Source of the DNA: Bacteroidota bacterium
GTDB taxonomy: Bacteria; Bacteroidota; Bacteroidia; Bacteroidales; F082
Direction: 5' to 3'
Assembly (NCBI GenBank): GCA_009773165.1
Contig: WOUZ01000012.1
Span: 1 to 64,000, forward strand
DNA: 64,000 bases
Position numbers and translations under genes: made by a program. The notes under the pieces were generated by a model, which was not told where the DNA came from, did not search any database, and saw only the letters and a list, made by a program, of their open reading frames with translations. Positions 1 through 64,000 of the stretch are shown here, piece after piece. Within the stretch, counting starts at the first letter, position 1. Each line of letters opens with the position of its first letter.

Positions 1-58
1 AGCCTGTCAGCGCCGATGATACTGCAGTAAAATGTGGGAAAGTAGGTCGTCGCCGCCC
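1..58 (+). rRNA. rrf: 5S ribosomal RNA, 3' portion
   Basis: The first bases match the 3' half of bacterial 5S rRNA. They contain the GCCGATGATACTGC segment, the GTGGGAAAGTAGGTCG segment and the CGCCGCCC end that closes the terminal helix. The 5' half lies outside the window, so this is probably the end of an rRNA operon. A strong terminator follows within 12 bases. Confidence 0.88.
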
Positions 59-68
59 CTTACGAAGA

Positions 69-98
69 ACCCCATACGTATCGTGTGGGGTTTTTTTG
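69..98 (+). terminator. Rho-independent terminator after 5S rRNA
   Basis: A 9-bp stem (CCCCATACG at 70-78 with CGTGTGGGG at 82-90, one G-U pair) has a three-base loop and is followed by eight T residues. It ends the rRNA transcript. Confidence 0.9.
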
Positions 99-171
99 TT
101 TTTTTTGTTTTCTACATACTAATTAAACATTTCCGTCGTTTTTCTTCATATTACTCATTTAATAAATATGT

Positions 172-381
172 ATGAAGAATAATTCTACCCATCAAACATT
201 ATTTTCCGCCAACGAAGCAAACGAATTAATTCATTTGGAGCAACGAATTGCTCGTTCATTGAGGAAAAACAATAGTCATAAGGCTAAGGAAGCTACCCTT
301 AAGGCACTTTTATGGTATGCTGCTTCTTTAGAAATAAAACGTAGCAGTGGCGGAATTCAATTGGAGTTAGCTTATAATTAG
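172..381 (+). CDS. Small hypothetical protein, 69 aa
   Basis: I do not recognise this protein. It is 69 residues, hydrophilic, rich in Lys/Asn/Ala, with no signal peptide or membrane segment. Its middle (residues 15-55) looks helical, with regularly spaced Leu and Ala. An ATG four bases upstream (168) leads straight to a stop, so 172 is the usable start. It sits between the rRNA terminator and nth, 20 bases before nth, in the same direction, and could be cotranscribed with it. No TAnnTTTG box is visible upstream. Codon use is like the neighbours, which favours a real gene, but its size leaves doubt. Confidence 0.5.
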   Translation: MKNNSTHQTLFSANEANELIHLEQRIARSLRKNNSHKAKEATLKALLWYAASLEIKRSSGGIQLELAYN

Positions 382-401
382 TATCTTATTCCATTGATAT
401 T

Positions 402-1058
402 TTGAAGTTGCAAAAGAAGTTTGAAGCTTTTATTAAGCATTTCGAACAGCATATGCCTGTGGCCGAAACAGAATTGTTGTTTGATAATGCTTATCAGTTA
501 CTAGTTGCTGTAATCCTGTCAGCACAGTGTACTGATAAACGTGTAAATCAAATAACTCCGCCTTTCTTCGCTAAATTTCCAACTGCTGGTGACCTAGCTA
601 TGGCTTCACAGGACGATGTTTTTGAGCTGGTTAAATCATGTAGTTATCCCAACAATAAGTCAAAGAATCTGATAGGGATGGCTAAAGGCCTTCATAATGA
701 TTTCAATGACATAGTTCCTGATTCGGTTGATTTATTACAAAAGTTGCCGGGAGTCGGACGCAAAACTGCAAACGTAATTGCTTCAGTGGTTTATAATAAA
801 CCTGCGATGGCAGTCGATACACATGTTTTTCGAGTTGCAGAACGAATAGGTTTAACAAAAAAAGCAAAGAATCCTTTGGATTCGGAACAGCAGCTTGTAA
901 AGTATCTACCTGATGAAATTATACCTAAAGCACATCATTGGCTTATATTGCATGGAAGGTTTGTATGTAAAGCAAGAACACCTCAGTGTTCATTGTGTTC
1001 GATCACATTTCTTTGCGATTGGTATATTAAAAATAGTAATAAATCATCAACAAAATAA
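402..1058 (+). CDS. nth: Endonuclease III (DNA glycosylase/AP lyase)
   Basis: Base-excision repair enzyme that removes oxidised pyrimidines and cleaves the abasic site. The helix-hairpin-helix motif LPGVGRKTANV is at residues 115-125 with the catalytic Lys at 121, and the catalytic Asp is in VDTHVFR (Asp139). The C-terminal [4Fe-4S] loop is intact: Cys189, 196, 199 and 205 follow the C-x6-C-x2-C-x5-C spacing. The length of 218 aa is normal. The start is TTG at 402, because no in-frame ATG lies before conserved sequence; a different nearby alternative start is possible. Confidence 0.95.
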   Translation: MKLQKKFEAFIKHFEQHMPVAETELLFDNAYQLLVAVILSAQCTDKRVNQITPPFFAKFPTAGDLAMASQDDVFELVKSCSYPNNKSKNLIGMAKGLHNDFNDIVPDSVDLLQKLPGVGRKTANVIASVVYNKPAMAVDTHVFRVAERIGLTKKAKNPLDSEQQLVKYLPDEIIPKAHHWLILHGRFVCKARTPQCSLCSITFLCDWYIKNSNKSSTK

Positions 1059-1091
1059 TCATTTCAAATGTTATTGAGGCAGAAATATTAT

Positions 1092-1099
1092 TATTTTTG
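1092..1099 (+). promoter_or_regulatory. Candidate -7 promoter box for bcp-recA
   Basis: TATTTTTG matches the Bacteroidota -7 consensus TAnnTTTG and lies 23 bases before the bcp ATG. A TTG at 1074-1076 could serve as a -33 element, but its spacing is short. Confidence 0.45.
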
Positions 1100-1122
1100 T
1101 TAGTCTTCAAAAACATATTAAG

Positions 1123-1578
1123 ATGATTTTAAAGGGTGAAACAGCTCCTCCTTTTTATGGAGTTGATCAAAATGGAAAGCAGATACATTCGTCTGATTTT
1201 ATAGGGAAAAAGGTTGTTTTGTATTTTTATCCTAAAGATGATACACCAGGTTGTACTAAAGAGGCGTGCAATCTGCGGGATAATTATGAGTTGCTTCTTA
1301 AAAAAGGTTACGTAATTATTGGTGTAAGTCCGGATGATGAGAAATCTCATAAAAAATTCTCTGAAAAGTTCAATTTACCTTTTCCATTAATTGCTGACCC
1401 AGATTTGTCTATTATAAAATCGTATGGAGCCTGGGGAAAGAAAAATATGTACGGTAAAGAGTATGAGGGGCTTATCCGGACCACCTTCATTATCAACGAA
1501 GAGGGTATTGTGGAAGATATTATAAAGAAAGTCAAGACTGACGATCATACCAATCAAATTATTAATTTACACGCTTGA
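1123..1578 (+). CDS. bcp: Thiol peroxidase of the BCP/PrxQ family
   Basis: A cytoplasmic peroxiredoxin that reduces hydrogen peroxide and organic hydroperoxides with thioredoxin as electron donor. The active-site segment [11 protein letters not shown] holds the peroxidatic Cys44 and a resolving Cys49, the five-residue spacing of the atypical two-Cys BCP class. The length (151 aa) and thioredoxin-fold layout fit the family. It lies four bases upstream of recA on the same strand, so the two are probably cotranscribed, linking peroxide defence with DNA repair; nth just upstream fits the same theme. Confidence 0.95.
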
Positions 1579-1582
1579 AACT

Positions 1583-2611
1583 ATGACAACAGAGAAAGTT
1601 AAGGAAAACGCCGATAAGTTGCGTTTGGAGAAACTTAAAGCCCTTGAATCAACCCTTGGGAATATTGAGAAAACATACGGTAAAGGCAGTATCATGAAAT
1701 TGGGTGATAATGCCATTGAAAGGATTGAGTCCATATCCACGGGTTCGATAGGTTTAGATTTTGCCTTAGGGGTTGGAGGTTTGCCGAAAGGTAGAGTGGT
1801 AGAAATATATGGACCTGAGAGTTCTGGAAAAACAACTTTGGCTTTACACGTAATTGCTGAAGCTCAGAAAGCGGGAGGGATTGCTGCTTTCATCGACGCA
1901 GAGCATGCCTTTGACAGATTTTACGCTCAAAAATTAGGTGTCGACATTCAGAATTTATTGGTTTCTCAACCTGATTATGGAGAGCAAGCACTTGAAATAA
2001 CAGAAAACCTAATACGCTCAGGAGCAATTGATGTTATTGTAATTGACTCAGTAGCAGCTTTGACCCCAAAGAGTGAAATTGAAGGTGAAATGGGTGACTC
2101 AAAAATGGGACTTCAGGCACGACTTATGTCACAAGCTTTGAGAAAACTCACTGCAACAATAAGTAAAACCGGAGCTGTTTGTATCTTCATCAATCAATTA
2201 CGCGATAAAATTGGTGTAATGTTTGGTAATCCGGAAACAACAACTGGTGGCAATGCACTCAAATTTTATAGCTCAGTACGCCTTGATATCAGAAAGGTAA
2301 GTCAAATTAAAGAAGGTGAAAATGTTACAGGAAACAGGGCAAAAGTAAAAGTTGTCAAGAATAAAGTAGCACCTCCATTTAAAAAAGCGGAATTTGATAT
2401 TGTTTATGGTGAGGGTATCTCAAAAACAGGAGAAATTATTGATCTTGGAGTTGAGTTTAACATCATTAAGAAAAGTGGTTCCTGGTTCAGTTATGGTGAA
2501 ACGCGTTTAGGGCAGGGAAGAGATGCTGTCAAAAATTTAATCACAGAAAATCCGGAATTGGCTGACGAACTCGAAGCAAAAATCAGAGAAGCTCTTGAGA
2601 AGAATGCATAA
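1583..2611 (+). CDS. recA: Recombinase RecA
   Basis: DNA-dependent ATPase for homologous recombination and SOS co-protease activity. At 342 aa it has the usual length. Walker A is GPESSGKT (residues 77-84), Walker B is in the [10 protein letters not shown] segment, and the loop-2 region carries [20 protein letters not shown]. The start is ATG at 1583. An intrinsic terminator directly follows, so bcp-recA forms a closed unit. I saw no clear LexA-type operator in front of it. Confidence 0.98.
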
Positions 2612-2631
2612 TTTCAGATAGTTAAATACTT

Positions 2632-2670
2632 ACAACCGCCTTTTCAACAGATTTGGCGGTTGTGTTTTTT
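2632..2670 (+). terminator. Rho-independent terminator after recA
   Basis: ACAACCGCC (2632-2640) pairs perfectly with GGCGGTTGT (2655-2663), and six T residues follow at 2665-2670. Confidence 0.92.
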
Positions 2671-2723
2671 GTATGATTACCTGATGCTTAATGCCTAATT
2701 ACAGTTTTTTAATAATCCATCTA

Positions 2724-3728
2724 ATGAAAATAAACTTAATAGTTCTGGCTTTATTCGGTTTGTCTCTTTTTTCATGCAAAGAAAGACCAAAGATTAATGA
2801 AGCAAAACCCGCTGAAAATACTGAATTAGAGCAACTTTCATTGCTTATCAAAGGAGATAGCAACAATGCGGCTTTATATAATCAGCGCGCCAATTATTAT
2901 CTTTCTCGAAATGATGTGGCTTTGGCTTTGAATGACATCAATAAAGCATTGCAGAAAAACAGCAAGGATCAGGCACTTTTTTTGACTTTAGCTGAAATTT
3001 ATCTAAAGATGGGACAGCCTGACGGGTGTAATAGCGCATTGCAGAAAGCAGTTGAAATAGACCCCGAAAATTCAGTACCCTATTTTCGGTTAGCTGAACT
3101 GAACCTCTTATTAGAAGATTACACAACTGCAATGATGTATGCTGACCGTTCGCTCAATATGCATCAATTAAATCCGGATGCTCATTTTGTAAAAGGACTT
3201 ATTTATCTTGCCAAAAACGACACTACCAATGCAATTAGAAATTTCCAGTTCTCACTTGATCAAAGGGAATTATTTTTAGAACCTTTGATACAGCTTGGCA
3301 AAATTTATACCATTCAAAGGAATAATCTGGCTGCGCTATATCTTGAAAAGGCTATTCGTCAGTTTCCTGAAGCTTATGATGCCAGATACCAGTTAGCTCT
3401 GTATTTGCAAGATAATGAAAGGGTTGAAGAAGCTTTAATACATTACGATACCCTTTTGCAACTTTTGCCTGAGAATAAGTATGTTTTATTTAACATCGGC
3501 TACCTTCAGCTGGTTTATTTAAATAATTTCGAGAAAGCGATTCAATTTTTTGATGAAGTACTGTTAAACGATCCTAATTATGTAGATGCTTTGTACAACA
3601 AAGGCAGAGCTTTGGAAGAACTTGGTCAGTTCATGAATTCACGTGAAATTTATAACGAGGTTCTGAGGCGTGAAAGTAATCACCATCTTGCTATTGAGGC
3701 CCTTAATAGATTAGATTTACGCAGATAG
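2724..3728 (+). CDS. Tetratricopeptide-repeat lipoprotein
   Basis: A 334-aa protein starting MKINLIVLALFGLSLFSC. The hydrophobic segment ends in a lipobox (LFSC), so the mature protein should be lipid-anchored at Cys18. I chose ATG 2724 over the in-frame ATG at 2691 because it puts the signal peptide at the N-terminus. The rest consists of successive TPR units with the usual W/L-G-Y-A-F pattern (for example YNQRANYYLSRNDVALALND and ALYNKGRALEELGQF), at least seven copies. TPRs mediate protein-protein contacts, and the partner cannot be read from sequence. It is the last plus-strand gene before a convergent minus-strand pair. Confidence 0.85.
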   Translation: MKINLIVLALFGLSLFSCKERPKINEAKPAENTELEQLSLLIKGDSNNAALYNQRANYYLSRNDVALALNDINKALQKNSKDQALFLTLAEIYLKMGQPDGCNSALQKAVEIDPENSVPYFRLAELNLLLEDYTTAMMYADRSLNMHQLNPDAHFVKGLIYLAKNDTTNAIRNFQFSLDQRELFLEPLIQLGKIYTIQRNNLAALYLEKAIRQFPEAYDARYQLALYLQDNERVEEALIHYDTLLQLLPENKYVLFNIGYLQLVYLNNFEKAIQFFDEVLLNDPNYVDALYNKGRALEELGQFMNSREIYNEVLRRESNHHLAIEALNRLDLRR

Positions 3729-3742
3729 GATTTTAACTTCTA

Positions 3743-4447
3743 TCACGGTATTCGTGTTAACATTGAATTCGTAAGAACCCATTCATCGTTGATCTGAATA
3801 TCATTGATAAGTTGCTTTTTTGTATACTTAACCAATCCAAAGTCTTTTGCAAAAAAGAACTCCATTATACCTTGATCAACTTGTCCTACATTGAAAATTA
3901 CTTGAGTGTGAAACACATCTGTGTATATTCTTCCCTGAATCTCTAGTTGATTATGAAATGCCAGATTTTGATAATTGCCTTCGGCATCACCAAGTAATTG
4001 CATACTGTCTACTGGAAATTTGGGAATAAAAACGCTGTAATAGCTACCGCTGTTAAAGAAAATCCGATAGTTTTCATTCATTGTAGAATTATTAATGGGG
4101 GAGCCTGCAGATGTTTCTGCTTTTTCAAGGCCTATGTAGGTGGAAGACAATGATTGCTCTATGGCATCATAAAAGAATCCAGTCGTTGTGTTATCAATAT
4201 GAAACCTCCTGTCGAAGTTCACTTTTGTGATTTTCACTGTATCGATATTATTGATGGTAGCAGTTGTTTTTTGGTAGACCCAATAGCTTCCCGAATCGAA
4301 CGCAGTGTAAGCCTGGTATTCTTCCGAAATTTCGTGATACGGATATTCGGTAATGATTTCTTCGTCGGTACATGATTGTACAAAAATTATAGCAATAATC
4401 ATCAAAAGACTTATTTTGATTTTGCTAATCGCTTGTAATTTTTTCAT
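3743..4447 (-). CDS. Hypothetical lipoprotein, 234 aa
   Basis: I do not recognise a family. The N-terminus has a basic start, a hydrophobic stretch and a lipobox (IIFVQSC), so it should be a lipoprotein anchored near Cys26. The mature part has many aromatic and Thr residues and looks beta-rich, with no catalytic signature. It begins five bases after the end of the exported peptide deformylase gene, so the two are very likely cotranscribed and may act in the same envelope compartment. Confidence 0.7.
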   Translation of the reverse strand: MKKLQAISKIKISLLMIIAIIFVQSCTDEEIITEYPYHEISEEYQAYTAFDSGSYWVYQKTTATINNIDTVKITKVNFDRRFHIDNTTTGFFYDAIEQSLSSTYIGLEKAETSAGSPINNSTMNENYRIFFNSGSYYSVFIPKFPVDSMQLLGDAEGNYQNLAFHNQLEIQGRIYTDVFHTQVIFNVGQVDQGIMEFFFAKDFGLVKYTKKQLINDIQINDEWVLTNSMLTRIP

Positions 4448-4452
4448 ATTTA

Positions 4453-5046
4453 TTACTCTTTATTAGTGGGTTTAATATAATCTGTAAATAGAACCCCATT
4501 CAAATGATCAATTTCATGTTGAAAAATTCGTGCTGTAAAACCTGAAACAACTTCTTTTTTAGTTTTACCATCTAGTGTTGAATATTTGACAGTAATTTCC
4601 CAGCTGCGCTCAACGGTATCACGAATTTCCGGAATGGACAAACATCCTTCTATTCGTTTCCAAAGTGAATCAGATGAAATTATAATTTCAGGATTAATTA
4701 TTGTTTCAAATGGTTTTTCTTCTTTATCAAATCGTTGAACGATAACAATTCTTCTATTGATCCCTACTTGAGGCGCTGCAATTCCAACACCTTTATGATC
4801 AGGATGTTGAAGTGTAGCTATCATTCGTTTACTGAGCTTTTCCCAAATATTACGTTTTGGATTTGATATCTGAAAACTATTGGCCCGAAGGATTTTAAGA
4901 TCGTTTGGAATTGTTGATTGAGTAACATATAAATGTGTTGATGGTGAGCTTGACTTAATCAATGCTTTTTCGTGTTTTGTGATGCGTTGGCTGAACGAGT
5001 CCAAAAAGCTTAAAACAACAATTATTAAGAGAAAAAGTGCCTTCAT
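4453..5046 (-). CDS. Peptide deformylase homologue with an export signal
   Basis: All three metal/catalytic motifs of peptide deformylase are present: GVGIAAPQVG (86-95), EGCLSIP (133-139, metal ligand Cys135) and QHEIDH (176-181, metal ligands His177 and His181, catalytic Glu178). Deformylases normally remove formyl from Met of new proteins in the cytoplasm. This copy begins MKALFLLIIVVLSFLDSFSQ, a typical cleavable signal sequence, plus about 60 residues before the catalytic core. So it should act outside the cytoplasm, on an unknown substrate. The start is ATG 5046, with a TAnnTTTG box 21 bases upstream. It forms an operon with the following lipoprotein. The housekeeping def is not in this window. 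Confidence 0.85.
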   Translation of the reverse strand: MKALFLLIIVVLSFLDSFSQRITKHEKALIKSSSPSTHLYVTQSTIPNDLKILRANSFQISNPKRNIWEKLSKRMIATLQHPDHKGVGIAAPQVGINRRIVIVQRFDKEEKPFETIINPEIIISSDSLWKRIEGCLSIPEIRDTVERSWEITVKYSTLDGKTKKEVVSGFTARIFQHEIDHLNGVLFTDYIKPTNKE

Positions 5047-5066
5047 CAGTTTTGCTTTTGAGCCTG

Positions 5067-5074
5067 CAAAATTA
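5067..5074 (-). promoter_or_regulatory. Candidate -7 box for the deformylase-lipoprotein pair
   Basis: Read on the minus strand the sequence is TAATTTTG, an exact TAnnTTTG match, 21 bases before the ATG at 5046. Confidence 0.5.
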
Positions 5075-5223
5075 CTTTATCTTTACTCAATGATTTGGAT
5101 AGATGGAAAAAAAGATTTTTTTTGAATTTTAGAAACTATTCCGTGAATCATTATCATTTAACTCATTTTGTAAGTGAATCGTTTTCAACTCATTATTAAA
5201 CTAACTTTTTAACTTTTTTACCG

Positions 5224-6309
5224 ATGGCAGCAAATACATTTGGCGAAGTATTCAGATTAACCTCTTTTGGAGAGTCGCATGGTCCGGGGATTGGAGGTGT
5301 TATTGACGGAGTTCCTGCAGGTGTACGTCTCGATTTGAATCAAATCCAGCAATGGTTGGATCGCAGAAAACCTGGTCAATCGCATCTTGCATCACCAAGG
5401 AAGGAGAACGACCGTTTAGAGGTGCTATCAGGCTTGATGAACGGCATTACAACAGGAACCCCACTTGCATTTATTGTTTGGAATGCTGATCAAAAATCGG
5501 CTGATTACAATCATTTGGAAGATGTTTTTCGGCCTTCACATGCTGATTATACCTATCAGCTGAAATATGGTATACGTGACCATCGGGGGGGCGGTCGATC
5601 ATCAGCACGTGAAACAATCTCAAGAGTTGTTGCCGGTGCCATTGCTGCGCAGTATCTTAATATGTTCGGCATTGAAATTACTGGATATGTAAGTGCTATT
5701 GGTACTATTGAACTCCCTCATTATTTAACTGACTTACCAATGAAGGAAAATATTGAGAAATCGTTGGTTAGATGCCCAATAGAAGAGTATTCGGATAGGA
5801 TGCAAGGATTAATTGAGCAGACAAAAACTGAAGGTGATACCCTTGGAGGTGTTATAAGTTGTCATATTCAAGGGTTACCTGGTGGATTAGGAGCGCCTGT
5901 CTTTGATAAGTTTCATGCAGATCTTGGAAAAGCGATGTTAAGTATCAATGCGGTTAAAGGGTTTGAGTATGGCTCTGGTTTTGAAGGTGTAAAACGAAAA
6001 GGCTCAGAAGAAAATGATCGTTTTGTAATGGAGAGTGGTCGTGTAAAGACATTATCAAACAGATCAGGAGGAATTCAAGGAGGTATAACAAATGGGGAAG
6101 AAGTGTATTTTAAAGTGGCATTTAAACCTGTTGCAACGATTATGCAGGATCAGGAAACCGTTGATAGAAAGGGAAACGAGGTAGTTATGAAAGCAAAAGG
6201 CCGACATGATGTTTGTGTTGTTCCGCGGGCTGTTGTCATTGTAGAATCTATGGCGGCAATCGTTTGTTTGGATCATTTTTTACGCAACAAAGTTTTTTCC
6301 CGTGAGTAA
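5224..6309 (+). CDS. aroC: Chorismate synthase
   Basis: Catalyses the last shikimate-pathway step, EPSP to chorismate, with reduced FMN. The N-terminal signature [11 protein letters not shown] is at residues 15-25, and [21 protein letters not shown] contains the second conserved block. The third, near the C-terminus, is [17 protein letters not shown]. The length (361 aa) is normal for the short bacterial type. The start ATG 5224 places the conserved NTFG at residues 4-7. It is divergent from the deformylase gene and appears monocistronic. No TAnnTTTG box was found in the 177-base upstream gap. Confidence 0.97.
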
Positions 6310-6386
6310 AAACTGCTAAACACACTTTATTTCATTCATAAGGGATCATCAACTTATAATTCTCCAAAAGCGTGTTGTTTTTTTGT

Positions 6387-6394
6387 TAATTTTG
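6387..6394 (+). promoter_or_regulatory. Candidate -7 box for the PAS histidine kinase
   Basis: TAATTTTG matches TAnnTTTG, 57 bases before the chosen ATG. Confidence 0.45.
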
Positions 6395-6451
6395 AAATCT
6401 AATTGACAAACAAACTCCTTTTCTGTTTCACCAAATTATTAATTGTATTCA

Positions 6452-9055
6452 ATGGAACAGCAGGAAATAAAGATTTCTGACTTCAAGCATTATAGTTTTT
6501 TACCAGATCCCTTGATAATTTTTAAGGCCATAGGTGAAATTATCTATGTAAATAATGCATTTGAGGAGAAATTTCTGATCAAAGAAAATAGCGTAACAGG
6601 TTCAAACATTACTTCCCTTTTTTTGATTGAGTCTTTAGATTTCATTCACCATATTTCCAAAAGTAAAACACTTGAAATTGATACGGAATTTCGTGAATTT
6701 ACTGAATTAAGCAAGGTCAGAATAAAGTTAAGAAAGTTTGACTATTCTGACGATGCAGAACTATTTATAGCTACATGCGAACCCGCTTCAGAATTAAATG
6801 TGCTTCATGAAGACATTCTGGCTGAGAAACATTATTTCAAACAATTGCTTGAAAGTGTGCCTTTTGGCATGGTGGTATTAAATGAGAAGGATCAGGTTAT
6901 TGATACGAATAACGGTTTTTTAACCCTTTTCAATTATAAAGCAGAAGCTGTTAAAGGAAGATATATCAATGATTTGATCGTCCCTGAAAGGATGAAATCA
7001 GACGGCAGTGCAATTAGTGAGGCTGTTTATTCGGGTAAAACTGTCATCAAAGAAACGCAGCGTCAGCGGTCTGACGGATCGATTGTTCACGTGTCGGTTA
7101 CTGGAATTCCTATATTTACTGAGAAGGGTGATCGTCGTGTTTTTGGCATTTATCAGGATATCAGGTATTTTCTTGACATTCGTAATCAAATAGAAAAAGA
7201 GAAAAAGCACTTTCATTCGCTTTTCAAAAATTTGCCGTTTGGCGCAGTATTGTTGAATGAGAAAGAGCAAATTGTTGATTGTAATGACGCCTTAGTTCAG
7301 ATGTTTCAGTTCTCGCATGAAGAGTTTTTAGCAGCAAACGGAATGGAACTTATCATACCAAACGAATTTCTTTCGGAGGGTAAGAAATTAAGGAATAATG
7401 CGCTTAGTGGTGAAAAGGTTTATAAAGAAACCATCAGAAAGCGAAAAGATGGCAGTTTAATTCAGGTTGCCATTACGGCTAACAGGTTATTGAGTTCGGA
7501 TGGTTCCTCAATGGTATTTGGATTTTTTCAGGATATCAGTTCTCGAAAGGACTTAGAAAGCTCACTTGCTGATCAGCAACGCATGTTAACAGCGATGGTG
7601 CAATTTCTGCCAGGGATGATGTATCGCTGTGATGCGACAAAGGACTATAATCTGATTTTTGCAAGTTTTGGTTCTCAGCGTGTTACAGGTTATTTACCTG
7701 AAGATTTTGTTCAAAATGGAAAAACTTTCAATTCAATTATTCTGAATGAATGGCAGGATAAGCTGTGGTTGAAATGGACAGAATGCATAGATAAACAACT
7801 GGATTTTGAGGCAGAGTATCAGATTTATGCAAAGGATGGTTCAGTTCGATGGGTATGGGAGCGGGGAAGACCAGTATTTGGAAGTAATGGCGAAGTGCTC
7901 TATCTGGAAGGATATATTGAAGATGTGACCGATCGAAGACATATGCAAGATTCGCTCAAAAGAGAACGGGATTTGCTTCAGTCGTTAATGGATAATATTC
8001 CAGATACGATCTATTTCAAGGATTTGAATAGCCGTTTTATTCGGGTTAACAAAGCACAGGCAAAAACTTTGGGACTATCAGATCCCTCTCAGGCTATAGG
8101 TGGAACTGACGCGGACTTTTTTGATAACCATCATGCCGAGATAGCGATGGAAGATGAGAAGCGATTAATGAGAACAGGAATTTCTTTGGTTAGCAAACAG
8201 GAGTATATCAAAACTTCTAACGGATGGCGCTGGTTCACAGCTTCCAAAGTACCACTCAGGGATGCTGCTGGAAAAATTATTGGTCTCGCCGGAGTATCAC
8301 GCGATATTACTGACCTTAAGCATTTGGAAGAAAAACTTATTGAAAAAGAATCCAACCTTAGACAAAGTAATACAGAAAAAGATAAATTATTCTCTGTGAT
8401 TGCGCATGATTTAAGAAGTCCTTTTAATTCGTTTTTACTATTGACTGAAATTCTTGCAGAAGATTCGTATGATATTGACTCGGCTGAGTTAAAAAACCTT
8501 GCGAATTCAATGCACAGGGCTGCTAAAAGTGTTGCAGAGTTACTCGAAAATTTACTTTCATGGTCAGGGATTCAGCGTGGAACTATCCACTTTGTTCCTG
8601 AATTCATTAAAATGGAAGAGATAATACTTAAAAATTTAAACTATTATCAAACGCAGCTTAACATAAAGTCGATCCGCGTTGAGATGGATGTTCAGAACAA
8701 ATTAATTGTCTTCACCGATGCTGGCATGTTGGGAACCGCATTGCGTAACCTCATATCTAATGCTATTAAGTTTACAGCACACGAAGGCTCTATAAAAATT
8801 GAAGTCATTTTGGAAGGACTCTGTGCGCGTGTGAGTGTTATTGACAATGGAATTGGTATGACCCAAGATCATATCAATCAGCTTTTTGAAGTTGAAACGA
8901 CAGGCAGAAAAGGTACTGATGGTGAGCCTAGTTCCGGACTAGGGTTGATACTTGTGAAGGATTTTGTTGAAAGAATGGGTGGCAAGCTTACTGTGAAAAG
9001 TGCAACCGGGTTAGGCTCAACGTTTAGCTTTACCATTCCGGTGAATAAAGTTTAA
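6452..9055 (+). CDS. Multi-PAS sensor histidine kinase
   Basis: A soluble two-component sensor kinase of 867 aa with no membrane segment. Order: a weak N-terminal PAS-like region (about 10-90), then four clearer PAS units (about 130-240, 252-365, 375-500, 503-630), then a HisKA domain with IAHDLRSPF (phospho-acceptor His652), then an ATPase domain with NLISNAIKF (N box), DNGIGM (G1) and GLGLILVK (G2). The second and third PAS units are similar to each other (VPFGMVVLNEKDQ and LPFGAVLLNEKEQ), so they probably arose by duplication. ATG 6452 is preferred over the in-frame TTG at 6443. No response regulator is adjacent, so it is an orphan kinase. The signal it senses is not evident. Confidence 0.93.
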   Translation: MEQQEIKISDFKHYSFLPDPLIIFKAIGEIIYVNNAFEEKFLIKENSVTGSNITSLFLIESLDFIHHISKSKTLEIDTEFREFTELSKVRIKLRKFDYSDDAELFIATCEPASELNVLHEDILAEKHYFKQLLESVPFGMVVLNEKDQVIDTNNGFLTLFNYKAEAVKGRYINDLIVPERMKSDGSAISEAVYSGKTVIKETQRQRSDGSIVHVSVTGIPIFTEKGDRRVFGIYQDIRYFLDIRNQIEKEKKHFHSLFKNLPFGAVLLNEKEQIVDCNDALVQMFQFSHEEFLAANGMELIIPNEFLSEGKKLRNNALSGEKVYKETIRKRKDGSLIQVAITANRLLSSDGSSMVFGFFQDISSRKDLESSLADQQRMLTAMVQFLPGMMYRCDATKDYNLIFASFGSQRVTGYLPEDFVQNGKTFNSIILNEWQDKLWLKWTECIDKQLDFEAEYQIYAKDGSVRWVWERGRPVFGSNGEVLYLEGYIEDVTDRRHMQDSLKRERDLLQSLMDNIPDTIYFKDLNSRFIRVNKAQAKTLGLSDPSQAIGGTDADFFDNHHAEIAMEDEKRLMRTGISLVSKQEYIKTSNGWRWFTASKVPLRDAAGKIIGLAGVSRDITDLKHLEEKLIEKESNLRQSNTEKDKLFSVIAHDLRSPFNSFLLLTEILAEDSYDIDSAELKNLANSMHRAAKSVAELLENLLSWSGIQRGTIHFVPEFIKMEEIILKNLNYYQTQLNIKSIRVEMDVQNKLIVFTDAGMLGTALRNLISNAIKFTAHEGSIKIEVILEGLCARVSVIDNGIGMTQDHINQLFEVETTGRKGTDGEPSSGLGLILVKDFVERMGGKLTVKSATGLGSTFSFTIPVNKV

Positions 9056-9171
9056 TAGTGTCTTTCATTATCAGTTCAGGATTATCACTCTATAAATTGT
9101 TAAAATTGTAGAAGGATTGTTAAATGAACCACTCCATAATAATTCAAAAATGGAAATTGAAAACTAAAACG

Positions 9172-9179
9172 TATTTTTG
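9172..9179 (+). promoter_or_regulatory. Candidate -7 box for the GT117 gene
   Basis: TATTTTTG, an exact TAnnTTTG match, 48 bases before the ATG. Confidence 0.5.
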
Positions 9180-9227
9180 TGCTTTGTTTCATTTATTTTC
9201 ATGCACATTTCTTTAAACATCTGAATA

Positions 9228-12200
9228 ATGAATTTTAAACGACTGAATGATGTAACAGGCTGGGGCGTATTCTTAATCGCTACCATCGTATATTTTCTGA
9301 CACTTGAGCCCACAGCAAGTTGGTGGGATTGCGGTGAATATATTGCTACTGCGTATAAATTGCAGGTAGGTCACCCTCCGGGGGCGCCATTGTTTCAAAT
9401 GTTAGGACGTTTCTTTAGTTTATTTGCTTTTGGCGATGCAAGCAAAGTAGCTTTGATGATTAATGCTATGTCAGCATTGTCGAGCAGTTTCACTATTTTG
9501 TTTTTGTTTTGGACAATTACCCTATTGGCACGTAAGTTTATGATGCAGGGAGTTGATGCTGACAATAAAGCAAATCAGTACGCAGTTTTAGGCGCAGGAG
9601 TTGTTGGTGCATTAGCATATACATTTAGTGATTCATTTTGGTTCTCTGCAGTAGAAGGAGAGGTTTATGCGATGTCATCTTTCTTTACAGCTGTTGTTTT
9701 CTGGGCCATATTGAAATGGGAGCGGGTTGCAGATGAGCCCCATAACTTCCGATGGTTGATTTTCATTGCCTATCTGATAGGTTTATCGATTGGGGTTCAC
9801 TTACTTAACCTTCTTGCATTGCCAGCAATTGTTTATGTGTACTATTACAAGAGGTACAAACCAAGTGTAAAAGGATTCATTTATTCCGGCTTGGCGTCTT
9901 TGGCGATTTTGGGTTTCATAATGAGTTTTCTGATACCTCAGATAGTAAATGTAGCAAGTAAGTTTGAGTTGTTTTTTGTGAATACTCTCGGGATGCCTTT
10001 CAACACCGGGACGGTGATTTATTTCGCCATTATTATTTCTGCAATTGTTTTCGGGTTATATTACACACGTCTCAAAGGAAAGGTGGTTTTTAATACCATC
10101 ATACTTTCTCTTATGTTCATTTTGATAGGGTATTCTTCTTTTTTCCTGATTGTTATTCGTGCGAATGCCAATACTCCGATTAACGAAAATGAACCAAGTG
10201 ATGCCATTTCATTGCTATCATATCTTAACAGAGAACAATATGGCGATTGGCCATTACTTTATGGACAGTATTACAGTGCTCCTGTTGTTGATTATAAAGA
10301 TGGATCACCGGTTTATCTAAAAGATAAAAAGTCAGGTAAATACATCATTACTGATAATCGCCGTGGAACAAAACCTGTGTATGACGAACGTTTTACTACT
10401 GTTTTCCCACGTATGTGGAGCAATCAAAAACAAAGTCATATCTCTATTTACAAACAATACGGAGGTAATAAAGGAATCCCTATCAGGGTTACAAAAGGAG
10501 ATGGCAGCACTGAAGTAGTTAGCAGACCGACTTTTGGTGAGAATCTAAGTTATTTCTTTGGGTATCAGCTTACACATATGTATTTCAGGTATTTTATGTG
10601 GAATTTCGCCGGACGACAGAATGATGTGGAAAGCCAGGGTGAAATTGAAAACGGAAATTGGATCAGTGGCATAAGTTTTATTGACAATGCCCGTTTGGGC
10701 GATCAATCGAATTTGCCCGAAAGCATGAAAAGTCCTTCAAGGGCTCGTTTTTATTTCCTTCCATTGTTACTTGGTCTTGCAGGTCTTTTTTATCACTTGA
10801 AACGGCATTCACATGATACCTGGATTGTGTTTCTAATGTTTGTTATGACAGGGCTTGCCATAATCGTATATTTGAATCAAACGCCTTATCAGCCAAGAGA
10901 GAGGGATTATGCCTATGCAGGTTCATTTTATGCATTTGCCATTTGGATAGGATTTGGAGTGCTTTATCTTTTTGATCTTGTCTCCAAATACATGAAAAAA
11001 ACAACAACAGTAGCTATTGCAGCTGGTGTTGTTACCTTAGTTCTTGTTCCAGGTATTATGGCTGTTGAAGGTTGGGAAGGGCATGACCGTTCAGGAAAGT
11101 ATCCTGCACGGGATTTTGCAATGAATTATATGGCTCAGTGCGATAAAAATGCTATTATTTTTACTAACGGTGATAATGACACCTTCCCTTTGTGGTATGT
11201 TCAGGAGGTTGAAAACTTCCGCACTGACATGAGGGTTGTAAATTATATGTTAGCATCGGGTGATTGGTATGTGCATCAGCTTGGTAAAAAAGTCTATGAA
11301 TCGGAACGTTTGCGATTAACATTAACACCAGAACAATACAATAAAGGTATTAATGAATACACTCCTGTTCTTGAACGTGTTGCAGGTCCTGTTGAGCTTA
11401 AAGAGGCAATTAATTTTGTTGCTGATGAAAGTGAACAAACAAAAGTTCCGTTACAATCCGGTGAAAAAATCAATTATCTCCCGACTAAAAAGCTCAAACT
11501 TACAGTCGATAAAGCCGCAGTAATTCGCAGTGGTATCGTTCCAAAAGAATTGGAACACTTAATCGTTGACGTTATTGAATGGGAGGTAACTCAAAATGGA
11601 TTATACAAAAACGACTTGATGCTTTTGGATTTGATCGCTTCAAATAATTGGGAACGCCCAATTTATTTTGCTAATCCTAATTCAGTGAGTAAAGTTTTCA
11701 ATGTGGACAAATATTGTCACATGGAAGGAGTGGTTTACAAGTTTATGCCAGTTTTAGCACCTGAATATTATAAAAATATGGGTGGTGTTTACGCAAAAGG
11801 TTCTTATGACTTGCTCATTAACAAGGCAAGATGGGGAAATCTGGAAGCTCCTGGAGTTACAATTGATCGCGAAAGTTTTAGAAATTCAGCTTTAGCAAAA
11901 CAAAGCTATATGCGTCTTGCTCAGGCACTTCTTAATGAAGGTCAGAAAGATTCTGCAATTATAGCTTTAGATAAGAGTCTTGAATTTTTTCCTCATAAAA
12001 AAATCCCCTTCGATTATTTTATGTTACCTTGGATAGATATTTATTTTGAAGCCGGCGCACCTGCAAAAGCGCTTTCTGTGATGGACAATCTTGCTGACAG
12101 GTATCTGGATGACTTACGCTATTATACCAGTTTGAAAGGAAAATACAGTCAGTACTATGACACCAATATGCAGGAAGCAATGGCAGTATTGCAGCGTCTG

Positions 12201-12293
12201 TCAGAAATTGCAGAGAAAAGAGATATGAAAGATTTTAAACAGAAAATGGAAGAAGCCTTAAGTGCAAACCTGAAATTTTTTGGGGTAGAATAG
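9228..12293 (+). CDS. DUF2723/GT117 membrane glycosyltransferase-like protein
   Basis: A 1021-aa integral membrane protein. The N-terminal half has about 11-13 hydrophobic helices, and the first loop carries the hallmark WWDCGEYIATA (about residues 32-42) followed by VGHPPGAPLFQ. This is the DUF2723 signature, classed in CAZy as GT117 and structurally related to GT-C O-mannosyltransferases. The family is typical of Bacteroidota, where it is thought to act in general protein O-glycosylation. The C-terminal part (about 620-1021) is soluble, probably periplasmic, and ends in helical TPR-like repeats. It is monocistronic, with a terminator after it. The donor and exact reaction are inferred from the family. 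Confidence 0.85.
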   Translation: MNFKRLNDVTGWGVFLIATIVYFLTLEPTASWWDCGEYIATAYKLQVGHPPGAPLFQMLGRFFSLFAFGDASKVALMINAMSALSSSFTILFLFWTITLLARKFMMQGVDADNKANQYAVLGAGVVGALAYTFSDSFWFSAVEGEVYAMSSFFTAVVFWAILKWERVADEPHNFRWLIFIAYLIGLSIGVHLLNLLALPAIVYVYYYKRYKPSVKGFIYSGLASLAILGFIMSFLIPQIVNVASKFELFFVNTLGMPFNTGTVIYFAIIISAIVFGLYYTRLKGKVVFNTIILSLMFILIGYSSFFLIVIRANANTPINENEPSDAISLLSYLNREQYGDWPLLYGQYYSAPVVDYKDGSPVYLKDKKSGKYIITDNRRGTKPVYDERFTTVFPRMWSNQKQSHISIYKQYGGNKGIPIRVTKGDGSTEVVSRPTFGENLSYFFGYQLTHMYFRYFMWNFAGRQNDVESQGEIENGNWISGISFIDNARLGDQSNLPESMKSPSRARFYFLPLLLGLAGLFYHLKRHSHDTWIVFLMFVMTGLAIIVYLNQTPYQPRERDYAYAGSFYAFAIWIGFGVLYLFDLVSKYMKKTTTVAIAAGVVTLVLVPGIMAVEGWEGHDRSGKYPARDFAMNYMAQCDKNAIIFTNGDNDTFPLWYVQEVENFRTDMRVVNYMLASGDWYVHQLGKKVYESERLRLTLTPEQYNKGINEYTPVLERVAGPVELKEAINFVADESEQTKVPLQSGEKINYLPTKKLKLTVDKAAVIRSGIVPKELEHLIVDVIEWEVTQNGLYKNDLMLLDLIASNNWERPIYFANPNSVSKVFNVDKYCHMEGVVYKFMPVLAPEYYKNMGGVYAKGSYDLLINKARWGNLEAPGVTIDRESFRNSALAKQSYMRLAQALLNEGQKDSAIIALDKSLEFFPHKKIPFDYFMLPWIDIYFEAGAPAKALSVMDNLADRYLDDLRYYTSLKGKYSQYYDTNMQEAMAVLQRLSEIAEKRDMKDFKQKMEEALSANLKFFGVE

Positions 12294-12314
12294 ACTTTTA
12301 ATACATTTTTTAAG

Positions 12315-12348
12315 AACCTGATTTATTTTAAGTAAGTCAGGTTTTTTT
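12315..12348 (+). terminator. Rho-independent terminator after the GT117 gene
   Basis: AACCTGATTTA (12315-12325) pairs with TAAGTCAGGTT (12333-12343) with one G-U pair, and a T run follows. Confidence 0.85.
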
Positions 12349-12526
12349 ATGCTGTAATATTTTTTCAGGGTGAAAATATTAAGTGGTGTGATCAAGATAA
12401 TTGGAATAATTTGACCCTAAAATTGAGTTTTAAACATCCTGAGTAATGATCTTATCTATGAAAGTTCATTTGTATATATGATTGTTTGAGAACATTTAGT
12501 ACTATTGCACCCTATAAATTATTAAG

Positions 12527-13909
12527 ATGCGAAAAACTCTCTTGCTACTGCTTTCAGCCTTTATTTTTACTATTTGTGGATCAATAAAAACATTTGGATG
12601 GACCGAGCATCCTATGCTTGTAGGGCCATCACTCGCTGGGTTACCTGTCTGGAATAATCGTAAAGCAATTGAAGTTCGGTCATTGGAGTCATTTCTGGTA
12701 AAGAATGAGCGTGCTCTTGAAGAATTTTTAAAATCTCAGGAGGAGTGGTCAGTAAAAAATTTACCAAATTATTCTCCACGACCTGAAGCTTTAACCTTCA
12801 AAGCTACAGGTACAGGTGAAGATATCAAGCATCGCTTCTTAACCGCAATACGTATCAATCCGCATGCAAAATTGCCATTATATCTTCATCTTCTGTCTCA
12901 TCAAGCTGATTTTGGATTGGAGAAAGCCCTTCCACAGGATATAACCACTCTAAAAGATCTGGGAATCATGAGTAACACAAATTATATATGGCTCAACGAG
13001 GGATCGACTATTCCGGCATTTGATGTGATGAATACAGCTACTGATGAGCCTGACTACGGGTTCGATCTGGGACTTTTTGATGATAATGATACTGATTACG
13101 GCGCAACCTATGGTTTTGGAAACCAGCCTTTTGGAAACCCAAAACTGGAGTATAGCAGCCAAGCACCTTTTCACATGGGATTTTATCACGAAGCAGATAT
13201 TGTTTATTTTTTTGGGCCAATTTTAAAGCGTACTTACGTTGATTACCGTATCAACCTCTATAAATCCTTGTCATTATTTGCTTTCAAACAAGGAGAAGAT
13301 TATTGGGGTTGGCGTTTTATGGGCTGGGCGATGCATTATGTCGGCGACTTATCGATGCCTTATCACAGCAAACCGCTTCCGGCAGTGAGTCCCTGGAAAA
13401 TGATCTGGATCAATATAAAAGCTATGCTTGGTTGGAAACAAAGCCGCACTGATGCTATTCAATTAGTTTCGAACAAACACACCGTTTTTGAAGAGTTTCA
13501 ATGGCAGGAATTGCGTAAAGCACATGTTAATCAGGATATGAATCATCCTTTTATGATTGCTTTGACAAATCCCTATCCGGCAATTGCTTATACTGATCGC
13601 TTTATTTATGATGTTTTGTCAAAAGAGTCAGCAGCGAAATCTATAGATTGTAATAAGGCTTTGCTTGAATTCATCCCATTCCGATTGGTTCAGGACCCTG
13701 CAATTGAAGCGAATGAAACTTCTGAAATAAAAAAAATCGTTGAAGTCGTTCGACAGGAAAAAGGCAACGAAGCGGTAACAGGCCTTAATTTGGTTATTGC
13801 TGAACGTATGAGAGCTTTTGGTATGGCGATGCGTAGCTTTTTGGATGAAATGTTACTTAACATGCCTGCAGAAGCAGAAGCCGTAACAGAGGATAAATCG
13901 TCTACCTAA
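12527..13909 (+). CDS. Secreted zinc phospholipase C/P1 nuclease-like protein
   Basis: A signal peptide (residues 1 to about 24) is followed by GW, so Trp25 is the likely mature N-terminus, as in the zinc phospholipase C/S1-P1 nuclease fold where the terminal Trp amine binds zinc. His28 follows. The central ligand motif is HYVGDLSMPYH: His270, Asp274 and His280 have exactly the H-x3-D-x5-H spacing of the fold. A later HTVFE (His318, Glu322) matches the H-x3-E pair of Bacillus phospholipase C rather than the H-x3-D of P1 nuclease. At 460 aa it is longer than either model, with an acidic insert at about 165-200 (Asp-rich, FDLGLFDDNDTDYG). The substrate is uncertain: phosphodiester of lipid or nucleic acid. 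The penicillin-acylase-like gene starts 10 bases later, so they form an operon. Confidence 0.75.
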   Translation: MRKTLLLLLSAFIFTICGSIKTFGWTEHPMLVGPSLAGLPVWNNRKAIEVRSLESFLVKNERALEEFLKSQEEWSVKNLPNYSPRPEALTFKATGTGEDIKHRFLTAIRINPHAKLPLYLHLLSHQADFGLEKALPQDITTLKDLGIMSNTNYIWLNEGSTIPAFDVMNTATDEPDYGFDLGLFDDNDTDYGATYGFGNQPFGNPKLEYSSQAPFHMGFYHEADIVYFFGPILKRTYVDYRINLYKSLSLFAFKQGEDYWGWRFMGWAMHYVGDLSMPYHSKPLPAVSPWKMIWINIKAMLGWKQSRTDAIQLVSNKHTVFEEFQWQELRKAHVNQDMNHPFMIALTNPYPAIAYTDRFIYDVLSKESAAKSIDCNKALLEFIPFRLVQDPAIEANETSEIKKIVEVVRQEKGNEAVTGLNLVIAERMRAFGMAMRSFLDEMLLNMPAEAEAVTEDKSST

Positions 13910-13919
13910 TTTTTTGACA

Positions 13920-16310
13920 ATGAAGATATTAAAGAAAATTGCAATAATTACTCTAATTGTTATTGCTTTCCTGGGAGTGGCAATTGTTATCGTTGTTCGG
14001 GTTGTTTCAACAAGAGCATTACCTGATTATAGTGAAAATATTGCCTTAACAGGAATTACAGAAAAGGTAACAGTGATCCGTGATGAGAACGCTATGCCGC
14101 ACATCTATGCAAGTAACGAACACGACCTTTATCTTGCTAGTGGCTATGTTATGGCCCAGGATCGCCTTTGGCAAATGGATTTATTAAGAAGGGTGACTAT
14201 GGGTCGTCTCTCGGAAATTTTTGGAGCAGACATGGTTAAAACAGATCATTTACTCCGCGCTTTGCAGATGACGGAAAAATCCAGAATGGTTCTAGAACGC
14301 ACGGATGACAGTATCGTACAGCATCTGAATGCCTTCGCTGAAGGTATCAACCAGTATATTGAGCAACAAGGATCGAAATTGCCTCCTGAGTTTACCATTC
14401 TTGGATATAAGCCAGAGCCATGGCAACCTTTTCATACAATAAACCTTATTGGATATATGGCCTGGGATTTATCAGGCTCATGGCAGAATGAGGTCATGCT
14501 TCATCAGCTGCGTTCAAAATTGGACGAGGCCCACTGGAATGAGTTGGTTCCTGATTTAAAGTTTCAAACCACTTATGTCCATCCGAACACTTCAGCCGAT
14601 ACCAATACTTTTGCGCTGTTGAATGGAAATGTGGTATTAGCTGATTTGGGTATCGAAATTGTTAACGGAAGTAATAACTGGGCCGTTACCGGTAAAAAGA
14701 GTGATAACGGTAAAGCTTTGATGGCTAATGATATGCATCTTGGCTTTGGCGCACCTGGAATTTGGTATCAGATTCATCAGGTAGTTGAAGGGAAGCTTAA
14801 TGTAGCCGGAGTGGCACTTCCCGGTGCACCTTTCATCATCAATGGACATAATGATAGTATTGGTTGGGGAATGACGAACTTATACGTGGATGAAATGGAT
14901 TTCTTTGTTGAAAAGGTAGATGAACAGCATCCTGATCAATATTTTTACATGGGTGAATGGAAACCAATGAAAGTGAAAATTGAAAAAATTGCTGTAAAAG
15001 GTGGCGATACAATTGAGAAGACAATCCGCTTTACACATCATGGCCCTGTGATTTCCGGTTTTAAGGAACTTGATAATGAAGTTGTTGCAATGCGTTGGAC
15101 AGGAAATGATTACAGCAACGAGCTTAGAAGTGTTTATTTACTTAATCATGCAAAAAACTGGAATGATTTCAGACACGCTCTCACAACAATGTTGGCGGTA
15201 AGCCAAAATGTAGTGTTTGCTGATGCGATTGGAAACATTGGATTACAGACAGCTGGTGGTGTGCCAGTGAGAGAAAATGGAAATGGAATTAGTCTTGTTC
15301 CTGGCGATACAGATCTTTATGAATGGAAAGGAATACTTCCCTTTGATTCATTGCCTTTTACCTATAATCCTGCTGAGGGATTTGTTTCTTCTGCAAACAA
15401 CCGGACTGTTGGACCAGATTACCCCTATTATATTGGATATTGGTTTGATAACTCGAGTCGTATCGACCGAATAAGACAGATGCTTGAATCGAAACAATCG
15501 CTTGGAGTACAAGATTTTATGAAAATGCAAGGAGATCAGACTTCAGTTTTTGCCCAAAAATACCTTCAGGATATTGTTCAGATACTACAAAAAAGAGCTG
15601 ATCTCTCAGCTAATGGAAAAGTGATGCTCAATGAATTGGAATCATGGGATGGATCAATGGCTGCAAATTCAGCTTCTCCAGCAGTTTTTGACATCTTTTA
15701 TCTTCAATTCCTTCATCATGTGATGTCTGATGAAATGGGAGAGGAGTTGTTTAAATCTTATACAGGTGGTTTGATGCGCCATGTTTTTGATTTTTTCTGG
15801 AGAAATCAATCATCAGTATGGATGGATGATATTCGTTCAGAGGAAAAAGAATCATTCGATGAAATGGTTGGAAAGGCTTATGATGCTACAATTGAACAAC
15901 TTACGAATGAGTTTGGTGAAAGTACGAGCGTATGGAAATGGGGTAAAATGCATCGGTTAACTTTACAACATCCTCTAGGTAAGGTTGAAATGCTGGACAA
16001 AATTTTCGATTTTAACAGAGGTCCATATGAAGTTGGTGGTAGTTTTCACACTGTCAACCCAAAAGCTTATAACTTCCATAAGCCATTCAATGTAGTTCAC
16101 GGAGCTTCACAGCGTCATATTTTCAATATGTCTAATTTAGGCGATTCATATACAGTAATCCCTACAGGGATTTCAGGAATACCGGCAAGCCCTTATTATT
16201 GTAATCAAACTGAGAAATTTTTGAAAGTCACTTACAATTCCGACCATTTTTTAAAGTCTGATGTAGAAAAAGCAAAGAAATATCAAATGATATTTGAGCC
16301 AATTAGGTAG
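13920..16310 (+). CDS. Penicillin acylase family N-terminal-nucleophile amidase
   Basis: A 796-aa precursor of the penicillin amidase/acyl-homoserine-lactone acylase family. It starts with a hydrophobic membrane anchor or signal (residues 1-30), then the alpha-chain region with AQDRLWQMDLLRR. The autocatalytic processing site is GSNNWAV, with Ser251 as the nucleophile of the beta chain. Downstream, NDMHLGFGAPGIWYQIH and HGPVISG are typical conserved blocks. I prefer ATG 13920 to an in-frame TTG at 13914. The family hydrolyses amide bonds in penicillins, acyl-homoserine lactones or N-acyl peptides; the substrate cannot be predicted here. The close pairing with the phospholipase/nuclease-like gene suggests a joint envelope or extracellular degradative task. 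Confidence 0.9.
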   Translation: MKILKKIAIITLIVIAFLGVAIVIVVRVVSTRALPDYSENIALTGITEKVTVIRDENAMPHIYASNEHDLYLASGYVMAQDRLWQMDLLRRVTMGRLSEIFGADMVKTDHLLRALQMTEKSRMVLERTDDSIVQHLNAFAEGINQYIEQQGSKLPPEFTILGYKPEPWQPFHTINLIGYMAWDLSGSWQNEVMLHQLRSKLDEAHWNELVPDLKFQTTYVHPNTSADTNTFALLNGNVVLADLGIEIVNGSNNWAVTGKKSDNGKALMANDMHLGFGAPGIWYQIHQVVEGKLNVAGVALPGAPFIINGHNDSIGWGMTNLYVDEMDFFVEKVDEQHPDQYFYMGEWKPMKVKIEKIAVKGGDTIEKTIRFTHHGPVISGFKELDNEVVAMRWTGNDYSNELRSVYLLNHAKNWNDFRHALTTMLAVSQNVVFADAIGNIGLQTAGGVPVRENGNGISLVPGDTDLYEWKGILPFDSLPFTYNPAEGFVSSANNRTVGPDYPYYIGYWFDNSSRIDRIRQMLESKQSLGVQDFMKMQGDQTSVFAQKYLQDIVQILQKRADLSANGKVMLNELESWDGSMAANSASPAVFDIFYLQFLHHVMSDEMGEELFKSYTGGLMRHVFDFFWRNQSSVWMDDIRSEEKESFDEMVGKAYDATIEQLTNEFGESTSVWKWGKMHRLTLQHPLGKVEMLDKIFDFNRGPYEVGGSFHTVNPKAYNFHKPFNVVHGASQRHIFNMSNLGDSYTVIPTGISGIPASPYYCNQTEKFLKVTYNSDHFLKSDVEKAKKYQMIFEPIR

Positions 16311-16320
16311 GGTCTTTGGA

Positions 16321-16980
16321 CTAAATGGGCAGCATCAAAAGAAAAGCCAGAAAATGGAGGATGCTTCCTGCCAAAACAAAAAGGTGAAAAATGAAATGAA
16401 ACAATTTTTGGCCTTTACGTAGATAAAATAGAGCACCTGCTGAGTAACTTAATCCTCCTGCGACCAAAAGCCAAAGTGAACGGTCGGGTAAACTTTTTAC
16501 AACAGGGCCTATCACAATTATAATGAGCCAACCCATTGCAACATAAAGCCATGTGGATAATTTTCGGTATTTAGGGCTGTAAAACCAAATTTTATAAACA
16601 ATTCCACCGATAGCCAGCGCCCAGACCAACCCAAATAAGGTCCAACCGATTGGTCCGCGTAATGTTGTGAGCGCCAATGGAGTATAGGATCCTGCAATGA
16701 GAACATAAATGGCCGAATGATCGAGTTTGTTCAGGAAATATTTCAATCGTGGATTTGATACAGCATGAAAAACTGTTGATGCAATGTAAAGTATTAACAT
16801 GGAAGTGCCGAAAATGCTGAAACTTACTATATGCCAGACGTTTCCATAAAGTGCACTAAAAACTGCAAGTAATGCTATTACAGCTACCGAAATAGGAATT
16901 CCAGCCGCATGGGACAAGGTATTGGCTATTTCCTCTTTTTTCTTTTGTGATCTGGTAAAAACCTTTTTTTTATTTTTCAT
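16321..16980 (-). CDS. trhA: Hemolysin III/PAQR family membrane protein
   Basis: A 219-aa protein with seven predicted membrane helices. PAQR-type hallmarks are present: EIANTLSHAAG near the N-terminus, an S-x3-FH motif (STVFHAVS), LDHSAIY, and a C-terminal HFIFHLFVLAGSILHF with the paired His residues that bind metal in this family. Bacterial members (TrhA, formerly hemolysin III) affect membrane energetics and fluidity homeostasis, and the hemolysin name reflects early overexpression results. It is convergent with the acylase gene and 122 bases from the nusB end. Confidence 0.9.
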   Translation of the reverse strand: MKNKKKVFTRSQKKKEEIANTLSHAAGIPISVAVIALLAVFSALYGNVWHIVSFSIFGTSMLILYIASTVFHAVSNPRLKYFLNKLDHSAIYVLIAGSYTPLALTTLRGPIGWTLFGLVWALAIGGIVYKIWFYSPKYRKLSTWLYVAMGWLIIIVIGPVVKSLPDRSLWLLVAGGLSYSAGALFYLRKGQKLFHFIFHLFVLAGSILHFLAFLLMLPI

Positions 16981-17103
16981 ACGATGTTACGAGGTTGTCC
17001 TGGTAGTTAGAGTCCTTTTGGAACAAAACGCCAAACCCTTCATGGTATTGCAGGTGATTGATATTTATTAACCCCCCAACATCTAAGTTGAAACGTGAAG
17101 AAA

Positions 17104-18066
17104 TTAATTATCGAGCAATCCGCGGCCTGTTTTAACGATTTGTCCACTCGCTTTCATGTCGACAATCAGTTTATCCAGAATACCATTGACAAAAACTTTA
17201 CTTCGTGCAGTGCTGAAATATTTTGATATGTCAATGTACTCATTCATTGACACTTTAATTGGTATTGATTTAAATACAGTTAACTCGGTTAAAGCCATTT
17301 TTAATATCAGTACATCCATTACGGCAATACGTTCGAGTTCCCAGTTAGAGGTAGACGATGCGATCAATTTGCCCCATTCATCGCTATGTTGAATTGTTTC
17401 ACGAAACAATTCCTTGACAAAATCCAGATCTTCATTATCGTCGTCTTTTTCAGTTTTGAGCAGGTCGGGTAATGGTGTCAGGTCATCAAAGTCCTTATCC
17501 ATAAATTTGATGAACTTCATCGCTAGGTAACTCACTAAGTGATAATCATCTACAAAGAAGATGCTTTTTTCTTCGTAGAAGCTTTGAAGCAATTCAAATT
17601 CGGTGAAAAGATGTTCGATGATATAGAGAACGAACTTTTTATCATCTTCAATACTATTGACAGGTTTACTCATGTATTGCTCATATGCATCAGATTCACG
17701 CATTGAAACATAAAATCGGCGTACCAATTCCTTCTCTTCTGACCAGTTAATCTTATAAAGATGTTCTTTTTTAAGAAAATCGCGGTTTGTGCTTATTTTG
17801 GAAAGTATTTTGTTTTGAGCAAAGCGCATGTTGGGGTTCAGATCTTCAGCTGTTGGAAGGTGTTTGCCTTTGTTTTCTTCCAGCCGGAAATCAGCAAAAC
17901 GTGTTGTTTCCACCAAAAACGAGAGTTGGTAGATATACAATTCGTATAATTTGTTGATACTGAGGAGGAGTTGTTTTTCTCCCTGGTCAATTCGGGCGTT
18001 ACCAGATTGAAAGTAGGCATAGAGTGCCTGGAGAACTTTTACGCGGAGATGCCTTCTGCTTAGCAT
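17104..18066 (-). CDS. nusB: Transcription antitermination factor NusB, long form
   Basis: The C-terminal 120 residues fit NusB: an all-helical domain with WELERIAVMDVLILKMALTE and the family-typical SMNEYIDISKYFS...FVNGILDKL. NusB works with NusE on boxA RNA in rRNA antitermination. This copy is 320 aa, about twice the Escherichia coli protein. The N-terminal half starts MLSRRHLRVKVLQALYAYFQS, itself the usual NusB start, so the length comes from a large internal insertion, which is normal for Bacteroidota NusB. A TAnnTTTG box lies 35 bases upstream of the ATG. Confidence 0.92.
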   Translation of the reverse strand: MLSRRHLRVKVLQALYAYFQSGNARIDQGEKQLLLSINKLYELYIYQLSFLVETTRFADFRLEENKGKHLPTAEDLNPNMRFAQNKILSKISTNRDFLKKEHLYKINWSEEKELVRRFYVSMRESDAYEQYMSKPVNSIEDDKKFVLYIIEHLFTEFELLQSFYEEKSIFFVDDYHLVSYLAMKFIKFMDKDFDDLTPLPDLLKTEKDDDNEDLDFVKELFRETIQHSDEWGKLIASSTSNWELERIAVMDVLILKMALTELTVFKSIPIKVSMNEYIDISKYFSTARSKVFVNGILDKLIVDMKASGQIVKTGRGLLDN

Positions 18067-18100
18067 AATTGGAATGAACCTTTATTTTTGAACAAGGGTG

Positions 18101-18108
18101 CAAAGGTA
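18101..18108 (-). promoter_or_regulatory. Candidate -7 box for nusB
   Basis: TACCTTTG on the minus strand, an exact TAnnTTTG match, 35 bases before the ATG at 18066. Confidence 0.45.
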
Positions 18109-18146
18109 GCTCTTTTTCTGGTTGATTATTGAAATAACAAAGCTTT

Positions 18147-20117
18147 CTATTGTTTTCTGCCTGTCTTTTTTAAGGATTTACTAAGTATGTTGATGTCTTT
18201 CAGGACACTATAATCGCGGGCATACAATAGATTTATTCGATTTCTTAATTCCTCATCAGTAATTGGATGCATAAAACCATCTTCAGGGCTTAAAACTCCT
18301 TGACGCAAACGTGGTAATTTGCTTGTCTCATTTTCTGTTTTGCAATATCCTACCCAAGTAAGATTTCCTACGAGCACCTTCACGGCATTTTGAAGTGCTG
18401 TTAGTCCTTTAGGAATGAGTAACAATGTGAAAGGGAATGAAAGTAACAATCCTACGGCCAAAATAATATCAAGAAATCGTTTGTTTCTTCGATTGCTAAC
18501 ATTGTCAATTCCTTGAATAGCAATAGTATAGAGGTCACCTTTGGTGTTAATGGAGTTGCTTCCAATGATCGAAAGACTATCTTCAGGAGCTATTTTATAA
18601 TTAATACCTGTAGCATGCCACTCCGTCATTTTGTCGATAATGGACTGATGAGTAATGTCTTTGGAGCAAAAAATAACTTCATTAATGTTGTAAATAGTTA
18701 TGATGTCAGGCACCTGATCCATATTTCCAATACACGAATCGCAGTTTCTGACATTTGAATCGGTGGAAATAAGACCAATAAAATCTGTTTTTATTGCAGT
18801 ACTCTTAAGAATGGATTCAACTCTTAATGCTTCAGCAGGACTCCCAATAATCAGAAATCGCATCTTTTCCTTATTGCCAAAAACATAGCCGTCACGGTGA
18901 AGCAAAAAACCAACGAACCTATTAGTTGCTAAAACAACTGCAAACCAAAGGGTGCCAAGAAAAATTAAAGCCCTCGAAAATCGATAACTCTCTGGCAATA
19001 ATCCGTATAAAACGAGGATTATCAAAGTTCCAACCAGATTCCCTTGTATGGCCTTCTTAATCTTGTATGGCTTGTCGTAGCCGCCGCTCAGGTAAACCGA
19101 AAGCGACCAAAGACCCATATAAACCGGTATCACAACTGCAACCAGTTCAAGTGGATAGCCGCCTCCTTCTTTGTAAATTGTTAATTCACCCCAGTATTTT
19201 TTTATCAGGATAAGTCCCGCAATAGTGAAAAGGGCATCAAAAAAGGGTAGTGCAGTTTTTTGAAAAAAGCGTGATAACAGCGCTAAAAATGCTCTGAAAT
19301 ATATGGCTATGTTGATAAGAAAAGCAAATGTTTTTGCGCGTTTTGTACTGAAATGCTTTCGTGCAAAAATGATCATTGCGTTATAAAAAACAAATACATA
19401 ATTCACACTGCTCTTCTTGGTGCTTTCTCCTTTGTAGTGTATGATGCGGGTTTCAGGAAAATAATAGTTTTTGTAGCCAGCCAAAGTTATCCGGTACGAC
19501 AAATCGATGTCTTCACCATACATGAAAAAGGTTTCATCCAGTAAGCCTGTAACGTCAAGCGTGGTTTTTCGCAACAACATAAAAGCGCCTGCAAGAACGT
19601 CAACTTCATGAGTATTGTTTTCATCAAGAAAACCAAGATGGTAGCGGGCAAATCGTTTTGATCGGGGAAAAATTTTTGACAACCCGAAAATTTTATAAAA
19701 AGCTGTTAGTGGAGTTGGAAGTCCCCTTTTTGATTCCGGTAGAAATTTACCTTGCCCGTCAACCATTTTTACTCCCAAACCTCCGGCATCGGGATGGGTA
19801 TCCATGAAATCAATAACTTTTAAAAAAGTATCATCTTCAACAACAGTATCTGGATTTAAAAGTAAAATGTATTCCCCTTTAGCTATTTTAATTGCCTGAT
19901 TATTGGCTTTGCTAAAACCGGAATTTTCTTTGTTGGCAATTAAGAGGACCTCTGGGAATTTATCTCTCACCATTTTCAATGAACCGTCAACTGAATTGTT
20001 GTCAACAACAAATACCTCAGCATCAATATCTTTAATTGCTTTTCTGACAGCATAAAGACACTGCTCAAGAAAATATTCAACATTGTAATTGACAATAACT
20101 ACCGATAACTTCGTCAT
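18147..20117 (-). CDS. GT2 glycosyltransferase fused to a degenerate phosphoglycosyltransferase
   Basis: A 656-aa two-part protein. Residues 1 to about 260 are a GT2 domain (SVVIVNYN at 5-12, VVDNNS at 37-42, LLLNPD at 86-91, FMYGEDIDLSYR at 198-209), resembling rhamnosyl-type transferases. Residues 262-410 hold about five membrane helices. Residues 418-540 form a Rossmann-like domain (FLIIGSPAEA), as in the N-terminal half of WbaP-type phosphoglycosyltransferases. The end resembles the bacterial sugar-transferase domain (RRNKRFLDIILAVGLLLSFP at 543-562, VLVGNLTWVGYC at 581-592, YSVLKDINILSKSLK at 636-650), but the catalytic stretch between the membrane hairpin and the VLVG block is absent. 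So the second half is probably non-catalytic. ATG 20117 gives a clean GT2 start; a TAnnTTTG box lies 43 bases upstream. Role: surface polysaccharide synthesis. Confidence 0.82.
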   Translation of the reverse strand: MTKLSVVIVNYNVEYFLEQCLYAVRKAIKDIDAEVFVVDNNSVDGSLKMVRDKFPEVLLIANKENSGFSKANNQAIKIAKGEYILLLNPDTVVEDDTFLKVIDFMDTHPDAGGLGVKMVDGQGKFLPESKRGLPTPLTAFYKIFGLSKIFPRSKRFARYHLGFLDENNTHEVDVLAGAFMLLRKTTLDVTGLLDETFFMYGEDIDLSYRITLAGYKNYYFPETRIIHYKGESTKKSSVNYVFVFYNAMIIFARKHFSTKRAKTFAFLINIAIYFRAFLALLSRFFQKTALPFFDALFTIAGLILIKKYWGELTIYKEGGGYPLELVAVVIPVYMGLWSLSVYLSGGYDKPYKIKKAIQGNLVGTLIILVLYGLLPESYRFSRALIFLGTLWFAVVLATNRFVGFLLHRDGYVFGNKEKMRFLIIGSPAEALRVESILKSTAIKTDFIGLISTDSNVRNCDSCIGNMDQVPDIITIYNINEVIFCSKDITHQSIIDKMTEWHATGINYKIAPEDSLSIIGSNSINTKGDLYTIAIQGIDNVSNRRNKRFLDIILAVGLLLSFPFTLLLIPKGLTALQNAVKVLVGNLTWVGYCKTENETSKLPRLRQGVLSPEDGFMHPITDEELRNRINLLYARDYSVLKDINILSKSLKKTGRKQ

Positions 20118-20159
20118 TGAGTATATGATATGGATGGAACGTATTTTGGTTCTCAAAAG

Positions 20160-20167
20160 CAAAAGTA
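20160..20167 (-). promoter_or_regulatory. Candidate -7 box for the GT2 fusion gene
   Basis: TACTTTTG on the minus strand, an exact TAnnTTTG match, in the 223-base gap shared with the divergent glycosidase-like gene. Its position overlaps the codons of an upstream in-frame start at 20162, which supports the shorter start at 20117. Confidence 0.5.
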
Positions 20168-20317
20168 CAAAAGAGAGAGCAATCTGGTAAACAAAACTTG
20201 GGTTTCACCAAAATTACAATCCTTTGTAGTTGGCTAATTGATTTATGTTTTCTTGAGTAACTTTTTCCTTACGGCTTGATTATTGTTAGTTTGTGACTCG
20301 TGACTACGAATTATTTA

Positions 20318-20325
20318 TATTTTTG
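20318..20325 (+). promoter_or_regulatory. Candidate -7 box for the T9SS glycosidase-like gene
   Basis: TATTTTTG, an exact TAnnTTTG match, 15 bases before the ATG at 20341. A TTTG at 20290-20293 lies 24 bases upstream, close to the -33 spacing described for Bacteroidota. It supports 20341 over the in-frame ATG at 20293. Confidence 0.5.
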
Positions 20326-20340
20326 AATAAACGTTTGAAA

Positions 20341-22782
20341 ATGAAAGCCAACTTTTTTATTCTTCTTTTAATGGTTTTTTGTTTCGATGCTAAGGCTTCT
20401 GATCCTCCCTCGATAATTGAGGTTCAGGGAACTGATGAAATCGTTCCACTTTATCAGCAGTTAGATTTAAGTGTAGATCTAAATAGTTCTGTGATAAATC
20501 ATTACGATTATGACTCCATTCAACTTACTGCTTCGCTTATTGCTCCATCAGGAAAGTTGATGCAGGTTGACGGCTATTTCTACCAGCACTTTTATGCTTT
20601 AGAAAACGGACAATTACAAGAAGAAGGAGACCCTTTCTGGAAACTAAAATTTACCCCCAACGAAGTTGGCACCTGGCATTATCAACTCAAAGTCAATGAT
20701 GTTTTTGGAGCAGACAGCCTAACTAACTTGAGTTTTGAATGTAATAACTCTACCGAAGGAGGCTTTGTTTATAAACCTGAAGGATCAAATTATCTAAAGA
20801 ATGATGCCGGCCAGACCATCTTTCTGGTTGGCGAGAATATTGCATGGGCTAACCAACCTGATGGTACAGATAATATGGCTTATTATTTGCAAAAACTGCA
20901 TGATAACGAGATGAATTTCGCTAAACTTATGATGACACCGTGGGGTTATCAAATAGAATGGTGGCCCGACGGGTTGAAAAAATATGGAAACCGGCAAAAA
21001 GAAGCGTTTCTAATGGATAGCATCTTCGATTTTTCGAAAGAATTGGGGATTTATCTGCAGTTGGCATTTTCAATTCATAATGAGCTCAATTTCGGTTATC
21101 CGGCAGAAGATTGGACTTCACATCCTTACAACCTGGCTAATGGAGGTATGTGCGATAATCCCTGGGACTTTTTTTCAAATCCAGAAGCAAAGTCAGCGTT
21201 TCGTAACAGGCTTCGTTATTTAAATGCCCGTTGGGGATACGCAACAAATCTCATGGGATGGGAATTGCTCTCTGAGGCTGATAATTTTCCCTGGTACAGC
21301 GATTATAAGCAGGAGGTAGCAGCATGGGGAAATGAAATGTCGAGCTATTTAAAAACAATAGATGTCAACAAACACCTGATTTCGGTAGGTTTTGCGCTTA
21401 CCGGAAGTAATCCTCAGGTTTGGCAGCATGAAGATATTGGTTTTACTCAAATGCATATTTATGACAAAGTTCGTGATATTGAAGGAGATGTTTTCAGACA
21501 GGTAGGACTTTACACACAATTATACAACAAACCTATGGTGGTTGGAGAGTTTGGACTAGGTCATATTGGCGATTCACTTGTTGTTTGGGATCCTGAAGGA
21601 ATTGCCATACATAATGCATTGTGGACATCATCTTTAGCAGGAACGCCTGTTGCTGTTGTCCCCTGGTTTTGGGAAAATTACATTGATTATTTGCAGCTTT
21701 ACCCCGTTTTTACACCAGTTAAACGATTTATGGAAAATGAGGCGCTGGCTGATGTAAACTATCAACCAACTCATATCAGATCGCGCTCACAACAATCAGA
21801 TGACTGGCAAATCACCCCAAAGTACAACAACCTATCGGCGCGTTCTCCTTCCCGTTACTTCCAGCTTCATACTACAGGACAGATCGTTCCGGGAACCGAC
21901 AGTCTGACACAGACACTCTTTGGCCCATCATCGTTATTTGCAGGTTTAAGGCAACCACCAGAAATAACTTCAAACTGGGAATCAGCATCGTATGTAATTG
22001 TTGAAACAGGGGCTCAGGCGCTGTCCAGCATTCTTCAGATTAGTATTGATGGTGTTGTGGTGTTGGAGGAACCAGCAACTTCATACACTGAATATGTTGT
22101 AGGAGTGTCAGAAGGAATTCATACAATAAAAATTGATAACATAGGAGGAGGATTCTTTTCCTTGCTGGAGATCAATAAAATAACAATAGAAGATTTTTTG
22201 CCTGGAGTTCGGGCATTCGGCCTTTTATCTGACAGTAAAGCCTTGCTTTGGGTTCATAACAGAAATTCAAATTGGAATTATTTGTATGAAAATGGTCAAT
22301 TACCCGAACCATCTTCAGGTGAACTACTCCTGCCAATAAGTTCTGGTGAATACGCACTTGAGTGGTATAATTCCTGGACTGGTGATATAGATTCAGTAGG
22401 ATATGCAAGCAGTTCAGACGAAGGGCTTGTTGTACCAATTAGCAACCTGGTTCGGGATATCGCATTGAAAGTGAGTAAAATAGTAGATATTGAAGAAAAT
22501 AAAATTGTTTACCCAACCTTGCTGGTTTACCCAAATCCATCGAATGCGACAGTGAATTTCGTATTTGAGTTAGATCAAGCTCAAGACATCACTCTTCAAT
22601 TAATGGATGCCCGTGGAAGATTAGTTTATCAAAAAAATTTCAGTATGACACGTTCCGGAGTTATGAAATTGAAATGGGATGGCAATGATTTTCAAGGAAA
22701 TTTATTAGACGATGGGATCTATTTTTACCGGCTTATCGTTAACAAAGATAAAGTTTGGAATGGACGAATCGTAAGGATCTAA
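20341..22782 (+). CDS. T9SS-exported glycoside hydrolase-like protein with DUF5060
   Basis: An 813-aa secreted protein. Signal peptide at residues 1 to about 19, a beta-sandwich DUF5060-type domain at about 20-110 (SLIAPSGKLMQVDGYFYQ, DPFWKLKFTPNEVGTWHY), then a TIM-barrel at about 135-450 with the retaining-glycosidase pair WELLSEADN (Glu312, likely acid/base) and VVGEFG (Glu403, likely nucleophile). A carbohydrate-binding-like beta domain may follow (550-650). The C-terminal 80 residues are a T9SS sorting domain: YPNPSNATVNF then GIYFYRLIVN. So it should cross the outer membrane through the PorSS and be surface-attached or released. The substrate is unknown. It stands alone, with no SusC/SusD pair nearby. 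Confidence 0.82.
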   Translation: MKANFFILLLMVFCFDAKASDPPSIIEVQGTDEIVPLYQQLDLSVDLNSSVINHYDYDSIQLTASLIAPSGKLMQVDGYFYQHFYALENGQLQEEGDPFWKLKFTPNEVGTWHYQLKVNDVFGADSLTNLSFECNNSTEGGFVYKPEGSNYLKNDAGQTIFLVGENIAWANQPDGTDNMAYYLQKLHDNEMNFAKLMMTPWGYQIEWWPDGLKKYGNRQKEAFLMDSIFDFSKELGIYLQLAFSIHNELNFGYPAEDWTSHPYNLANGGMCDNPWDFFSNPEAKSAFRNRLRYLNARWGYATNLMGWELLSEADNFPWYSDYKQEVAAWGNEMSSYLKTIDVNKHLISVGFALTGSNPQVWQHEDIGFTQMHIYDKVRDIEGDVFRQVGLYTQLYNKPMVVGEFGLGHIGDSLVVWDPEGIAIHNALWTSSLAGTPVAVVPWFWENYIDYLQLYPVFTPVKRFMENEALADVNYQPTHIRSRSQQSDDWQITPKYNNLSARSPSRYFQLHTTGQIVPGTDSLTQTLFGPSSLFAGLRQPPEITSNWESASYVIVETGAQALSSILQISIDGVVVLEEPATSYTEYVVGVSEGIHTIKIDNIGGGFFSLLEINKITIEDFLPGVRAFGLLSDSKALLWVHNRNSNWNYLYENGQLPEPSSGELLLPISSGEYALEWYNSWTGDIDSVGYASSSDEGLVVPISNLVRDIALKVSKIVDIEENKIVYPTLLVYPNPSNATVNFVFELDQAQDITLQLMDARGRLVYQKNFSMTRSGVMKLKWDGNDFQGNLLDDGIYFYRLIVNKDKVWNGRIVRI

Positions 22783-22832
22783 ATGACAATAAAGTTTCAG
22801 ATTGTTGCCGTATTTTAATCGGAGAAATTATC

Positions 22833-22840
22833 TAAATTTG
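22833..22840 (+). promoter_or_regulatory. Candidate -7 box for aconitase
   Basis: TAAATTTG, an exact TAnnTTTG match, 64 bases before the ATG. The dyad at 22861 would lie just after the start of transcription. Confidence 0.5.
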
Positions 22841-22860
22841 CACTAAAAGCTTGATTTTAT

Positions 22861-22877
22861 TGTTATTATATTAACAG
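22861..22877 (+). promoter_or_regulatory. Candidate operator, TGTTA-N6-TAACA type
   Basis: TGTTATTATATTAACAG has 5-base inverted arms separated by six bases, the arm spacing of CRP/FNR-family sites. It differs at one of 17 positions from the sequence at 27737-27753, in front of the alpha-glucan cluster. It lies 27 bases before the aconitase ATG and downstream of the -7 box, a position that would suit repression. Confidence 0.45.
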
Positions 22878-22904
22878 AAACAGAAACGAATTAACACTAT
22901 CAGG

Positions 22905-25172
22905 ATGAAGGTATTTGATTTAGACATGATTAAGGCTTTATATGCAGCCTTACCATCAAAAGTAGATGCAGCCAGAAAACTCCTTGGCAGACCAATGACA
23001 TTTACTGAAAAGATATTATATGCGCATTTAACCGACAATTTGCCGGCAGAAGCGTTTCAAAGAGGGGCGTCTTATGTCGATTTTAATCCCGACAGGGTGG
23101 CAATGCAGGACGCCACAGCACAAATGGCCTTGCTGCAGTTTATGCAGGCAGGAAAAAAGAAAGTGGCGGTTCCATCCACTGTTCACTGTGATCACTTGAT
23201 TCTGGCGAAGGCTGGTGCTGTTGAAGATCTGAAAACAGCAAACGATGCAAATAAAGAAGTTTTTGATTTTTTAGCAAGTATTTCAAACAAATATGGTATC
23301 GGTTTTTGGAAACCTGGTGCAGGTATCATCCATCAGGTTGTGCTCGAAAACTATGCTTTTCCGGGTGGAATGATGATCGGTACGGATTCACATACTGTCA
23401 ATGCCGGTGGATTGGGGATGGTAGCTATTGGTGTTGGTGGCGCTGATGCAGTTGATGTAATGGCAGGAATGCCATGGGAGTTGAAATTTCCAAAACTGAT
23501 AGGCGTAAAACTAACTGGCAAACTAAGTGGTTGGACTTCAGCTAAAGACGTTATTTTAAAAGTTGCAGGTATACTGACTGTCAAAGGTGGTACCGGCGCT
23601 ATAGTAGAATATTTTGGACCTGGTGCTGATGCTATTTCTTGCACTGGTAAAGGTACCATTTGCAATATGGGTGCTGAAATTGGAGCTACAACTTCCATCT
23701 TCGGTTACGGACCAAAAATGGAAGAATACTTGCGTGGAACAAGCAGAGCCGAAGTTGCAGATGAAGCAAACAAGATAAAATCCTACCTTACTGCTGACCC
23801 GGAGGTTTATGAATCACCGGAGAAATATTTTGATCAGTTAATCGAAATCAATCTTACCGAACTTGAACCACATATCAATGGGCCATTCACTCCCGACCTT
23901 GCAACACCTGTTTCTAAGTTTGCTGAAGCTGTTAAAGCCAATAACTGGCCCGAAAATATGGAGGTTGGTTTAATTGGGTCTTGCACAAATTCTTCTTATG
24001 AAGATATTTCCCGTGCGGCATCCATTGCACGTCAAGCTTTGGAAAAGAAACTGGAAGTCAAATCAGAGTATACAGTTACTCCCGGATCAGAAATGGTCAG
24101 ATATACTGTTGAAAGAGATGGATTTCTTGATACTTTCAGTCAGATTGGCGGAGTTGTGCTTGCCAACGCTTGCGGACCTTGTATCGGTCAGTGGGCAAGA
24201 CACAATGCCGAAAAAGGCGAACGAAACTCCATTATGACATCGTTTAACAGAAATTTTGCTAAACGTAATGATGGAAACCCTAATACCCATGGCTTTGTTG
24301 CTTCTCCCGAAATTGTTACTGCATATGCTATTGCTGGTACATTGCTTTTCAATCCAATGACTGATTTTCTTGTTAACAAAGATGGTGAGAAAGTCAAATT
24401 AGAAGAACCAATAGGTATTGATTTACCCCCTAATGGTTTCGCAGTGGAAGATAATGGATATCAGGAGCCTGCTGAAGATGGAAGCCATGTTGAAATAGCT
24501 GTTTCTCCTGACTCCACCCGCTTGCAATTACTAGCTCCATTTACAGGTTGGAATGGAAACGATTATAATGATATGTACTTGCTAATCAAGGCAAAAGGAA
24601 AATGTACAACTGATCATATTTCAATGGCTGGTCCCTGGTTGCGTTATCGTGGTCACCTCGAAAATATTTCTCAGAACTTACTTATTGGTGCAGTTAATTA
24701 CTTCGGGGAGAAAACAAACGCAGTCGTTAATCAAATTACTTCTGAGATTGATACCGTTCCAGGCGCTGCTAAAACTTACCGGGATACGGGCTTTGGTTCA
24801 ATTATAGTTGGTGATGAAAACTATGGAGAGGGATCATCACGCGAACATGCAGCTATGGAACCCCGCTTCCTTGGTGCAAAAGTTGTTTTAGTGAAGTCGT
24901 TTGCTCGTATTCATGAAACAAACTTAAAAAAGCAAGGAATGCTTGCAATAACTTTTGCAAATAAAGCTGATTATGAGAAAATTAGAGAGGACGACCGTGT
25001 TTCAGTTCTCGGACTTAAAACGTTTTCTCCCGGCAAACAGTTGACTTTGAAGCTTCAACACACTGACGGCACAACCGATGAATTTCCAGTGAACCATACT
25101 TACAATGCCAATCAGATTGAGTGGTTTAAAGCAGGAAGTGCCTTGAATTTGATAAAAGAAAAACAGCTCTAG
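22905..25172 (+). CDS. acn: Aconitate hydratase (mitochondrial-type)
   Basis: TCA-cycle enzyme converting citrate to isocitrate through cis-aconitate with a [4Fe-4S] cluster. At 755 aa it belongs to the shorter, mitochondrial-like class. Cluster ligands are Cys360 (GSCTNSS) and Cys423/Cys426 (ACGPCIGQW). The C-terminal swivel domain has [15 protein letters not shown] and [23 protein letters not shown]. The ATG at 22905 is preceded by a -7 box and a candidate operator, so it is probably regulated at transcription. A terminator follows, making it monocistronic. Confidence 0.97.
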
Positions 25173-25192
25173 GTTGTTTTATAATGATTTTT

Positions 25193-25225
25193 CGGCCATG
25201 AGGACAATTCTTCATGGCCGTTTTT
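25193..25225 (+). terminator. Rho-independent terminator after aconitase
   Basis: CGGCCATGA (25193-25201) pairs with TCATGGCCG (25212-25220) around a 10-base loop, and a T run follows. Confidence 0.9.
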
Positions 25226-25256
25226 GTAAAATGGAAGTTCATTCCAAAGGAAGTTT

Positions 25257-25264
25257 TACATTTG
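25257..25264 (+). promoter_or_regulatory. Candidate -7 box for the M1 peptidase
   Basis: TACATTTG, an exact TAnnTTTG match, 24 bases before the ATG. Confidence 0.5.
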
Positions 25265-25288
25265 TGATGGTGATCTTTTAAACAATAA

Positions 25289-27667
25289 ATGATGAATGCA
25301 ATCAAGACCTTTTTTATTGGAATAGTCTGGCTATTAACTCATACAGTGCAAGGTCAATCGCTTTGCTATGATGATGACCCAGCACGGTTTATCCCTGAAA
25401 AACTTGTGGATTATACACATATAGAAGCACATATCTCTGTTCTTGAATCAGAACAGCGAGTGGATGGAAAGGTTCTGTTTCAATTTATGGAGATTAGAAA
25501 TGATGTGGATTCGGTTGTGCTTTTGGCCCCTGGGTTTATAATAAAAGCTGTTTCAGTTGATAGTAATCAGGTGATTTGGTACCTAACCGATCAACATCTT
25601 GTGGTCAAGTTGCCGAGCAAAAGGAACACCAAAAAGATGCATAATCTGGAAATTAACTATACTGTGAATCCTAAAGCTGATTTATATTTCATCGGATGGG
25701 ATGATTCTAGCAATACCAAACGCAAACAAATTTGGGCGCACCGGCCATTTGGATGGCTTCCGTTTGCAAATGACCGCCTCACGATGGATATGTATTTCAC
25801 TTTCAACCAGAAGTATCAGGTTTTTTCAAACGGTGAGAGAAAATCAGTTGTAACAAATAATGATGGAACAAAAACCTGGCATTATCAACTGGCAAAAGAA
25901 CACCCTTTCTTTTCGACCGCACTTATAATTGGCGACTATAACTGGAAGGAATTTATTGCCTCCACCGGCGTTCCTGTTGAACTTTGGTACTATCCTGACC
26001 GGGCAGAAGATGTAAACTCAACCTATATGTTCATGGATGAAATGATGTCGTTTTGTGAAACAGAATTTGGAGTACCTTACCCATATGCAACCTATCGCCA
26101 GGCCCCTGTAGCAGATTACCTCTATGCCGGAATGGAAACTACAACTTCAACTGTTTTTGGTGATTTTTTACATATTGACGGAAGAGCGTTTTGGGAACGT
26201 AACTATGTGAATGTGAACATACACGAGCTAAGTCACAACTGGTTTGGCAACGATATTTCTCACCTTCGAGGTAAAGACGTTTGGCTTACAGAGAGTTTTG
26301 CAACCTATTACGCAAAACTTTTTGAGAGAAGTGTTTTTGGTGAAAATTATTATCAGTGGGAACGTCAGAAAGAGTATCAACGGGTGATGAAAGCTGCTGA
26401 TAATGATCAGTTTGCTGTTGGAAACAGCAGGGGAGGAACTGAGCGTTGGTATCCCAAAGGATCATTGGTTTTAGATATGTTGCGTGATGAAATGGGTGAT
26501 GAAAATTTTAAAAAAGCTATAACATATTACTTGAAAAACAATCACGGTTCTGAGGTGTGGACAGCAGACTTTCAAAAAGCCATTTACGAATCAACAGGCA
26601 TGTCGATGGATTGGTTTTTTGATCAGTGGATCGAAAGAGGTGGAGAGCCGCATTACCGCATTCAATATGAAGATAATGGAGTTGGTTTGCTGGTGAAAAT
26701 TGAACAGATTCAGGATGTAACTCCAACACGACCTTTGTTCAGAGCCAAGCTTAATTTCGAGGTAGGTTATGTTGATGGTAGTCGCAAAACATATTCCTTT
26801 AAAAACGAGCAGAAAGAACAGTTGGTAATAATCCCTAAAGATATGCCCATTCTTTACCTGCTTTTTGATCCAGGTAACAGATTATTAAAAAAAGAAACTT
26901 TTATCAGGGGTCTAAACGATCGTTTTGATCAATTGCTGAACACTCCAAAGATGATTGATAGGTACAGGGCATTGCTTGATTTAAGAGATGTTCCTGTTTC
27001 CGACAAACGAGATGTATACCTTTTGGCTGAATCGAAAAATTCATTCCATCTTATAAAAGAAGAAATATTAAAGCAGTTGGCAACTGATACAACAATGGAG
27101 GCTATCACTCTCTTTGGTAAGAGTTTGCATAGCGACGATGTCTTGGTCAGAAGGGCAGCATTGCAATATGCAGGTATGAATCATTTGCAATTAAAAGATG
27201 AAATGATTGAATGTTTGAAAGATACTTCTTACTCAAACATCATTTTAGCATTGAAGAAATTAAAAGAAATTGACCCTAAGAATCTGGAAAACTATTTAAA
27301 ATTAACAGCAAATGAAAAGGGTTTTCCAGGGTTAAACGTTCGGATAGCCTGGTTGGAATTAGCAGTTAATTCTGGTAAAAAGAAGCATTTAGTAGAGTTA
27401 AAAAATTATGTATCAAATAGATTCGATTTTAAAACGCGTATAAATGCTATCGAAGCTTTATCTAATCTCAATCATTTTGATGATCAATTATGCCTTAACC
27501 TAGTTGAAGCTGCTTTCTACTGGAATTTCAGATTAAGTCAGGTTGCCATAAAGTCGTTGAAAGACTACAGCCAAAATGATGAAAGGGGTAAAAAAATTAA
27601 AGAACTCATTTTGCTAAGTGATCAAAATCCTGTTGCCAAACAAAAGTTTTTGGATCAGTTGCATTAA
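25289..27667 (+). CDS. M1 family zinc metallopeptidase (aminopeptidase N-like)
   Basis: A 792-aa exported peptidase. The signal peptide covers residues 1 to about 22 (ending TVQGQ). The zinc site is HELSHNWFGND: His312, Glu313, His316, with the third ligand Glu335 in WLTESFATYY, the 18-residue spacing of clan MA/M1. The substrate-binding YAGMETTT (a variant of GAMEN) precedes it. After the catalytic domain the C-terminal 230 residues form helical, HEAT-like repeats. Expected role: trimming N-terminal residues from peptides in the periplasm or at the surface. The start could equally be the second Met at 25292. It is monocistronic. Confidence 0.92.
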   Translation: MMNAIKTFFIGIVWLLTHTVQGQSLCYDDDPARFIPEKLVDYTHIEAHISVLESEQRVDGKVLFQFMEIRNDVDSVVLLAPGFIIKAVSVDSNQVIWYLTDQHLVVKLPSKRNTKKMHNLEINYTVNPKADLYFIGWDDSSNTKRKQIWAHRPFGWLPFANDRLTMDMYFTFNQKYQVFSNGERKSVVTNNDGTKTWHYQLAKEHPFFSTALIIGDYNWKEFIASTGVPVELWYYPDRAEDVNSTYMFMDEMMSFCETEFGVPYPYATYRQAPVADYLYAGMETTTSTVFGDFLHIDGRAFWERNYVNVNIHELSHNWFGNDISHLRGKDVWLTESFATYYAKLFERSVFGENYYQWERQKEYQRVMKAADNDQFAVGNSRGGTERWYPKGSLVLDMLRDEMGDENFKKAITYYLKNNHGSEVWTADFQKAIYESTGMSMDWFFDQWIERGGEPHYRIQYEDNGVGLLVKIEQIQDVTPTRPLFRAKLNFEVGYVDGSRKTYSFKNEQKEQLVIIPKDMPILYLLFDPGNRLLKKETFIRGLNDRFDQLLNTPKMIDRYRALLDLRDVPVSDKRDVYLLAESKNSFHLIKEEILKQLATDTTMEAITLFGKSLHSDDVLVRRAALQYAGMNHLQLKDEMIECLKDTSYSNIILALKKLKEIDPKNLENYLKLTANEKGFPGLNVRIAWLELAVNSGKKKHLVELKNYVSNRFDFKTRINAIEALSNLNHFDDQLCLNLVEAAFYWNFRLSQVAIKSLKDYSQNDERGKKIKELILLSDQNPVAKQKFLDQLH

Positions 27668-27736
27668 CTTCTCCCTGAATTAAAATTTTCTTCTGCTTTT
27701 TCGTTTACGTAACCGATTGCGGAACTAAAGATTCGT

Positions 27737-27753
27737 TGTTAGTATATTAACAG
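27737..27753 (+). promoter_or_regulatory. Candidate operator, TGTTA-N6-TAACA type
   Basis: TGTTAGTATATTAACAG shares 16 of 17 bases with 22861-22877 in front of aconitase. Here it ends 23 bases before the -7 box, over the expected -33 region, so it could recruit or block polymerase at the head of the alpha-glucan cluster. Confidence 0.45.
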
Positions 27754-27776
27754 TTTCTTTTTTCGCCAGAATTTCT

Positions 27777-27784
27777 TATTTTTG
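27777..27784 (+). promoter_or_regulatory. Candidate -7 box for the alpha-glucan cluster
   Basis: TATTTTTG, an exact TAnnTTTG match, 32 bases before the ATG at 27817. Confidence 0.55.
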
Positions 27785-27816
27785 TTTTTAATTCACTAAC
27801 ACTTAAAATATTGATA

Positions 27817-29523
27817 ATGAGTACTAAAGAAAAATTACAAGCGCTCTGGGGAAAATTATACCCAGATCATGAAAGGAAGAAATTGGATGAGTTTATTGAT
27901 TCGCTTGACGTTCAAGGCTTTCAATCAGATGAATCCTCTGATTGGTACAAAGATGCTGTCGTGTACTCACTTTATGTTGATCTTTATGCAAAGAATTTTG
28001 AAGGGTTGACAGGGAAGCTTGATTATTTGCAGGGACTTGGCGTTTCATGCCTGTGGCTGCTGCCAATTCTTGACAGTCCAATGCGTGATGCCGGCTTCGA
28101 TATCAGGAATTATGATTTAATTCGACATGATTTATTGGGGCTTGAACCTGGTTTTAAAAAGGAAGAGCAGGAAGCAATTTTTGGTAAATTCCTACATGAG
28201 GCCCATCGCCGTGGTATTAGGGTTATTTTCGATATTGCTATCAACCATTGTTCCGAAGAACATCCGTGGTTTGTTGAAGCCCGGAAATCAGAAGACAGCA
28301 ATTATCGTGATTATTTTATTTGGTCGAAAAACACTGACTTGTATAAGGATGCCCGGATTATTTTTAAAGGCATGGAAAGCAGTAACTGGGAGCCATTGGG
28401 CGAAACAAATTTCTTTCATCGTTTCTTTAATTTTCAGCCAGATCTCAATTACAAGAATCCTGAGGTGTTATTTGCCATGACACGCAATATGCTTTACTGG
28501 CAAAAGATGGGAGTAGATGGATTCAGGGCTGATGCGATACCCTATTTGTGGAAGGAAGAAGGAACAGATTGCGAAAATCTTCCCCAAACCCATATGGTCG
28601 TCAAATTCTTCAGAGCACTTCTTGATTATGTAAAACCCGGAACCCTCTTATTAGCAGAAGCGTGCCAAAAACCTGCTACAGTTGTTGAGTATATGGGACA
28701 AGGTGACGAGTGTCATGCGGCTTATCACTTTCCGCTAATGCCAATGTTCTATAAATCAATCGCTCAGCAAAGTAATAAGAGCATAAGAAGCATTTTACAT
28801 CCTTGTGTAACACCTGATTTGCCAGAAAATAGCCAATGGTTTACTTTTCTTAGGTGTCATGATGAACTGAGTCTGGAGCTGGTTTATGTATCTGAGGAAG
28901 ATCGTAAATATATTCATGAGAACTATTGTCACGAGCCTGAATGGAATTTTCGCTTAGGAGAAGGAATTTCGGCCCGGCTTGCCAACCTTTTTCAGTTTGA
29001 TGACCGCAGAATTGGGTTGGCTTATTCAATGATGCTTAGTCTTCCAGGCACACCCGTAATTTATTACGGAGATGAGTTTGGGAAAGAAAACGATATGGAC
29101 TTTTACAAGGAAATGGCAGCATTTGTTGGCAAAGATGATACTCGTTTTTTGGTAAGAGGAAAAATAAGATGGGAATTAAGAGAAAGCCAACTTGCTGATT
29201 CTGATACATTTCAAGCGAAGGTTTTTACCCGTATTCAAACAATGCTTCACGTAAGAAACGGCATGAAGGCCTTTGGAAGGGGAACCATTGAGTTTGTTGA
29301 TGCCGCCAATGCTGATGGAAGCAAAAATGGTAAAATTCTGGCCTACGAAAGAAAATACAACGATGAAACAATTTTTGTGGTTCAAAATCTTTCCGAAGAA
29401 ACACAGCAAGTTGCTTTCCACAATCAGGCTGGTTTGTTGCGCGATCTGTTAACCAATCTTAAGTTTGACTCTACGTCCATTATCCTTGAACCATATGGAT
29501 ATCATTGGTTTACAATAAATTAA
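27817..29523 (+). CDS. GH13 enzyme resembling trehalose synthase
   Basis: A 568-aa cytoplasmic alpha-amylase-family enzyme with no signal peptide. The opening DWYKDAVVYSLYVDLY, then LGVSCLWLLPILDSPMRDAGFD, follows the pattern of trehalose synthase (maltose alpha-glucosyltransferase). The catalytic triad is Asp239 (GFRADAIP, nucleophile), Glu281 (LLAEACQ, acid/base) and Asp349 (RCHDEL). It lacks the maltokinase extension of some homologues. Likely reaction: interconversion of maltose and trehalose, or hydrolysis of short alpha-glucans. ATG 27817 is preferred to a TTG at 27811. It is first in a run of six same-strand genes and lies 28 bases before the phosphorylase fusion. Confidence 0.85.
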   Translation: MSTKEKLQALWGKLYPDHERKKLDEFIDSLDVQGFQSDESSDWYKDAVVYSLYVDLYAKNFEGLTGKLDYLQGLGVSCLWLLPILDSPMRDAGFDIRNYDLIRHDLLGLEPGFKKEEQEAIFGKFLHEAHRRGIRVIFDIAINHCSEEHPWFVEARKSEDSNYRDYFIWSKNTDLYKDARIIFKGMESSNWEPLGETNFFHRFFNFQPDLNYKNPEVLFAMTRNMLYWQKMGVDGFRADAIPYLWKEEGTDCENLPQTHMVVKFFRALLDYVKPGTLLLAEACQKPATVVEYMGQGDECHAAYHFPLMPMFYKSIAQQSNKSIRSILHPCVTPDLPENSQWFTFLRCHDELSLELVYVSEEDRKYIHENYCHEPEWNFRLGEGISARLANLFQFDDRRIGLAYSMMLSLPGTPVIYYGDEFGKENDMDFYKEMAAFVGKDDTRFLVRGKIRWELRESQLADSDTFQAKVFTRIQTMLHVRNGMKAFGRGTIEFVDAANADGSKNGKILAYERKYNDETIFVVQNLSEETQQVAFHNQAGLLRDLLTNLKFDSTSIILEPYGYHWFTIN

Positions 29524-29551
29524 TCCGATTACATCACTAACTCTATATACG

Positions 29552-32500
29552 ATGCAAAATCATTCATTTGATGCCGTTATATTCGACCTCGATGGGGTTA
29601 TTACAAAAACAGCACTTACACACAGCGCTGCCTGGAAAAAAATGTTCGATGATTTTTTGAAGGATTATGCTTTGAAAAACAAAATCGAATTTAAGGAGTT
29701 TACCCACAAAGATGACTACCTGCCATTTGTTGATGGCAAACCACGGTATAAAGGTGTAGCCGATTTTCTTGAATCAAGGGGAATCTCACTTCCTTTCGGC
29801 GAACCTGCAGATGCTCCTTCAATGGACACAGTTTGTGGGTTAGGAAATCTCAAAAATGACGCCTTTAACGATGTTCTTCGACGCGATGGGGTTGAAGTGT
29901 ATCCATCAACAGTTGCTTTAATGAAAGAGCTAAGGCAAAAAGGTTACCGTGTCGGGGTTGCCTCATCAAGTAAAAACTGTGAGGCGGTACTTGAAGCAGC
30001 AGGGTTGCTTAACCTGGTAGAAACTAGGGTAGATGGTGTCGTTTCTGCTGAGATGGGTTTAAAAGGCAAACCCGAAGCAGATATTTTTACTACTGCAGCA
30101 AAAAATTTGGGATGCGACTATGAACGTTCCATCGTTGTGGAGGATGCCGTTTCTGGCGTTCAGGCCGGCAGGAATGGTAACTTCGGGTTGGTTCTGGGAA
30201 TTGCCCGTGAAGAAAATAAGGAAGAGTTGGCGCTGAATGGTGCTGATATCGTTGTTGAAGATCTGTCGGAGATTTCCTTTAATGACCTGAATGAATGGTT
30301 TAATAACGGAATTGAGAAAGATGCCTGGTCTATCTCTTATCACGATTATAATCAAAAAAAAGAACGTTCAAGAGAGGCTCTACTCGCGGTTGGAAATGGT
30401 TATTTCGGTACCAGGGGTGCAATGGAAGAGTCGTCTGCCAATCCGGTGAACTATCCGGGAACTTATATGGCCAGCATGTATAACCGATTGGTTACCAAAG
30501 TTACTGACCGTGATGTGGAGAATGAAGACTTTGTCAATATTCCCAACTGGCTGCCAGTTCAAATTCGTATTGATGGAGAAGAGTGGTTGGATATCAATAA
30601 GTTAAAAATAGTTTCAATTCACCGAACCATTCATTTCAACAACGGCTTGCTTTATCGCAAAATGATTGTTGAGGATAAATCAGGCCGCAAAACGGAGATT
30701 ATTTCTGAACGTTTTGCAAGTATGGCTGATAATATGCTTGCAGGACTGCGTTACAGTGTGAAACCACTTAATTATTCAGGAACAATCGGGTTAAAAAGTG
30801 GAATCAACGGCATGCATATTAATGATGGTGTTGACAGGTATAAATCATTGAATCAGCATCATTTGAGCCCTGTTAAAAGTGGTTTTGAACATGATAAACT
30901 TTTTGTACTCGTTGAAACAACACAATCAAAACATCAAATATGCGAAGCTGCAATTCATACAGTTTTTCTAAATGAACAGAAGCTTACTACTCCACCTGAG
31001 AGAATTGTTGAAACCGGCGCAGCATATGTTTTATTCAATGCACAAGTATCAATAGATCAAACGTTTAAGTTTGAAAAAATTGTTTCAATTTGCTCAGATA
31101 AGGAGGATTTTGTTGAAGACGCGCTTACAAGTTCCTTGAACGCGTTGGATCTTTCCATGCGTTTTGAGAAGTTGCTGAATGAAAGTGAGGTAAAATGGAA
31201 ACAGCTTTGGGAATCTTTTGACATCAGGATTACCGGAGATCGTATGTCGCAAAAACTTTTGCGGTTGCACACTTACCATTTACTCACTTCTGTTTCACCA
31301 TTCAACGAGCGGCTCGATGCCAGCATTACTGCCCGCGGATTGCACGGGGAAGCTTATCGGGGGCATATTTTCTGGGATGAGCTTTTTATTCTCCCGCTTT
31401 ATGACCTCCACCTTCCTGAGGTTGCAAAATCAATGCTGATGTACCGTTATCGCCGATTGGCCAAAGCCCGTGAATATGCGATGGAACACGGATTTAAAGG
31501 GGCAATGTTTCCTTGGCAAAGCGGAAGTGATGGTCGCGAAGAAACTCAGGTGCTTCACTTAAATCCACTTACAGGCGAATGGGGTGATGATCACAGTTCG
31601 CTGCAACGACATGTATCGCTGGCTATTGCCTATAATATCTGGGATTATTTTTGGATCACCGATGATATCACATTTTTGAAGAGATTTGGACTTGAGATGT
31701 TTTTTGAGATCTGCCGTTTCTGGGCTAGTAAAGCTGTATTTAATAGTGAAACTAATAGGTATTCAATCAGCGGTGTGATGGGGCCTGACGAGTTTCATGA
31801 GCATATGCCTGATAGTGAGGCTGGTGGGCTTAAAGACAATACTTACACCAACCTGATGGTTGCATGGATGTTCGGTAAAGCAAATGAAATAGTAAAGATT
31901 ACGGGACTGAATACTGCTGAAAAAAATGGTTTTACTAATACAGAAATTGAACAATGGCAACATATTGCTTCAAACCTGAATCTTGTCATTAACCAGGATG
32001 GAATCCTGGCGCAATATGATGGATATTTCGGTTTAGAGGAACTCGACTGGGAGTATTATCGTAAAAAATATGGCAATGTTTATCGCATGGACCGCATTTT
32101 AAAAGCTGAAGGTAAATCGCCTGATGCCTATAAAGTTGCTAAACAAGCTGATACACTAATGACTTTTTATAACCTTGACAAAGACGAGGTCGATGAATTG
32201 CTTGGCAAACTGAATTATCAATTGCCTGAGGATTACTTGCAACGTAATTTAAACTATTACCTGAATCGCACTTCTCATGGCTCAACATTAAGCAGGGTTG
32301 TACATGCACGGCTGGCTGCAATGGTAGGCGACAAACATTTGAGTAATGAGCTGTATCAGGATGCTTTGGGTAGTGATTATGTTGATATTCAAGGAGGAAC
32401 AACAGGAGAGGGTATTCATGCCGGTGTTATGGCAGGAACTCTTCTTATCGCTTTGAATACATTTGCAGGAATTAATTTCAGAGGGAAACAACTTCAGCTG

Positions 32501-32683
32501 GAACCAAATCTGCCCGAAAATTGGAAAACGATGGCATTTAGGCTTACATTTAAATCAGTGAATTATCGCTTTGAGTTAAGTCATTATAATTGTCGTATCT
32601 TAGCTGATAAAGACAGCAATTTCGAATTGAACGGGAAATCAATAAAGCTACTTGCAGGTAATTGGCTTGAGGTTGAATTTTAG
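29552..32683 (+). CDS. Fused beta-phosphoglucomutase and GH65 disaccharide phosphorylase
   Basis: A 1043-aa bifunctional protein. Residues 1 to about 245 are a HAD-family beta-phosphoglucomutase (FDLDGVIT with Asp12 nucleophile and Asp14, VASSSKNCEA, VVEDAVSGVQAG). Residues about 260-1043 are a GH65 phosphorylase of the maltose/trehalose/kojibiose group; the general acid is Glu747 in GVMGPDEFHEH, and a phosphate-binding region is expected near HGSTLSRVVHA. Expected chemistry: disaccharide plus phosphate gives glucose plus beta-glucose 1-phosphate, and the HAD half turns the latter into glucose 6-phosphate without release. Disaccharide specificity is not decidable here. It sits between the trehalose-synthase-like gene and two P-loop kinases, 28 and 70 bases away. 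Confidence 0.92.
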   Translation: MQNHSFDAVIFDLDGVITKTALTHSAAWKKMFDDFLKDYALKNKIEFKEFTHKDDYLPFVDGKPRYKGVADFLESRGISLPFGEPADAPSMDTVCGLGNLKNDAFNDVLRRDGVEVYPSTVALMKELRQKGYRVGVASSSKNCEAVLEAAGLLNLVETRVDGVVSAEMGLKGKPEADIFTTAAKNLGCDYERSIVVEDAVSGVQAGRNGNFGLVLGIAREENKEELALNGADIVVEDLSEISFNDLNEWFNNGIEKDAWSISYHDYNQKKERSREALLAVGNGYFGTRGAMEESSANPVNYPGTYMASMYNRLVTKVTDRDVENEDFVNIPNWLPVQIRIDGEEWLDINKLKIVSIHRTIHFNNGLLYRKMIVEDKSGRKTEIISERFASMADNMLAGLRYSVKPLNYSGTIGLKSGINGMHINDGVDRYKSLNQHHLSPVKSGFEHDKLFVLVETTQSKHQICEAAIHTVFLNEQKLTTPPERIVETGAAYVLFNAQVSIDQTFKFEKIVSICSDKEDFVEDALTSSLNALDLSMRFEKLLNESEVKWKQLWESFDIRITGDRMSQKLLRLHTYHLLTSVSPFNERLDASITARGLHGEAYRGHIFWDELFILPLYDLHLPEVAKSMLMYRYRRLAKAREYAMEHGFKGAMFPWQSGSDGREETQVLHLNPLTGEWGDDHSSLQRHVSLAIAYNIWDYFWITDDITFLKRFGLEMFFEICRFWASKAVFNSETNRYSISGVMGPDEFHEHMPDSEAGGLKDNTYTNLMVAWMFGKANEIVKITGLNTAEKNGFTNTEIEQWQHIASNLNLVINQDGILAQYDGYFGLEELDWEYYRKKYGNVYRMDRILKAEGKSPDAYKVAKQADTLMTFYNLDKDEVDELLGKLNYQLPEDYLQRNLNYYLNRTSHGSTLSRVVHARLAAMVGDKHLSNELYQDALGSDYVDIQGGTTGEGIHAGVMAGTLLIALNTFAGINFRGKQLQLEPNLPENWKTMAFRLTFKSVNYRFELSHYNCRILADKDSNFELNGKSIKLLAGNWLEVEF

Positions 32684-32753
32684 TCAATATAAGTAGTTAA
32701 ATGTAAGGCAGTTAAAAATAATTGTATTAAGAATTTGTTTTAAAAATTTAACA

Positions 32754-33392
32754 ATGCTCAATGATAAAATTACTGTAACAAAGAAACATCTTCAAGCAGC
32801 TGAAGTGGTTACAGAAACACTGCAAAAAGTGCTACAACCCAAATTTATTATGGCAATCGGTGGGGAAGTTGGCTCTGGAAAATCGACACTTTCTTATGCG
32901 ATTGCTCAAAGGCTAAAAAAGCAAGGGATCAGCTGCAAAATTATTGATCTAGACGATTTTTATAAAATTCCTCCCAAAGAAAGAAAAGCCTGGCGAAGGC
33001 TCAATGGCATCGAAAGTGTAGGCCCTGAAGAGTATGACTGGAACAAAATTAATCATGTGATTGATGATTTTTACCGCGACAGGGAATCTACAATGCCATG
33101 TGTCGATTTAATAACGGACGAAGTTGATACTATAACAACTTTTTTTGAAGGAATTGATGTGTTGATTATCAATGGATTGTATGCAACAAAACTCAAACAG
33201 GCAAATTTCAGGGTCTTCATTGAACTTACCTATGATGAAACCAGTGAAGCTCAAGCCTATAGCCAAAAGGAAGAAATGACAGAGTTTAGAAGACAAATTT
33301 TGGAACGTGAACACCAAATGGTTCAGGCATTGAAGCATCAGATTGACTTATTTTTCGATTTTGATGCAACACTCGATAAATACCATTTGTGA
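32754..33392 (+). CDS. Uridine-kinase-fold P-loop protein, copy 1
   Basis: A 212-aa cytoplasmic P-loop NTPase. Walker A is GGEVGSGKS (36-44), DLDDFYKIPP follows at the position of the substrate-binding DxFY of uridine kinase/phosphoribulokinase, and GPEEYDWNKIN matches the family's HPxAFD block in position. The Walker-B-like strand is VLIINGLYA, where uridine kinases usually have EG; here the Glu is Asn. This suggests a kinase with an altered acceptor, probably not uridine. It is about 45 percent similar by eye to the next gene, with the P-loop at exactly the same residue numbers, so the pair arose by tandem duplication. The setting points to a sugar substrate, but this is inference. Confidence 0.7.
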   Translation: MLNDKITVTKKHLQAAEVVTETLQKVLQPKFIMAIGGEVGSGKSTLSYAIAQRLKKQGISCKIIDLDDFYKIPPKERKAWRRLNGIESVGPEEYDWNKINHVIDDFYRDRESTMPCVDLITDEVDTITTFFEGIDVLIINGLYATKLKQANFRVFIELTYDETSEAQAYSQKEEMTEFRRQILEREHQMVQALKHQIDLFFDFDATLDKYHL

Positions 33393-33460
33393 TGGTTCAG
33401 GTCAGAATCTGGCTTAAACAATAAATCAGAAATTCAATAACAAATCAAAACTAATCGAAG

Positions 33461-34096
33461 ATGCTCGGAGATGTATTATTAATAGGTGAAAAACACCAAA
33501 AGGCAGGGGAAGCAATTATTGAAATGATTTTGAATCAGCATAAACCCAAAATGATGGTCGCCATCTCAGGGGAATCAGGTTCAGGAAAATCAGAGCTTGC
33601 TCATGTGATTGCCAAAGGCTTGCGCAAACATGGGATTATGGCAAAACCTTTGCATATCGATAATTATTATCGAATCCACCCGCTGGAGCGCACCGAATGG
33701 CGCAAAAACAATGGTATTCAAAATGTTGTCGGACCAGGCGAATACGACTGGGATACCATACTGAGAAATGTACAGGAGTTTAAAAATGGCGCAACTTCAA
33801 CAGGTCCTTGTGTCGATCTTGTAACCGAACAGATTGATCAACTCACAACTGACTATAGCGGAATTGATATGCTGATAATTGACGGACTTTATGCTATAAA
33901 AGTTCCGGAAGTTGATCTTCGCGTTTTTATTGAACTTACTTACCATGAAACAAAAAAAGCTCAGGTTGTAAGAGGTAAAGAGCCACAAAATGAATACCGT
34001 ATGCAGGTTCTTGAAAAGGAACATCAAGAGGTTCAATTGCTTAAACCAACAGCTCATGTTTTCATCGGTATGGATTATGAGGTGCGGAAAGCTTAG
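33461..34096 (+). CDS. Uridine-kinase-fold P-loop protein, copy 2
   Basis: A 211-aa paralogue of the preceding gene, 68 bases after it. Walker A is SGESGSGKS (36-44), followed by HIDNYYRIHP, GPGEYDWDTI and MLIIDGLYAIKV. The Glu of the uridine-kinase EG motif is Asp here (Asn in copy 1). Shared blocks between the copies include PCVDL, LYA, RVFIELTY and LEKEHQ/LEREHQ. Both copies keep all P-loop residues, so neither looks decayed. The two may form a heterodimer or act on different substrates. A terminator follows, dividing the cluster into two transcription units. Confidence 0.7.
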   Translation: MLGDVLLIGEKHQKAGEAIIEMILNQHKPKMMVAISGESGSGKSELAHVIAKGLRKHGIMAKPLHIDNYYRIHPLERTEWRKNNGIQNVVGPGEYDWDTILRNVQEFKNGATSTGPCVDLVTEQIDQLTTDYSGIDMLIIDGLYAIKVPEVDLRVFIELTYHETKKAQVVRGKEPQNEYRMQVLEKEHQEVQLLKPTAHVFIGMDYEVRKA

Positions 34097-34113
34097 GTTT
34101 GTTTGAAATCTTG

Positions 34114-34150
34114 AAAAGGCTAATAATTGTATTGATTGTTAGCCTTTTTT
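34114..34150 (+). terminator. Rho-independent terminator after the kinase pair
   Basis: AAAAGGCTAA (34114-34123) pairs with TTAGCCTTTT (34139-34148), within a T run extending to 34150. It ends the first half of the alpha-glucan cluster. Confidence 0.85.
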
Positions 34151-34202
34151 GTTTTAAGAATGGCTTTTTTAATAATTATTGGAGCATTACACAAATGGTT
34201 CA

Positions 34203-34227
34203 CAATTGATTTTCAGTTAATCAATTG
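34203..34227 (+). promoter_or_regulatory. Inverted repeat upstream of the second glucan unit
   Basis: CAATTGATT (34203-34211) and AATCAATTG (34219-34227) are perfect 9-base inverted arms with a seven-base spacer, in the 280-base gap before the GH13 gene at 34377. No T run follows, so it is not a terminator; it may be an operator. It lies about 120 bases upstream of the -7 box. Confidence 0.35.
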
Positions 34228-34349
34228 GAATTTAATGTCTTACAAAATAAAAACTGTAATCTTGGTTAAATCTTGATTATTTCATTCCTTCTTGAAACTG
34301 GTTCGGTCAGATAACATCATATGAATGAACAATTTTAAGCAAACTGACG

Positions 34350-34357
34350 TACCTTTG
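34350..34357 (+). promoter_or_regulatory. Candidate -7 box for the GH13-glgB unit
   Basis: TACCTTTG, an exact TAnnTTTG match, 19 bases before the ATG at 34377. Confidence 0.5.
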
Positions 34358-34376
34358 TAGAACAAAATTTAAACGA

Positions 34377-36095
34377 ATGTTTAATATCTATCAGCTTTTC
34401 CCCCGCCTTTTTGGAAACAAGTCAACAAATGTTCAGCCTAACGGAACAATTGAAAGTAACGGATGCGGAAAGTTCAACGATATCAATGATGCTGCACTTT
34501 CATCAATTAAAGAACTGGGCATCACACATATATGGCTTACTGGAGTTATTCGGCATGCTACTCTGACAAATTATAGTGAGTACAATATTCCTTCAAGCCA
34601 TCCATCAGTTGTGAAAGGTCGTGCTGGTTCTCCTTATGCCATTTCCGATTATTATGATGTTGATCCTGATCTGGCTGAGTCGGTCTCAAACCGGATGTCA
34701 GAATTCACTTCACTGATAAACCGTATTCATTCCAACGGAATGAAAGTGATTATAGATTTTGTTCCAAATCATCTTGCCAGAGAGTACAAGTCGGTTGCCC
34801 GGCCCGATCATGTAAAGGATTTCGGATCAGACGACAAGAATCATTTGCCCTTTCACAAGGATAATAACTTTTATTACCTCCCAAATCAAAGTTTTTTACC
34901 TCCTCGTCGTGAGGAGAGCTTGTATCAATCGGATAAAATCTATGTTGAACAACCGGCAAAAGCAACTGGTAATGATTGTTTTACAGCTGTTCCTTCACTC
35001 AATGACTGGTTCGAAACCGTGAAATTAAATTACGGGATTGACTATCTGGATAACCATCTAACTTATTTTGAGCCAATACCAGATACCTGGATTAAAATGA
35101 AAGAAATTCTTTTATATTGGTCAGAAAAGGGTGTTGATGGTTTCAGAGCCGATATGGCTGAGATGGTGCCCGTTGCTTTTTGGCAATGGGTTATCACATC
35201 CGTTAAGGGACAATATCCTCAACTTGTGATGATTGCTGAAATTTATCAGCCCGGCCTCTATGAAAGTTATTTAAAAGCTGGATTTGATTTTCTTTATGAC
35301 AAAGTTTGCCTGTACAATCGTCTTCATGATGTTTTGATTCATGGTCATGCTGCGGAATCTATAAGCAGTTGCTGGAAAATGATGGAGGGCTACAATCACC
35401 GGATGTTACGCTTCATGGAAAATCATGATGAACCCCGTCTTGCTTCACCCAGGTTTTTTGGAGACGCTTTTGCAGCTTTACCGACTATCGCCTTAAGCGC
35501 TTTCATGCATTCAAGCGCCTACATGATCTACAACGGACAGGAATGCGGTGAAAACGCTTTAGGTACCATGGGATTCAGTGGCGACGATGGCCGCACTTCA
35601 ATTTTTGACTATTGCCATATGCCTGAGCATCAGCGTTGGATGAATGGTGGTGCTTTTAATGGTGGGAACTTATCATATGATCAACGCAACTTACGCGCTG
35701 CTTACAAGAAAATATTGCAGGAACGCTTGAAGCAACCTGCACTTTTAAAGGGAAAATTTTATGACTTAATGTGGGCCAACCCCTGGTATACCGAATTTGA
35801 TCCACGTAATGTATTTGTCTTTTTACGTTTTTCAGAAGAACAAAACTTACTTATTGTAATCAATTTTAATCGGTTAGAAAGCAGAACTGTTCGCATAAAT
35901 ATGCATAACGATGCTATGGAACTAATGAAAATTGATAGTTCCTCAGAAGAGCTTTATGAAGCAATAGATCTTTTTTCAGAAAGCACTCCTATCTTTTTTC
36001 GACCAAATGAACTGCCGGATAAAGGAATTCGGGTCGCTTTGAGATCTTCTCAATATGCAGTATTCGAACTTAAGAAAGTATTGGATAATAATTAA
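34377..36095 (+). CDS. GH13 alpha-amylase family enzyme
   Basis: A 572-aa cytoplasmic enzyme with no signal peptide. It has the GH13 regions in order: DFVPNH (region I), GFRADMAEM (Asp259 nucleophile), MIAEIYQP (Glu288 acid/base) and ENHDEPR (Asp351 transition-state stabiliser). The C-terminal 80 residues form a beta domain. The start MFNIYQLFPRLFG is close to the N-terminus of alpha-amylase-like enzymes that work inside the cell. It is not clearly an alpha-amylase, a glucosidase or a transferase. It lies 32 bases before the branching enzyme, so the two probably act together on intracellular glucan. Confidence 0.85.
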   Translation: MFNIYQLFPRLFGNKSTNVQPNGTIESNGCGKFNDINDAALSSIKELGITHIWLTGVIRHATLTNYSEYNIPSSHPSVVKGRAGSPYAISDYYDVDPDLAESVSNRMSEFTSLINRIHSNGMKVIIDFVPNHLAREYKSVARPDHVKDFGSDDKNHLPFHKDNNFYYLPNQSFLPPRREESLYQSDKIYVEQPAKATGNDCFTAVPSLNDWFETVKLNYGIDYLDNHLTYFEPIPDTWIKMKEILLYWSEKGVDGFRADMAEMVPVAFWQWVITSVKGQYPQLVMIAEIYQPGLYESYLKAGFDFLYDKVCLYNRLHDVLIHGHAAESISSCWKMMEGYNHRMLRFMENHDEPRLASPRFFGDAFAALPTIALSAFMHSSAYMIYNGQECGENALGTMGFSGDDGRTSIFDYCHMPEHQRWMNGGAFNGGNLSYDQRNLRAAYKKILQERLKQPALLKGKFYDLMWANPWYTEFDPRNVFVFLRFSEEQNLLIVINFNRLESRTVRINMHNDAMELMKIDSSSEELYEAIDLFSESTPIFFRPNELPDKGIRVALRSSQYAVFELKKVLDNN

Positions 36096-36127
36096 TTTGA
36101 TCTATAATCACTCAGATAATTCCTGTT

Positions 36128-38152
36128 ATGAAAACAAAAAAGATGCCGATAGTACTCAATGATTCATGGCTTGAGCCTGTAAATCAATCTGTTATAGAGA
36201 GATACGAACGTTATCTTTCACGTCTTGAGCATATAAATACCTATTATGGAAGCTTAAAAGCATTTGCGACAGCTGATCATCTTTTCGGTTTCAATTACGA
36301 TAAAATGCGCAAAGGCTGGTGGTATCGTGAGTGGGCACCTGCAGCCGCTGATCTTTTTCTTTTTGGTGATTTCAATAGTTGGAATCGCTACTCACACCCA
36401 CTAATAAACAATGGAAGAGGCATTTGGGAAATTTTTCTCGATGATAAAACGTACAAGGATACTCTTGTTCATGGCAGCCTGTTAAAAGTCATTGTAAGAA
36501 GCAGTTTGGGCGAAGTTGAGCGTGTTCCGGTTTATATCAAACGTGTTGTTCAGGATGAGAATACAAAAGATTTCAGCGGTCAGCTATGGAATCCGCCAAA
36601 ACCTTACACATTTAAAAACCCTACGCCACATCTTCCGCGAATGGAACCATTGCTGATTTACGAATCGCATGTTGGTATGGCTCAGGAAACCGAAGGTGTT
36701 GGTACGTATGACGAATTTCGAAAGCAGATTTTGCCAAAAATCGTCGAAGCAGGTTACAATGCTGTACAATTGATGGCGATTGCCGAACATCCCTATTATG
36801 GTTCATTTGGCTACCATGTTTCCAGTTTTTTTGCGCCAAGCTCCCGTTTCGGCACCCCGGAAGAGTTAAAAGCCTTAGTCGACGAGGCGCATAGACTTGG
36901 TATTCTGGTGATTATGGATATTGTACATTCGCATACTGTGAAAAACACACGCGAAGGAATGAATCTCTTCGATGGAACAGATTACCAATACACGCATGCT
37001 GGCTCAAGAGGTGATCATCCTCAATGGGACTCCAAATTGTTTAATTACGGGAAAGATGAGGTGCTACAGTTTTTACTTTCAAATGTGAGGTATTGGCTGG
37101 AAGATTTTAAGTTCGATGGGTTCCGCTTTGATGGTGTTACTTCAATGATTTATTTTCATCATGGTAATGGTATTACCTTTGATAGTCCTGAGAAATTTTT
37201 TACTGACGGCGTTGAATTTGATGCAATTACATATCTGCAATTAGCAAACACGCTTATGCATCAATTGAACCCACATGCTATTAGCATTGCTGAAGAAGTG
37301 AGTGGGATGCCTGGACTTTGCAAACCTGTTGAAGATGGTGGCATAGGCTTCGACTACCGGCTTGGAATGGGCTTGCCCGATTTCTGGATCAAATTGTTGA
37401 AGGATCAAAGTGACGAAGATTGGAATATCAATGAAATGTTTCATACGATGACCAATCGTCTTTTTGATGTTAAGACGATTGCTTATGCTGAGTCGCATGA
37501 TCAGGCATTAGTAGGAGACAAGACATTGGCATTCAGGTTGATGGATAAGGATATGTACTATTCAATGTCAAAGGATAAAGAGAGTTTAGTGATCGACAGA
37601 GGCATTGCACTTCATAAAATGATACGGTTATTTACTATTGTTCTTGGAGGAGAATCATGGCTGAATTTCATGGGTAATGAATTTGGTCACCCCGAATGGA
37701 TTGATTTTCCGCGTGCCGGAAACGAATGGAGTTATAAACATGCAAGAAGGCAATGGTCGCTGGTTGAAAAAGGTTTTTTAAAGTATCATTGGCTTGCTGA
37801 CTTCGATAAAGCTATGATTCAATTGGTAAAAAAATCGCACATCATGCTCAGTCAGCCACCTTGGTTGCTTTTAGCCGATGAACCAAATAAAACCCTTGTT
37901 TTTGAACGCAATAATTTCATTTTTGTATTTAATTGGCACCCTACAAACGCCTTGCCTGATTACGAGATTCCATTAAAAGAGACTGGTGATTATAGGGTTG
38001 TTTTGAGTACGGATGATCCTGCTTTTGGTGGTTTTGGCCGTGTTGACAGTGAACAGCATTATCCGTCTTATATTAAAGAAGATAAGCAGGTTGCGATGAA
38101 GATTTATAATGTGAACAGGGCAGGGCTTGTGCTAAAACGAATAGATGATTAA
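36128..38152 (+). CDS. glgB: 1,4-alpha-glucan branching enzyme, eukaryotic-type (GH13_8)
   Basis: Forms alpha-1,6 branches in glycogen. At 674 aa it follows the layout of plant and animal branching enzymes: an N-terminal helix (YERYLSRLEHI), a CBM48 domain (WWYREWAPAAADLFLFGDFNSWNR), then the barrel with DGFRFDGVTSM (Asp335 nucleophile), SIAEEVSG (Glu389 acid/base) and AESHDQALVGDKT, then the C-terminal beta domain. NEFGHPEWIDFPR is a diagnostic block of the family. Glycogen synthase and ADP-glucose pyrophosphorylase are not in the window. The gene ends the alpha-glucan cluster. Confidence 0.95.
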   Translation: MKTKKMPIVLNDSWLEPVNQSVIERYERYLSRLEHINTYYGSLKAFATADHLFGFNYDKMRKGWWYREWAPAAADLFLFGDFNSWNRYSHPLINNGRGIWEIFLDDKTYKDTLVHGSLLKVIVRSSLGEVERVPVYIKRVVQDENTKDFSGQLWNPPKPYTFKNPTPHLPRMEPLLIYESHVGMAQETEGVGTYDEFRKQILPKIVEAGYNAVQLMAIAEHPYYGSFGYHVSSFFAPSSRFGTPEELKALVDEAHRLGILVIMDIVHSHTVKNTREGMNLFDGTDYQYTHAGSRGDHPQWDSKLFNYGKDEVLQFLLSNVRYWLEDFKFDGFRFDGVTSMIYFHHGNGITFDSPEKFFTDGVEFDAITYLQLANTLMHQLNPHAISIAEEVSGMPGLCKPVEDGGIGFDYRLGMGLPDFWIKLLKDQSDEDWNINEMFHTMTNRLFDVKTIAYAESHDQALVGDKTLAFRLMDKDMYYSMSKDKESLVIDRGIALHKMIRLFTIVLGGESWLNFMGNEFGHPEWIDFPRAGNEWSYKHARRQWSLVEKGFLKYHWLADFDKAMIQLVKKSHIMLSQPPWLLLADEPNKTLVFERNNFIFVFNWHPTNALPDYEIPLKETGDYRVVLSTDDPAFGGFGRVDSEQHYPSYIKEDKQVAMKIYNVNRAGLVLKRIDD

Positions 38153-38200
38153 AGTAACAGTGAATTGCTGCTAAAGGAATTTGCATTTTGAACAACAAAA

Positions 38201-38719
38201 TTGGGATTGAAAACACTTATTGAAATCTGGCAGGAAAAGCGTGAAAGAGCATTATTAAACAAGTCGTTTCTTGCACAGAATAACAAGTTTGTTCAAACAC
38301 TTCGCGCTAAAAATGCCAAGAAACTTGATGTGAAAGCAAATGCTATTCATGAAGAAGTTTTCTCAGCGATTGATTGTCTTAAATGTGGCAACTGTTGTAA
38401 AAGTATTCCTCCAATTCTCAACGAGACTGATATTAACCGAATTGCACGTTTTCTTCGAATGAAACCATCCGATTTCAAGATTCAATATACAAGGATTGAC
38501 GAAGATTCTGATACAGTTATGAGTTATTCACCCTGCCCATTTTTGGGAGAGGATAATTATTGTAGTGTTTATGAGGTACGTCCAAAGGCTTGCCGTGAAT
38601 ATCCTCACACTGATAGCTTTGAATTTAGTAAGAATTTAAAACTGCATGCCGCTAACTCAACCTATTGTCCTGCTGTTTATCACATTCTTGAGCGACTAAA
38701 AGGTGCTACAGATTTGTAA
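38201..38719 (+). CDS. YkgJ-type cysteine-cluster protein
   Basis: A 172-aa protein of the UPF0153/YkgJ family, proposed to bind zinc or iron through Cys. CLKCGNCCKSIPP at about 65-77 and CPFLGEDNYCSVYEVRPKAC give seven Cys before a final Cys near SNTYCPAVY. The reaction is unknown. The start is non-ATG: TTG at 38201 (MGLKTLIEIW) or TTG at 38207; no ATG exists before conserved sequence. It follows glgB by 48 bases in the same direction without a visible promoter, so it may ride on that transcript. Convergent with the lipase gene, 13 bases apart. Confidence 0.82.
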   Translation: MGLKTLIEIWQEKRERALLNKSFLAQNNKFVQTLRAKNAKKLDVKANAIHEEVFSAIDCLKCGNCCKSIPPILNETDINRIARFLRMKPSDFKIQYTRIDEDSDTVMSYSPCPFLGEDNYCSVYEVRPKACREYPHTDSFEFSKNLKLHAANSTYCPAVYHILERLKGATDL

Positions 38720-38732
38720 GTAAAAAAAACAA

Positions 38733-39836
38733 TCACTTACCGGGTTCGTATTTATCCAAAAGAAAAAGGTATGCATCATGCGCATGATGACAAAATATTT
38801 TATCGTTTTCGTCAGGGAATTTAGTATAATATACTGAATCGGCGTACAATACAATTGTGTTGCCAGTACTAACATAATGATTTGATGACACATATTTCGG
38901 TGGAGAAAATTCAGGTAGCTGCTTTTTAATCATTTTGGAGGTCATTTCACCAAGGTATTTCTCATAATTACGTTGCGCTTTTCGGGTAGGCTTATCAAGC
39001 TTGTTGAAGATATGGCGTGCAGCAATGTTTTTTGGAAATTTCTGACTTTTAATGATAGCATCGGCATGTGAAAATGGATTTACAGCATTAAAATCACGAA
39101 GAGTTTGGATTGAGATTGGAACTTCGGGCACCCAATCAGCAGTGTTTACAACATTGTAAGCCCAACCGGCGTGTGTTGCAGCCTCAAATTCATAGGCATA
39201 ATAAAGGTTTCCGGGTTTTGGACCAGCGCTGCAATAGGTTTTGAATCGTATGTCTTTTGGGATCATATTTTTACTTTGCAGGTTCAAAAGATGAGAAGTG
39301 AGAAGATAATTGATGCCGCCACCCTGACTATGACCTATTAAAAGAAAATCTCTTACTCCTGTGGCATAGCACGAATCAATTTTAGGAAGAATTTCTCTCG
39401 ATAAATAGGCAAGGCTTAATAGCCATCCCACATGCACAGCTGCGCGGGGATTTTGCGCAAGTTCATAATGAAAAGTGTGCGAAGCATCAATCTTCAATGA
39501 GCCTGTTGCGGGCACCATAGCTGAATAAAAATTTGCCAGCCAACTTTCTGCTTTTTGTGTCGTTCCTCTTAGGCTTATGACAACCATTTTTTGATTATTT
39601 GTCCACAAATCCCAGCTGTTATCTAATCCAATTGGATTTGATTGATAAGTCATTGTGAAGTTGGCAGGCTCTGCAAACTGTTTAATATAAGAGGTGTCAC
39701 CTGTTGTTCGTGCAGAAATAAGCATCAGTTCTTTGTATTCCGCTTTATCAAATCCAGGTTTTAGTGGTTGCCCGAAACTCAAATTCTGGGTAAGCTGAAT
39801 CAGGGTGATAGAAATAATGAGGATTGTTGTTTTCAT
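38733..39836 (-). CDS. Secreted class 3 lipase-like protein
   Basis: A 367-aa alpha/beta hydrolase. The signal peptide is residues 1-22 (ending LSFGQ). VVISLRGTTQKAESWLANF is the lipase class 3 oxyanion block, and the nucleophile elbow is GHSQGGG with Ser170. Asp and His of the triad are expected in TADWVPEVP and in the C-terminal half. Substrate: triacylglycerols or phospholipids by family. I place the start at ATG 39836; an in-frame ATG at 39935 would add 33 non-signal residues, and a TAnnTTTG box at 39900-39907 lies inside that extension, so the longer form is unlikely. Confidence 0.85.
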   Translation of the reverse strand: MKTTILIISITLIQLTQNLSFGQPLKPGFDKAEYKELMLISARTTGDTSYIKQFAEPANFTMTYQSNPIGLDNSWDLWTNNQKMVVISLRGTTQKAESWLANFYSAMVPATGSLKIDASHTFHYELAQNPRAAVHVGWLLSLAYLSREILPKIDSCYATGVRDFLLIGHSQGGGINYLLTSHLLNLQSKNMIPKDIRFKTYCSAGPKPGNLYYAYEFEAATHAGWAYNVVNTADWVPEVPISIQTLRDFNAVNPFSHADAIIKSQKFPKNIAARHIFNKLDKPTRKAQRNYEKYLGEMTSKMIKKQLPEFSPPKYVSSNHYVSTGNTIVLYADSVYYTKFPDENDKIFCHHAHDAYLFLLDKYEPGK

Positions 39837-39899
39837 TATGGATAATTTTTTTAGAAAAAATTGATTACTGTCAAAGGCAAACTTAGTTGGTTGCCAGCG

Positions 39900-39907
39900 C
39901 AAATGTA
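39900..39907 (-). promoter_or_regulatory. Candidate -7 box for the lipase gene
   Basis: TACATTTG on the minus strand, an exact TAnnTTTG match, 64 bases before the chosen ATG. It decides the start in favour of 39836. Confidence 0.5.
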
Positions 39908-40006
39908 AAGAGTTGGATTTACATGACCAACACACTTACAAGCACATTTTTCCAAAGTGGATTTTTGATTGCATTGTATTATACTGAGAATGAATTGGTA
40001 ATTAAT

Positions 40007-40032
40007 AAAAAAGCCCCTTCGTGAAGGGGCTT
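40007..40032 (-). terminator. Rho-independent terminator after tRNA-Arg
   Basis: AAGCCCCTT (40011-40019) pairs with AAGGGGCTT (40024-40032) around a CGTG loop. Read on the minus strand a T run follows (A residues 40007-40012). It begins five bases after the tRNA 3' end. Confidence 0.9.
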
Positions 40033-40036
40033 TAAG

Positions 40037-40110
40037 TGATCCGGGCGGGATTCGAACCCACGGCCCGCAGCTTAGAAGGCTGCTGCTCTATCCAACTGAG
40101 CTACCGGACC
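40037..40110 (-). tRNA. tRNA-Arg (anticodon UCU)
   Basis: The 74-base minus-strand sequence folds as a cloverleaf. The acceptor stem GGTCCGG pairs with CCGGATC (one G-U pair), with discriminator A. The D arm holds GCTCAGTTGGATAGAGC, the anticodon stem-loop is GCAGC-CTTCTAA-GCTGC with anticodon TCT, and the T arm contains GGTTCGAATCC. It reads AGA/AGG codons. The CCA end is not encoded. It is transcribed alone, with its own -7 box and terminator. Confidence 0.97.
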
Positions 40111-40137
40111 AACTTTTTAGACTCAATTTTGAGGGTG

Positions 40138-40145
40138 CAAAGATA
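40138..40145 (-). promoter_or_regulatory. Candidate -7 box for tRNA-Arg
   Basis: TATCTTTG on the minus strand, an exact TAnnTTTG match, 27 bases before the mature tRNA 5' end. Confidence 0.5.
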
Positions 40146-40185
40146 ACAAATACAACGATTATTTTGCAAATCAAATAAGGTAAAA

Positions 40186-40212
40186 TAAAAAAAGGCGGTA
40201 AAAACCGCCTTT
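40186..40212 (-). terminator. Rho-independent terminator after the RRM gene
   Basis: AAAGGCGGT (40191-40199) pairs with ACCGCCTTT (40204-40212) around AAAA; on the minus strand a T run follows. It lies 19 bases after the stop codon. Confidence 0.92.
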
Positions 40213-40231
40213 CAGTCTATTAGAATATCTC

Positions 40232-40603
40232 TTAGTAGCGATTTCTGAAACCACCGCCGCTATCACCGCCACGGAAGCCACCTTCTTTGCGATATCCGCC
40301 GCCGTCATTGCTACGGAAACCACCTTCACGACGTTTGAATCCGCCGCCGCCTTCGCCTTCTTCTTTTGGACGAGCTTTTTTCACAACGATAGTACTTCCG
40401 TCCAATTGGGCGTCATTCAGATCGTTGATGGCTGCGTAGCCTTCTGTGTCATTGGGCATTTCAACAAAACCATAACCTTTTGAACGGTTGGTTAGTTTGT
40501 CAATGATAACTTTGGCACTTGTAACTTCGCCAAATTGTTTGAATGTTTCTTCCAGTTGTTCACTGGTTGTTTTGAAATTGAGTTTTGCAACAAAAATGTT
40601 CAT
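40232..40603 (-). CDS. Glycine-rich RRM RNA-binding protein
   Basis: A 123-aa protein: one RNA recognition motif at residues 1-80 with RNP2 (IFVAKLNF, 3-10) and RNP1 (KGYGFVEM, 42-49), then a Gly/Arg/Ser-rich tail with repeated GGGF and RGG-like steps ending FRNRY. These single-RRM proteins are common in Bacteroidota and cyanobacteria, bind single-stranded RNA, and act in post-transcriptional control, often in the cold. The gene is monocistronic, with a clear promoter about 130 bases upstream and its own terminator. The long untranslated leader suggests control at the RNA level. Confidence 0.93.
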   Translation of the reverse strand: MNIFVAKLNFKTTSEQLEETFKQFGEVTSAKVIIDKLTNRSKGYGFVEMPNDTEGYAAINDLNDAQLDGSTIVVKKARPKEEGEGGGGFKRREGGFRSNDGGGYRKEGGFRGGDSGGGFRNRY

Positions 40604-40732
40604 GATAAAAATAAAAAAAATTGATAAATAGTTTTCAAAAAGAACTCTCAGCCTGCCAATTTTCAGAATTTTGAATCCTGATCATAACAAAATAATACTA
40701 CTTTTTGAAAGAACGATTAAATTAAACCGCAG
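40604..40732 (-). promoter_or_regulatory. Long 5' leader of the RRM gene with an inverted repeat
   Basis: The gap 40604-40962 has no gene. Its part next to the RRM gene should be transcribed as a leader of about 120 bases. It holds a perfect 10-base inverted repeat: TTTCAAAAAG (40633-40642) and CTTTTTGAAA (40701-40710), enclosing 58 bases. The stem is A/U-rich and therefore weak, which would suit temperature-dependent folding, but this is inference. The rest of the gap carries the promoter and the terminator of the 40963 gene. Confidence 0.4.
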
Positions 40733-40765
40733 CAAAAATACAACTTTATCTATATGAAAGTCAAA
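40733..40765 (-). promoter_or_regulatory. Promoter of the RRM gene (-7 and -33 elements)
   Basis: On the minus strand TATTTTTG (40733-40740) is an exact TAnnTTTG match, and TTTG at 40762-40765 lies 21 bases upstream, within the -33 spacing described for Bacteroidota. This is the best two-part promoter in the window. Confidence 0.6.
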
Positions 40766-40908
40766 TATTTAATTTTTATTTTTTAATAATAACATTTTTT
40801 ACCTTTTTATAGTCCAATAACACCTTTTTAAGGGTTTTTAGCTGAAAATCTAGAAAATGTTGCGACCTAATAACTTGGTTTACATTGTAATACTAAGTAG
40901 TTATAAAC

Positions 40909-40940
40909 GAAAAAGCAAGGGCAATTGTTGCTGCCCTTGC
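40909..40940 (-). terminator. Rho-independent terminator after the PKD-repeat T9SS gene
   Basis: GCAAGGGCA (40915-40923) pairs with TGCCCTTGC (40932-40940), and on the minus strand the A run 40910-40914 reads as Ts. It lies 22 bases past the stop codon. Confidence 0.9.
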
Positions 40941-40962
40941 CTTAAAACACTGAAGTGTTTAA

Positions 40963-43900
40963 TTACTGATTGATAATTTTACTCACTGAACGCATATTAG
41001 TTGCGGGATAATAAGCTTCAATTAACAACAAGCCTTTTGAAAAGCCCGAAGTTTCAATTTGCATCGTTTCTTCTGTTGATTTTTTCTCAAAAACTACACG
41101 ACCACTCAAATCCATCATGCGAATGATTGTTCCGGGGATATAATCTGATACAACTATCTTGCCTGATGATGGGTTTGGAGTGATACTTAATGTCAAAACG
41201 AATTGATTTTCTGTAACATCAGTAAGATTAATAACCACATATCCTGTTTTTATAACTGTATTGTCGCCATATAGATTCATTGCAGTCAGGCTTACATCAT
41301 ACGTTCCGTCTGTTGTGTATGTGACCATCGGATTTTGTATGCCGGATTGTTCAGGCACTCCTCCTTCAAAAGTCCAGAACCATAGATTGGGATTATTGGT
41401 GGATGCGTCCGTAAACTGATATTCTACGCGGTCGACAAATGCTAAATGAGTAGCAGTGAATTCAGCAACAGGAGTATAACCTACATCCACATGATTTTGG
41501 CTCAGTTTTGTACTCGACCCGAAAGCATTTGAAACGGTGAGGCTCACGTCAAACAAGCCTGGACTGTTGTAAAATACAGGATCTGGATTTTGTGCTGTGG
41601 AAGTAGCCGGAAAACCACCTTCGAACGTCCAGTTCCAGCTGTCGATCTGTCCGGCTGAAAGATCCACAAAGGACATGGTTGAGCCTACAGCTACATAGGT
41701 TTGATCGAAACTACTGAAGTTGGCAACCGGAGGATGTCCGGCAGTAATATAGTTGGGCATATTCTTGGTGTTGCTACCATTGGTATTGGTAACAGTAAGT
41801 GAGACATCAAATGTTCCTGCAGTATTGTATGAAATTGCAGGTGGATTTTGTCCGTTGAAAGAGGATGGTGTGCCACCTTCAAAGGCCCATACCCAACTTG
41901 TTATCTCACCAGTAGAGGTATTTGTAAAGTTCACGCTGCTTCCAACTGCAGGTGTTGTGTCATCGGCCGTGAAATTGGCAGTTGGTAATGCTGTTACAGT
42001 GATGTATTCTGTTTTAGTCACGGTATGCGTTCCAAATGTTGTTGTGGCGGTAAGTGAAACATCATATTCGCCTAAACTTGAATAGGTTACTGTGGGATTT
42101 TGTGCCGTCGAGGTAGCCGGTGTTCCTCCTTGGAAAGTCCAACTCCAGGAGGTAGGCTGGCCTGGTGTCAGGTCAGTGAACTGCACCTGTGTTCCGGGAG
42201 TGACATTTGTTGCACTTGCTACGAAGTCTGGACTTTTTGTAATCAGTAGTGCTTCGGGTCCAACCACAGGATTCACAGTGCTGACTCCATATGGCCAGTT
42301 GCCATTGGATGATAAAGCAGTTTCGGATGTAATTACTTCTCCATTATTTAACAGCCTGACCTCAACTCTGCGAAGACCGTTTGGCAAGCTGTTTGGAATG
42401 ATGCTACCCCAAGATGCCGCTTGTCCATCGACTAGGTTTTGATAAAATGGCGGATAAGCTGTAGTTCCTGTTGTGCCATCATCTTCGATAAATGTGGCTG
42501 CAAGAGGACGGCCCGTTCCGGCTGTATTGTCATAAAGAACAGCAAAGTTTTTTGCTTGTGAAAAAAGTTTTCCATAAACCCCAGAACCGCTCAGGTTATC
42601 TGCAGTGGCAGCCATTCCAATTGCAAGCGTAGAATCAGCAGTTGTCAGGTAATTTACTGCAGTAGTACCTCCTTGACCATCGTTTAGCCGAATACGCATG
42701 AATACATAATTACCTGGTGTAAAACGTGCATTTCCAGTTGGCTCTGTAATAAACCATCCGGAATAGTTACCATTGGCATCGGTATTAAATTCACCATGGT
42801 TTTCAGGTGTAGAGAAACTTGGAGAACTGCTGCGGTAAAAATTACCGGCAGAATTGATGAAAACAATATTGCCAGCACCACTTACATTGGCAGCATCAGC
42901 TGTTATAACAACCTGGTTGATAAACTTATAGGTGGTATTTGGAATCAAGTTGCTTATGCTTGCCCTGTATGCGTAAGGGACACGGTGGTTTGTTGGATTG
43001 TTTCCAACAACATATTTTGGCAGCAAAGCAGTTGTCAAAGCAGGCTGGTTCATAATAAGGATTGCGGAACTGGTTGCACTACTCAATCCAGAAGCAGTTG
43101 CCTGGACGGTATAACTTCCTGTAGCGTCAAAAGTGATATCGTTAAAAGATGCCACTCCGCCTACTGCTTGTTTTGTTAAAGTACCACTCATTGTTCCATT
43201 ACCATTAAATTTTGCAATGGTGATATTGCCGGTGTAATTCACGTCAATACTTTGGTCGGGCCGACGGGCTTCAACCATAAAGGTGCCAACCGGAAGGCCA
43301 ATCTGTCCATAGTTAGGGAAAGAAGTAATAGCAAGGTTTGTTGCAACAGACATCACATCAAAGGCAGCACTTGTAGCTGGTGTTAATGTCATACCAGTGG
43401 TAGCAGTAGCCAAAAGTTGCACTCCTGTTTGAGCTGTATTGTAAACAAGATTATTAAAAACAACTGTATTCGTGCCTTCCAGAATAACACCTGATAAAGT
43501 GCCGGAAAGAACGCCAGATCCGTTTGCAAGTGACAACGAAACAGTGGTATTACCAAGGACATTTGCAGCCTGATTACTTTCATCAACTGATTGAATTGTA
43601 GCAGAAAAAGGAGTGTTTACAGTTGGAGTAGCTCCATTGTTAATATTCAGAAAAGCTAATTTAACAGGAACATTTCCTGAAATAACATCTCCGGAGATAG
43701 TTACGTTTTGAAATCTCCAGTTTCCATCACCGCTGTATGGATCACCACCTGAAACACGTGCCCTGTGATAAGCGGTATTGGCAACAAAACTATTACCAAG
43801 TCCATCTTCAAATGCAACCGGAGAAAAGATAGATACAATTCTCAATCCGAATAAAGGATTGTTTGCAGCTGCTGTTATATTCGATAAGTCAAATGTGAAC

Positions 43901-45582
43901 TCATAGTAAGTGTCATGAGGTGAAAGGCCTCCACCATTATTATTAGCAACTTGCCAGCTGCTTCCACCATTAGTGGTGTATTGAATTTGTGCCCATCGAG
44001 ACATGGTTCCCGATGAACGTTGTAAAAAACTCAATTCAAGATTTTGAAAACCAACCGTGCTTAGCATCAATTGCAAGCCAGCTGTTCCTGAAGATGTTGA
44101 CTGTGCTGGGAAAGTTGTTATTCTTAGTGCATCAACTTGAGAAACCTCGGTAACACCACCTATCAAACTTGCTGTACCTACTCCTGTCGTTGGATTCAGG
44201 TCGCCATCAACATTGAACAGCCATTGTGTTATGATATTGGATTGTGTTCCTGTAATTTGAATGTTGTCAACCTGCCATAAACGGTAAAAATCTACATTGT
44301 AATGATAACGTAGGGCAATATAAATGTTTTCGCCAGTTATTCCGTTTAAGTCGATAGGACCAGAGGTAAGCCAAACTTGTTCATCTGCGGGCTTTTCAAA
44401 TGCGAGTTCAGTCCAGGTTGCCCCGGTTGGATCGCCAAATCCCGGGTAATTTGATGAGTAATATAATTTCAGGTAGTTATTGTCATCTTCAGCCCCATAT
44501 CTTTTCCATGTTTCAAAACTTAAAACAACGTTTTCGTATGAATCTTTGTTGAAAGCAGGCAAAATCAGCCAGTCATCTTCCAATACACCTGTGTTGAAAC
44601 CATTCATGTAGGCATAGCCGCTCGTGCTGTATTGCCAGAATTTATCATTACCGGTTGCACTGTATGCATAAACATCGCCTAGTCCGGTGTCAAAAGTTTC
44701 GGAATAGGGGAGTGATGTAGAAGCCGGATCGCGGACAACATACGAAATTGGTGCTGAGGTTTTTGTAGCTCCACCATTATCCTGGGCAAAAACAACCATA
44801 TAAACAGTAGTTCCGTCAGCCTGAGCCGGAATTGAGGATGTTGTAGCATAGTTGCCGCCCCCTGAGGATGTCATCGGGATGGTTGAATTGTATGTCCCAG
44901 CAACGGTTCCCCAACGTAGTTCAACAAGCGCCACTGTGCCATCAGTATCAGTCACATTAGCACTTACACTAACAGGAGTTGATGAATTTATTTCACCTGC
45001 TGGTGTTCTGATAATGTTTGTAATTGAAGGAGGGATGTTCCCGCCACCGGTGAAATTTGTAAGTTCTATGTCGTCAATATTCAAGCGGCGATTTACAGTA
45101 CCTGATTCAGTTGCTCTTTTAATTCGAATTCTAACATCACCCGGAATGTTAACAACTTCGGAAAACAATTGAACTTCATCAGATGCCGGTGCTGTGAATG
45201 CCGCTCCTATCTGAGTCCATGAACCGCCTCCGTTGGAGCTGTATTCAACCTTCCAATCAACCTGACTATCAGTTCCATAGCGTCTGTAATAAAATGATAA
45301 TGTTCCAATTCCGCTGCTCTTGTCAGCGAGCATTGTCATGGTTGTTGTTGCATAACCTCGAAGACGAGCTGATTTTAATCCGTTTTTCCAATCGGAATCG
45401 GAATTGCCTATGAGGGCTTCAGTCATATCCCAATCAAGACCTGAGAGGTTTACTGTTCCGGAGGCGTATGAAGGTTTTAATTCTGTTTCACCTTCAAAAT
45501 TAACGAGATATTGAGCCTCCGATTGGAAACTTATTGCAAAAACTGCAAAAAGTGTTAAGACAAAGTTGTAGATAATTTTCAT
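40963..45582 (-). CDS. Large T9SS-secreted multidomain protein with four PKD repeats
   Basis: A 1539-aa extracellular protein. Signal peptide at residues 1-24 (ending QSEAQ). The N-terminal two thirds contain repeated beta-sandwich, MAM/choice-of-anchor-like segments (for example VLSFETWKRYGAEDDNNYLKLYY and LELSFLQRSSGTMSRWAQIQY) and Ig-like units (TAVFDV, ITSFPNYGQIG). Near the C-terminus four PKD domains follow in tandem, each with the WxWTFEGGxP...YDVSLT signature. The last 75 residues are a T9SS sorting domain (ITPNPSSGKIVVSDYIPG). No catalytic motif is seen, so an adhesive or structural surface role is likely. It lies 15 bases after the 45598 gene and ends at a terminator. Confidence 0.85.
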   Translation of the reverse strand: MKIIYNFVLTLFAVFAISFQSEAQYLVNFEGETELKPSYASGTVNLSGLDWDMTEALIGNSDSDWKNGLKSARLRGYATTTMTMLADKSSGIGTLSFYYRRYGTDSQVDWKVEYSSNGGGSWTQIGAAFTAPASDEVQLFSEVVNIPGDVRIRIKRATESGTVNRRLNIDDIELTNFTGGGNIPPSITNIIRTPAGEINSSTPVSVSANVTDTDGTVALVELRWGTVAGTYNSTIPMTSSGGGNYATTSSIPAQADGTTVYMVVFAQDNGGATKTSAPISYVVRDPASTSLPYSETFDTGLGDVYAYSATGNDKFWQYSTSGYAYMNGFNTGVLEDDWLILPAFNKDSYENVVLSFETWKRYGAEDDNNYLKLYYSSNYPGFGDPTGATWTELAFEKPADEQVWLTSGPIDLNGITGENIYIALRYHYNVDFYRLWQVDNIQITGTQSNIITQWLFNVDGDLNPTTGVGTASLIGGVTEVSQVDALRITTFPAQSTSSGTAGLQLMLSTVGFQNLELSFLQRSSGTMSRWAQIQYTTNGGSSWQVANNNGGGLSPHDTYYEFTFDLSNITAAANNPLFGLRIVSIFSPVAFEDGLGNSFVANTAYHRARVSGGDPYSGDGNWRFQNVTISGDVISGNVPVKLAFLNINNGATPTVNTPFSATIQSVDESNQAANVLGNTTVSLSLANGSGVLSGTLSGVILEGTNTVVFNNLVYNTAQTGVQLLATATTGMTLTPATSAAFDVMSVATNLAITSFPNYGQIGLPVGTFMVEARRPDQSIDVNYTGNITIAKFNGNGTMSGTLTKQAVGGVASFNDITFDATGSYTVQATASGLSSATSSAILIMNQPALTTALLPKYVVGNNPTNHRVPYAYRASISNLIPNTTYKFINQVVITADAANVSGAGNIVFINSAGNFYRSSSPSFSTPENHGEFNTDANGNYSGWFITEPTGNARFTPGNYVFMRIRLNDGQGGTTAVNYLTTADSTLAIGMAATADNLSGSGVYGKLFSQAKNFAVLYDNTAGTGRPLAATFIEDDGTTGTTAYPPFYQNLVDGQAASWGSIIPNSLPNGLRRVEVRLLNNGEVITSETALSSNGNWPYGVSTVNPVVGPEALLITKSPDFVASATNVTPGTQVQFTDLTPGQPTSWSWTFQGGTPATSTAQNPTVTYSSLGEYDVSLTATTTFGTHTVTKTEYITVTALPTANFTADDTTPAVGSSVNFTNTSTGEITSWVWAFEGGTPSSFNGQNPPAISYNTAGTFDVSLTVTNTNGSNTKNMPNYITAGHPPVANFSSFDQTYVAVGSTMSFVDLSAGQIDSWNWTFEGGFPATSTAQNPDPVFYNSPGLFDVSLTVSNAFGSSTKLSQNHVDVGYTPVAEFTATHLAFVDRVEYQFTDASTNNPNLWFWTFEGGVPEQSGIQNPMVTYTTDGTYDVSLTAMNLYGDNTVIKTGYVVINLTDVTENQFVLTLSITPNPSSGKIVVSDYIPGTIIRMMDLSGRVVFEKKSTEETMQIETSGFSKGLLLIEAYYPATNMRSVSKIINQ

Positions 45583-45597
45583 TTTGATGTCTTATAT

Positions 45598-46545
45598 TTA
45601 GTTAATAATCAATTTTTTAGAGAATGAATTTCCACTATTCTCACGAATAGTTATCAGAATCATTGTTGACGGTAATTGCAGCGAAACAGCTGCTTGATTT
45701 CCTTCAATTTGTTGATTATGAAGGATTCTCCCTTGGATATCAGAAACGATTAATTCGCCTGAAATGGAATGGGGAAGTTGAACGGTAAGAAGCTGATCGA
45801 GATATTTAAATTTGGTTTGGGCAAGATAATTTTCAGTTGTTGCAGTGATTAACGATCCAAAAATTGAAACCATATCAAAACGACTTGTCCCTGCTGGTCC
45901 ATATGTGCTTGTGGATCGGGCGGCAAGATAAGCGCCAGCTGTTGGATCAAAATCAGATACAACACGAAAGCCCGCGTTGCTGTTATTGTTTAAGGCAGAA
46001 ATTGCAGTTAAATCAACTGCTCGCAGATTAAACCAGGTATCGCCTGTACCAGTTGGTTGCGGAACTACAGTAAATAATTGAGCATCGATCCATTCGGGGG
46101 TTGAGGCATTTACATCAGTGCAATATTGCATCATCCAGGTATTGGATGCAGTGTTGCTTAGACGCTGGTCGAAAACAAAAGAGATATGTTCATAACCAAG
46201 GGTACTCACATGAAATTGAACTCCTGCTGTTTTTGGCAAGGTTCCTTGAGCTGGGTAAGTGCTTGAATTCCAGCCAAAATTAGGTGGTGAGTTAGTTTCG
46301 GGGTCGGATGAACCTCCTGACGCAACTCCCGAAGCGAATGTAGCAGTCGTGCCGCCGGCAAGAGCAGCGAAACCAATTCCATTTTGTGTTGATGGCGATT
46401 CAGCGCCTCCAGGAATCTGATCAGCTGCCGGCCCGTTGAAGTTCCAACGCGTTATAAGATCTTGTGCGTTTAAACCTGTTGAAATGAAAATTCCGATGCA
46501 AATTATCAGAATCATTTTTTTTAAAAGAGTAAATTGTTTTTCCAT
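45598..46545 (-). CDS. T9SS-secreted protein, 315 aa
   Basis: Signal peptide at about residues 1-27 (ending GLNAQ), then a beta-rich body opening DLITRWNFNG, a phrase also found in the neighbouring 1539-aa protein in the form ITQWLFNVDG. The GVQFHVSTLGYEHISFVFDQRLS block also resembles segments there. The final 75 residues look like a T9SS sorting domain (VQLPHSISGELIVSDIQGRIL...SFSKKLIIN). So it appears to be a small relative and partner of the next gene, cotranscribed with it. Function unknown. No TAnnTTTG box was found in the 234-base upstream gap. Confidence 0.75.
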   Translation of the reverse strand: MEKQFTLLKKMILIICIGIFISTGLNAQDLITRWNFNGPAADQIPGGAESPSTQNGIGFAALAGGTTATFASGVASGGSSDPETNSPPNFGWNSSTYPAQGTLPKTAGVQFHVSTLGYEHISFVFDQRLSNTASNTWMMQYCTDVNASTPEWIDAQLFTVVPQPTGTGDTWFNLRAVDLTAISALNNNSNAGFRVVSDFDPTAGAYLAARSTSTYGPAGTSRFDMVSIFGSLITATTENYLAQTKFKYLDQLLTVQLPHSISGELIVSDIQGRILHNQQIEGNQAAVSLQLPSTMILITIRENSGNSFSKKLIIN

Positions 46546-46779
46546 AGCTATTTGTTTGATTATAAATAATATGCAATTTGATGATCTTTCAAATAAGTTA
46601 AAATGAAAGTAATGTACGAGATTAACTTTGTAAAGACCATGCTCCCCTTATTTGGAATCTGAGGGGATTGAACAAAGGGAGTGCAAAATAACAAAAAACA
46701 AGCATGTAACGCATGAATTTAGCGTTAAATGTTTGAGGAAAATCATGAAAAATGTGTGAAATCGATAGTGTTGATTAAA

Positions 46780-48246
46780 CTACAACTTGATTAATTCCAA
46801 ATCGCTGATTCCATTTCTGTTCAACACAAGCCGATAACGGTGATACGAAACATTATTCTCTGATTTCAGCTGCATGATTAAGTTGAGGTAATAAATCTTC
46901 TCTCCGGTAAGGATGGAAAAAGTCTTGTTTTTTTCGGTGTGAAAGAGTTGAAATTCAGGGTTATCCATTTTCATCAACATACCCGAAACGTTCAACCTTA
47001 TGATATCATTTATTCCGGCGAAGAAATAATCGCCACATTGATCAAGGCTTTTACGGTTGAGTTGAATGAGCTTACGATAAAGGATAATTTTCTCGTCGTT
47101 GTTTCTGTTATCTGCTTCTAAAATGGCAGAACGATTTCTGTATCTAATCACTTCTGTAGGAACTTTGTTTTCAGAAATAAAATCCATTGCCTCTTTACTC
47201 CAGCCTATATTATTGTTTTTGAGGCTTATACTTGTTTTGTGGTCAAAATAGTTTCGTCCTAGTTTGTAGGCAAAATAATAACGTCCAAGTTCTTTGATAC
47301 GATCTTTCAACATATAACTTACAACAAGTGCCACGAAGAAAGGCATTGTCAAATTGCCGTATTTTTGCTGGAAGGAGAATGCAATAGCTGTCGCAAAAAT
47401 CATGCTAACACCCGCTGCTATCGAGTAATAAATTTGCTCTTTAATGACTCCATCTTTCTTTTTGCGTGTAAAGAGAAAGAGCACATCTTCGGCATATTTT
47501 TTAAGAAGACCTAGCCTGTGAACTAATTCTCGATTTTGCATCAGGCTATTTTTTTCAACAATAGCATAGCCATTTTCTTTCTTATACTTGAATTCAGTTT
47601 TAATGACGTTTAACAGCGATTTTGCTGTTTCATTCTGAATAGGCTCACCAGGTTGATTGTATGAGCGAAGCAATCTAAAACAATGTTGTTCAATAATATT
47701 GCTTAAAAATTCATCTCCAAACCGGAAATAATTGATCAAATTTTGACCCACGGTTGGGGCATTTATTGTGTTCCAAAGCTGTCGGTAAGCGTTAGCAATA
47801 TGTTGAATATTTGTAATGAAGGCTGCTGTCAGAAACACATTATCTTCAGCTTTTTCCGAATGAAGAATATGATTCGTTTCGTTTCTGAGAGCACTTTTGA
47901 TGATAGAGAGAAACATTTTTATCTGATGCTCATACTCAGTTATGTTAGTTCGCGTTGGCTCCGAAGCGAGTTTTCTGAAAGCATTTTCGAGTTGCTTGAG
48001 AGGTGATTCGTTTCCGGATGCAATATCACGTAAAAGATAAACAGGTGTGATCAGACGGATATTTGATTTTAAGTCGCGGTAAAAATCTTTTTTATCATAA
48101 TTAGATGGATTGATATCCAGACTATTAGGAATGAATATCCAGGTATTAACTGCAAACTCACTCACTTTTTTCTTTTTTCTGGCTAGAAAACTCAGCTTAA
48201 GTTCAATAGAAAAACGGTTGTGTATTTTTACATTCTCTTCAATCAT
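46780..48246 (-). CDS. Hypothetical protein with two membrane helices, 488 aa
   Basis: I do not recognise a family. The N-terminal 270 residues are soluble and mostly helical, and two adjacent hydrophobic helices lie at about 280-300 and 305-320 (YYSIAAGVSMIFATAIAFSF, MPFFVALVVSYML). The C-terminal 160 residues are soluble, ending with a beta-rich stretch. The two-helix hairpin would leave both ends on the same, probably cytoplasmic, side. It starts 39 bases after the SLC13 transporter stop codon with no visible promoter, so it is probably cotranscribed and could modulate that transporter. Confidence 0.7.
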   Translation of the reverse strand: MIEENVKIHNRFSIELKLSFLARKKKKVSEFAVNTWIFIPNSLDINPSNYDKKDFYRDLKSNIRLITPVYLLRDIASGNESPLKQLENAFRKLASEPTRTNITEYEHQIKMFLSIIKSALRNETNHILHSEKAEDNVFLTAAFITNIQHIANAYRQLWNTINAPTVGQNLINYFRFGDEFLSNIIEQHCFRLLRSYNQPGEPIQNETAKSLLNVIKTEFKYKKENGYAIVEKNSLMQNRELVHRLGLLKKYAEDVLFLFTRKKKDGVIKEQIYYSIAAGVSMIFATAIAFSFQQKYGNLTMPFFVALVVSYMLKDRIKELGRYYFAYKLGRNYFDHKTSISLKNNNIGWSKEAMDFISENKVPTEVIRYRNRSAILEADNRNNDEKIILYRKLIQLNRKSLDQCGDYFFAGINDIIRLNVSGMLMKMDNPEFQLFHTEKNKTFSILTGEKIYYLNLIMQLKSENNVSYHRYRLVLNRNGISDLELIKL

Positions 48247-48285
48247 AGTTCGCTGTTAGACACCTGTATTAAATAATTTACTTTC

Positions 48286-49893
48286 TTAAAACAATCCATT
48301 TGGTGTTATTTCAAGCACTCTGAACCATGTTTGACCTGCAATGATTATAAAAAACCATGCAATGACCATCATTGTGAATCCGTATTTAAATGTATCTGCA
48401 TAAGTGTATTGATCAGTTTCATACAAAAGAGCGGCAGGTTTGCTATTAAAAGGTAACACATACACATGCTCAATCATAAAAGCGACAGGCAAAGCCAAAC
48501 TGATCACATCATATCCAAATCTTCCGGCTACCCCAATGGCGATAGGAACAAAAATCATGGTTCGCATAGTTTTTGATTGAAAAAGTAATGCGCTGAATGT
48601 CATAACTCCTGTCAACAAAACATAGAGTAGCCAAAAAGGAGTGTTTGAGGTAATGTTCAAGTGATCAAAAAAGGCATTAACACTTATTGCTGGCAAATCG
48701 GTGGCTTCAAAACCTGTTCCCAGCGCATAAGCTCCGGCTGAAAACAACATCAAATGCCACGGGATATCTACATCATTCCATTTTACAACACCGATGCGGG
48801 GTAGCAATGCAACGATAGCCCCAACAAATGCAACGGCTGTTGCGCTTATTCCGTGTAGTTTATCAGTAGCCCAGAATCCCAGAATTAAAACAAAAATAAC
48901 TACTGATTTGATTTCCAATACATTAACTTTTCCTAGTTTCTGATACTCCATCCTTAATCGATCCATTCCACCTTCAATTTGTGGAAGTCTTTCTTCTTTG
49001 GAAAGCGGAAAATATACTTTCATCGCTAAAATGTATCCAATAAACATGAGTCCAACCATAACAGGAAACATAGCCATCATCCAATCGGCAAAGAAAATGG
49101 TTTGGCCAACAGCACCACCGATCAATGCAGCAGCAAGTAAGTTGGCTCCCGATCCTGTTACAAATGCACCTGCTCCTATATTGATATTTAAAAGATTTTG
49201 AAGCACGATACTTCGCCCGAAATTATTCTTGTTTTCGCCACCTCTTGCGCCATAAATTGCAGCAATAACCATAAATATGGGTAGAAGTATTGCCGCTTTT
49301 GCCGTTGTGGCTGAGATAAAAGCTGATAGAATTAGATTGATTATGATAAAACTTATGAATATTGAGCTGGCGTTCTTTCCAAAACGAAGGATAAACCACA
49401 AAGCAAAACGTTTGGCAACACCAGTCGCTACAAGCATGCTTGCCAAAACGAATGACATGATATTGAGCCACATAACTGGGTGACCCAACTGAGCATAAGC
49501 TTGCTTTTCGGGCAAAACTCCGGTTAAAACCAAACTGATGATCAGAATCAACGAAGTAAGGTAGTTTGGAATGGCTTCTGTAATCCACAAAACAATAGCT
49601 GCTATGAAAATGCCTAACATAAGGTGGTTGTTTCTTGAGAAAAGTTCAGCGCCGGCTTTGTCGTAAACTTTTTTTGCTCCTGTAGTAAGCGTTTCGTAAT
49701 CAATAATTTTCAGAAAATCAAATTCCATAAGATAGCCAAAAACCAAAAAAGCAGCAATAGACAGTGGAATACCAACAATTGCGAGTGTTTTTTCAAGTTT
49801 GGATTTTGTTCTTTTTGGGAGCTTCTCGATGCGGTAGTTGTTCATATCGAGAGGATCGAAAACCTCTTTAGAAACGGTGTTTTTGATTTCCAT
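48286..49893 (-). CDS. SLC13/DASS family sodium-coupled anion symporter
   Basis: A 535-aa membrane protein of the divalent-anion:sodium symporter family, which takes up dicarboxylates, sulfate or phosphate with Na+. After a cytoplasmic N-terminus of about 38 residues it has about 11-12 helices. Family features include AIPNYLTSLIL (helix 3 region), the sodium-site-like SATTAKAAILLPIF and NAFFD...SNTPFWLLYVLLTGVMTFSALLFQSKTMRTMIFVPIA. The first loop SFISATTAKAA replaces the usual SNTATA and may alter substrate choice. A TAnnTTTG box lies 20 bases upstream of the ATG. Confidence 0.88.
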   Translation of the reverse strand: MEIKNTVSKEVFDPLDMNNYRIEKLPKRTKSKLEKTLAIVGIPLSIAAFLVFGYLMEFDFLKIIDYETLTTGAKKVYDKAGAELFSRNNHLMLGIFIAAIVLWITEAIPNYLTSLILIISLVLTGVLPEKQAYAQLGHPVMWLNIMSFVLASMLVATGVAKRFALWFILRFGKNASSIFISFIIINLILSAFISATTAKAAILLPIFMVIAAIYGARGGENKNNFGRSIVLQNLLNINIGAGAFVTGSGANLLAAALIGGAVGQTIFFADWMMAMFPVMVGLMFIGYILAMKVYFPLSKEERLPQIEGGMDRLRMEYQKLGKVNVLEIKSVVIFVLILGFWATDKLHGISATAVAFVGAIVALLPRIGVVKWNDVDIPWHLMLFSAGAYALGTGFEATDLPAISVNAFFDHLNITSNTPFWLLYVLLTGVMTFSALLFQSKTMRTMIFVPIAIGVAGRFGYDVISLALPVAFMIEHVYVLPFNSKPAALLYETDQYTYADTFKYGFTMMVIAWFFIIIAGQTWFRVLEITPNGLF

Positions 49894-49913
49894 AAATTTA
49901 CAGGTGCTTCAGA

Positions 49914-49921
49914 CAAAAATA
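49914..49921 (-). promoter_or_regulatory. Candidate -7 box for the SLC13 unit
   Basis: TATTTTTG on the minus strand, an exact TAnnTTTG match, 20 bases before the ATG at 49893. Confidence 0.5.
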
Positions 49922-49973
49922 GTCATTCTTTACGCAGAAAAATGGTTGCTAATAGGATAAAGGGAATAGTAAG

Positions 49974-50025
49974 AAAGAAAACTGACTCCAATTTTTGTAC
50001 ACTGAGCACAATCAGAGTCAGTTTT
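49974..50025 (-). terminator. Rho-independent terminator closing the phosphate operon
   Basis: AAAACTGACTC (49978-49988) pairs perfectly with GAGTCAGTTTT (50015-50025) around a 26-base loop; on the minus strand a T-rich tail follows (49974-49981). It lies 10 bases after the last gene of the operon. Confidence 0.8.
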
Positions 50026-50035
50026 CATTGAGAAA

Positions 50036-50503
50036 CTACCACTTTTTAAACGGATTTTTCATCAACATGGAGTTGTAATATTTAACATTTCCGGTAACTT
50101 CTTGTCCCAGCCACGATGGTTTTTCGAAGCTTTCGTTCTCAGCAGATAATTCCACTTCGGCTACCGTCAGACCTTCATTTTCGCCATAAAATTCGTCGAC
50201 TTCAAAAGTGTGAGGGCCGGCTTTAACCAGAAAGCGTGTTTTATCAATCACACCAGGTTCGCATATTTTGAGCAGTTCATCAACTTCAGCAACCGGTATT
50301 TCCTTTTCCCATTCATAACGACTTGCTCCAGAATCACTTCCGATGCCTTTGATTGTTATAAAACCTTTATCACCTTTAATTCTAACCCTAACTGTACGTT
50401 CAGGGACAGAAGAAAGATAACCTTGTGTGATGCGTGTAGCTTTTTGAGCTTCACTTTTAAAATCACCATTAACCAAAAACTTGCGTTCAATTTCCTGTGC
50501 CAT
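50036..50503 (-). CDS. CYTH domain protein (triphosphate tunnel metalloenzyme)
   Basis: A 155-aa protein of the CYTH/TTM superfamily, which hydrolyses or forms triphosphate bonds inside an eight-stranded tunnel. The defining ExExK motif is EIERK (residues 4-8), and tunnel-lining charged residues are seen in TVRVRIKGDKGFITIKG, RYEWEKEIP, DKTRFLV, EVDEFYGENEGLTVAEVEL. The length matches the short bacterial class, several of which are inorganic tripolyphosphatases. It is the last gene of the phosphate operon, three bases after another CYTH-like gene, which suits a role in releasing phosphate from tripolyphosphate. Confidence 0.9.
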   Translation of the reverse strand: MAQEIERKFLVNGDFKSEAQKATRITQGYLSSVPERTVRVRIKGDKGFITIKGIGSDSGASRYEWEKEIPVAEVDELLKICEPGVIDKTRFLVKAGPHTFEVDEFYGENEGLTVAEVELSAENESFEKPSWLGQEVTGNVKYYNSMLMKNPFKKW

Positions 50504-50506
50504 GGT

Positions 50507-51148
50507 TTAATTTGCTAAAGGTTTGTCAATCATGCCAATAACTCTTTTAATAGCCTGTAAGTAGTTAATGTTTTCTACTCCTTCGAGGCCAACATCTTTT
50601 ACAGTCTTGAGGATATCATCAACTTCTGTTGATTCGGAATTGATAGTGACAATTTTAGCGCCATTGATAAGCACTTCACCAAATTCGCAAATCGAATTGT
50701 TAACCATATATCCAAGTCGTTGTTTATGAACTTTAACAGCAGCAAGATCGGGATGTTGACGAATCATTTCGATAAATTCTTCGTATGTAATAATATCGTT
50801 TTCCAGCACTGGCATTTCAACCATAAACGCTGGAAACACCTCATTTACAAGTACCTCAGCTTTTATTGGGAATTCACCTTTCATCAGCGGATTCCATTGT
50901 TCAAGTCCATCCACAGTTTGAACATAGGTTTTGATATCCATTTTACCATCGCGGATCTTCGTGTTATTAATATCGTTGGTCCGTGAAATGATATAGATCT
51001 CGTCAGAATGGCGTTCCCAAACTTTTTCAGGAATTGGAGCAGAAAGACGCGCCATTCTGAAATGAGCTTTATCGAAGTTTTGGCCGAAGGTTCTATACTC
51101 AAAACGCGGTTTTGAGATTTCTCCAATTTGCATTTTTTCTTGTGTCAT
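50507..51148 (-). CDS. Divergent CYTH-like protein, 213 aa
   Basis: The sequence resembles a CYTH domain without the classic N-terminal ExExK: FEYRTFG (17-23) stands in its place, then EIYIISRTNDINNTKIRDGKMDIK (written here only as its key parts: a YIIS strand, then KIRDG and DIK) follows the family's strand pattern, and GLEQWNPLMKGEFPI continues it. This spacing is seen in CYTH relatives of unknown function. The C-terminal 100 residues form an alpha/beta region. I prefer ATG 51148 to an in-frame ATG at 51181. It is three bases from the canonical CYTH gene, so the pair is translationally linked. Confidence 0.65.
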   Translation of the reverse strand: MTQEKMQIGEISKPRFEYRTFGQNFDKAHFRMARLSAPIPEKVWERHSDEIYIISRTNDINNTKIRDGKMDIKTYVQTVDGLEQWNPLMKGEFPIKAEVLVNEVFPAFMVEMPVLENDIITYEEFIEMIRQHPDLAAVKVHKQRLGYMVNNSICEFGEVLINGAKIVTINSESTEVDDILKTVKDVGLEGVENINYLQAIKRVIGMIDKPLAN

Positions 51149-51209
51149 ATTCTTAAAAAATGGGTTCTTATCAGGGCGCAAGCAGCACCCTGATAAGAAT
51201 GTTTGTTAA

Positions 51210-53669
51210 CTATCTTCCTCTTTTAGCACCGTTATTTGAAGTGCCACGAGTTATTGTCTCGAGTAATTGCCAGCTATCCGTTCCGTCAGGTTTACGGCCA
51301 TAGGATTGAGTTTCTGACATAGAAGGGATTACAACATGGTCAATTACAGTGCCATCAACCTGTTCGAACCAAACCTCGTCGCCACCACTTGATAATCCGA
51401 AACCTGAAGCATCATCATCATCAACAACGATAACATAGAACCCTTTCGACGGGATGATAGTCCCTGCAGGAAACTCTTTTTTGGGTTTCGTTCCCGACTG
51501 ACCACCTGCGTCATAGATTTTGAATCCGCTGATATCAACTTCAACATCAGAATCATTGTAAATTTCAATCCAGTCAGGATTTCCAACAACACCGCGTGAG
51601 TAAGCTTCGTTCATTAATACAATGATTCCACCTGGTGTTTCGTTTGAGTTTGCAGCTCCTGGTGTAACAGTCATCATAACCTGAAGGTTTTCACTACCAT
51701 CAGGAAAACGTCCGAAAGAAGTATTTACTTCCAATGCAGGGAACTCAATGCTATCAACAACAACACCTTCAAGGTTTTCGAACCATACTTTTTCGCCGCC
51801 TGACGATAGTCCAAACCCACTTTCAGTACCATTATCAACAATAATTACCACAAATCCTTTTGATGGAATTGTTGCGCCGGCGGGGAATTCCATTTTTGGT
51901 TTTGTGCCGGCCTGGCCACCGCTATCGTATATTTTCCAGCCTGAGAGATCGATTGGTGCATCACCATCATTAAATATCTCAACCCAATCTGGTGCTTCAG
52001 TTGTTCCGCGGGAATAAACTTCGTTCATCACTACATCAACAGCTTGTGGAACACTATTGCTGTTTGGTGCACCTTTGGTAACTGTTTCCAAAACCTGAAT
52101 GTTTTCAGTACCATCGGGATATCTTCCAAACGACTGATTCTCAAGTAGTGCGGGAAACTCTATGCTGTCAACAGCCATTGAAGTGTTATCGAGCCAGACC
52201 TTTTCACCGTTGCTGGATAGACCAAAACCTGTTGCGGTACCATCATCGACAGTTATAACAAGGAATCCTTTGGCGGCAATGGTTGTGCCGGCAGGGATTT
52301 CCATTTTGGGTTTCGTGCCACTCTGACCCCCGCTGTCATAAACTTTCCAACCTGACATGTCAACAGGAGCATCGCCGTCGTTATATAGTTCAATCCAATC
52401 AGGTTCTTCGGTAGTTCCCTTTGAGTAGATTTCATTTAGGACAACTTTTACAGCGATTGGGATGAGGTCGCTATTTGGAGCTCCTTTGGTAACTGTTTCA
52501 AGAATCTGCATTGTTGAAGTGCCATCAGGGAAACATCCATACGATTGGGTAAGTGTCAAAGCTGGAAATGTAACATCTTTAGCTACAACACCTTGTGGGT
52601 TTTCAAGCCAGATTTGTTCGCCATTTGATGACAATCCGAATCCTGACTCAGCTTCATCATCAACGACAATTACAAAGAATCCTTTTGCCGGTACTTTTGT
52701 GCCAGCAGGAAGGTCTTTCTTAGGTTTGCTACCTGATTGTCCGCCGCTATCGTATATTTTCCATCCGGTAAGGTCAGCTTCAAAAGGAGAGGCATTGTAG
52801 ATTTCAACCCAATCAGGGTCTTCAGTTGTGCCTTGTGAGAAAACTTCATTGATATAAAGTACTGGTAAAGGAATTTCAGTGGAATTTGCAGCTCCGCGGC
52901 TAATGGTATTCATAATTTCCCAGGTTGCGCCACCATCAGGAATTCGGCCATAGGATTGAGTTGGCTCAAAAGCAGGGAAGGTGACGTTGTCAATAAGATT
53001 TCCTGCAGCGTTTTCAAACCAAATTTGTTCTCCTGCGCTTGACATTCCAAAACCACTTTCTGTACCATCATCAACCACAAGCACAAAGAAGCCTTTAGCC
53101 GGAATTACAGTGCCAGCGGGAACTTCTTTCTTAGGTTTTGCACCTGATTGTCCACCACTATCGTAAACCTTATAACCACTAATATCGGCAGCAGCATCCG
53201 AAGCATTGTAAAATTCAACCCAATCAGGGTCATCAACAATACCGCGGGAATAAACTTCGTTCATTAAAACGAGAGCAGCACCAATTGTATAAGCACCTGT
53301 TGAGGTTGGTGCACCATCTGGAGCAACAGCAATCAACCCGGATTTATTTGTAGCCTCGATGTAATAATTGACTGTTGCGCCGTCAGCTTGTCCGGGAATT
53401 TGTCCGCTGTACATATTCGCTGTAGCCGAGCTGCTCATTGCAACAGAAGTGAAACTACCACCATTTGCGGAATAATAAAGTTTAACAGCCGTAACGCCAT
53501 CTAAATCAGTAACTTTTGCTAAAACCGTAACTGTTTGATTTGCAATTGGAGCTTGAGGACTGATTGATAAATCAGAGATTGAGGGAGCGCCTTTATAAAT
53601 TTCGTCCTTAACACAGCCAGTAAAAAGGCTCAACAGGACCATAGATAAAATAAATATTTTCGTTTTCAT
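51210..53669 (-). CDS. Lipoprotein with five tandem lamin-tail domains
   Basis: An 819-aa exported protein. A lipobox (SLFTGC) predicts lipidation at Cys19. Residues about 26-128 form an Ig-like beta domain (TVTVLAKVTDLDGVTAVKLYY). Residues 132-819 are five repeats of 137-138 residues, each a lamin-tail (LTD) fold: LMNEVYSRG, DPDWVEFYN, DISGYKVYDSGGQSG, GFGMSSAGEQIWFEN and SYGRIPDGG recur in every copy. LTD domains in secreted bacterial proteins often accompany nucleases and phosphatases and are thought to bind surfaces or nucleic acid. No catalytic domain is present. It lies 25 bases after the porin gene inside the phosphate operon, so a phosphate-source-binding role is plausible. Confidence 0.85.
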   Translation of the reverse strand: MKTKIFILSMVLLSLFTGCVKDEIYKGAPSISDLSISPQAPIANQTVTVLAKVTDLDGVTAVKLYYSANGGSFTSVAMSSSATANMYSGQIPGQADGATVNYYIEATNKSGLIAVAPDGAPTSTGAYTIGAALVLMNEVYSRGIVDDPDWVEFYNASDAAADISGYKVYDSGGQSGAKPKKEVPAGTVIPAKGFFVLVVDDGTESGFGMSSAGEQIWFENAAGNLIDNVTFPAFEPTQSYGRIPDGGATWEIMNTISRGAANSTEIPLPVLYINEVFSQGTTEDPDWVEIYNASPFEADLTGWKIYDSGGQSGSKPKKDLPAGTKVPAKGFFVIVVDDEAESGFGLSSNGEQIWLENPQGVVAKDVTFPALTLTQSYGCFPDGTSTMQILETVTKGAPNSDLIPIAVKVVLNEIYSKGTTEEPDWIELYNDGDAPVDMSGWKVYDSGGQSGTKPKMEIPAGTTIAAKGFLVITVDDGTATGFGLSSNGEKVWLDNTSMAVDSIEFPALLENQSFGRYPDGTENIQVLETVTKGAPNSNSVPQAVDVVMNEVYSRGTTEAPDWVEIFNDGDAPIDLSGWKIYDSGGQAGTKPKMEFPAGATIPSKGFVVIIVDNGTESGFGLSSGGEKVWFENLEGVVVDSIEFPALEVNTSFGRFPDGSENLQVMMTVTPGAANSNETPGGIIVLMNEAYSRGVVGNPDWIEIYNDSDVEVDISGFKIYDAGGQSGTKPKKEFPAGTIIPSKGFYVIVVDDDDASGFGLSSGGDEVWFEQVDGTVIDHVVIPSMSETQSYGRKPDGTDSWQLLETITRGTSNNGAKRGR
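51213..53276 (-). repeat. Five tandem coding repeats of about 412 bases
   Basis: In transcription order the units are 53276-52866, 52865-52452, 52451-52041, 52040-51627 and 51626-51213, matching residues 132-268, 269-406, 407-543, 544-681 and 682-819. The conserved NE dipeptide recurs at residues 137, 274, 412, 549 and 687. Units 3 and 4 look closest to each other (shared TTEEPDW/TTEAPDW, DGDAP, KPKME, QAVDVV). The repeats are diverged at DNA level, so they are not an assembly artefact. Confidence 0.9.
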
Positions 53670-53694
53670 GTTTATTAAAATTTAATTTAAAAGA

Positions 53695-55281
53695 TTAGAA
53701 ATCAACTTCAAGTCGAATAGCGATCATATGAAAATCCTCGCCGGCTGTACCATCAGCATCAACAACAACTTTCGGATCTGTCGTTAAGTTACCATCAGCA
53801 TCATAACCAATAAACAGCTTGCCTTTACCATTTGCGTATCTGTCATGATTTAAGTAAGCGTAATTGAGCATGATCTTAATGTTATTGTTGGCATAATAGT
53901 TTAGCCCAAGAGTGTAACCTTCGCCAGCACCGCCGGTAATCGTCCCATCTCCTTTGCTGTTCAGACTCAGATAGTCGTAACGGGCCGCGAGTTCGATGTC
54001 ACCCCATTTTTTGCCACGGGCAACTTGTGTGAATTCACCTTCAGTGGTGTTGTAATTATATTTTCCACCGAAGATTAGCCAGGTACCCATAGCATAAAAT
54101 CCATCAAATTTTTCTGTTGGTAAGTCATTCAATCTATGGATTTTACTCATAATATATTCGCCCTGAAAACGAAGATTTTTTCTATAACCGGCAACTTCAA
54201 AGCCTGTAAGTGTTGCGTAGTCAATATTTCCAATCAAATCGGTATCAATATACTTTTTCCGGTTAATCGAAGTAAGTGAACGGGTGCTGTAGCGCATAGT
54301 TTGTCTTACTTCTGCATCCGTTTTAGGTGTTCGATATGAGCCGGCAACTCCAAAATGTAAGCCTTTGTCAACATCTTTATAGAAAGGCATTGCGACGAGT
54401 TTTCCGGTAAATGAAACGCCTTCATCTACGCCAAAATCTTTGTTGTTATCTTCAGAAAATATGCGCTCCTCAATTCCGCCAATATCCTGGAAATGTATTC
54501 CGCCAATTCCTAAAAGCCATTCATAATTATAGTTAGCTCCGATTCCAATGTGTCTGGATGGACCAAAAGTCGCAACAACATTTGGCCGTTCGATAAATGT
54601 AAGATAGCGTGAAGTAGTAGTTGATTCCATAGAGAATCCTTCCTTAAAATTACCTGCTTTTAACTCTATGCCATTATTGAATGTATACTGCAGATAGGCA
54701 TCTTTTAGTTCGAGCTCCGAATTAGAGAAATCAAGATCAATTTCACCGTACCAGTTTTTCGCAAACTCAACTTTTGCTGCAAACCTTGCTCTTCGGATCG
54801 ATGTGCCGTTGCCAATAGGGTTGAGTGTTTTGTTTGAAAACATAGCCCCATCTACCTGAACGCGGAAATCGAACCACATTCTGTAGTTGTCTTTTTGACT
54901 TTCCAGAACTAAAATTCCATTTCTCTCTTCAGCAAAAAGAGGATTGCGATTCACCCTGACACCATATTGGTTATAACGCACATTGCTGGTTAGCGTGACA
55001 TCCAACAATTCTTTTCCATCAAGGGCAACCTCAAGGTCATCATGATCAGGATGGGAAAAGACAAGGATCTGTGAGGAACTTTTTTCAACAGGAATGGCGA
55101 AGCGACCTTCGGCATCTGTTTTAACAACGTTTAGGGCGCCTTTGACACGAATGATAGTTTCGCTCAAAGCCTTGCCTTCATGACTGGAGGCAACTTTTCC
55201 ACTTACGTTTACCGTTTGACCGAACACAAGGACCGTCCCCATGCTGAACCAAACTGCTACTAAAAACATGATTTTCTTCAT
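53695..55281 (-). CDS. OprO/OprP-type phosphate-selective porin with N-terminal beta domain
   Basis: A 528-aa outer-membrane protein. Signal peptide at residues 1-21 (ending VFGQ). Residues about 23-100 are a carboxypeptidase-regulatory-like beta domain (VNVSGKVASSHEGKALSETIIRVKG, given here only as the VNVSGKV...SETIIRV pattern), as found at the N-terminus of TonB-dependent transporters. Residues about 105-528 form the barrel, with alternating aromatic strands and WYGEIDLDFSNSELELKDAYLQ typical of the OprO/P family; it ends in an aromatic C-terminus (RLEVDF). Expected role: diffusion of phosphate or polyphosphate. It lies 15 bases after the PiT fusion gene. Confidence 0.85.
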   Translation of the reverse strand: MKKIMFLVAVWFSMGTVLVFGQTVNVSGKVASSHEGKALSETIIRVKGALNVVKTDAEGRFAIPVEKSSSQILVFSHPDHDDLEVALDGKELLDVTLTSNVRYNQYGVRVNRNPLFAEERNGILVLESQKDNYRMWFDFRVQVDGAMFSNKTLNPIGNGTSIRRARFAAKVEFAKNWYGEIDLDFSNSELELKDAYLQYTFNNGIELKAGNFKEGFSMESTTTSRYLTFIERPNVVATFGPSRHIGIGANYNYEWLLGIGGIHFQDIGGIEERIFSEDNNKDFGVDEGVSFTGKLVAMPFYKDVDKGLHFGVAGSYRTPKTDAEVRQTMRYSTRSLTSINRKKYIDTDLIGNIDYATLTGFEVAGYRKNLRFQGEYIMSKIHRLNDLPTEKFDGFYAMGTWLIFGGKYNYNTTEGEFTQVARGKKWGDIELAARYDYLSLNSKGDGTITGGAGEGYTLGLNYYANNNIKIMLNYAYLNHDRYANGKGKLFIGYDADGNLTTDPKVVVDADGTAGEDFHMIAIRLEVDF

Positions 55282-55296
55282 AATAAAATTTTTAGG

Positions 55297-57042
55297 TTAA
55301 ATAGTATTTATAAATTGAAGTAAATTATCTTCCTTTTCCAAACCCAGTTTTCGTTTGAGCCGATACCTTGAAACTTCGACACTTTTGGGCGAGATACTGA
55401 GTAGAGTTGCTATTTCTTTGTTCGATAAATTAAGCCGGATAAGTGTAGCTAACTTCTTTTCCTGATCCGATAAACCTGGGAAAGAAGTGTCAAGTTTCAT
55501 TTTAAAATCTTTATGAATCTGCTCCACCTCGCCATAAAAAGTTTCTTTTTCTCTTGCGAATGACATTTTTTGACGGATAAGAGCAATTATGGATTTCAGG
55601 TTTTGTTTGGTGCTTGCTTGTTGTTCGGTTTCCATTACACCTTCGAGGCGATTGGTCAATTCTTCCAGAAACAAGCGCTGTTCAGTAAGGTTAAAAGCCA
55701 TGTCAATGAATTCTTTCCGGCGTAACTCCAGATTTGAATGAAGGACCTCATTTTTTGACTGGATGGCTTTCATTTCCATTTCGGATAAAGAACGCTGCGT
55801 TTGAAACAACTGATTTTGTTGCGCAAGTAAATCGTTTTCAGCTTTCAATCGTAGTTTTTGCTGACGCAGAATTAAAAAAACCAACATCGTTATTAAAAAA
55901 ACAGATGTAATGATGATTCCCGGGACAATCATATCGAGTTGTCGTATCGTGTTGATGTCGTTTTTAAAAATTAAATCAACTGCGTCATTTTTAATTGGTT
56001 TTATTGTTATTGGCAAATCAAAAACATTTTGAACAAAGAAAAGGGCGATAAATGTTAAAACACCGGCAAGTATAGGTGTTGTTATCCAGCCCATTGCAAT
56101 GCCTATTAAGGTTTTTGTGTTGATATCCTGCGAGCCTTTAACTAATCCGATGCCTAATACAGCTCCAATAACAACCTGTGTGCTTGAAACCGGTACCAAA
56201 GGCAATGGAGGAAGTCCAATTGAAATCAATAAGTTAGAGAGTCCTGACGAAGAAAATAAAAACAGAACCAATGCTTGTGAAAGAACGACAACAATAGCCG
56301 CTTCCGGAGAAATGGACAGTATTCCATTACCCACAGTATGCATCACACGTTCGCTATAGGTATAAATTCCAACAGCAATTGAAATACCTCCCAGCAAAAG
56401 AAGGATTTGAACACCATCGAGTGAAAAGAATCCGAAATCAATATTTATTGCTGGTGCTGAACTTAAGAAAACGCCCATTACGTTGGCTATATTGTTAGCT
56501 CCCAAACTATAAGCTCCAAAAGCACCAGTTACAATCAAACTAATTCGAATGTAAGTATCGAGCTTAATGACGTGAATTTTGGCTTGGTTAAGAAAAAATC
56601 GCAATGCTAAAAATAGCAAAGCTGAGAAAATCATGCCCAGGATAGGTCCACTGATCCAGGTGGTGACAATTTTTGAAAGCACCCCCAAATCAGCTTTATT
56701 TCCAGTGAAATAAATCCATCCCATAATTGCTCCAACGATCGCTTGACTTGTAGAAACAGGTAAACCCTTTCGTGTCATAAAGAAAACTGTCAGAGCTGCA
56801 CAAAGAGAAACGGTGAATCCGCCAGCAAGTGCATCTACTGCACCAAGAGCATTGAGTGTTTCGGCACCCCCCTTGCCTTGAAACACCGCTCCCAGAATTA
56901 CGAAAATACTTGCAATCAATGCGGCCTGCTTAAATCTTAACATCTTTGACCCAACGGCACTACCAAAAATATTGGCAGCATCATTCGATCCCAATGACCA
57001 ACCCAGAAAAAGGCCACTTGATATGTAGATAATAAATAACAT
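55297..57042 (-). CDS. PiT phosphate permease fused to coiled coil and LuxR-type HTH
   Basis: A 581-aa protein with an unusual layout. Residues 1-345 are a PiT (Pi:cation symporter) permease: about 10 helices with the two inverted-repeat signatures GSNDAAN (18-24) and GANNIANVMG (181-190), plus PVSTSQ (95-100) and PVSSTQ (284-289). One more helix (370-393) leads to a cytoplasmic coiled coil (394-475). Residues 523-578 are a LuxR/FixJ-type helix-turn-helix: LSDQEKKLATLIRLNLSNKE, then IATLLSISPKSVEVSRYRLKRKLG. The coiled coil plus HTH module is the one found at the end of membrane-bound TPR regulators of Bacteroidota. So the permease may sense phosphate and bind DNA at the membrane. The domains are in one unbroken frame. 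Confidence 0.92.
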   Translation of the reverse strand: MLFIIYISSGLFLGWSLGSNDAANIFGSAVGSKMLRFKQAALIASIFVILGAVFQGKGGAETLNALGAVDALAGGFTVSLCAALTVFFMTRKGLPVSTSQAIVGAIMGWIYFTGNKADLGVLSKIVTTWISGPILGMIFSALLFLALRFFLNQAKIHVIKLDTYIRISLIVTGAFGAYSLGANNIANVMGVFLSSAPAINIDFGFFSLDGVQILLLLGGISIAVGIYTYSERVMHTVGNGILSISPEAAIVVVLSQALVLFLFSSSGLSNLLISIGLPPLPLVPVSSTQVVIGAVLGIGLVKGSQDINTKTLIGIAMGWITTPILAGVLTFIALFFVQNVFDLPITIKPIKNDAVDLIFKNDINTIRQLDMIVPGIIITSVFLITMLVFLILRQQKLRLKAENDLLAQQNQLFQTQRSLSEMEMKAIQSKNEVLHSNLELRRKEFIDMAFNLTEQRLFLEELTNRLEGVMETEQQASTKQNLKSIIALIRQKMSFAREKETFYGEVEQIHKDFKMKLDTSFPGLSDQEKKLATLIRLNLSNKEIATLLSISPKSVEVSRYRLKRKLGLEKEDNLLQFINTI

Positions 57043-57063
57043 TCCTTACTATACTTTCCTCTT

Positions 57064-57117
57064 TTAAATCATTGATTTAACAAGTATTACAATATCTTGT
57101 ATTTGTTCCTTGTATTT
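57064..57117 (-). promoter_or_regulatory. Dyad and direct repeats upstream of the PiT-HTH gene
   Basis: The 83-base gap before the PiT-HTH gene holds TTAAATC-ATT-GATTTAA (57064-57080), a perfect 7-base inverted repeat with three-base spacer, and two copies of CTTGTATTT (57096-57104 and 57109-57117) with a 13-base period. No TAnnTTTG box was found in the gap. These are candidate binding sites, possibly for the fused HTH itself. Confidence 0.4.
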
Positions 57118-57125
57118 TTTTCGTA

Positions 57126-57707
57126 TTATTTTGCATTGATAATTCTCCTTAAACTTCTGTTAAAGGTCATCATCGACAATGAAAAACGCATCATTGATGA
57201 CTCTTTGGCTTTAAGAAGTTTGATCATAAGGTTAAAATCAGAATCGGCATAGCCCATCAAACTCTCAAAAAAGCTGTGTTTTTCACCGTTTTCCAAGGTG
57301 ATGGTTATCTTTCTACGTAAATGCTTATCAATGTTGATTTCAGCATTAGCTGAGTCTTCAGTAAAATGGGCAGTTTTTCCATTGCCAAAAACAAGGGTAA
57401 AATGGCTGTCTTTAAGTTCAAAGCTGATAAGTCGCCAGCTTTTTGGATATAGAAAAGTGAGAGAAAGTATTTTTTCCCACCAAAGGAGCGGATCGCCTTC
57501 AAAATAATAATGACCTTCTCGCTCCATCTTGTCATACATATTATTTTTCCAATCTATTATAGAGGTCCATTCTTCGGCCGGATCTTCCTTGATAAGTGCT
57601 TTTGAGTAATCATTAAGGACTGATAAGTTCAATAATTCGCTTCTGGAAAATCCTTGAAGCGTTTGACCATCAGTAAGTTGAATTGAGTAAGTTGTTTTAT
57701 TCGACAT
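57126..57707 (-). CDS. Hypothetical soluble protein in the phosphate operon, 193 aa
   Basis: I do not recognise a family. It has no signal peptide and no membrane segment. The N-terminal 60 residues contain a short beta part (YSIQLTDGQTLQGF), the centre has a Trp-rich stretch (DPLLWWEKILSL, PKSWRLISFEL), a beta segment follows (HFTLVFGNGKTAHFT), and the C-terminus is helical and basic (RFSLSMMTFNRSLRRIINAK). It lies between the DUF47 and PiT-HTH genes, 49 and 83 bases apart, all on one strand, so it probably serves phosphate transport or its regulation. Confidence 0.65.
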   Translation of the reverse strand: MSNKTTYSIQLTDGQTLQGFSRSELLNLSVLNDYSKALIKEDPAEEWTSIIDWKNNMYDKMEREGHYYFEGDPLLWWEKILSLTFLYPKSWRLISFELKDSHFTLVFGNGKTAHFTEDSANAEINIDKHLRRKITITLENGEKHSFFESLMGYADSDFNLMIKLLKAKESSMMRFSLSMMTFNRSLRRIINAK

Positions 57708-57756
57708 TGTGAATGTTAAATTTTATGCTGACAAGCATTCTTTTCGGTTCACTTTT

Positions 57757-58404
57757 TTAAATTGTACGTTTGATTGCCATGATTGAAATCAGATCAGCAG
57801 CTTTTTCTGCAGCATCGGAAATTGTTTCAATATGCAAAGTAAAATATCTAAGGTGAAACTTTTCGCTCAGCTTAAGATTTGGCATATCATGAAAAACCTT
57901 TCTTTTTATAGCATCCGCAAGTTTATCTGCTTCTTTTTCATAGAGATAGGTACGATGGATTTTTTCTTTAACCGCCTCTGGTTCTCTGAAATAGGCTCTT
58001 GCTGCAGGTAATACTGATTCACATGAAGCTACCGCTAAGTCGGTAAGCTTTTTCATGTCTTGATGTAGTTCGTGAGGAATAAAGGGAATCTCTACATCAA
58101 ACTGATATAGGTTCTTTTTTGCCAAATCAATGATATTATCCAGTTCTTCCATCAGTCGCATTATGTCACCCCGAAGCTGTGGCATTAATGATTGTGTATA
58201 AAGTATATTTTCAACTTTTCGCCGCATGATGTCGGCTTCGGTTTCGAGCGATGATAGTGTTTTCAAGTTATCGAGAAAACTATTATTGTTTCCATCAAGG
58301 TAGTTGAAAACGCCTTCTCTGAAAATCAGAATTCCTTTGTCGATATGATCGATAAAACTTTCGATGAGTTGAATCGACTTATTGGCATGACGTAATGTAA
58401 ACAT
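57757..58404 (-). CDS. DUF47/PhoU-like phosphate transport accessory protein
   Basis: A 215-aa all-helical cytoplasmic protein of the TIGR00153/DUF47 family, distantly related to PhoU. Family features are the acidic metal-binding-like helices with ETEADIMRRKVEN, MEELDNIIDLAKKNLY and YEKEADKLADAIKRKVF. These proteins are usually encoded next to PiT permeases and are thought to gate them. ATG 58404 is preferred to an in-frame TTG at 58416, because a TAnnTTTG box ends 23 bases upstream of 58404. It is the first gene of the phosphate operon. Confidence 0.93.
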   Translation of the reverse strand: MFTLRHANKSIQLIESFIDHIDKGILIFREGVFNYLDGNNNSFLDNLKTLSSLETEADIMRRKVENILYTQSLMPQLRGDIMRLMEELDNIIDLAKKNLYQFDVEIPFIPHELHQDMKKLTDLAVASCESVLPAARAYFREPEAVKEKIHRTYLYEKEADKLADAIKRKVFHDMPNLKLSEKFHLRYFTLHIETISDAAEKAADLISIMAIKRTI

Positions 58405-58426
58405 ATCAGTTGTCAATTTGCTATGC

Positions 58427-58434
58427 CAAAAGTA
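58427..58434 (-). promoter_or_regulatory. Candidate -7 box for the phosphate operon
   Basis: TACTTTTG on the minus strand, an exact TAnnTTTG match, 23 bases before the DUF47 ATG. Confidence 0.5.
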
Positions 58435-58460
58435 AACTAAAAAATTTGTTAAAAAACTAA

Positions 58461-58476
58461 TTGGTTAAGTAACTAA
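58461..58476 (-). promoter_or_regulatory. Candidate operator at the phosphate operon promoter
   Basis: TTGGTTAAGTAACTAA is an inverted repeat of the form TTnGTTA-nn-TAACnAA (six of eight base pairs conserved on both arms). It begins 27 bases upstream of the -7 box, over the expected -33 region. Confidence 0.35.
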
Positions 58477-58669
58477 AAAAATGAGCAATTCTTTATGTTG
58501 GGTTAATACGTGAATTAATGTATTGATAAATAATAATATATGATCTGTCTGTATAGTGACAATTACTTAGTTTAACTTGATATGGTTCATTCTGTTAAGC
58601 CTAAGTAAGGTGACAAATTGCTTTTAGAATTAGCTTTTTTAAGCTTTAAGTAATGATTTGTTGCATAAA

Positions 58670-59539
58670 TCAGTGTCGTAAAAGAAAAGCGAGGGGCATA
58701 TGAACTCTGTTTTTCCACGCCTCTTCACTATGAGGTGCTCCCTCATCTTTCACTGTAATCCAATTAAGTCCTTCGACATATCCCGATTCACGCATCAATG
58801 TGTCAACTCTTTGTTGATGAATCTCATAATATGAATCTATTGTTGCTGTACCGAAATCAAAATAGATACGATGGGTTGCTGGGTCTGGCATTTGATGCAT
58901 CAACCAGTTGATGAATGGTTCAGAAAAACTGAGTTCATTTACATGCAAACTAAGCGGCCAATGTGTACTAACACAGCCTGCATTTCCAAAGATATGTGGA
59001 AATTTTGCTATCGCATATGCCGAAATCAATCCGCCCATACTGGAACCCATAATGCTTGTATGTTCTGCACAGCTAAGGGTAGGATAGCTTTGATCAATAT
59101 AAGGCTTGAGTTCATGAACGATAAAATCCAGATATCCGTCGCTAAGAGGTTCAAGATCAGGATAGTTGTGCTCATCGCGTATGTAGTCCTGCATTTCTTG
59201 TGGAAGTAGGTCAAAGGCAGGAGCTGGTAAATATTCCTGGTACCTTTTATGCGTATTCCAGATGGCAACAACAATAGTTGGCTTCACACGTGCCTGATAC
59301 ATAAGTGGTTGCAATGCAGCATCAATAGCCCAAATTTGACCGTGAAAACCCATAGCCGGATTGAATAGATTCTGTCCATCATGCATGTACAAAACTGAAT
59401 GTTTTATTTCGGGATCATAACCTTCGGGAATCCAGACGTCAATGCGGCGATCTTCAGTATAAATGGATGGAAATGAATGTATGGTATGTAGTTGCCCGTA
59501 TTTAGGGTAGCTATGTTTATTACTTTTAATTACTTTCAT
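58670..59539 (-). CDS. Alpha/beta hydrolase, Fes/enterochelin-esterase-like
   Basis: A 289-aa cytoplasmic esterase-fold protein with no signal peptide. SVLYMHDGQNLFNP (48-61) gives the oxyanion loop, GSSMGG holds the nucleophile Ser167, an acidic residue is near DFGTATIDS, and the catalytic His is probably in EGAPHSEEAWKNR. The family (putative esterase PF00756) includes enterochelin esterases and S-formylglutathione hydrolase-like enzymes. The substrate is unknown and no siderophore gene is near. It is monocistronic: a TAnnTTTG box lies 38 bases upstream, and the 265-base gap after it toward DUF47 has no gene. Confidence 0.87.
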   Translation of the reverse strand: MKVIKSNKHSYPKYGQLHTIHSFPSIYTEDRRIDVWIPEGYDPEIKHSVLYMHDGQNLFNPAMGFHGQIWAIDAALQPLMYQARVKPTIVVAIWNTHKRYQEYLPAPAFDLLPQEMQDYIRDEHNYPDLEPLSDGYLDFIVHELKPYIDQSYPTLSCAEHTSIMGSSMGGLISAYAIAKFPHIFGNAGCVSTHWPLSLHVNELSFSEPFINWLMHQMPDPATHRIYFDFGTATIDSYYEIHQQRVDTLMRESGYVEGLNWITVKDEGAPHSEEAWKNRVHMPLAFLLRH

Positions 59540-59577
59540 GAATCAATGATTGTGATAGATTTGGTCGATTTGAGCGG

Positions 59578-59585
59578 CAAAAATA
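59578..59585 (-). promoter_or_regulatory. Candidate -7 box for the esterase gene
   Basis: TATTTTTG on the minus strand, an exact TAnnTTTG match, 38 bases before the ATG at 59539. Confidence 0.5.
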
Positions 59586-59660
59586 AATTTTTCTTTAAAA
59601 GGAACTTATTAAAATTTCGTTAATCTCAGAACCTTCCGGATAGGTAGATCTAATGTAATG

Positions 59661-60461
59661 TTAACCACCTATATTACTGAATTGATTTTTTTGGTTAATT
59701 GATCCACAGGCTGGCTTATTTTGAATGGCATTCAGGTAGGCTTTTTCAATGCCAAGCTCACGAATGTTGTAAGCTAAATCGGTGAATAAGCACGGTTTCA
59801 AATCACCGTTGGCTGTCAGGCGCATTCTGTTACACGAAGCGCAATGACCTCCATCACCACCTTCAACAACAGAAAACTGGCCTGTCTCAAGATTCATCTC
59901 TTTTATAAATCGTATTTGTAGATTCTCTGATATACAATACGATTTAACAGCTTGAGCATCAGGTTCGAGGGAAGAGGATTTGATGACACAATTGATTTTG
60001 ATAGGATAAAGACCTGCGCTTTTTGCTGCCTCAATTCCTTCAAAAACTGCATTTATATTTCCTAATCGGGTGATTTCTTTGAATTTCTCCGGGTCAATAC
60101 TATCGAGACTGATGTTGACCCTTTGTAGCCCGGCTTTTTTGAGATCGGCTGCAAAACGACCAAGAAGGATGCCATTTGTTGTCATTCCAAGATCTTTTAC
60201 GCCAGGAATGGCTGCAATTCCAGCCACAAGTTCGACAATGCCTTTTCGCACCAGTGGTTCACCTCCTGTAATTCTCACTTTGTTTACACCATGTTCTACT
60301 GCAAATTTTACGGTTTCTATTATCTCTTCGAAGCTGAGAATTTGGTCATGTGACATGGTTTCTACACCGCATGCCGGCATGCAATAGGTACAACGAAGGT
60401 TGCAACGGTCTGTTACCGAAACTCTTAGGTAAGTAATCTTTCTGTTATATGAATCGTACAT
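59661..60461 (-). CDS. moaA: GTP 3',8-cyclase MoaA, short form
   Basis: Radical SAM enzyme making the first molybdopterin precursor from GTP. The N-terminal cluster is C20-NLR-C24-TY-C27. The second cluster has Cys207, Cys210 and Cys224 (C-x2-C-x13-C), and the protein ends in the double Gly needed for activity (FSNIGG, 261-266). It is 266 aa versus about 325-340 in most MoaA, and the missing part is between IRFIKEMNLETGQ (183-195) and the second cluster, where other MoaA have about 60 residues including substrate contacts. Both ends are intact, so it is a shortened, not truncated, enzyme. The start overlaps the moeA end by 17 bases, so the two genes are translationally coupled. Confidence 0.85.
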   Translation of the reverse strand: MYDSYNRKITYLRVSVTDRCNLRCTYCMPACGVETMSHDQILSFEEIIETVKFAVEHGVNKVRITGGEPLVRKGIVELVAGIAAIPGVKDLGMTTNGILLGRFAADLKKAGLQRVNISLDSIDPEKFKEITRLGNINAVFEGIEAAKSAGLYPIKINCVIKSSSLEPDAQAVKSYCISENLQIRFIKEMNLETGQFSVVEGGDGGHCASCNRMRLTANGDLKPCLFTDLAYNIRELGIEKAYLNAIQNKPACGSINQKNQFSNIGG

Positions 60462-61626
60462 TAACTAGCTCTCCCGCCTGAATTTGTTGGATTCCCAAAG
60501 GAACCATAAAAAGGACTTCAGCTGTAGATAAGGCATTTATATGTGCTGAACCATGATAGCCAACAGGACAAACCTGTCCGTTTTCATTCAAAGTTGCAGG
60601 TACAAAACCCAATCTGCCTGTTGCTTTTCTGGAATATGTTTCACACAGTGGAAGTTTCACTGTTGAAGGCTTATAATCGTACCCCATCATTTTAAACAAA
60701 AAGGGTTTTGCCAGCAATTCAAAAATATTGAAGGAGGAGACAGGATTTCCCGGAAGTCCAAGGACAAATTTTTCGCCAGAGCGTGCGAAAACCGTAGGTT
60801 TTCCCGGTTGCACCGCAATGGATTTGATCAGAATCTCCATTTTTTCCTCTTTGAGGATTGCAGGGATGTAATCAAAATCACCCATCGAGATTCCTCCTGA
60901 AAGAATAACAACATCACTTACTTGTAAAGCTTCTTTAATCATCTTCCTGGATATGAGCGGGTTATCTGCTACAATTCCGCCATACCTAACTTCCGCTCCC
61001 AACAATTTGGCTTGCTCAACAAGTTGACTGCTATTGCTGTTGCGAATTTTACCCGGACCAGGGTAAAATTCAGGTTCTGTTAATTCATCCCCTGTTGAAA
61101 GTATACTAACCTTAACACGTTTAAAAACAAGTGGTTGTGTTGCCCCAACAGTTGCAAGCACGGCGATATGCTGTGGTTTTATTAGAGTTCCTTTTGTTAG
61201 TACGATTGCACCTATCCGGATATCCTCAGCGAAATAGGCAATATTTTCTTTAGTCCGGTATTCATTTATCTTAACAGTTTTCTCGCCTGTCATCGTGGTT
61301 TGTTCAACCATAATAACACAGTCGGCTCCCTCCGGAAGCATTGCGCCTGTCATTATTTTCGAGCAAGTTCCCTCAGAAATTATTTTGGTAGGTGTTGATC
61401 CGGCAGCAATTACTTCTAGAAGCTGAAGCGTCTGATATAGGTGAAGATCCTCTTTCCTGCAAGCAAAACCATCTACAGCAGCCTTGTCAAAAGGCGGCAT
61501 GTTTAGGTCACTGACTACATCTTCGGCAAGAATTCTGCCACTGGATGAGGTGTAACTAATTCGTTCTGTTCCTGTTAAAGGTAAGTTATTAGATACAATT
61601 GCAAGAGCTTCTTCAAATGATATCAT
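60445..61626 (-). CDS. moeA: Molybdopterin molybdotransferase MoeA
   Basis: Inserts molybdate into adenylylated molybdopterin in the last step of cofactor synthesis. The 393-aa protein has the N-terminal MoeA domain (MISFEEALAI, DLNMPPFDKAAVDGFA), the MoCF-binding domain (LSTGDELTEPEFYPGPGKIRNSN, shown by its STGDEL and KIRNSN blocks; VILSGGISMGDFDY; GKPTVFA; LGLPGNPVSSF) and the C-terminal barrel. ATG 61626 is preferred to an upstream TTG at 61641, because it gives the usual MISFEEAL start and lies downstream of a TAnnTTTG box. moaC, moaD/E and mogA are not in the window. Confidence 0.95.
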   Translation of the reverse strand: MISFEEALAIVSNNLPLTGTERISYTSSSGRILAEDVVSDLNMPPFDKAAVDGFACRKEDLHLYQTLQLLEVIAAGSTPTKIISEGTCSKIMTGAMLPEGADCVIMVEQTTMTGEKTVKINEYRTKENIAYFAEDIRIGAIVLTKGTLIKPQHIAVLATVGATQPLVFKRVKVSILSTGDELTEPEFYPGPGKIRNSNSSQLVEQAKLLGAEVRYGGIVADNPLISRKMIKEALQVSDVVILSGGISMGDFDYIPAILKEEKMEILIKSIAVQPGKPTVFARSGEKFVLGLPGNPVSSFNIFELLAKPFLFKMMGYDYKPSTVKLPLCETYSRKATGRLGFVPATLNENGQVCPVGYHGSAHINALSTAEVLFMVPLGIQQIQAGELVNVRFI

Positions 61627-61638
61627 CACTTTTTTTGG

Positions 61639-61646
61639 CAAATTTA
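61639..61646 (-). promoter_or_regulatory. Candidate -7 box for moeA-moaA
   Basis: TAAATTTG on the minus strand, an exact TAnnTTTG match, 13 bases before the chosen ATG. It overlaps the alternative TTG start at 61641, which argues against that start. Confidence 0.45.
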
Positions 61647-61698
61647 GGCATTTTGTACTTATTCCTTTGAATGTTCACTACCCAATGAACTCTTTCCA

Positions 61699-61706
61699 TA
61701 ATTTTG
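61699..61706 (+). promoter_or_regulatory. Candidate -7 box for the SNF2 helicase gene
   Basis: TAATTTTG, an exact TAnnTTTG match, 18 bases before the GTG at 61724, in the 97-base gap shared with moeA. Confidence 0.45.
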
Positions 61707-61723
61707 CATGCTAAGAAACATCG

Positions 61724-64000
61724 GTGGAGAATCAAAAAGAAATAAAAATCAGGTCAAAATCAGGAGACGAATACGTTTTAGCGGCTGTCGTAAAATCATC
61801 ACGACATTTTGGCGATTTAGTACTTCCTTTTGCATGCAACAAAGGAGAAAATCAGTTACTTAAAGTTGAGTATCTATTATCGACCATTGAACTAAGCAAT
61901 GATTGTGAAGAAGCTGAATTAATAAAAACCTTGCATGCCATTTCAGCTTCGCTCGATCCTATATCACTTATTAGAAAATTTTCGAAGTTAAAAATGGTGC
62001 CTAAAGACTTTCAGTCGGCAGAGCATCGTAGATTACTCGATAAGTTCATTTTACCTTATGTTTGGAAACAGGTTTCTGAGCTTATTAAACTTTTAGCACA
62101 TTATCAAATTCCTGTATTTGACACCCGTTTTTGGCCATATCTTTATGAAGAGAACAGAATTGAGATTGAAAAAGAAGAGGCTCAAACTCGTCTTTTTTTC
62201 GACAGAGGTGAATCTTCGACCAATTATGTGCTCGAAGCCTGGTCTGATAATGAAAAAATAAATCTGATGCATCCCAACAACAGAATCCTTTCAGTTGTTC
62301 CCTGCCATCTTTTAACTTCAAAAAGTATCGTTCGTTTTGATGAAAGTGTCAACGGAAACCTGTTGCGCCCCTTCCTCGCTAAACAGGAAATCATCATCCC
62401 CGCGAGGGTTGAGAAAGAATATTTTGAAAAATTTATTAAGAAAATTGCCAGCACATCTAATATTGAAGCTAAAGGCTTTTCATTAGTAGATGTTGAAGCA
62501 CAACCTGTTTCCCGTCTTTCGGTTGAAACCTCATGGGATGGCAAAGTTGGATTTGTTCTTTTATTTGAATATGGTGATAAGCGGATGTATTGCGATCATC
62601 TGCAGCAAGTGATTACAACTTTAAAGATTACCGAAGATGGTTTTGAGTTTCTTCGCATAAAGCGGGATTTATTATGGGAGCAACAGCAATATGCTGAACT
62701 GGAAGCCCTTGGTTTGAAAAAGGCATCCTCATTTTTCCTAAGAACGCAACCTGATAGTGAATTGCATAGCTTTCTGTATTTCGTCAGGGAAATTTCAAGT
62801 GTAATAGCTGAAAAAGGATTCAAGATTGATCAGAATTCTGAAATAAGATATAATCTTGATATGCCAAGTGTTACTGTCAAACTTACAACTGAATATGATT
62901 GGTTTGATCTTCAGCTTATTTTACAAATTGGTGATTACCAGTTGCCTTTTATTTCATTAAGGAATCACATTCTGGAGAAGGAAAATGTATTTGTTTTAGA
63001 AGATGGAACACGTTTTCTTATCCCTGTTGCTTGGTTTGAACGGTATTCGGGAATTTTTATTCATGGAAAAAAGCAGCAACAACACCTCCGTCTTCAAAAG
63101 CAGCATTATCCCTTACTGGAGCTATTAGATTTGCCCGATTTTGATAAGAATATTTCTAACACTCATTGCGACAGTCAGTTAATACTTCCCGTTTTAAATA
63201 ATGCTCAGTTACGTCCTTATCAGGAATATGGTTTTTATTGGATGCGAAACCATATGCTGAACAACTCAGGGGCAATACTGGCCGATGATATGGGACTGGG
63301 AAAAACTATTCAGGTTATAGCTTTGCTGACCGCGCATTTTAAGGACTCTGATTTAAATAAGGATAAATCATCGATTGTAGATCAAAGCACAAAGGGGCTT
63401 CAGGACGGGCAACTGGATTTGTTTTACGCTAATGTTCAGATAGATAATAAGCAAGTTGAATTAGGTAAAAAGAAGGATCCCGCTTTAATCGTGATGCCTA
63501 CCTCATTGATTCACAATTGGAAAGATGAATTGCAGCGTTTTTCACCCCGGCTTCGTGTATATGAATATACTGGAGGAAGCCGCACAATAAGCAAAAAAAT
63601 CATGCAATCCCACGAAGTGATTTTAACCACTTATGGCATTATGCGAAAAGACAGTGAAAATTTACAGCAACTAAATTTTAGCTTTATCATCCTTGACGAA
63701 AGTCAGCAAATAAAAAATGCCTCATCTAAAACTGCTACTGCTGCCTATTCGTTGCAAGGCGACTTGAAATTTGCACTTACCGGGACGCCAATAGAAAATC
63801 ATTTGTCTGATTTATGGTCGCAGATGCAGTTTGTAAACCCTGATTTGCTCGGTAGTTTGAATGATTTTAATAAATACTACAGCATTCCCATAGCCAGAAA
63901 CCCCGAAGCTCCGCAGCACGAAAAACTTATGACACTCATAAGTCCATACATTTTACGACGAACAAAACAACAGGTTGCGCCTGAGCTTCCTCCACTGACA
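61724..64000 (+). CDS. SNF2-family helicase, 5' part (759 codons, runs off window)
   Basis: One open frame from GTG 61724 to the window end; the 3' end is missing. An in-frame stop at 61712 and no ATG nearby make GTG the likely start. Residues 1-490 are a large N-terminal region unlike the motor. The helicase core begins near LRPYQEYGFYWM, with Walker A DDMGLGKT (521-528), motif Ia (LIVMPTSLIHNW), motif Ib (ILTTYGIM), the DExx box as DESQ (658-661), and motif III (FALTGTPIENHLSDLWSQMQF). This layout fits the bacterial SNF2 helicases of the HepA/RapA group, which translocate on double-stranded DNA and remodel protein-DNA complexes. The partner is not visible. It is divergent from moeA. Confidence 0.93.
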   Translation, partial: MENQKEIKIRSKSGDEYVLAAVVKSSRHFGDLVLPFACNKGENQLLKVEYLLSTIELSNDCEEAELIKTLHAISASLDPISLIRKFSKLKMVPKDFQSAEHRRLLDKFILPYVWKQVSELIKLLAHYQIPVFDTRFWPYLYEENRIEIEKEEAQTRLFFDRGESSTNYVLEAWSDNEKINLMHPNNRILSVVPCHLLTSKSIVRFDESVNGNLLRPFLAKQEIIIPARVEKEYFEKFIKKIASTSNIEAKGFSLVDVEAQPVSRLSVETSWDGKVGFVLLFEYGDKRMYCDHLQQVITTLKITEDGFEFLRIKRDLLWEQQQYAELEALGLKKASSFFLRTQPDSELHSFLYFVREISSVIAEKGFKIDQNSEIRYNLDMPSVTVKLTTEYDWFDLQLILQIGDYQLPFISLRNHILEKENVFVLEDGTRFLIPVAWFERYSGIFIHGKKQQQHLRLQKQHYPLLELLDLPDFDKNISNTHCDSQLILPVLNNAQLRPYQEYGFYWMRNHMLNNSGAILADDMGLGKTIQVIALLTAHFKDSDLNKDKSSIVDQSTKGLQDGQLDLFYANVQIDNKQVELGKKKDPALIVMPTSLIHNWKDELQRFSPRLRVYEYTGGSRTISKKIMQSHEVILTTYGIMRKDSENLQQLNFSFIILDESQQIKNASSKTATAAYSLQGDLKFALTGTPIENHLSDLWSQMQFVNPDLLGSLNDFNKYYSIPIARNPEAPQHEKLMTLISPYILRRTKQQVAPELPPLT

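Follow-up and report, generated by a model that had tools for sequence, protein, structure and literature searches.

A PiT-type permease fused to a LuxR-type DNA-binding domain in Bacteroidota: a probable membrane-integral transcription factor with a candidate operator array in its own promoter

One gene in the 64,000-nucleotide stretch of DNA analysed here (the window) encodes a complete PiT-type permease that continues into a membrane helix, a coiled coil and a LuxR-type helix-turn-helix (HTH) domain. Judged from sequence comparison, this permease probably serves as a membrane-integral transcription factor that regulates its own operon, a reading to which a probability of about 0.7 was assigned. 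What is new in this analysis is a candidate operator, a heptamer array in the promoter of the DUF47 gene that accompanies the HTH. The fusion gene and its parts are as follows.

55297..57042, minus strand: PiT-HTH fusion gene, 581 aa (open reading frame, Pfam, structure model)
56020..57042, minus strand: PiT (PHO4) permease, residues 1-341 (PF01384, 207 bits; 6l85 by sequence and fold)
55864..55932, minus strand: 13th membrane helix, residues 371-393 (hydropathy and charge over the alignment)
55618..55863, minus strand: cytoplasmic coiled coil, residues 394-475 (helix 372-470 in the model)
55309..55476, minus strand: LuxR/GerE HTH, residues 523-578 (PF00196, 32.8 bits; DosR fold; conserved recognition helix)

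The reading frame runs unbroken through 581 codons, as the sequence-only reading had described; it starts with ATG and lies on the minus strand, the opposite (plus) strand being full of stops. Both Pfam checks suggested by that reading were carried out on the window protein: the best PHO4 stretch (PF01384) covered residues 18-329 with 207.1 bits against a cut-off of 33.7, and GerE (PF00196) covered residues 524-570 with 32.8 bits against a cut-off of 23.5. The two signatures expected of a complete PiT permease were present as GSNDAAN (18-24) and GANNIANVMG (181-190), and PF01384 was matched by all 49 fused-family members scanned.

In the AlphaFold model (input of 49 sequences, mean pLDDT 80.7, pTM 0.61), a helix of residues 372-470 continues from the membrane into the coiled coil and is followed by a compact HTH. 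Using Foldseek, the permease was matched to TmPiT 6l85 (E 5e-12, TM-score 0.67 over the target) and the HTH to DosR, the latter with a weak E value (0.2-0.3), a probability of 1.00 and a TM-score of about 0.7 over the target. The succession of extra helix, coiled coil and LuxR-type HTH proposed earlier was recovered by Pfam, hydropathy and the structure model.

By charge and hydropathy, the permease is predicted to end on the outer side of the membrane, with the tail on the inner side. A hydrophobic helix lies between permease and tail in 60/60 full-length fused proteins (at least 60 among the matches listed), and the segment after helix 13 is more positive than the one before it in 56/60. Together with the model, these observations support a topology in which the permease ends at the periplasm and helix 13 would lead the coiled coil and HTH back into the cytoplasm.

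A frameshift or assembly artefact joining two separate genes was ruled out, its probability being negligible, because the same frame is kept in at least 60 full-length fused proteins, the window's included, with cultured Lutibacter and Mariniflexile among the sources. At least 59 of these proteins are distinct (L010 and L036 are identical), and with the frame kept across them the fusion can be taken as genuine, as had been claimed.

The fusion gene stands in an operon composed mainly of the following genes.

57757..58404, minus strand: DUF47/PhoU_div gene, first of the operon (PF01865, 66 bits)
57126..57707, minus strand: 193-aa open reading frame between DUF47 and PiT-HTH (no Pfam match)
53695..55281, minus strand: porin O/P (PF07396, 146 bits)
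51210..53669, minus strand: LTD (lamin tail domain) protein (Pfam)
50036..50503, minus strand: CYTH domain protein (Pfam)
48286..49893, minus strand: DASS (Na_sulph_symp) symporter (Pfam)

This gene order recurs. Of the 52 fused loci L036-L087, 50 have DUF47, and the remaining two are truncated. Porin O/P is present in 49; it is missing from L058, and the sequences of L043 and L086 stop too early to show it. LTD occurs in 38 (several of the rest are cut short), and CYTH and DASS in 37 and 33, respectively, the remainder being mostly cut short. The 193-aa frame had a counterpart of similar size in L007, not in L008-L011, and no match in loci L036-L087. Two further frames beside the operon, of 224 aa (50507-51181) and 488 aa (46780-48246), gave no Pfam match. 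The DUF47-PiT pair is a core also common to tail-less relatives; in the eleven tail-less loci that were read the neighbours differ, and L090, L100 and L103 keep porin or CYTH.

The upstream regions of DUF47 in HTH-bearing loci carry a repeated heptamer with the consensus CNCTACA. On the coding strand before DUF47, 75 sites were counted in 42/56 fused loci (L056 left out), and 4 on the opposite strand; 100 shuffled draws averaged 4.9 sites and gave 12 at most. The strict heptamer was found in 0/24 unfused loci with 350 bp upstream; it does occur in L097, whose record breaks off inside the gene. Within the same fused loci it was present upstream of DUF47 in 41/53, of PiT in 3/55, of porin in 7/21, of LTD in 0/26, of CYTH in 0/36 and of DASS in 1/32. 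The 350 bases before porin in these 21 loci contain 7 forward and 10 reverse sites; where the two genes adjoin, this region falls within the part of the fusion gene that codes for the tail.

The heptamers cluster near positions -200, -155 and -97 and are spaced with a period of 10.9 bp (R 0.72, 98 pairs from 47 loci). The phasing was significant against both random and jittered positions (p 0.0005), with the shared ancestry of the loci retained in this value. In the window, the DUF47 promoter contains degenerate heptamers only and no strict CNCTACA; the candidate half-sites and the promoter element are listed below.

58604..58610, minus strand: candidate half-site CCTTACT, 206 bases before the DUF47 ATG, degenerate (array test)
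58593..58599, minus strand: candidate half-site CTTAACA, 11 bp from CCTTACT, degenerate (best array start)
58550..58556, minus strand: candidate half-site CTATACA, at -152 (array test and window scan)
58496..58502, minus strand: candidate half-site CCCAACA, at -98, degenerate (array test and window scan)
58427..58434, minus strand: promoter element TACTTTTG, TAnnTTTG-type

The last of these we take to be a Bacteroidota -7-type promoter element. TAnnTTTG was found in 36/47 fused upstream regions and also in 17/27 comparison regions, and in 19/24 pairs the proximal heptamer stands 65-71 bases from it. This spacing suggests activation; because the array lies upstream of the core promoter, the fusion protein would most likely act as an activator.

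For the array test, each locus was scored with a position matrix from whose training the locus itself and its named near copies had been left out, and was judged against its own shuffles, because upstream GC differs between the groups (0.29 in fused and 0.40 in unfused loci). The three position intervals were chosen after the first set had been viewed; the held-out set is free of that choice. With the window, L007 and L008 excluded from matrix training, the window locus passed (p 0.003), and in a scan of both strands of the window (127,986 positions) the best array started in the DUF47 promoter.

In the discovery set, 47/54 HTH-bearing loci passed at p<0.05 compared with 3/24 tail-less loci (L094, L107 and L108), and 38/54 compared with 0/24 at p<0.005. 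Fisher's test gave 3e-10 without correction for kinship, and the 54 fused loci count one protein twice (L010/L036). Three loci with frames cut by the record end (L088, L089 and L097) stand outside these counts, and all three carry the array. The held-out loci came from 393 genomes of the order and nine fetched stretches, which provided 37 further loci; 35 were scorable, L201 having too short an upstream region and L217 no DUF47. After ten loci with upstream regions identical to first-set loci had been dropped (L202, identical to L058, among them), 25 were left. With the matrix frozen, 15/15 HTH loci passed (p<=0.016) and 0/10 tail-less loci did.

These results bear on the possibility that the CNCTACA array is owned by a different regulator, with the HTH acting elsewhere or not at all. 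In favour of such a regulator are six of the 53 first-set loci with intact HTH in which no array was detectable by the test (L008, L012, L062, L069, L071 and L087), four of them from Lutibacter with a recognition helix as in L077, which passes. The held-out result speaks against it, however, as does the joint absence of array and HTH in several nested lineages: L090 beside L081, L205 beside L078/L084, L015 beside L064, and L014 beside L075/L208. L058, with a degenerate HTH, is nested beside L048 and also lacks the array; L012, one of the six exceptions, stands beside L014. Further, of 30 fetched matches of a strict pair pattern (out of 72), 26 could be placed: 22 lay inside open reading frames, three at the own promoter and one elsewhere. 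A separate owner of the array is considered unlikely. Sites in the own promoter come and go with the DNA-binding domain, as autoregulation would demand, with the six intact-HTH exceptions.

Independent pairs were also counted on the trees. On a quick 96-row tree, with starred branches and L058 scored as HTH-less, five pairs were available, of which on average 4.7 ran in the expected direction and 0.0 in the opposite one; the median p was 0.0625, and with five pairs significance is out of reach. The first tree gave four pairs (p 0.25), or three (p 0.5) if L058 was scored as HTH-bearing.

A regulon beyond the own operon was sought with the same strict pair pattern and not supported, as 72 matches in six genomes compared with 201 for the reversed control showed no enrichment. 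The one placed CTACA-pair match outside open reading frames and off the own promoter was at L162.

By sequence, the tail is related to the corresponding parts of TPR-HTH and Reg_prop/Y_Y_Y-HTH proteins, with identities of about 23-43%; among ten such relatives scanned with Pfam, eight carried TPR and two Y_Y_Y, which agrees with the earlier assignment of the tail to the kind known from membrane-bound TPR regulators. GerE was matched at E<=0.01 in 48/49 fused proteins scanned, some of them under the curated cut-off, and the recognition helix is conserved. Failure of the HTH to match PF00196 in homologues, which the sequence-only reading had named as counter-evidence, was confined among those scanned to L058, in which the recognition helix is degenerate and the porin missing.

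Nine pairs were used for dN/dS, of which four were saturated and one (L037/L038) showed no change in the HTH. In the four usable pairs, with HTH substitutions and unsaturated dS, values for the HTH were 0.006-0.035, compared with 0.027-0.067 for the permease in pairs with unsaturated sites. Constraint on the HTH is similar to that on the permease, and the HTH is under purifying selection. Covariation between recognition helix and operator was unsupported, since the site-bearing L077 has the same recognition helix as the Lutibacter loci that lack sites.

The fusion was found in eight of 41 genomes, comprising the own genome and its relatives (G000, G003, G004, G005, G007, G008, G019 and G024). 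A scan of a genome collection with two peptide patterns, from which the best 80 loci were taken, widened this range: among the matches listed, the carriers belonged to Lentimicrobiaceae, Prolixibacteraceae, Salinivirgaceae, Dysgonomonadaceae, Saprospiraceae and Flavobacteriaceae, with further MAGs named Chitinophagaceae and one Melioribacteraceae MAG. The range among these matches is Bacteroidota and one Ignavibacteriota MAG. Cultured carriers within Flavobacteriaceae were Lutibacter flavus, L. maritimus, L. litoralis and Mariniflexile maritimum. When 395 genomes sampled evenly from the class were scored, with at most three candidates per genome, the fusion appeared among the matches listed only in G000 and G212, and the sample of 393 genomes of the order gave 22 further loci with an HTH by the motif rule. 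One of these, L190, has a TAA in the permease that interrupts the fusion frame, with HTH and array still in place. G003, which has an intact fusion, also contains a second permease-like match (G003:C300:25-1125), 29% identical and with seven in-frame stops. On the permease tree, the HTH label changed six times among 88 rows, a count that cannot separate gain from loss.

Tail-less relatives were 342-492 aa long and ended in one of four ways: with hardly any tail, with a short soluble tail, with a different soluble stretch of some 150 aa, or with the helix and a short basic peptide. The last type forms a clade of 15 loci (L091-L096, L098, L099, L102, L105, L106, L108, L110, L111 and L114) in which a 13th helix is present, the HTH is absent, and a short conserved basic peptide follows helix 13 and ends in FWKNIK or a KKYYE-like sequence. 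The soluble stretch of about 150 aa occurs at the C-terminus of L101, L104, L112 and L115, from Myxococcota, Cloacimonadota and Acidobacteriota MAGs, and is probably periplasmic because no membrane helix precedes it; no Pfam match was obtained for this part of L101 and L112, the two scanned. L212 stops just after the 13th helix, has no array, and looks like a recent loss of the HTH. In the own genome, the paralogue L004 (contig C34) is a 750-aa PiT protein with a long C-terminal part for which no NCBIfam match at 1e-10 was found.

Whether the fused permease transports was approached through its residues. Q100, N184 and Q289 differ from the aligned residues of TmPiT, which would suit a permease turned sensor that binds its substrate without carrying it and signals to the HTH only. 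KsAmt5 offers a precedent, being described as a protein that 'binds but does not translocate NH4+' (PMC5764959). Each of the 35 HTH-less relatives, however, has the same Q100 and N184, and 33 of them have Q289 as well, and no permease column separates fused from unfused proteins (above 80% in one group and below 25% in the other). The neighbouring porin and DUF47 genes likewise suggest an uptake operon, and a permease that only senses is regarded as unlikely. A pure sensor might be expected to lose residues needed for transport, and no such loss was seen, the hallmark residues being equally conserved in fused and tail-less proteins. Because its core is indistinguishable from that of the tail-less relatives, the permease of the fusion probably still transports.

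As to the substrate, phosphate sensing through the permease is given an even chance. The same device could instead serve sulfate or another oxyanion, which is possible without being probable. The best NCBIfam model was the CysP sulfate permease NF053884, at 81 bits well short of its cut-off of 400. Sulfate comes into question because the CysP-like paralogue L003 has the same residues at the positions of Q100, N184 and Q289 and because the operon includes a DASS gene. Against this, the first half of the permease keeps GxNDxxN, whereas L003 and L034 do not, and the genes for DUF47 and porin O/P, families linked with phosphate, adjoin the fusion.

The sequence-only reading had further proposed that the fusion bypasses the Pho two-component relay. 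In the own genome no PstB (best 239 bits, cut-off 343) and no Bacteroidota-type PhoB (210 bits, cut-off 270) reached the cut-off; in 14 control genomes the PstB model was over cut-off in 13 and the Bacteroidota PhoB model in one. This absence fits the proposal, but it is not specific, as most relatives without the fusion also lack both: PstB was over cut-off in 7/33 and PhoB in 4/33 of them, and either in 0/8 fused relatives. An anticorrelation between the fusion and Pst/PhoB was not used as evidence, eight fused genomes being too few and G003 possessing a PstB-like ATPase of 305 bits, under the cut-off of 343. Unclassified response regulators were abundant. The own genome also contains three other PiT loci and a Na/Pi symporter with a PhoU domain, the only PhoU domain in that genome.

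Returning to the reading of the fusion as a self-regulating transcription factor, the following mechanism may be proposed. The protein would be a one-component transcription factor integral to the membrane, with the whole PiT-type permease as its sensory part. Its HTH, probably in oligomeric form and along a single face of the DNA, would bind the phased CNCTACA-type array and, so bound, regulate its own operon (DUF47, PiT-HTH and porin O/P). A substrate-dependent state of the permease, perhaps together with the PhoU-like DUF47 protein, might be passed along the long helix to the HTH, and the genes for uptake and porin would then follow phosphate supply. It is more tentatively suggested, at somewhat less than even odds, that transporter conformation or occupancy sets the promoter directly and without a relay, several permeases docking side by side on one face of a helically phased operator of about 110-140 bp, pulling the operon to the membrane and switching it according to transport state.

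The sensor of phosphate scarcity in E. coli was still called unknown in a 2015 review (PMC4415409). The fusion would hold sensor, transporter and DNA-binding domain in one polypeptide with a candidate operator, and transport-coupled signalling could therefore be tested with one gene and one promoter. Searches of open-licence papers listed neither a PiT-HTH protein nor any secondary transporter acting as a transcription factor in its own right.

Several known systems share parts of this arrangement. With PiT/PHO4 and CysP permeases, TmPiT 6l85 in particular, the fusion has in common the whole permease core, the GxNDxxN signature and the fold; it differs in its added helix, coiled coil and HTH, and its second signature is GANN where TmPiT has GAND. 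The TPR-HTH and propeller/Y_Y_Y-HTH regulators have a similar tail from membrane helix to HTH, whereas their sensor consists of TPR repeats or a propeller in place of a permease. The PhoR-PhoB-PstSCAB-PhoU system resembles the proposed device in responding to phosphate at the membrane and in having a PhoU-like partner, for which DUF47 is a candidate here; in contrast to it, the fusion has neither kinase and receiver nor ABC transporter. One-component regulators of the CadC/ToxR type possess a single membrane helix and a small periplasmic sensor; they too tether a DNA-binding domain to the membrane, but by that single helix and not by a permease. The nearest published idea among the open-licence papers searched is KsAmt5, an ammonium transporter fused to a histidine kinase (PMC5764959). 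In both cases a transporter appears to be recruited as the sensor of a fused signalling domain; the output of KsAmt5 is a kinase and the protein is reported as non-translocating, whereas the output here would be a DNA-binding domain.
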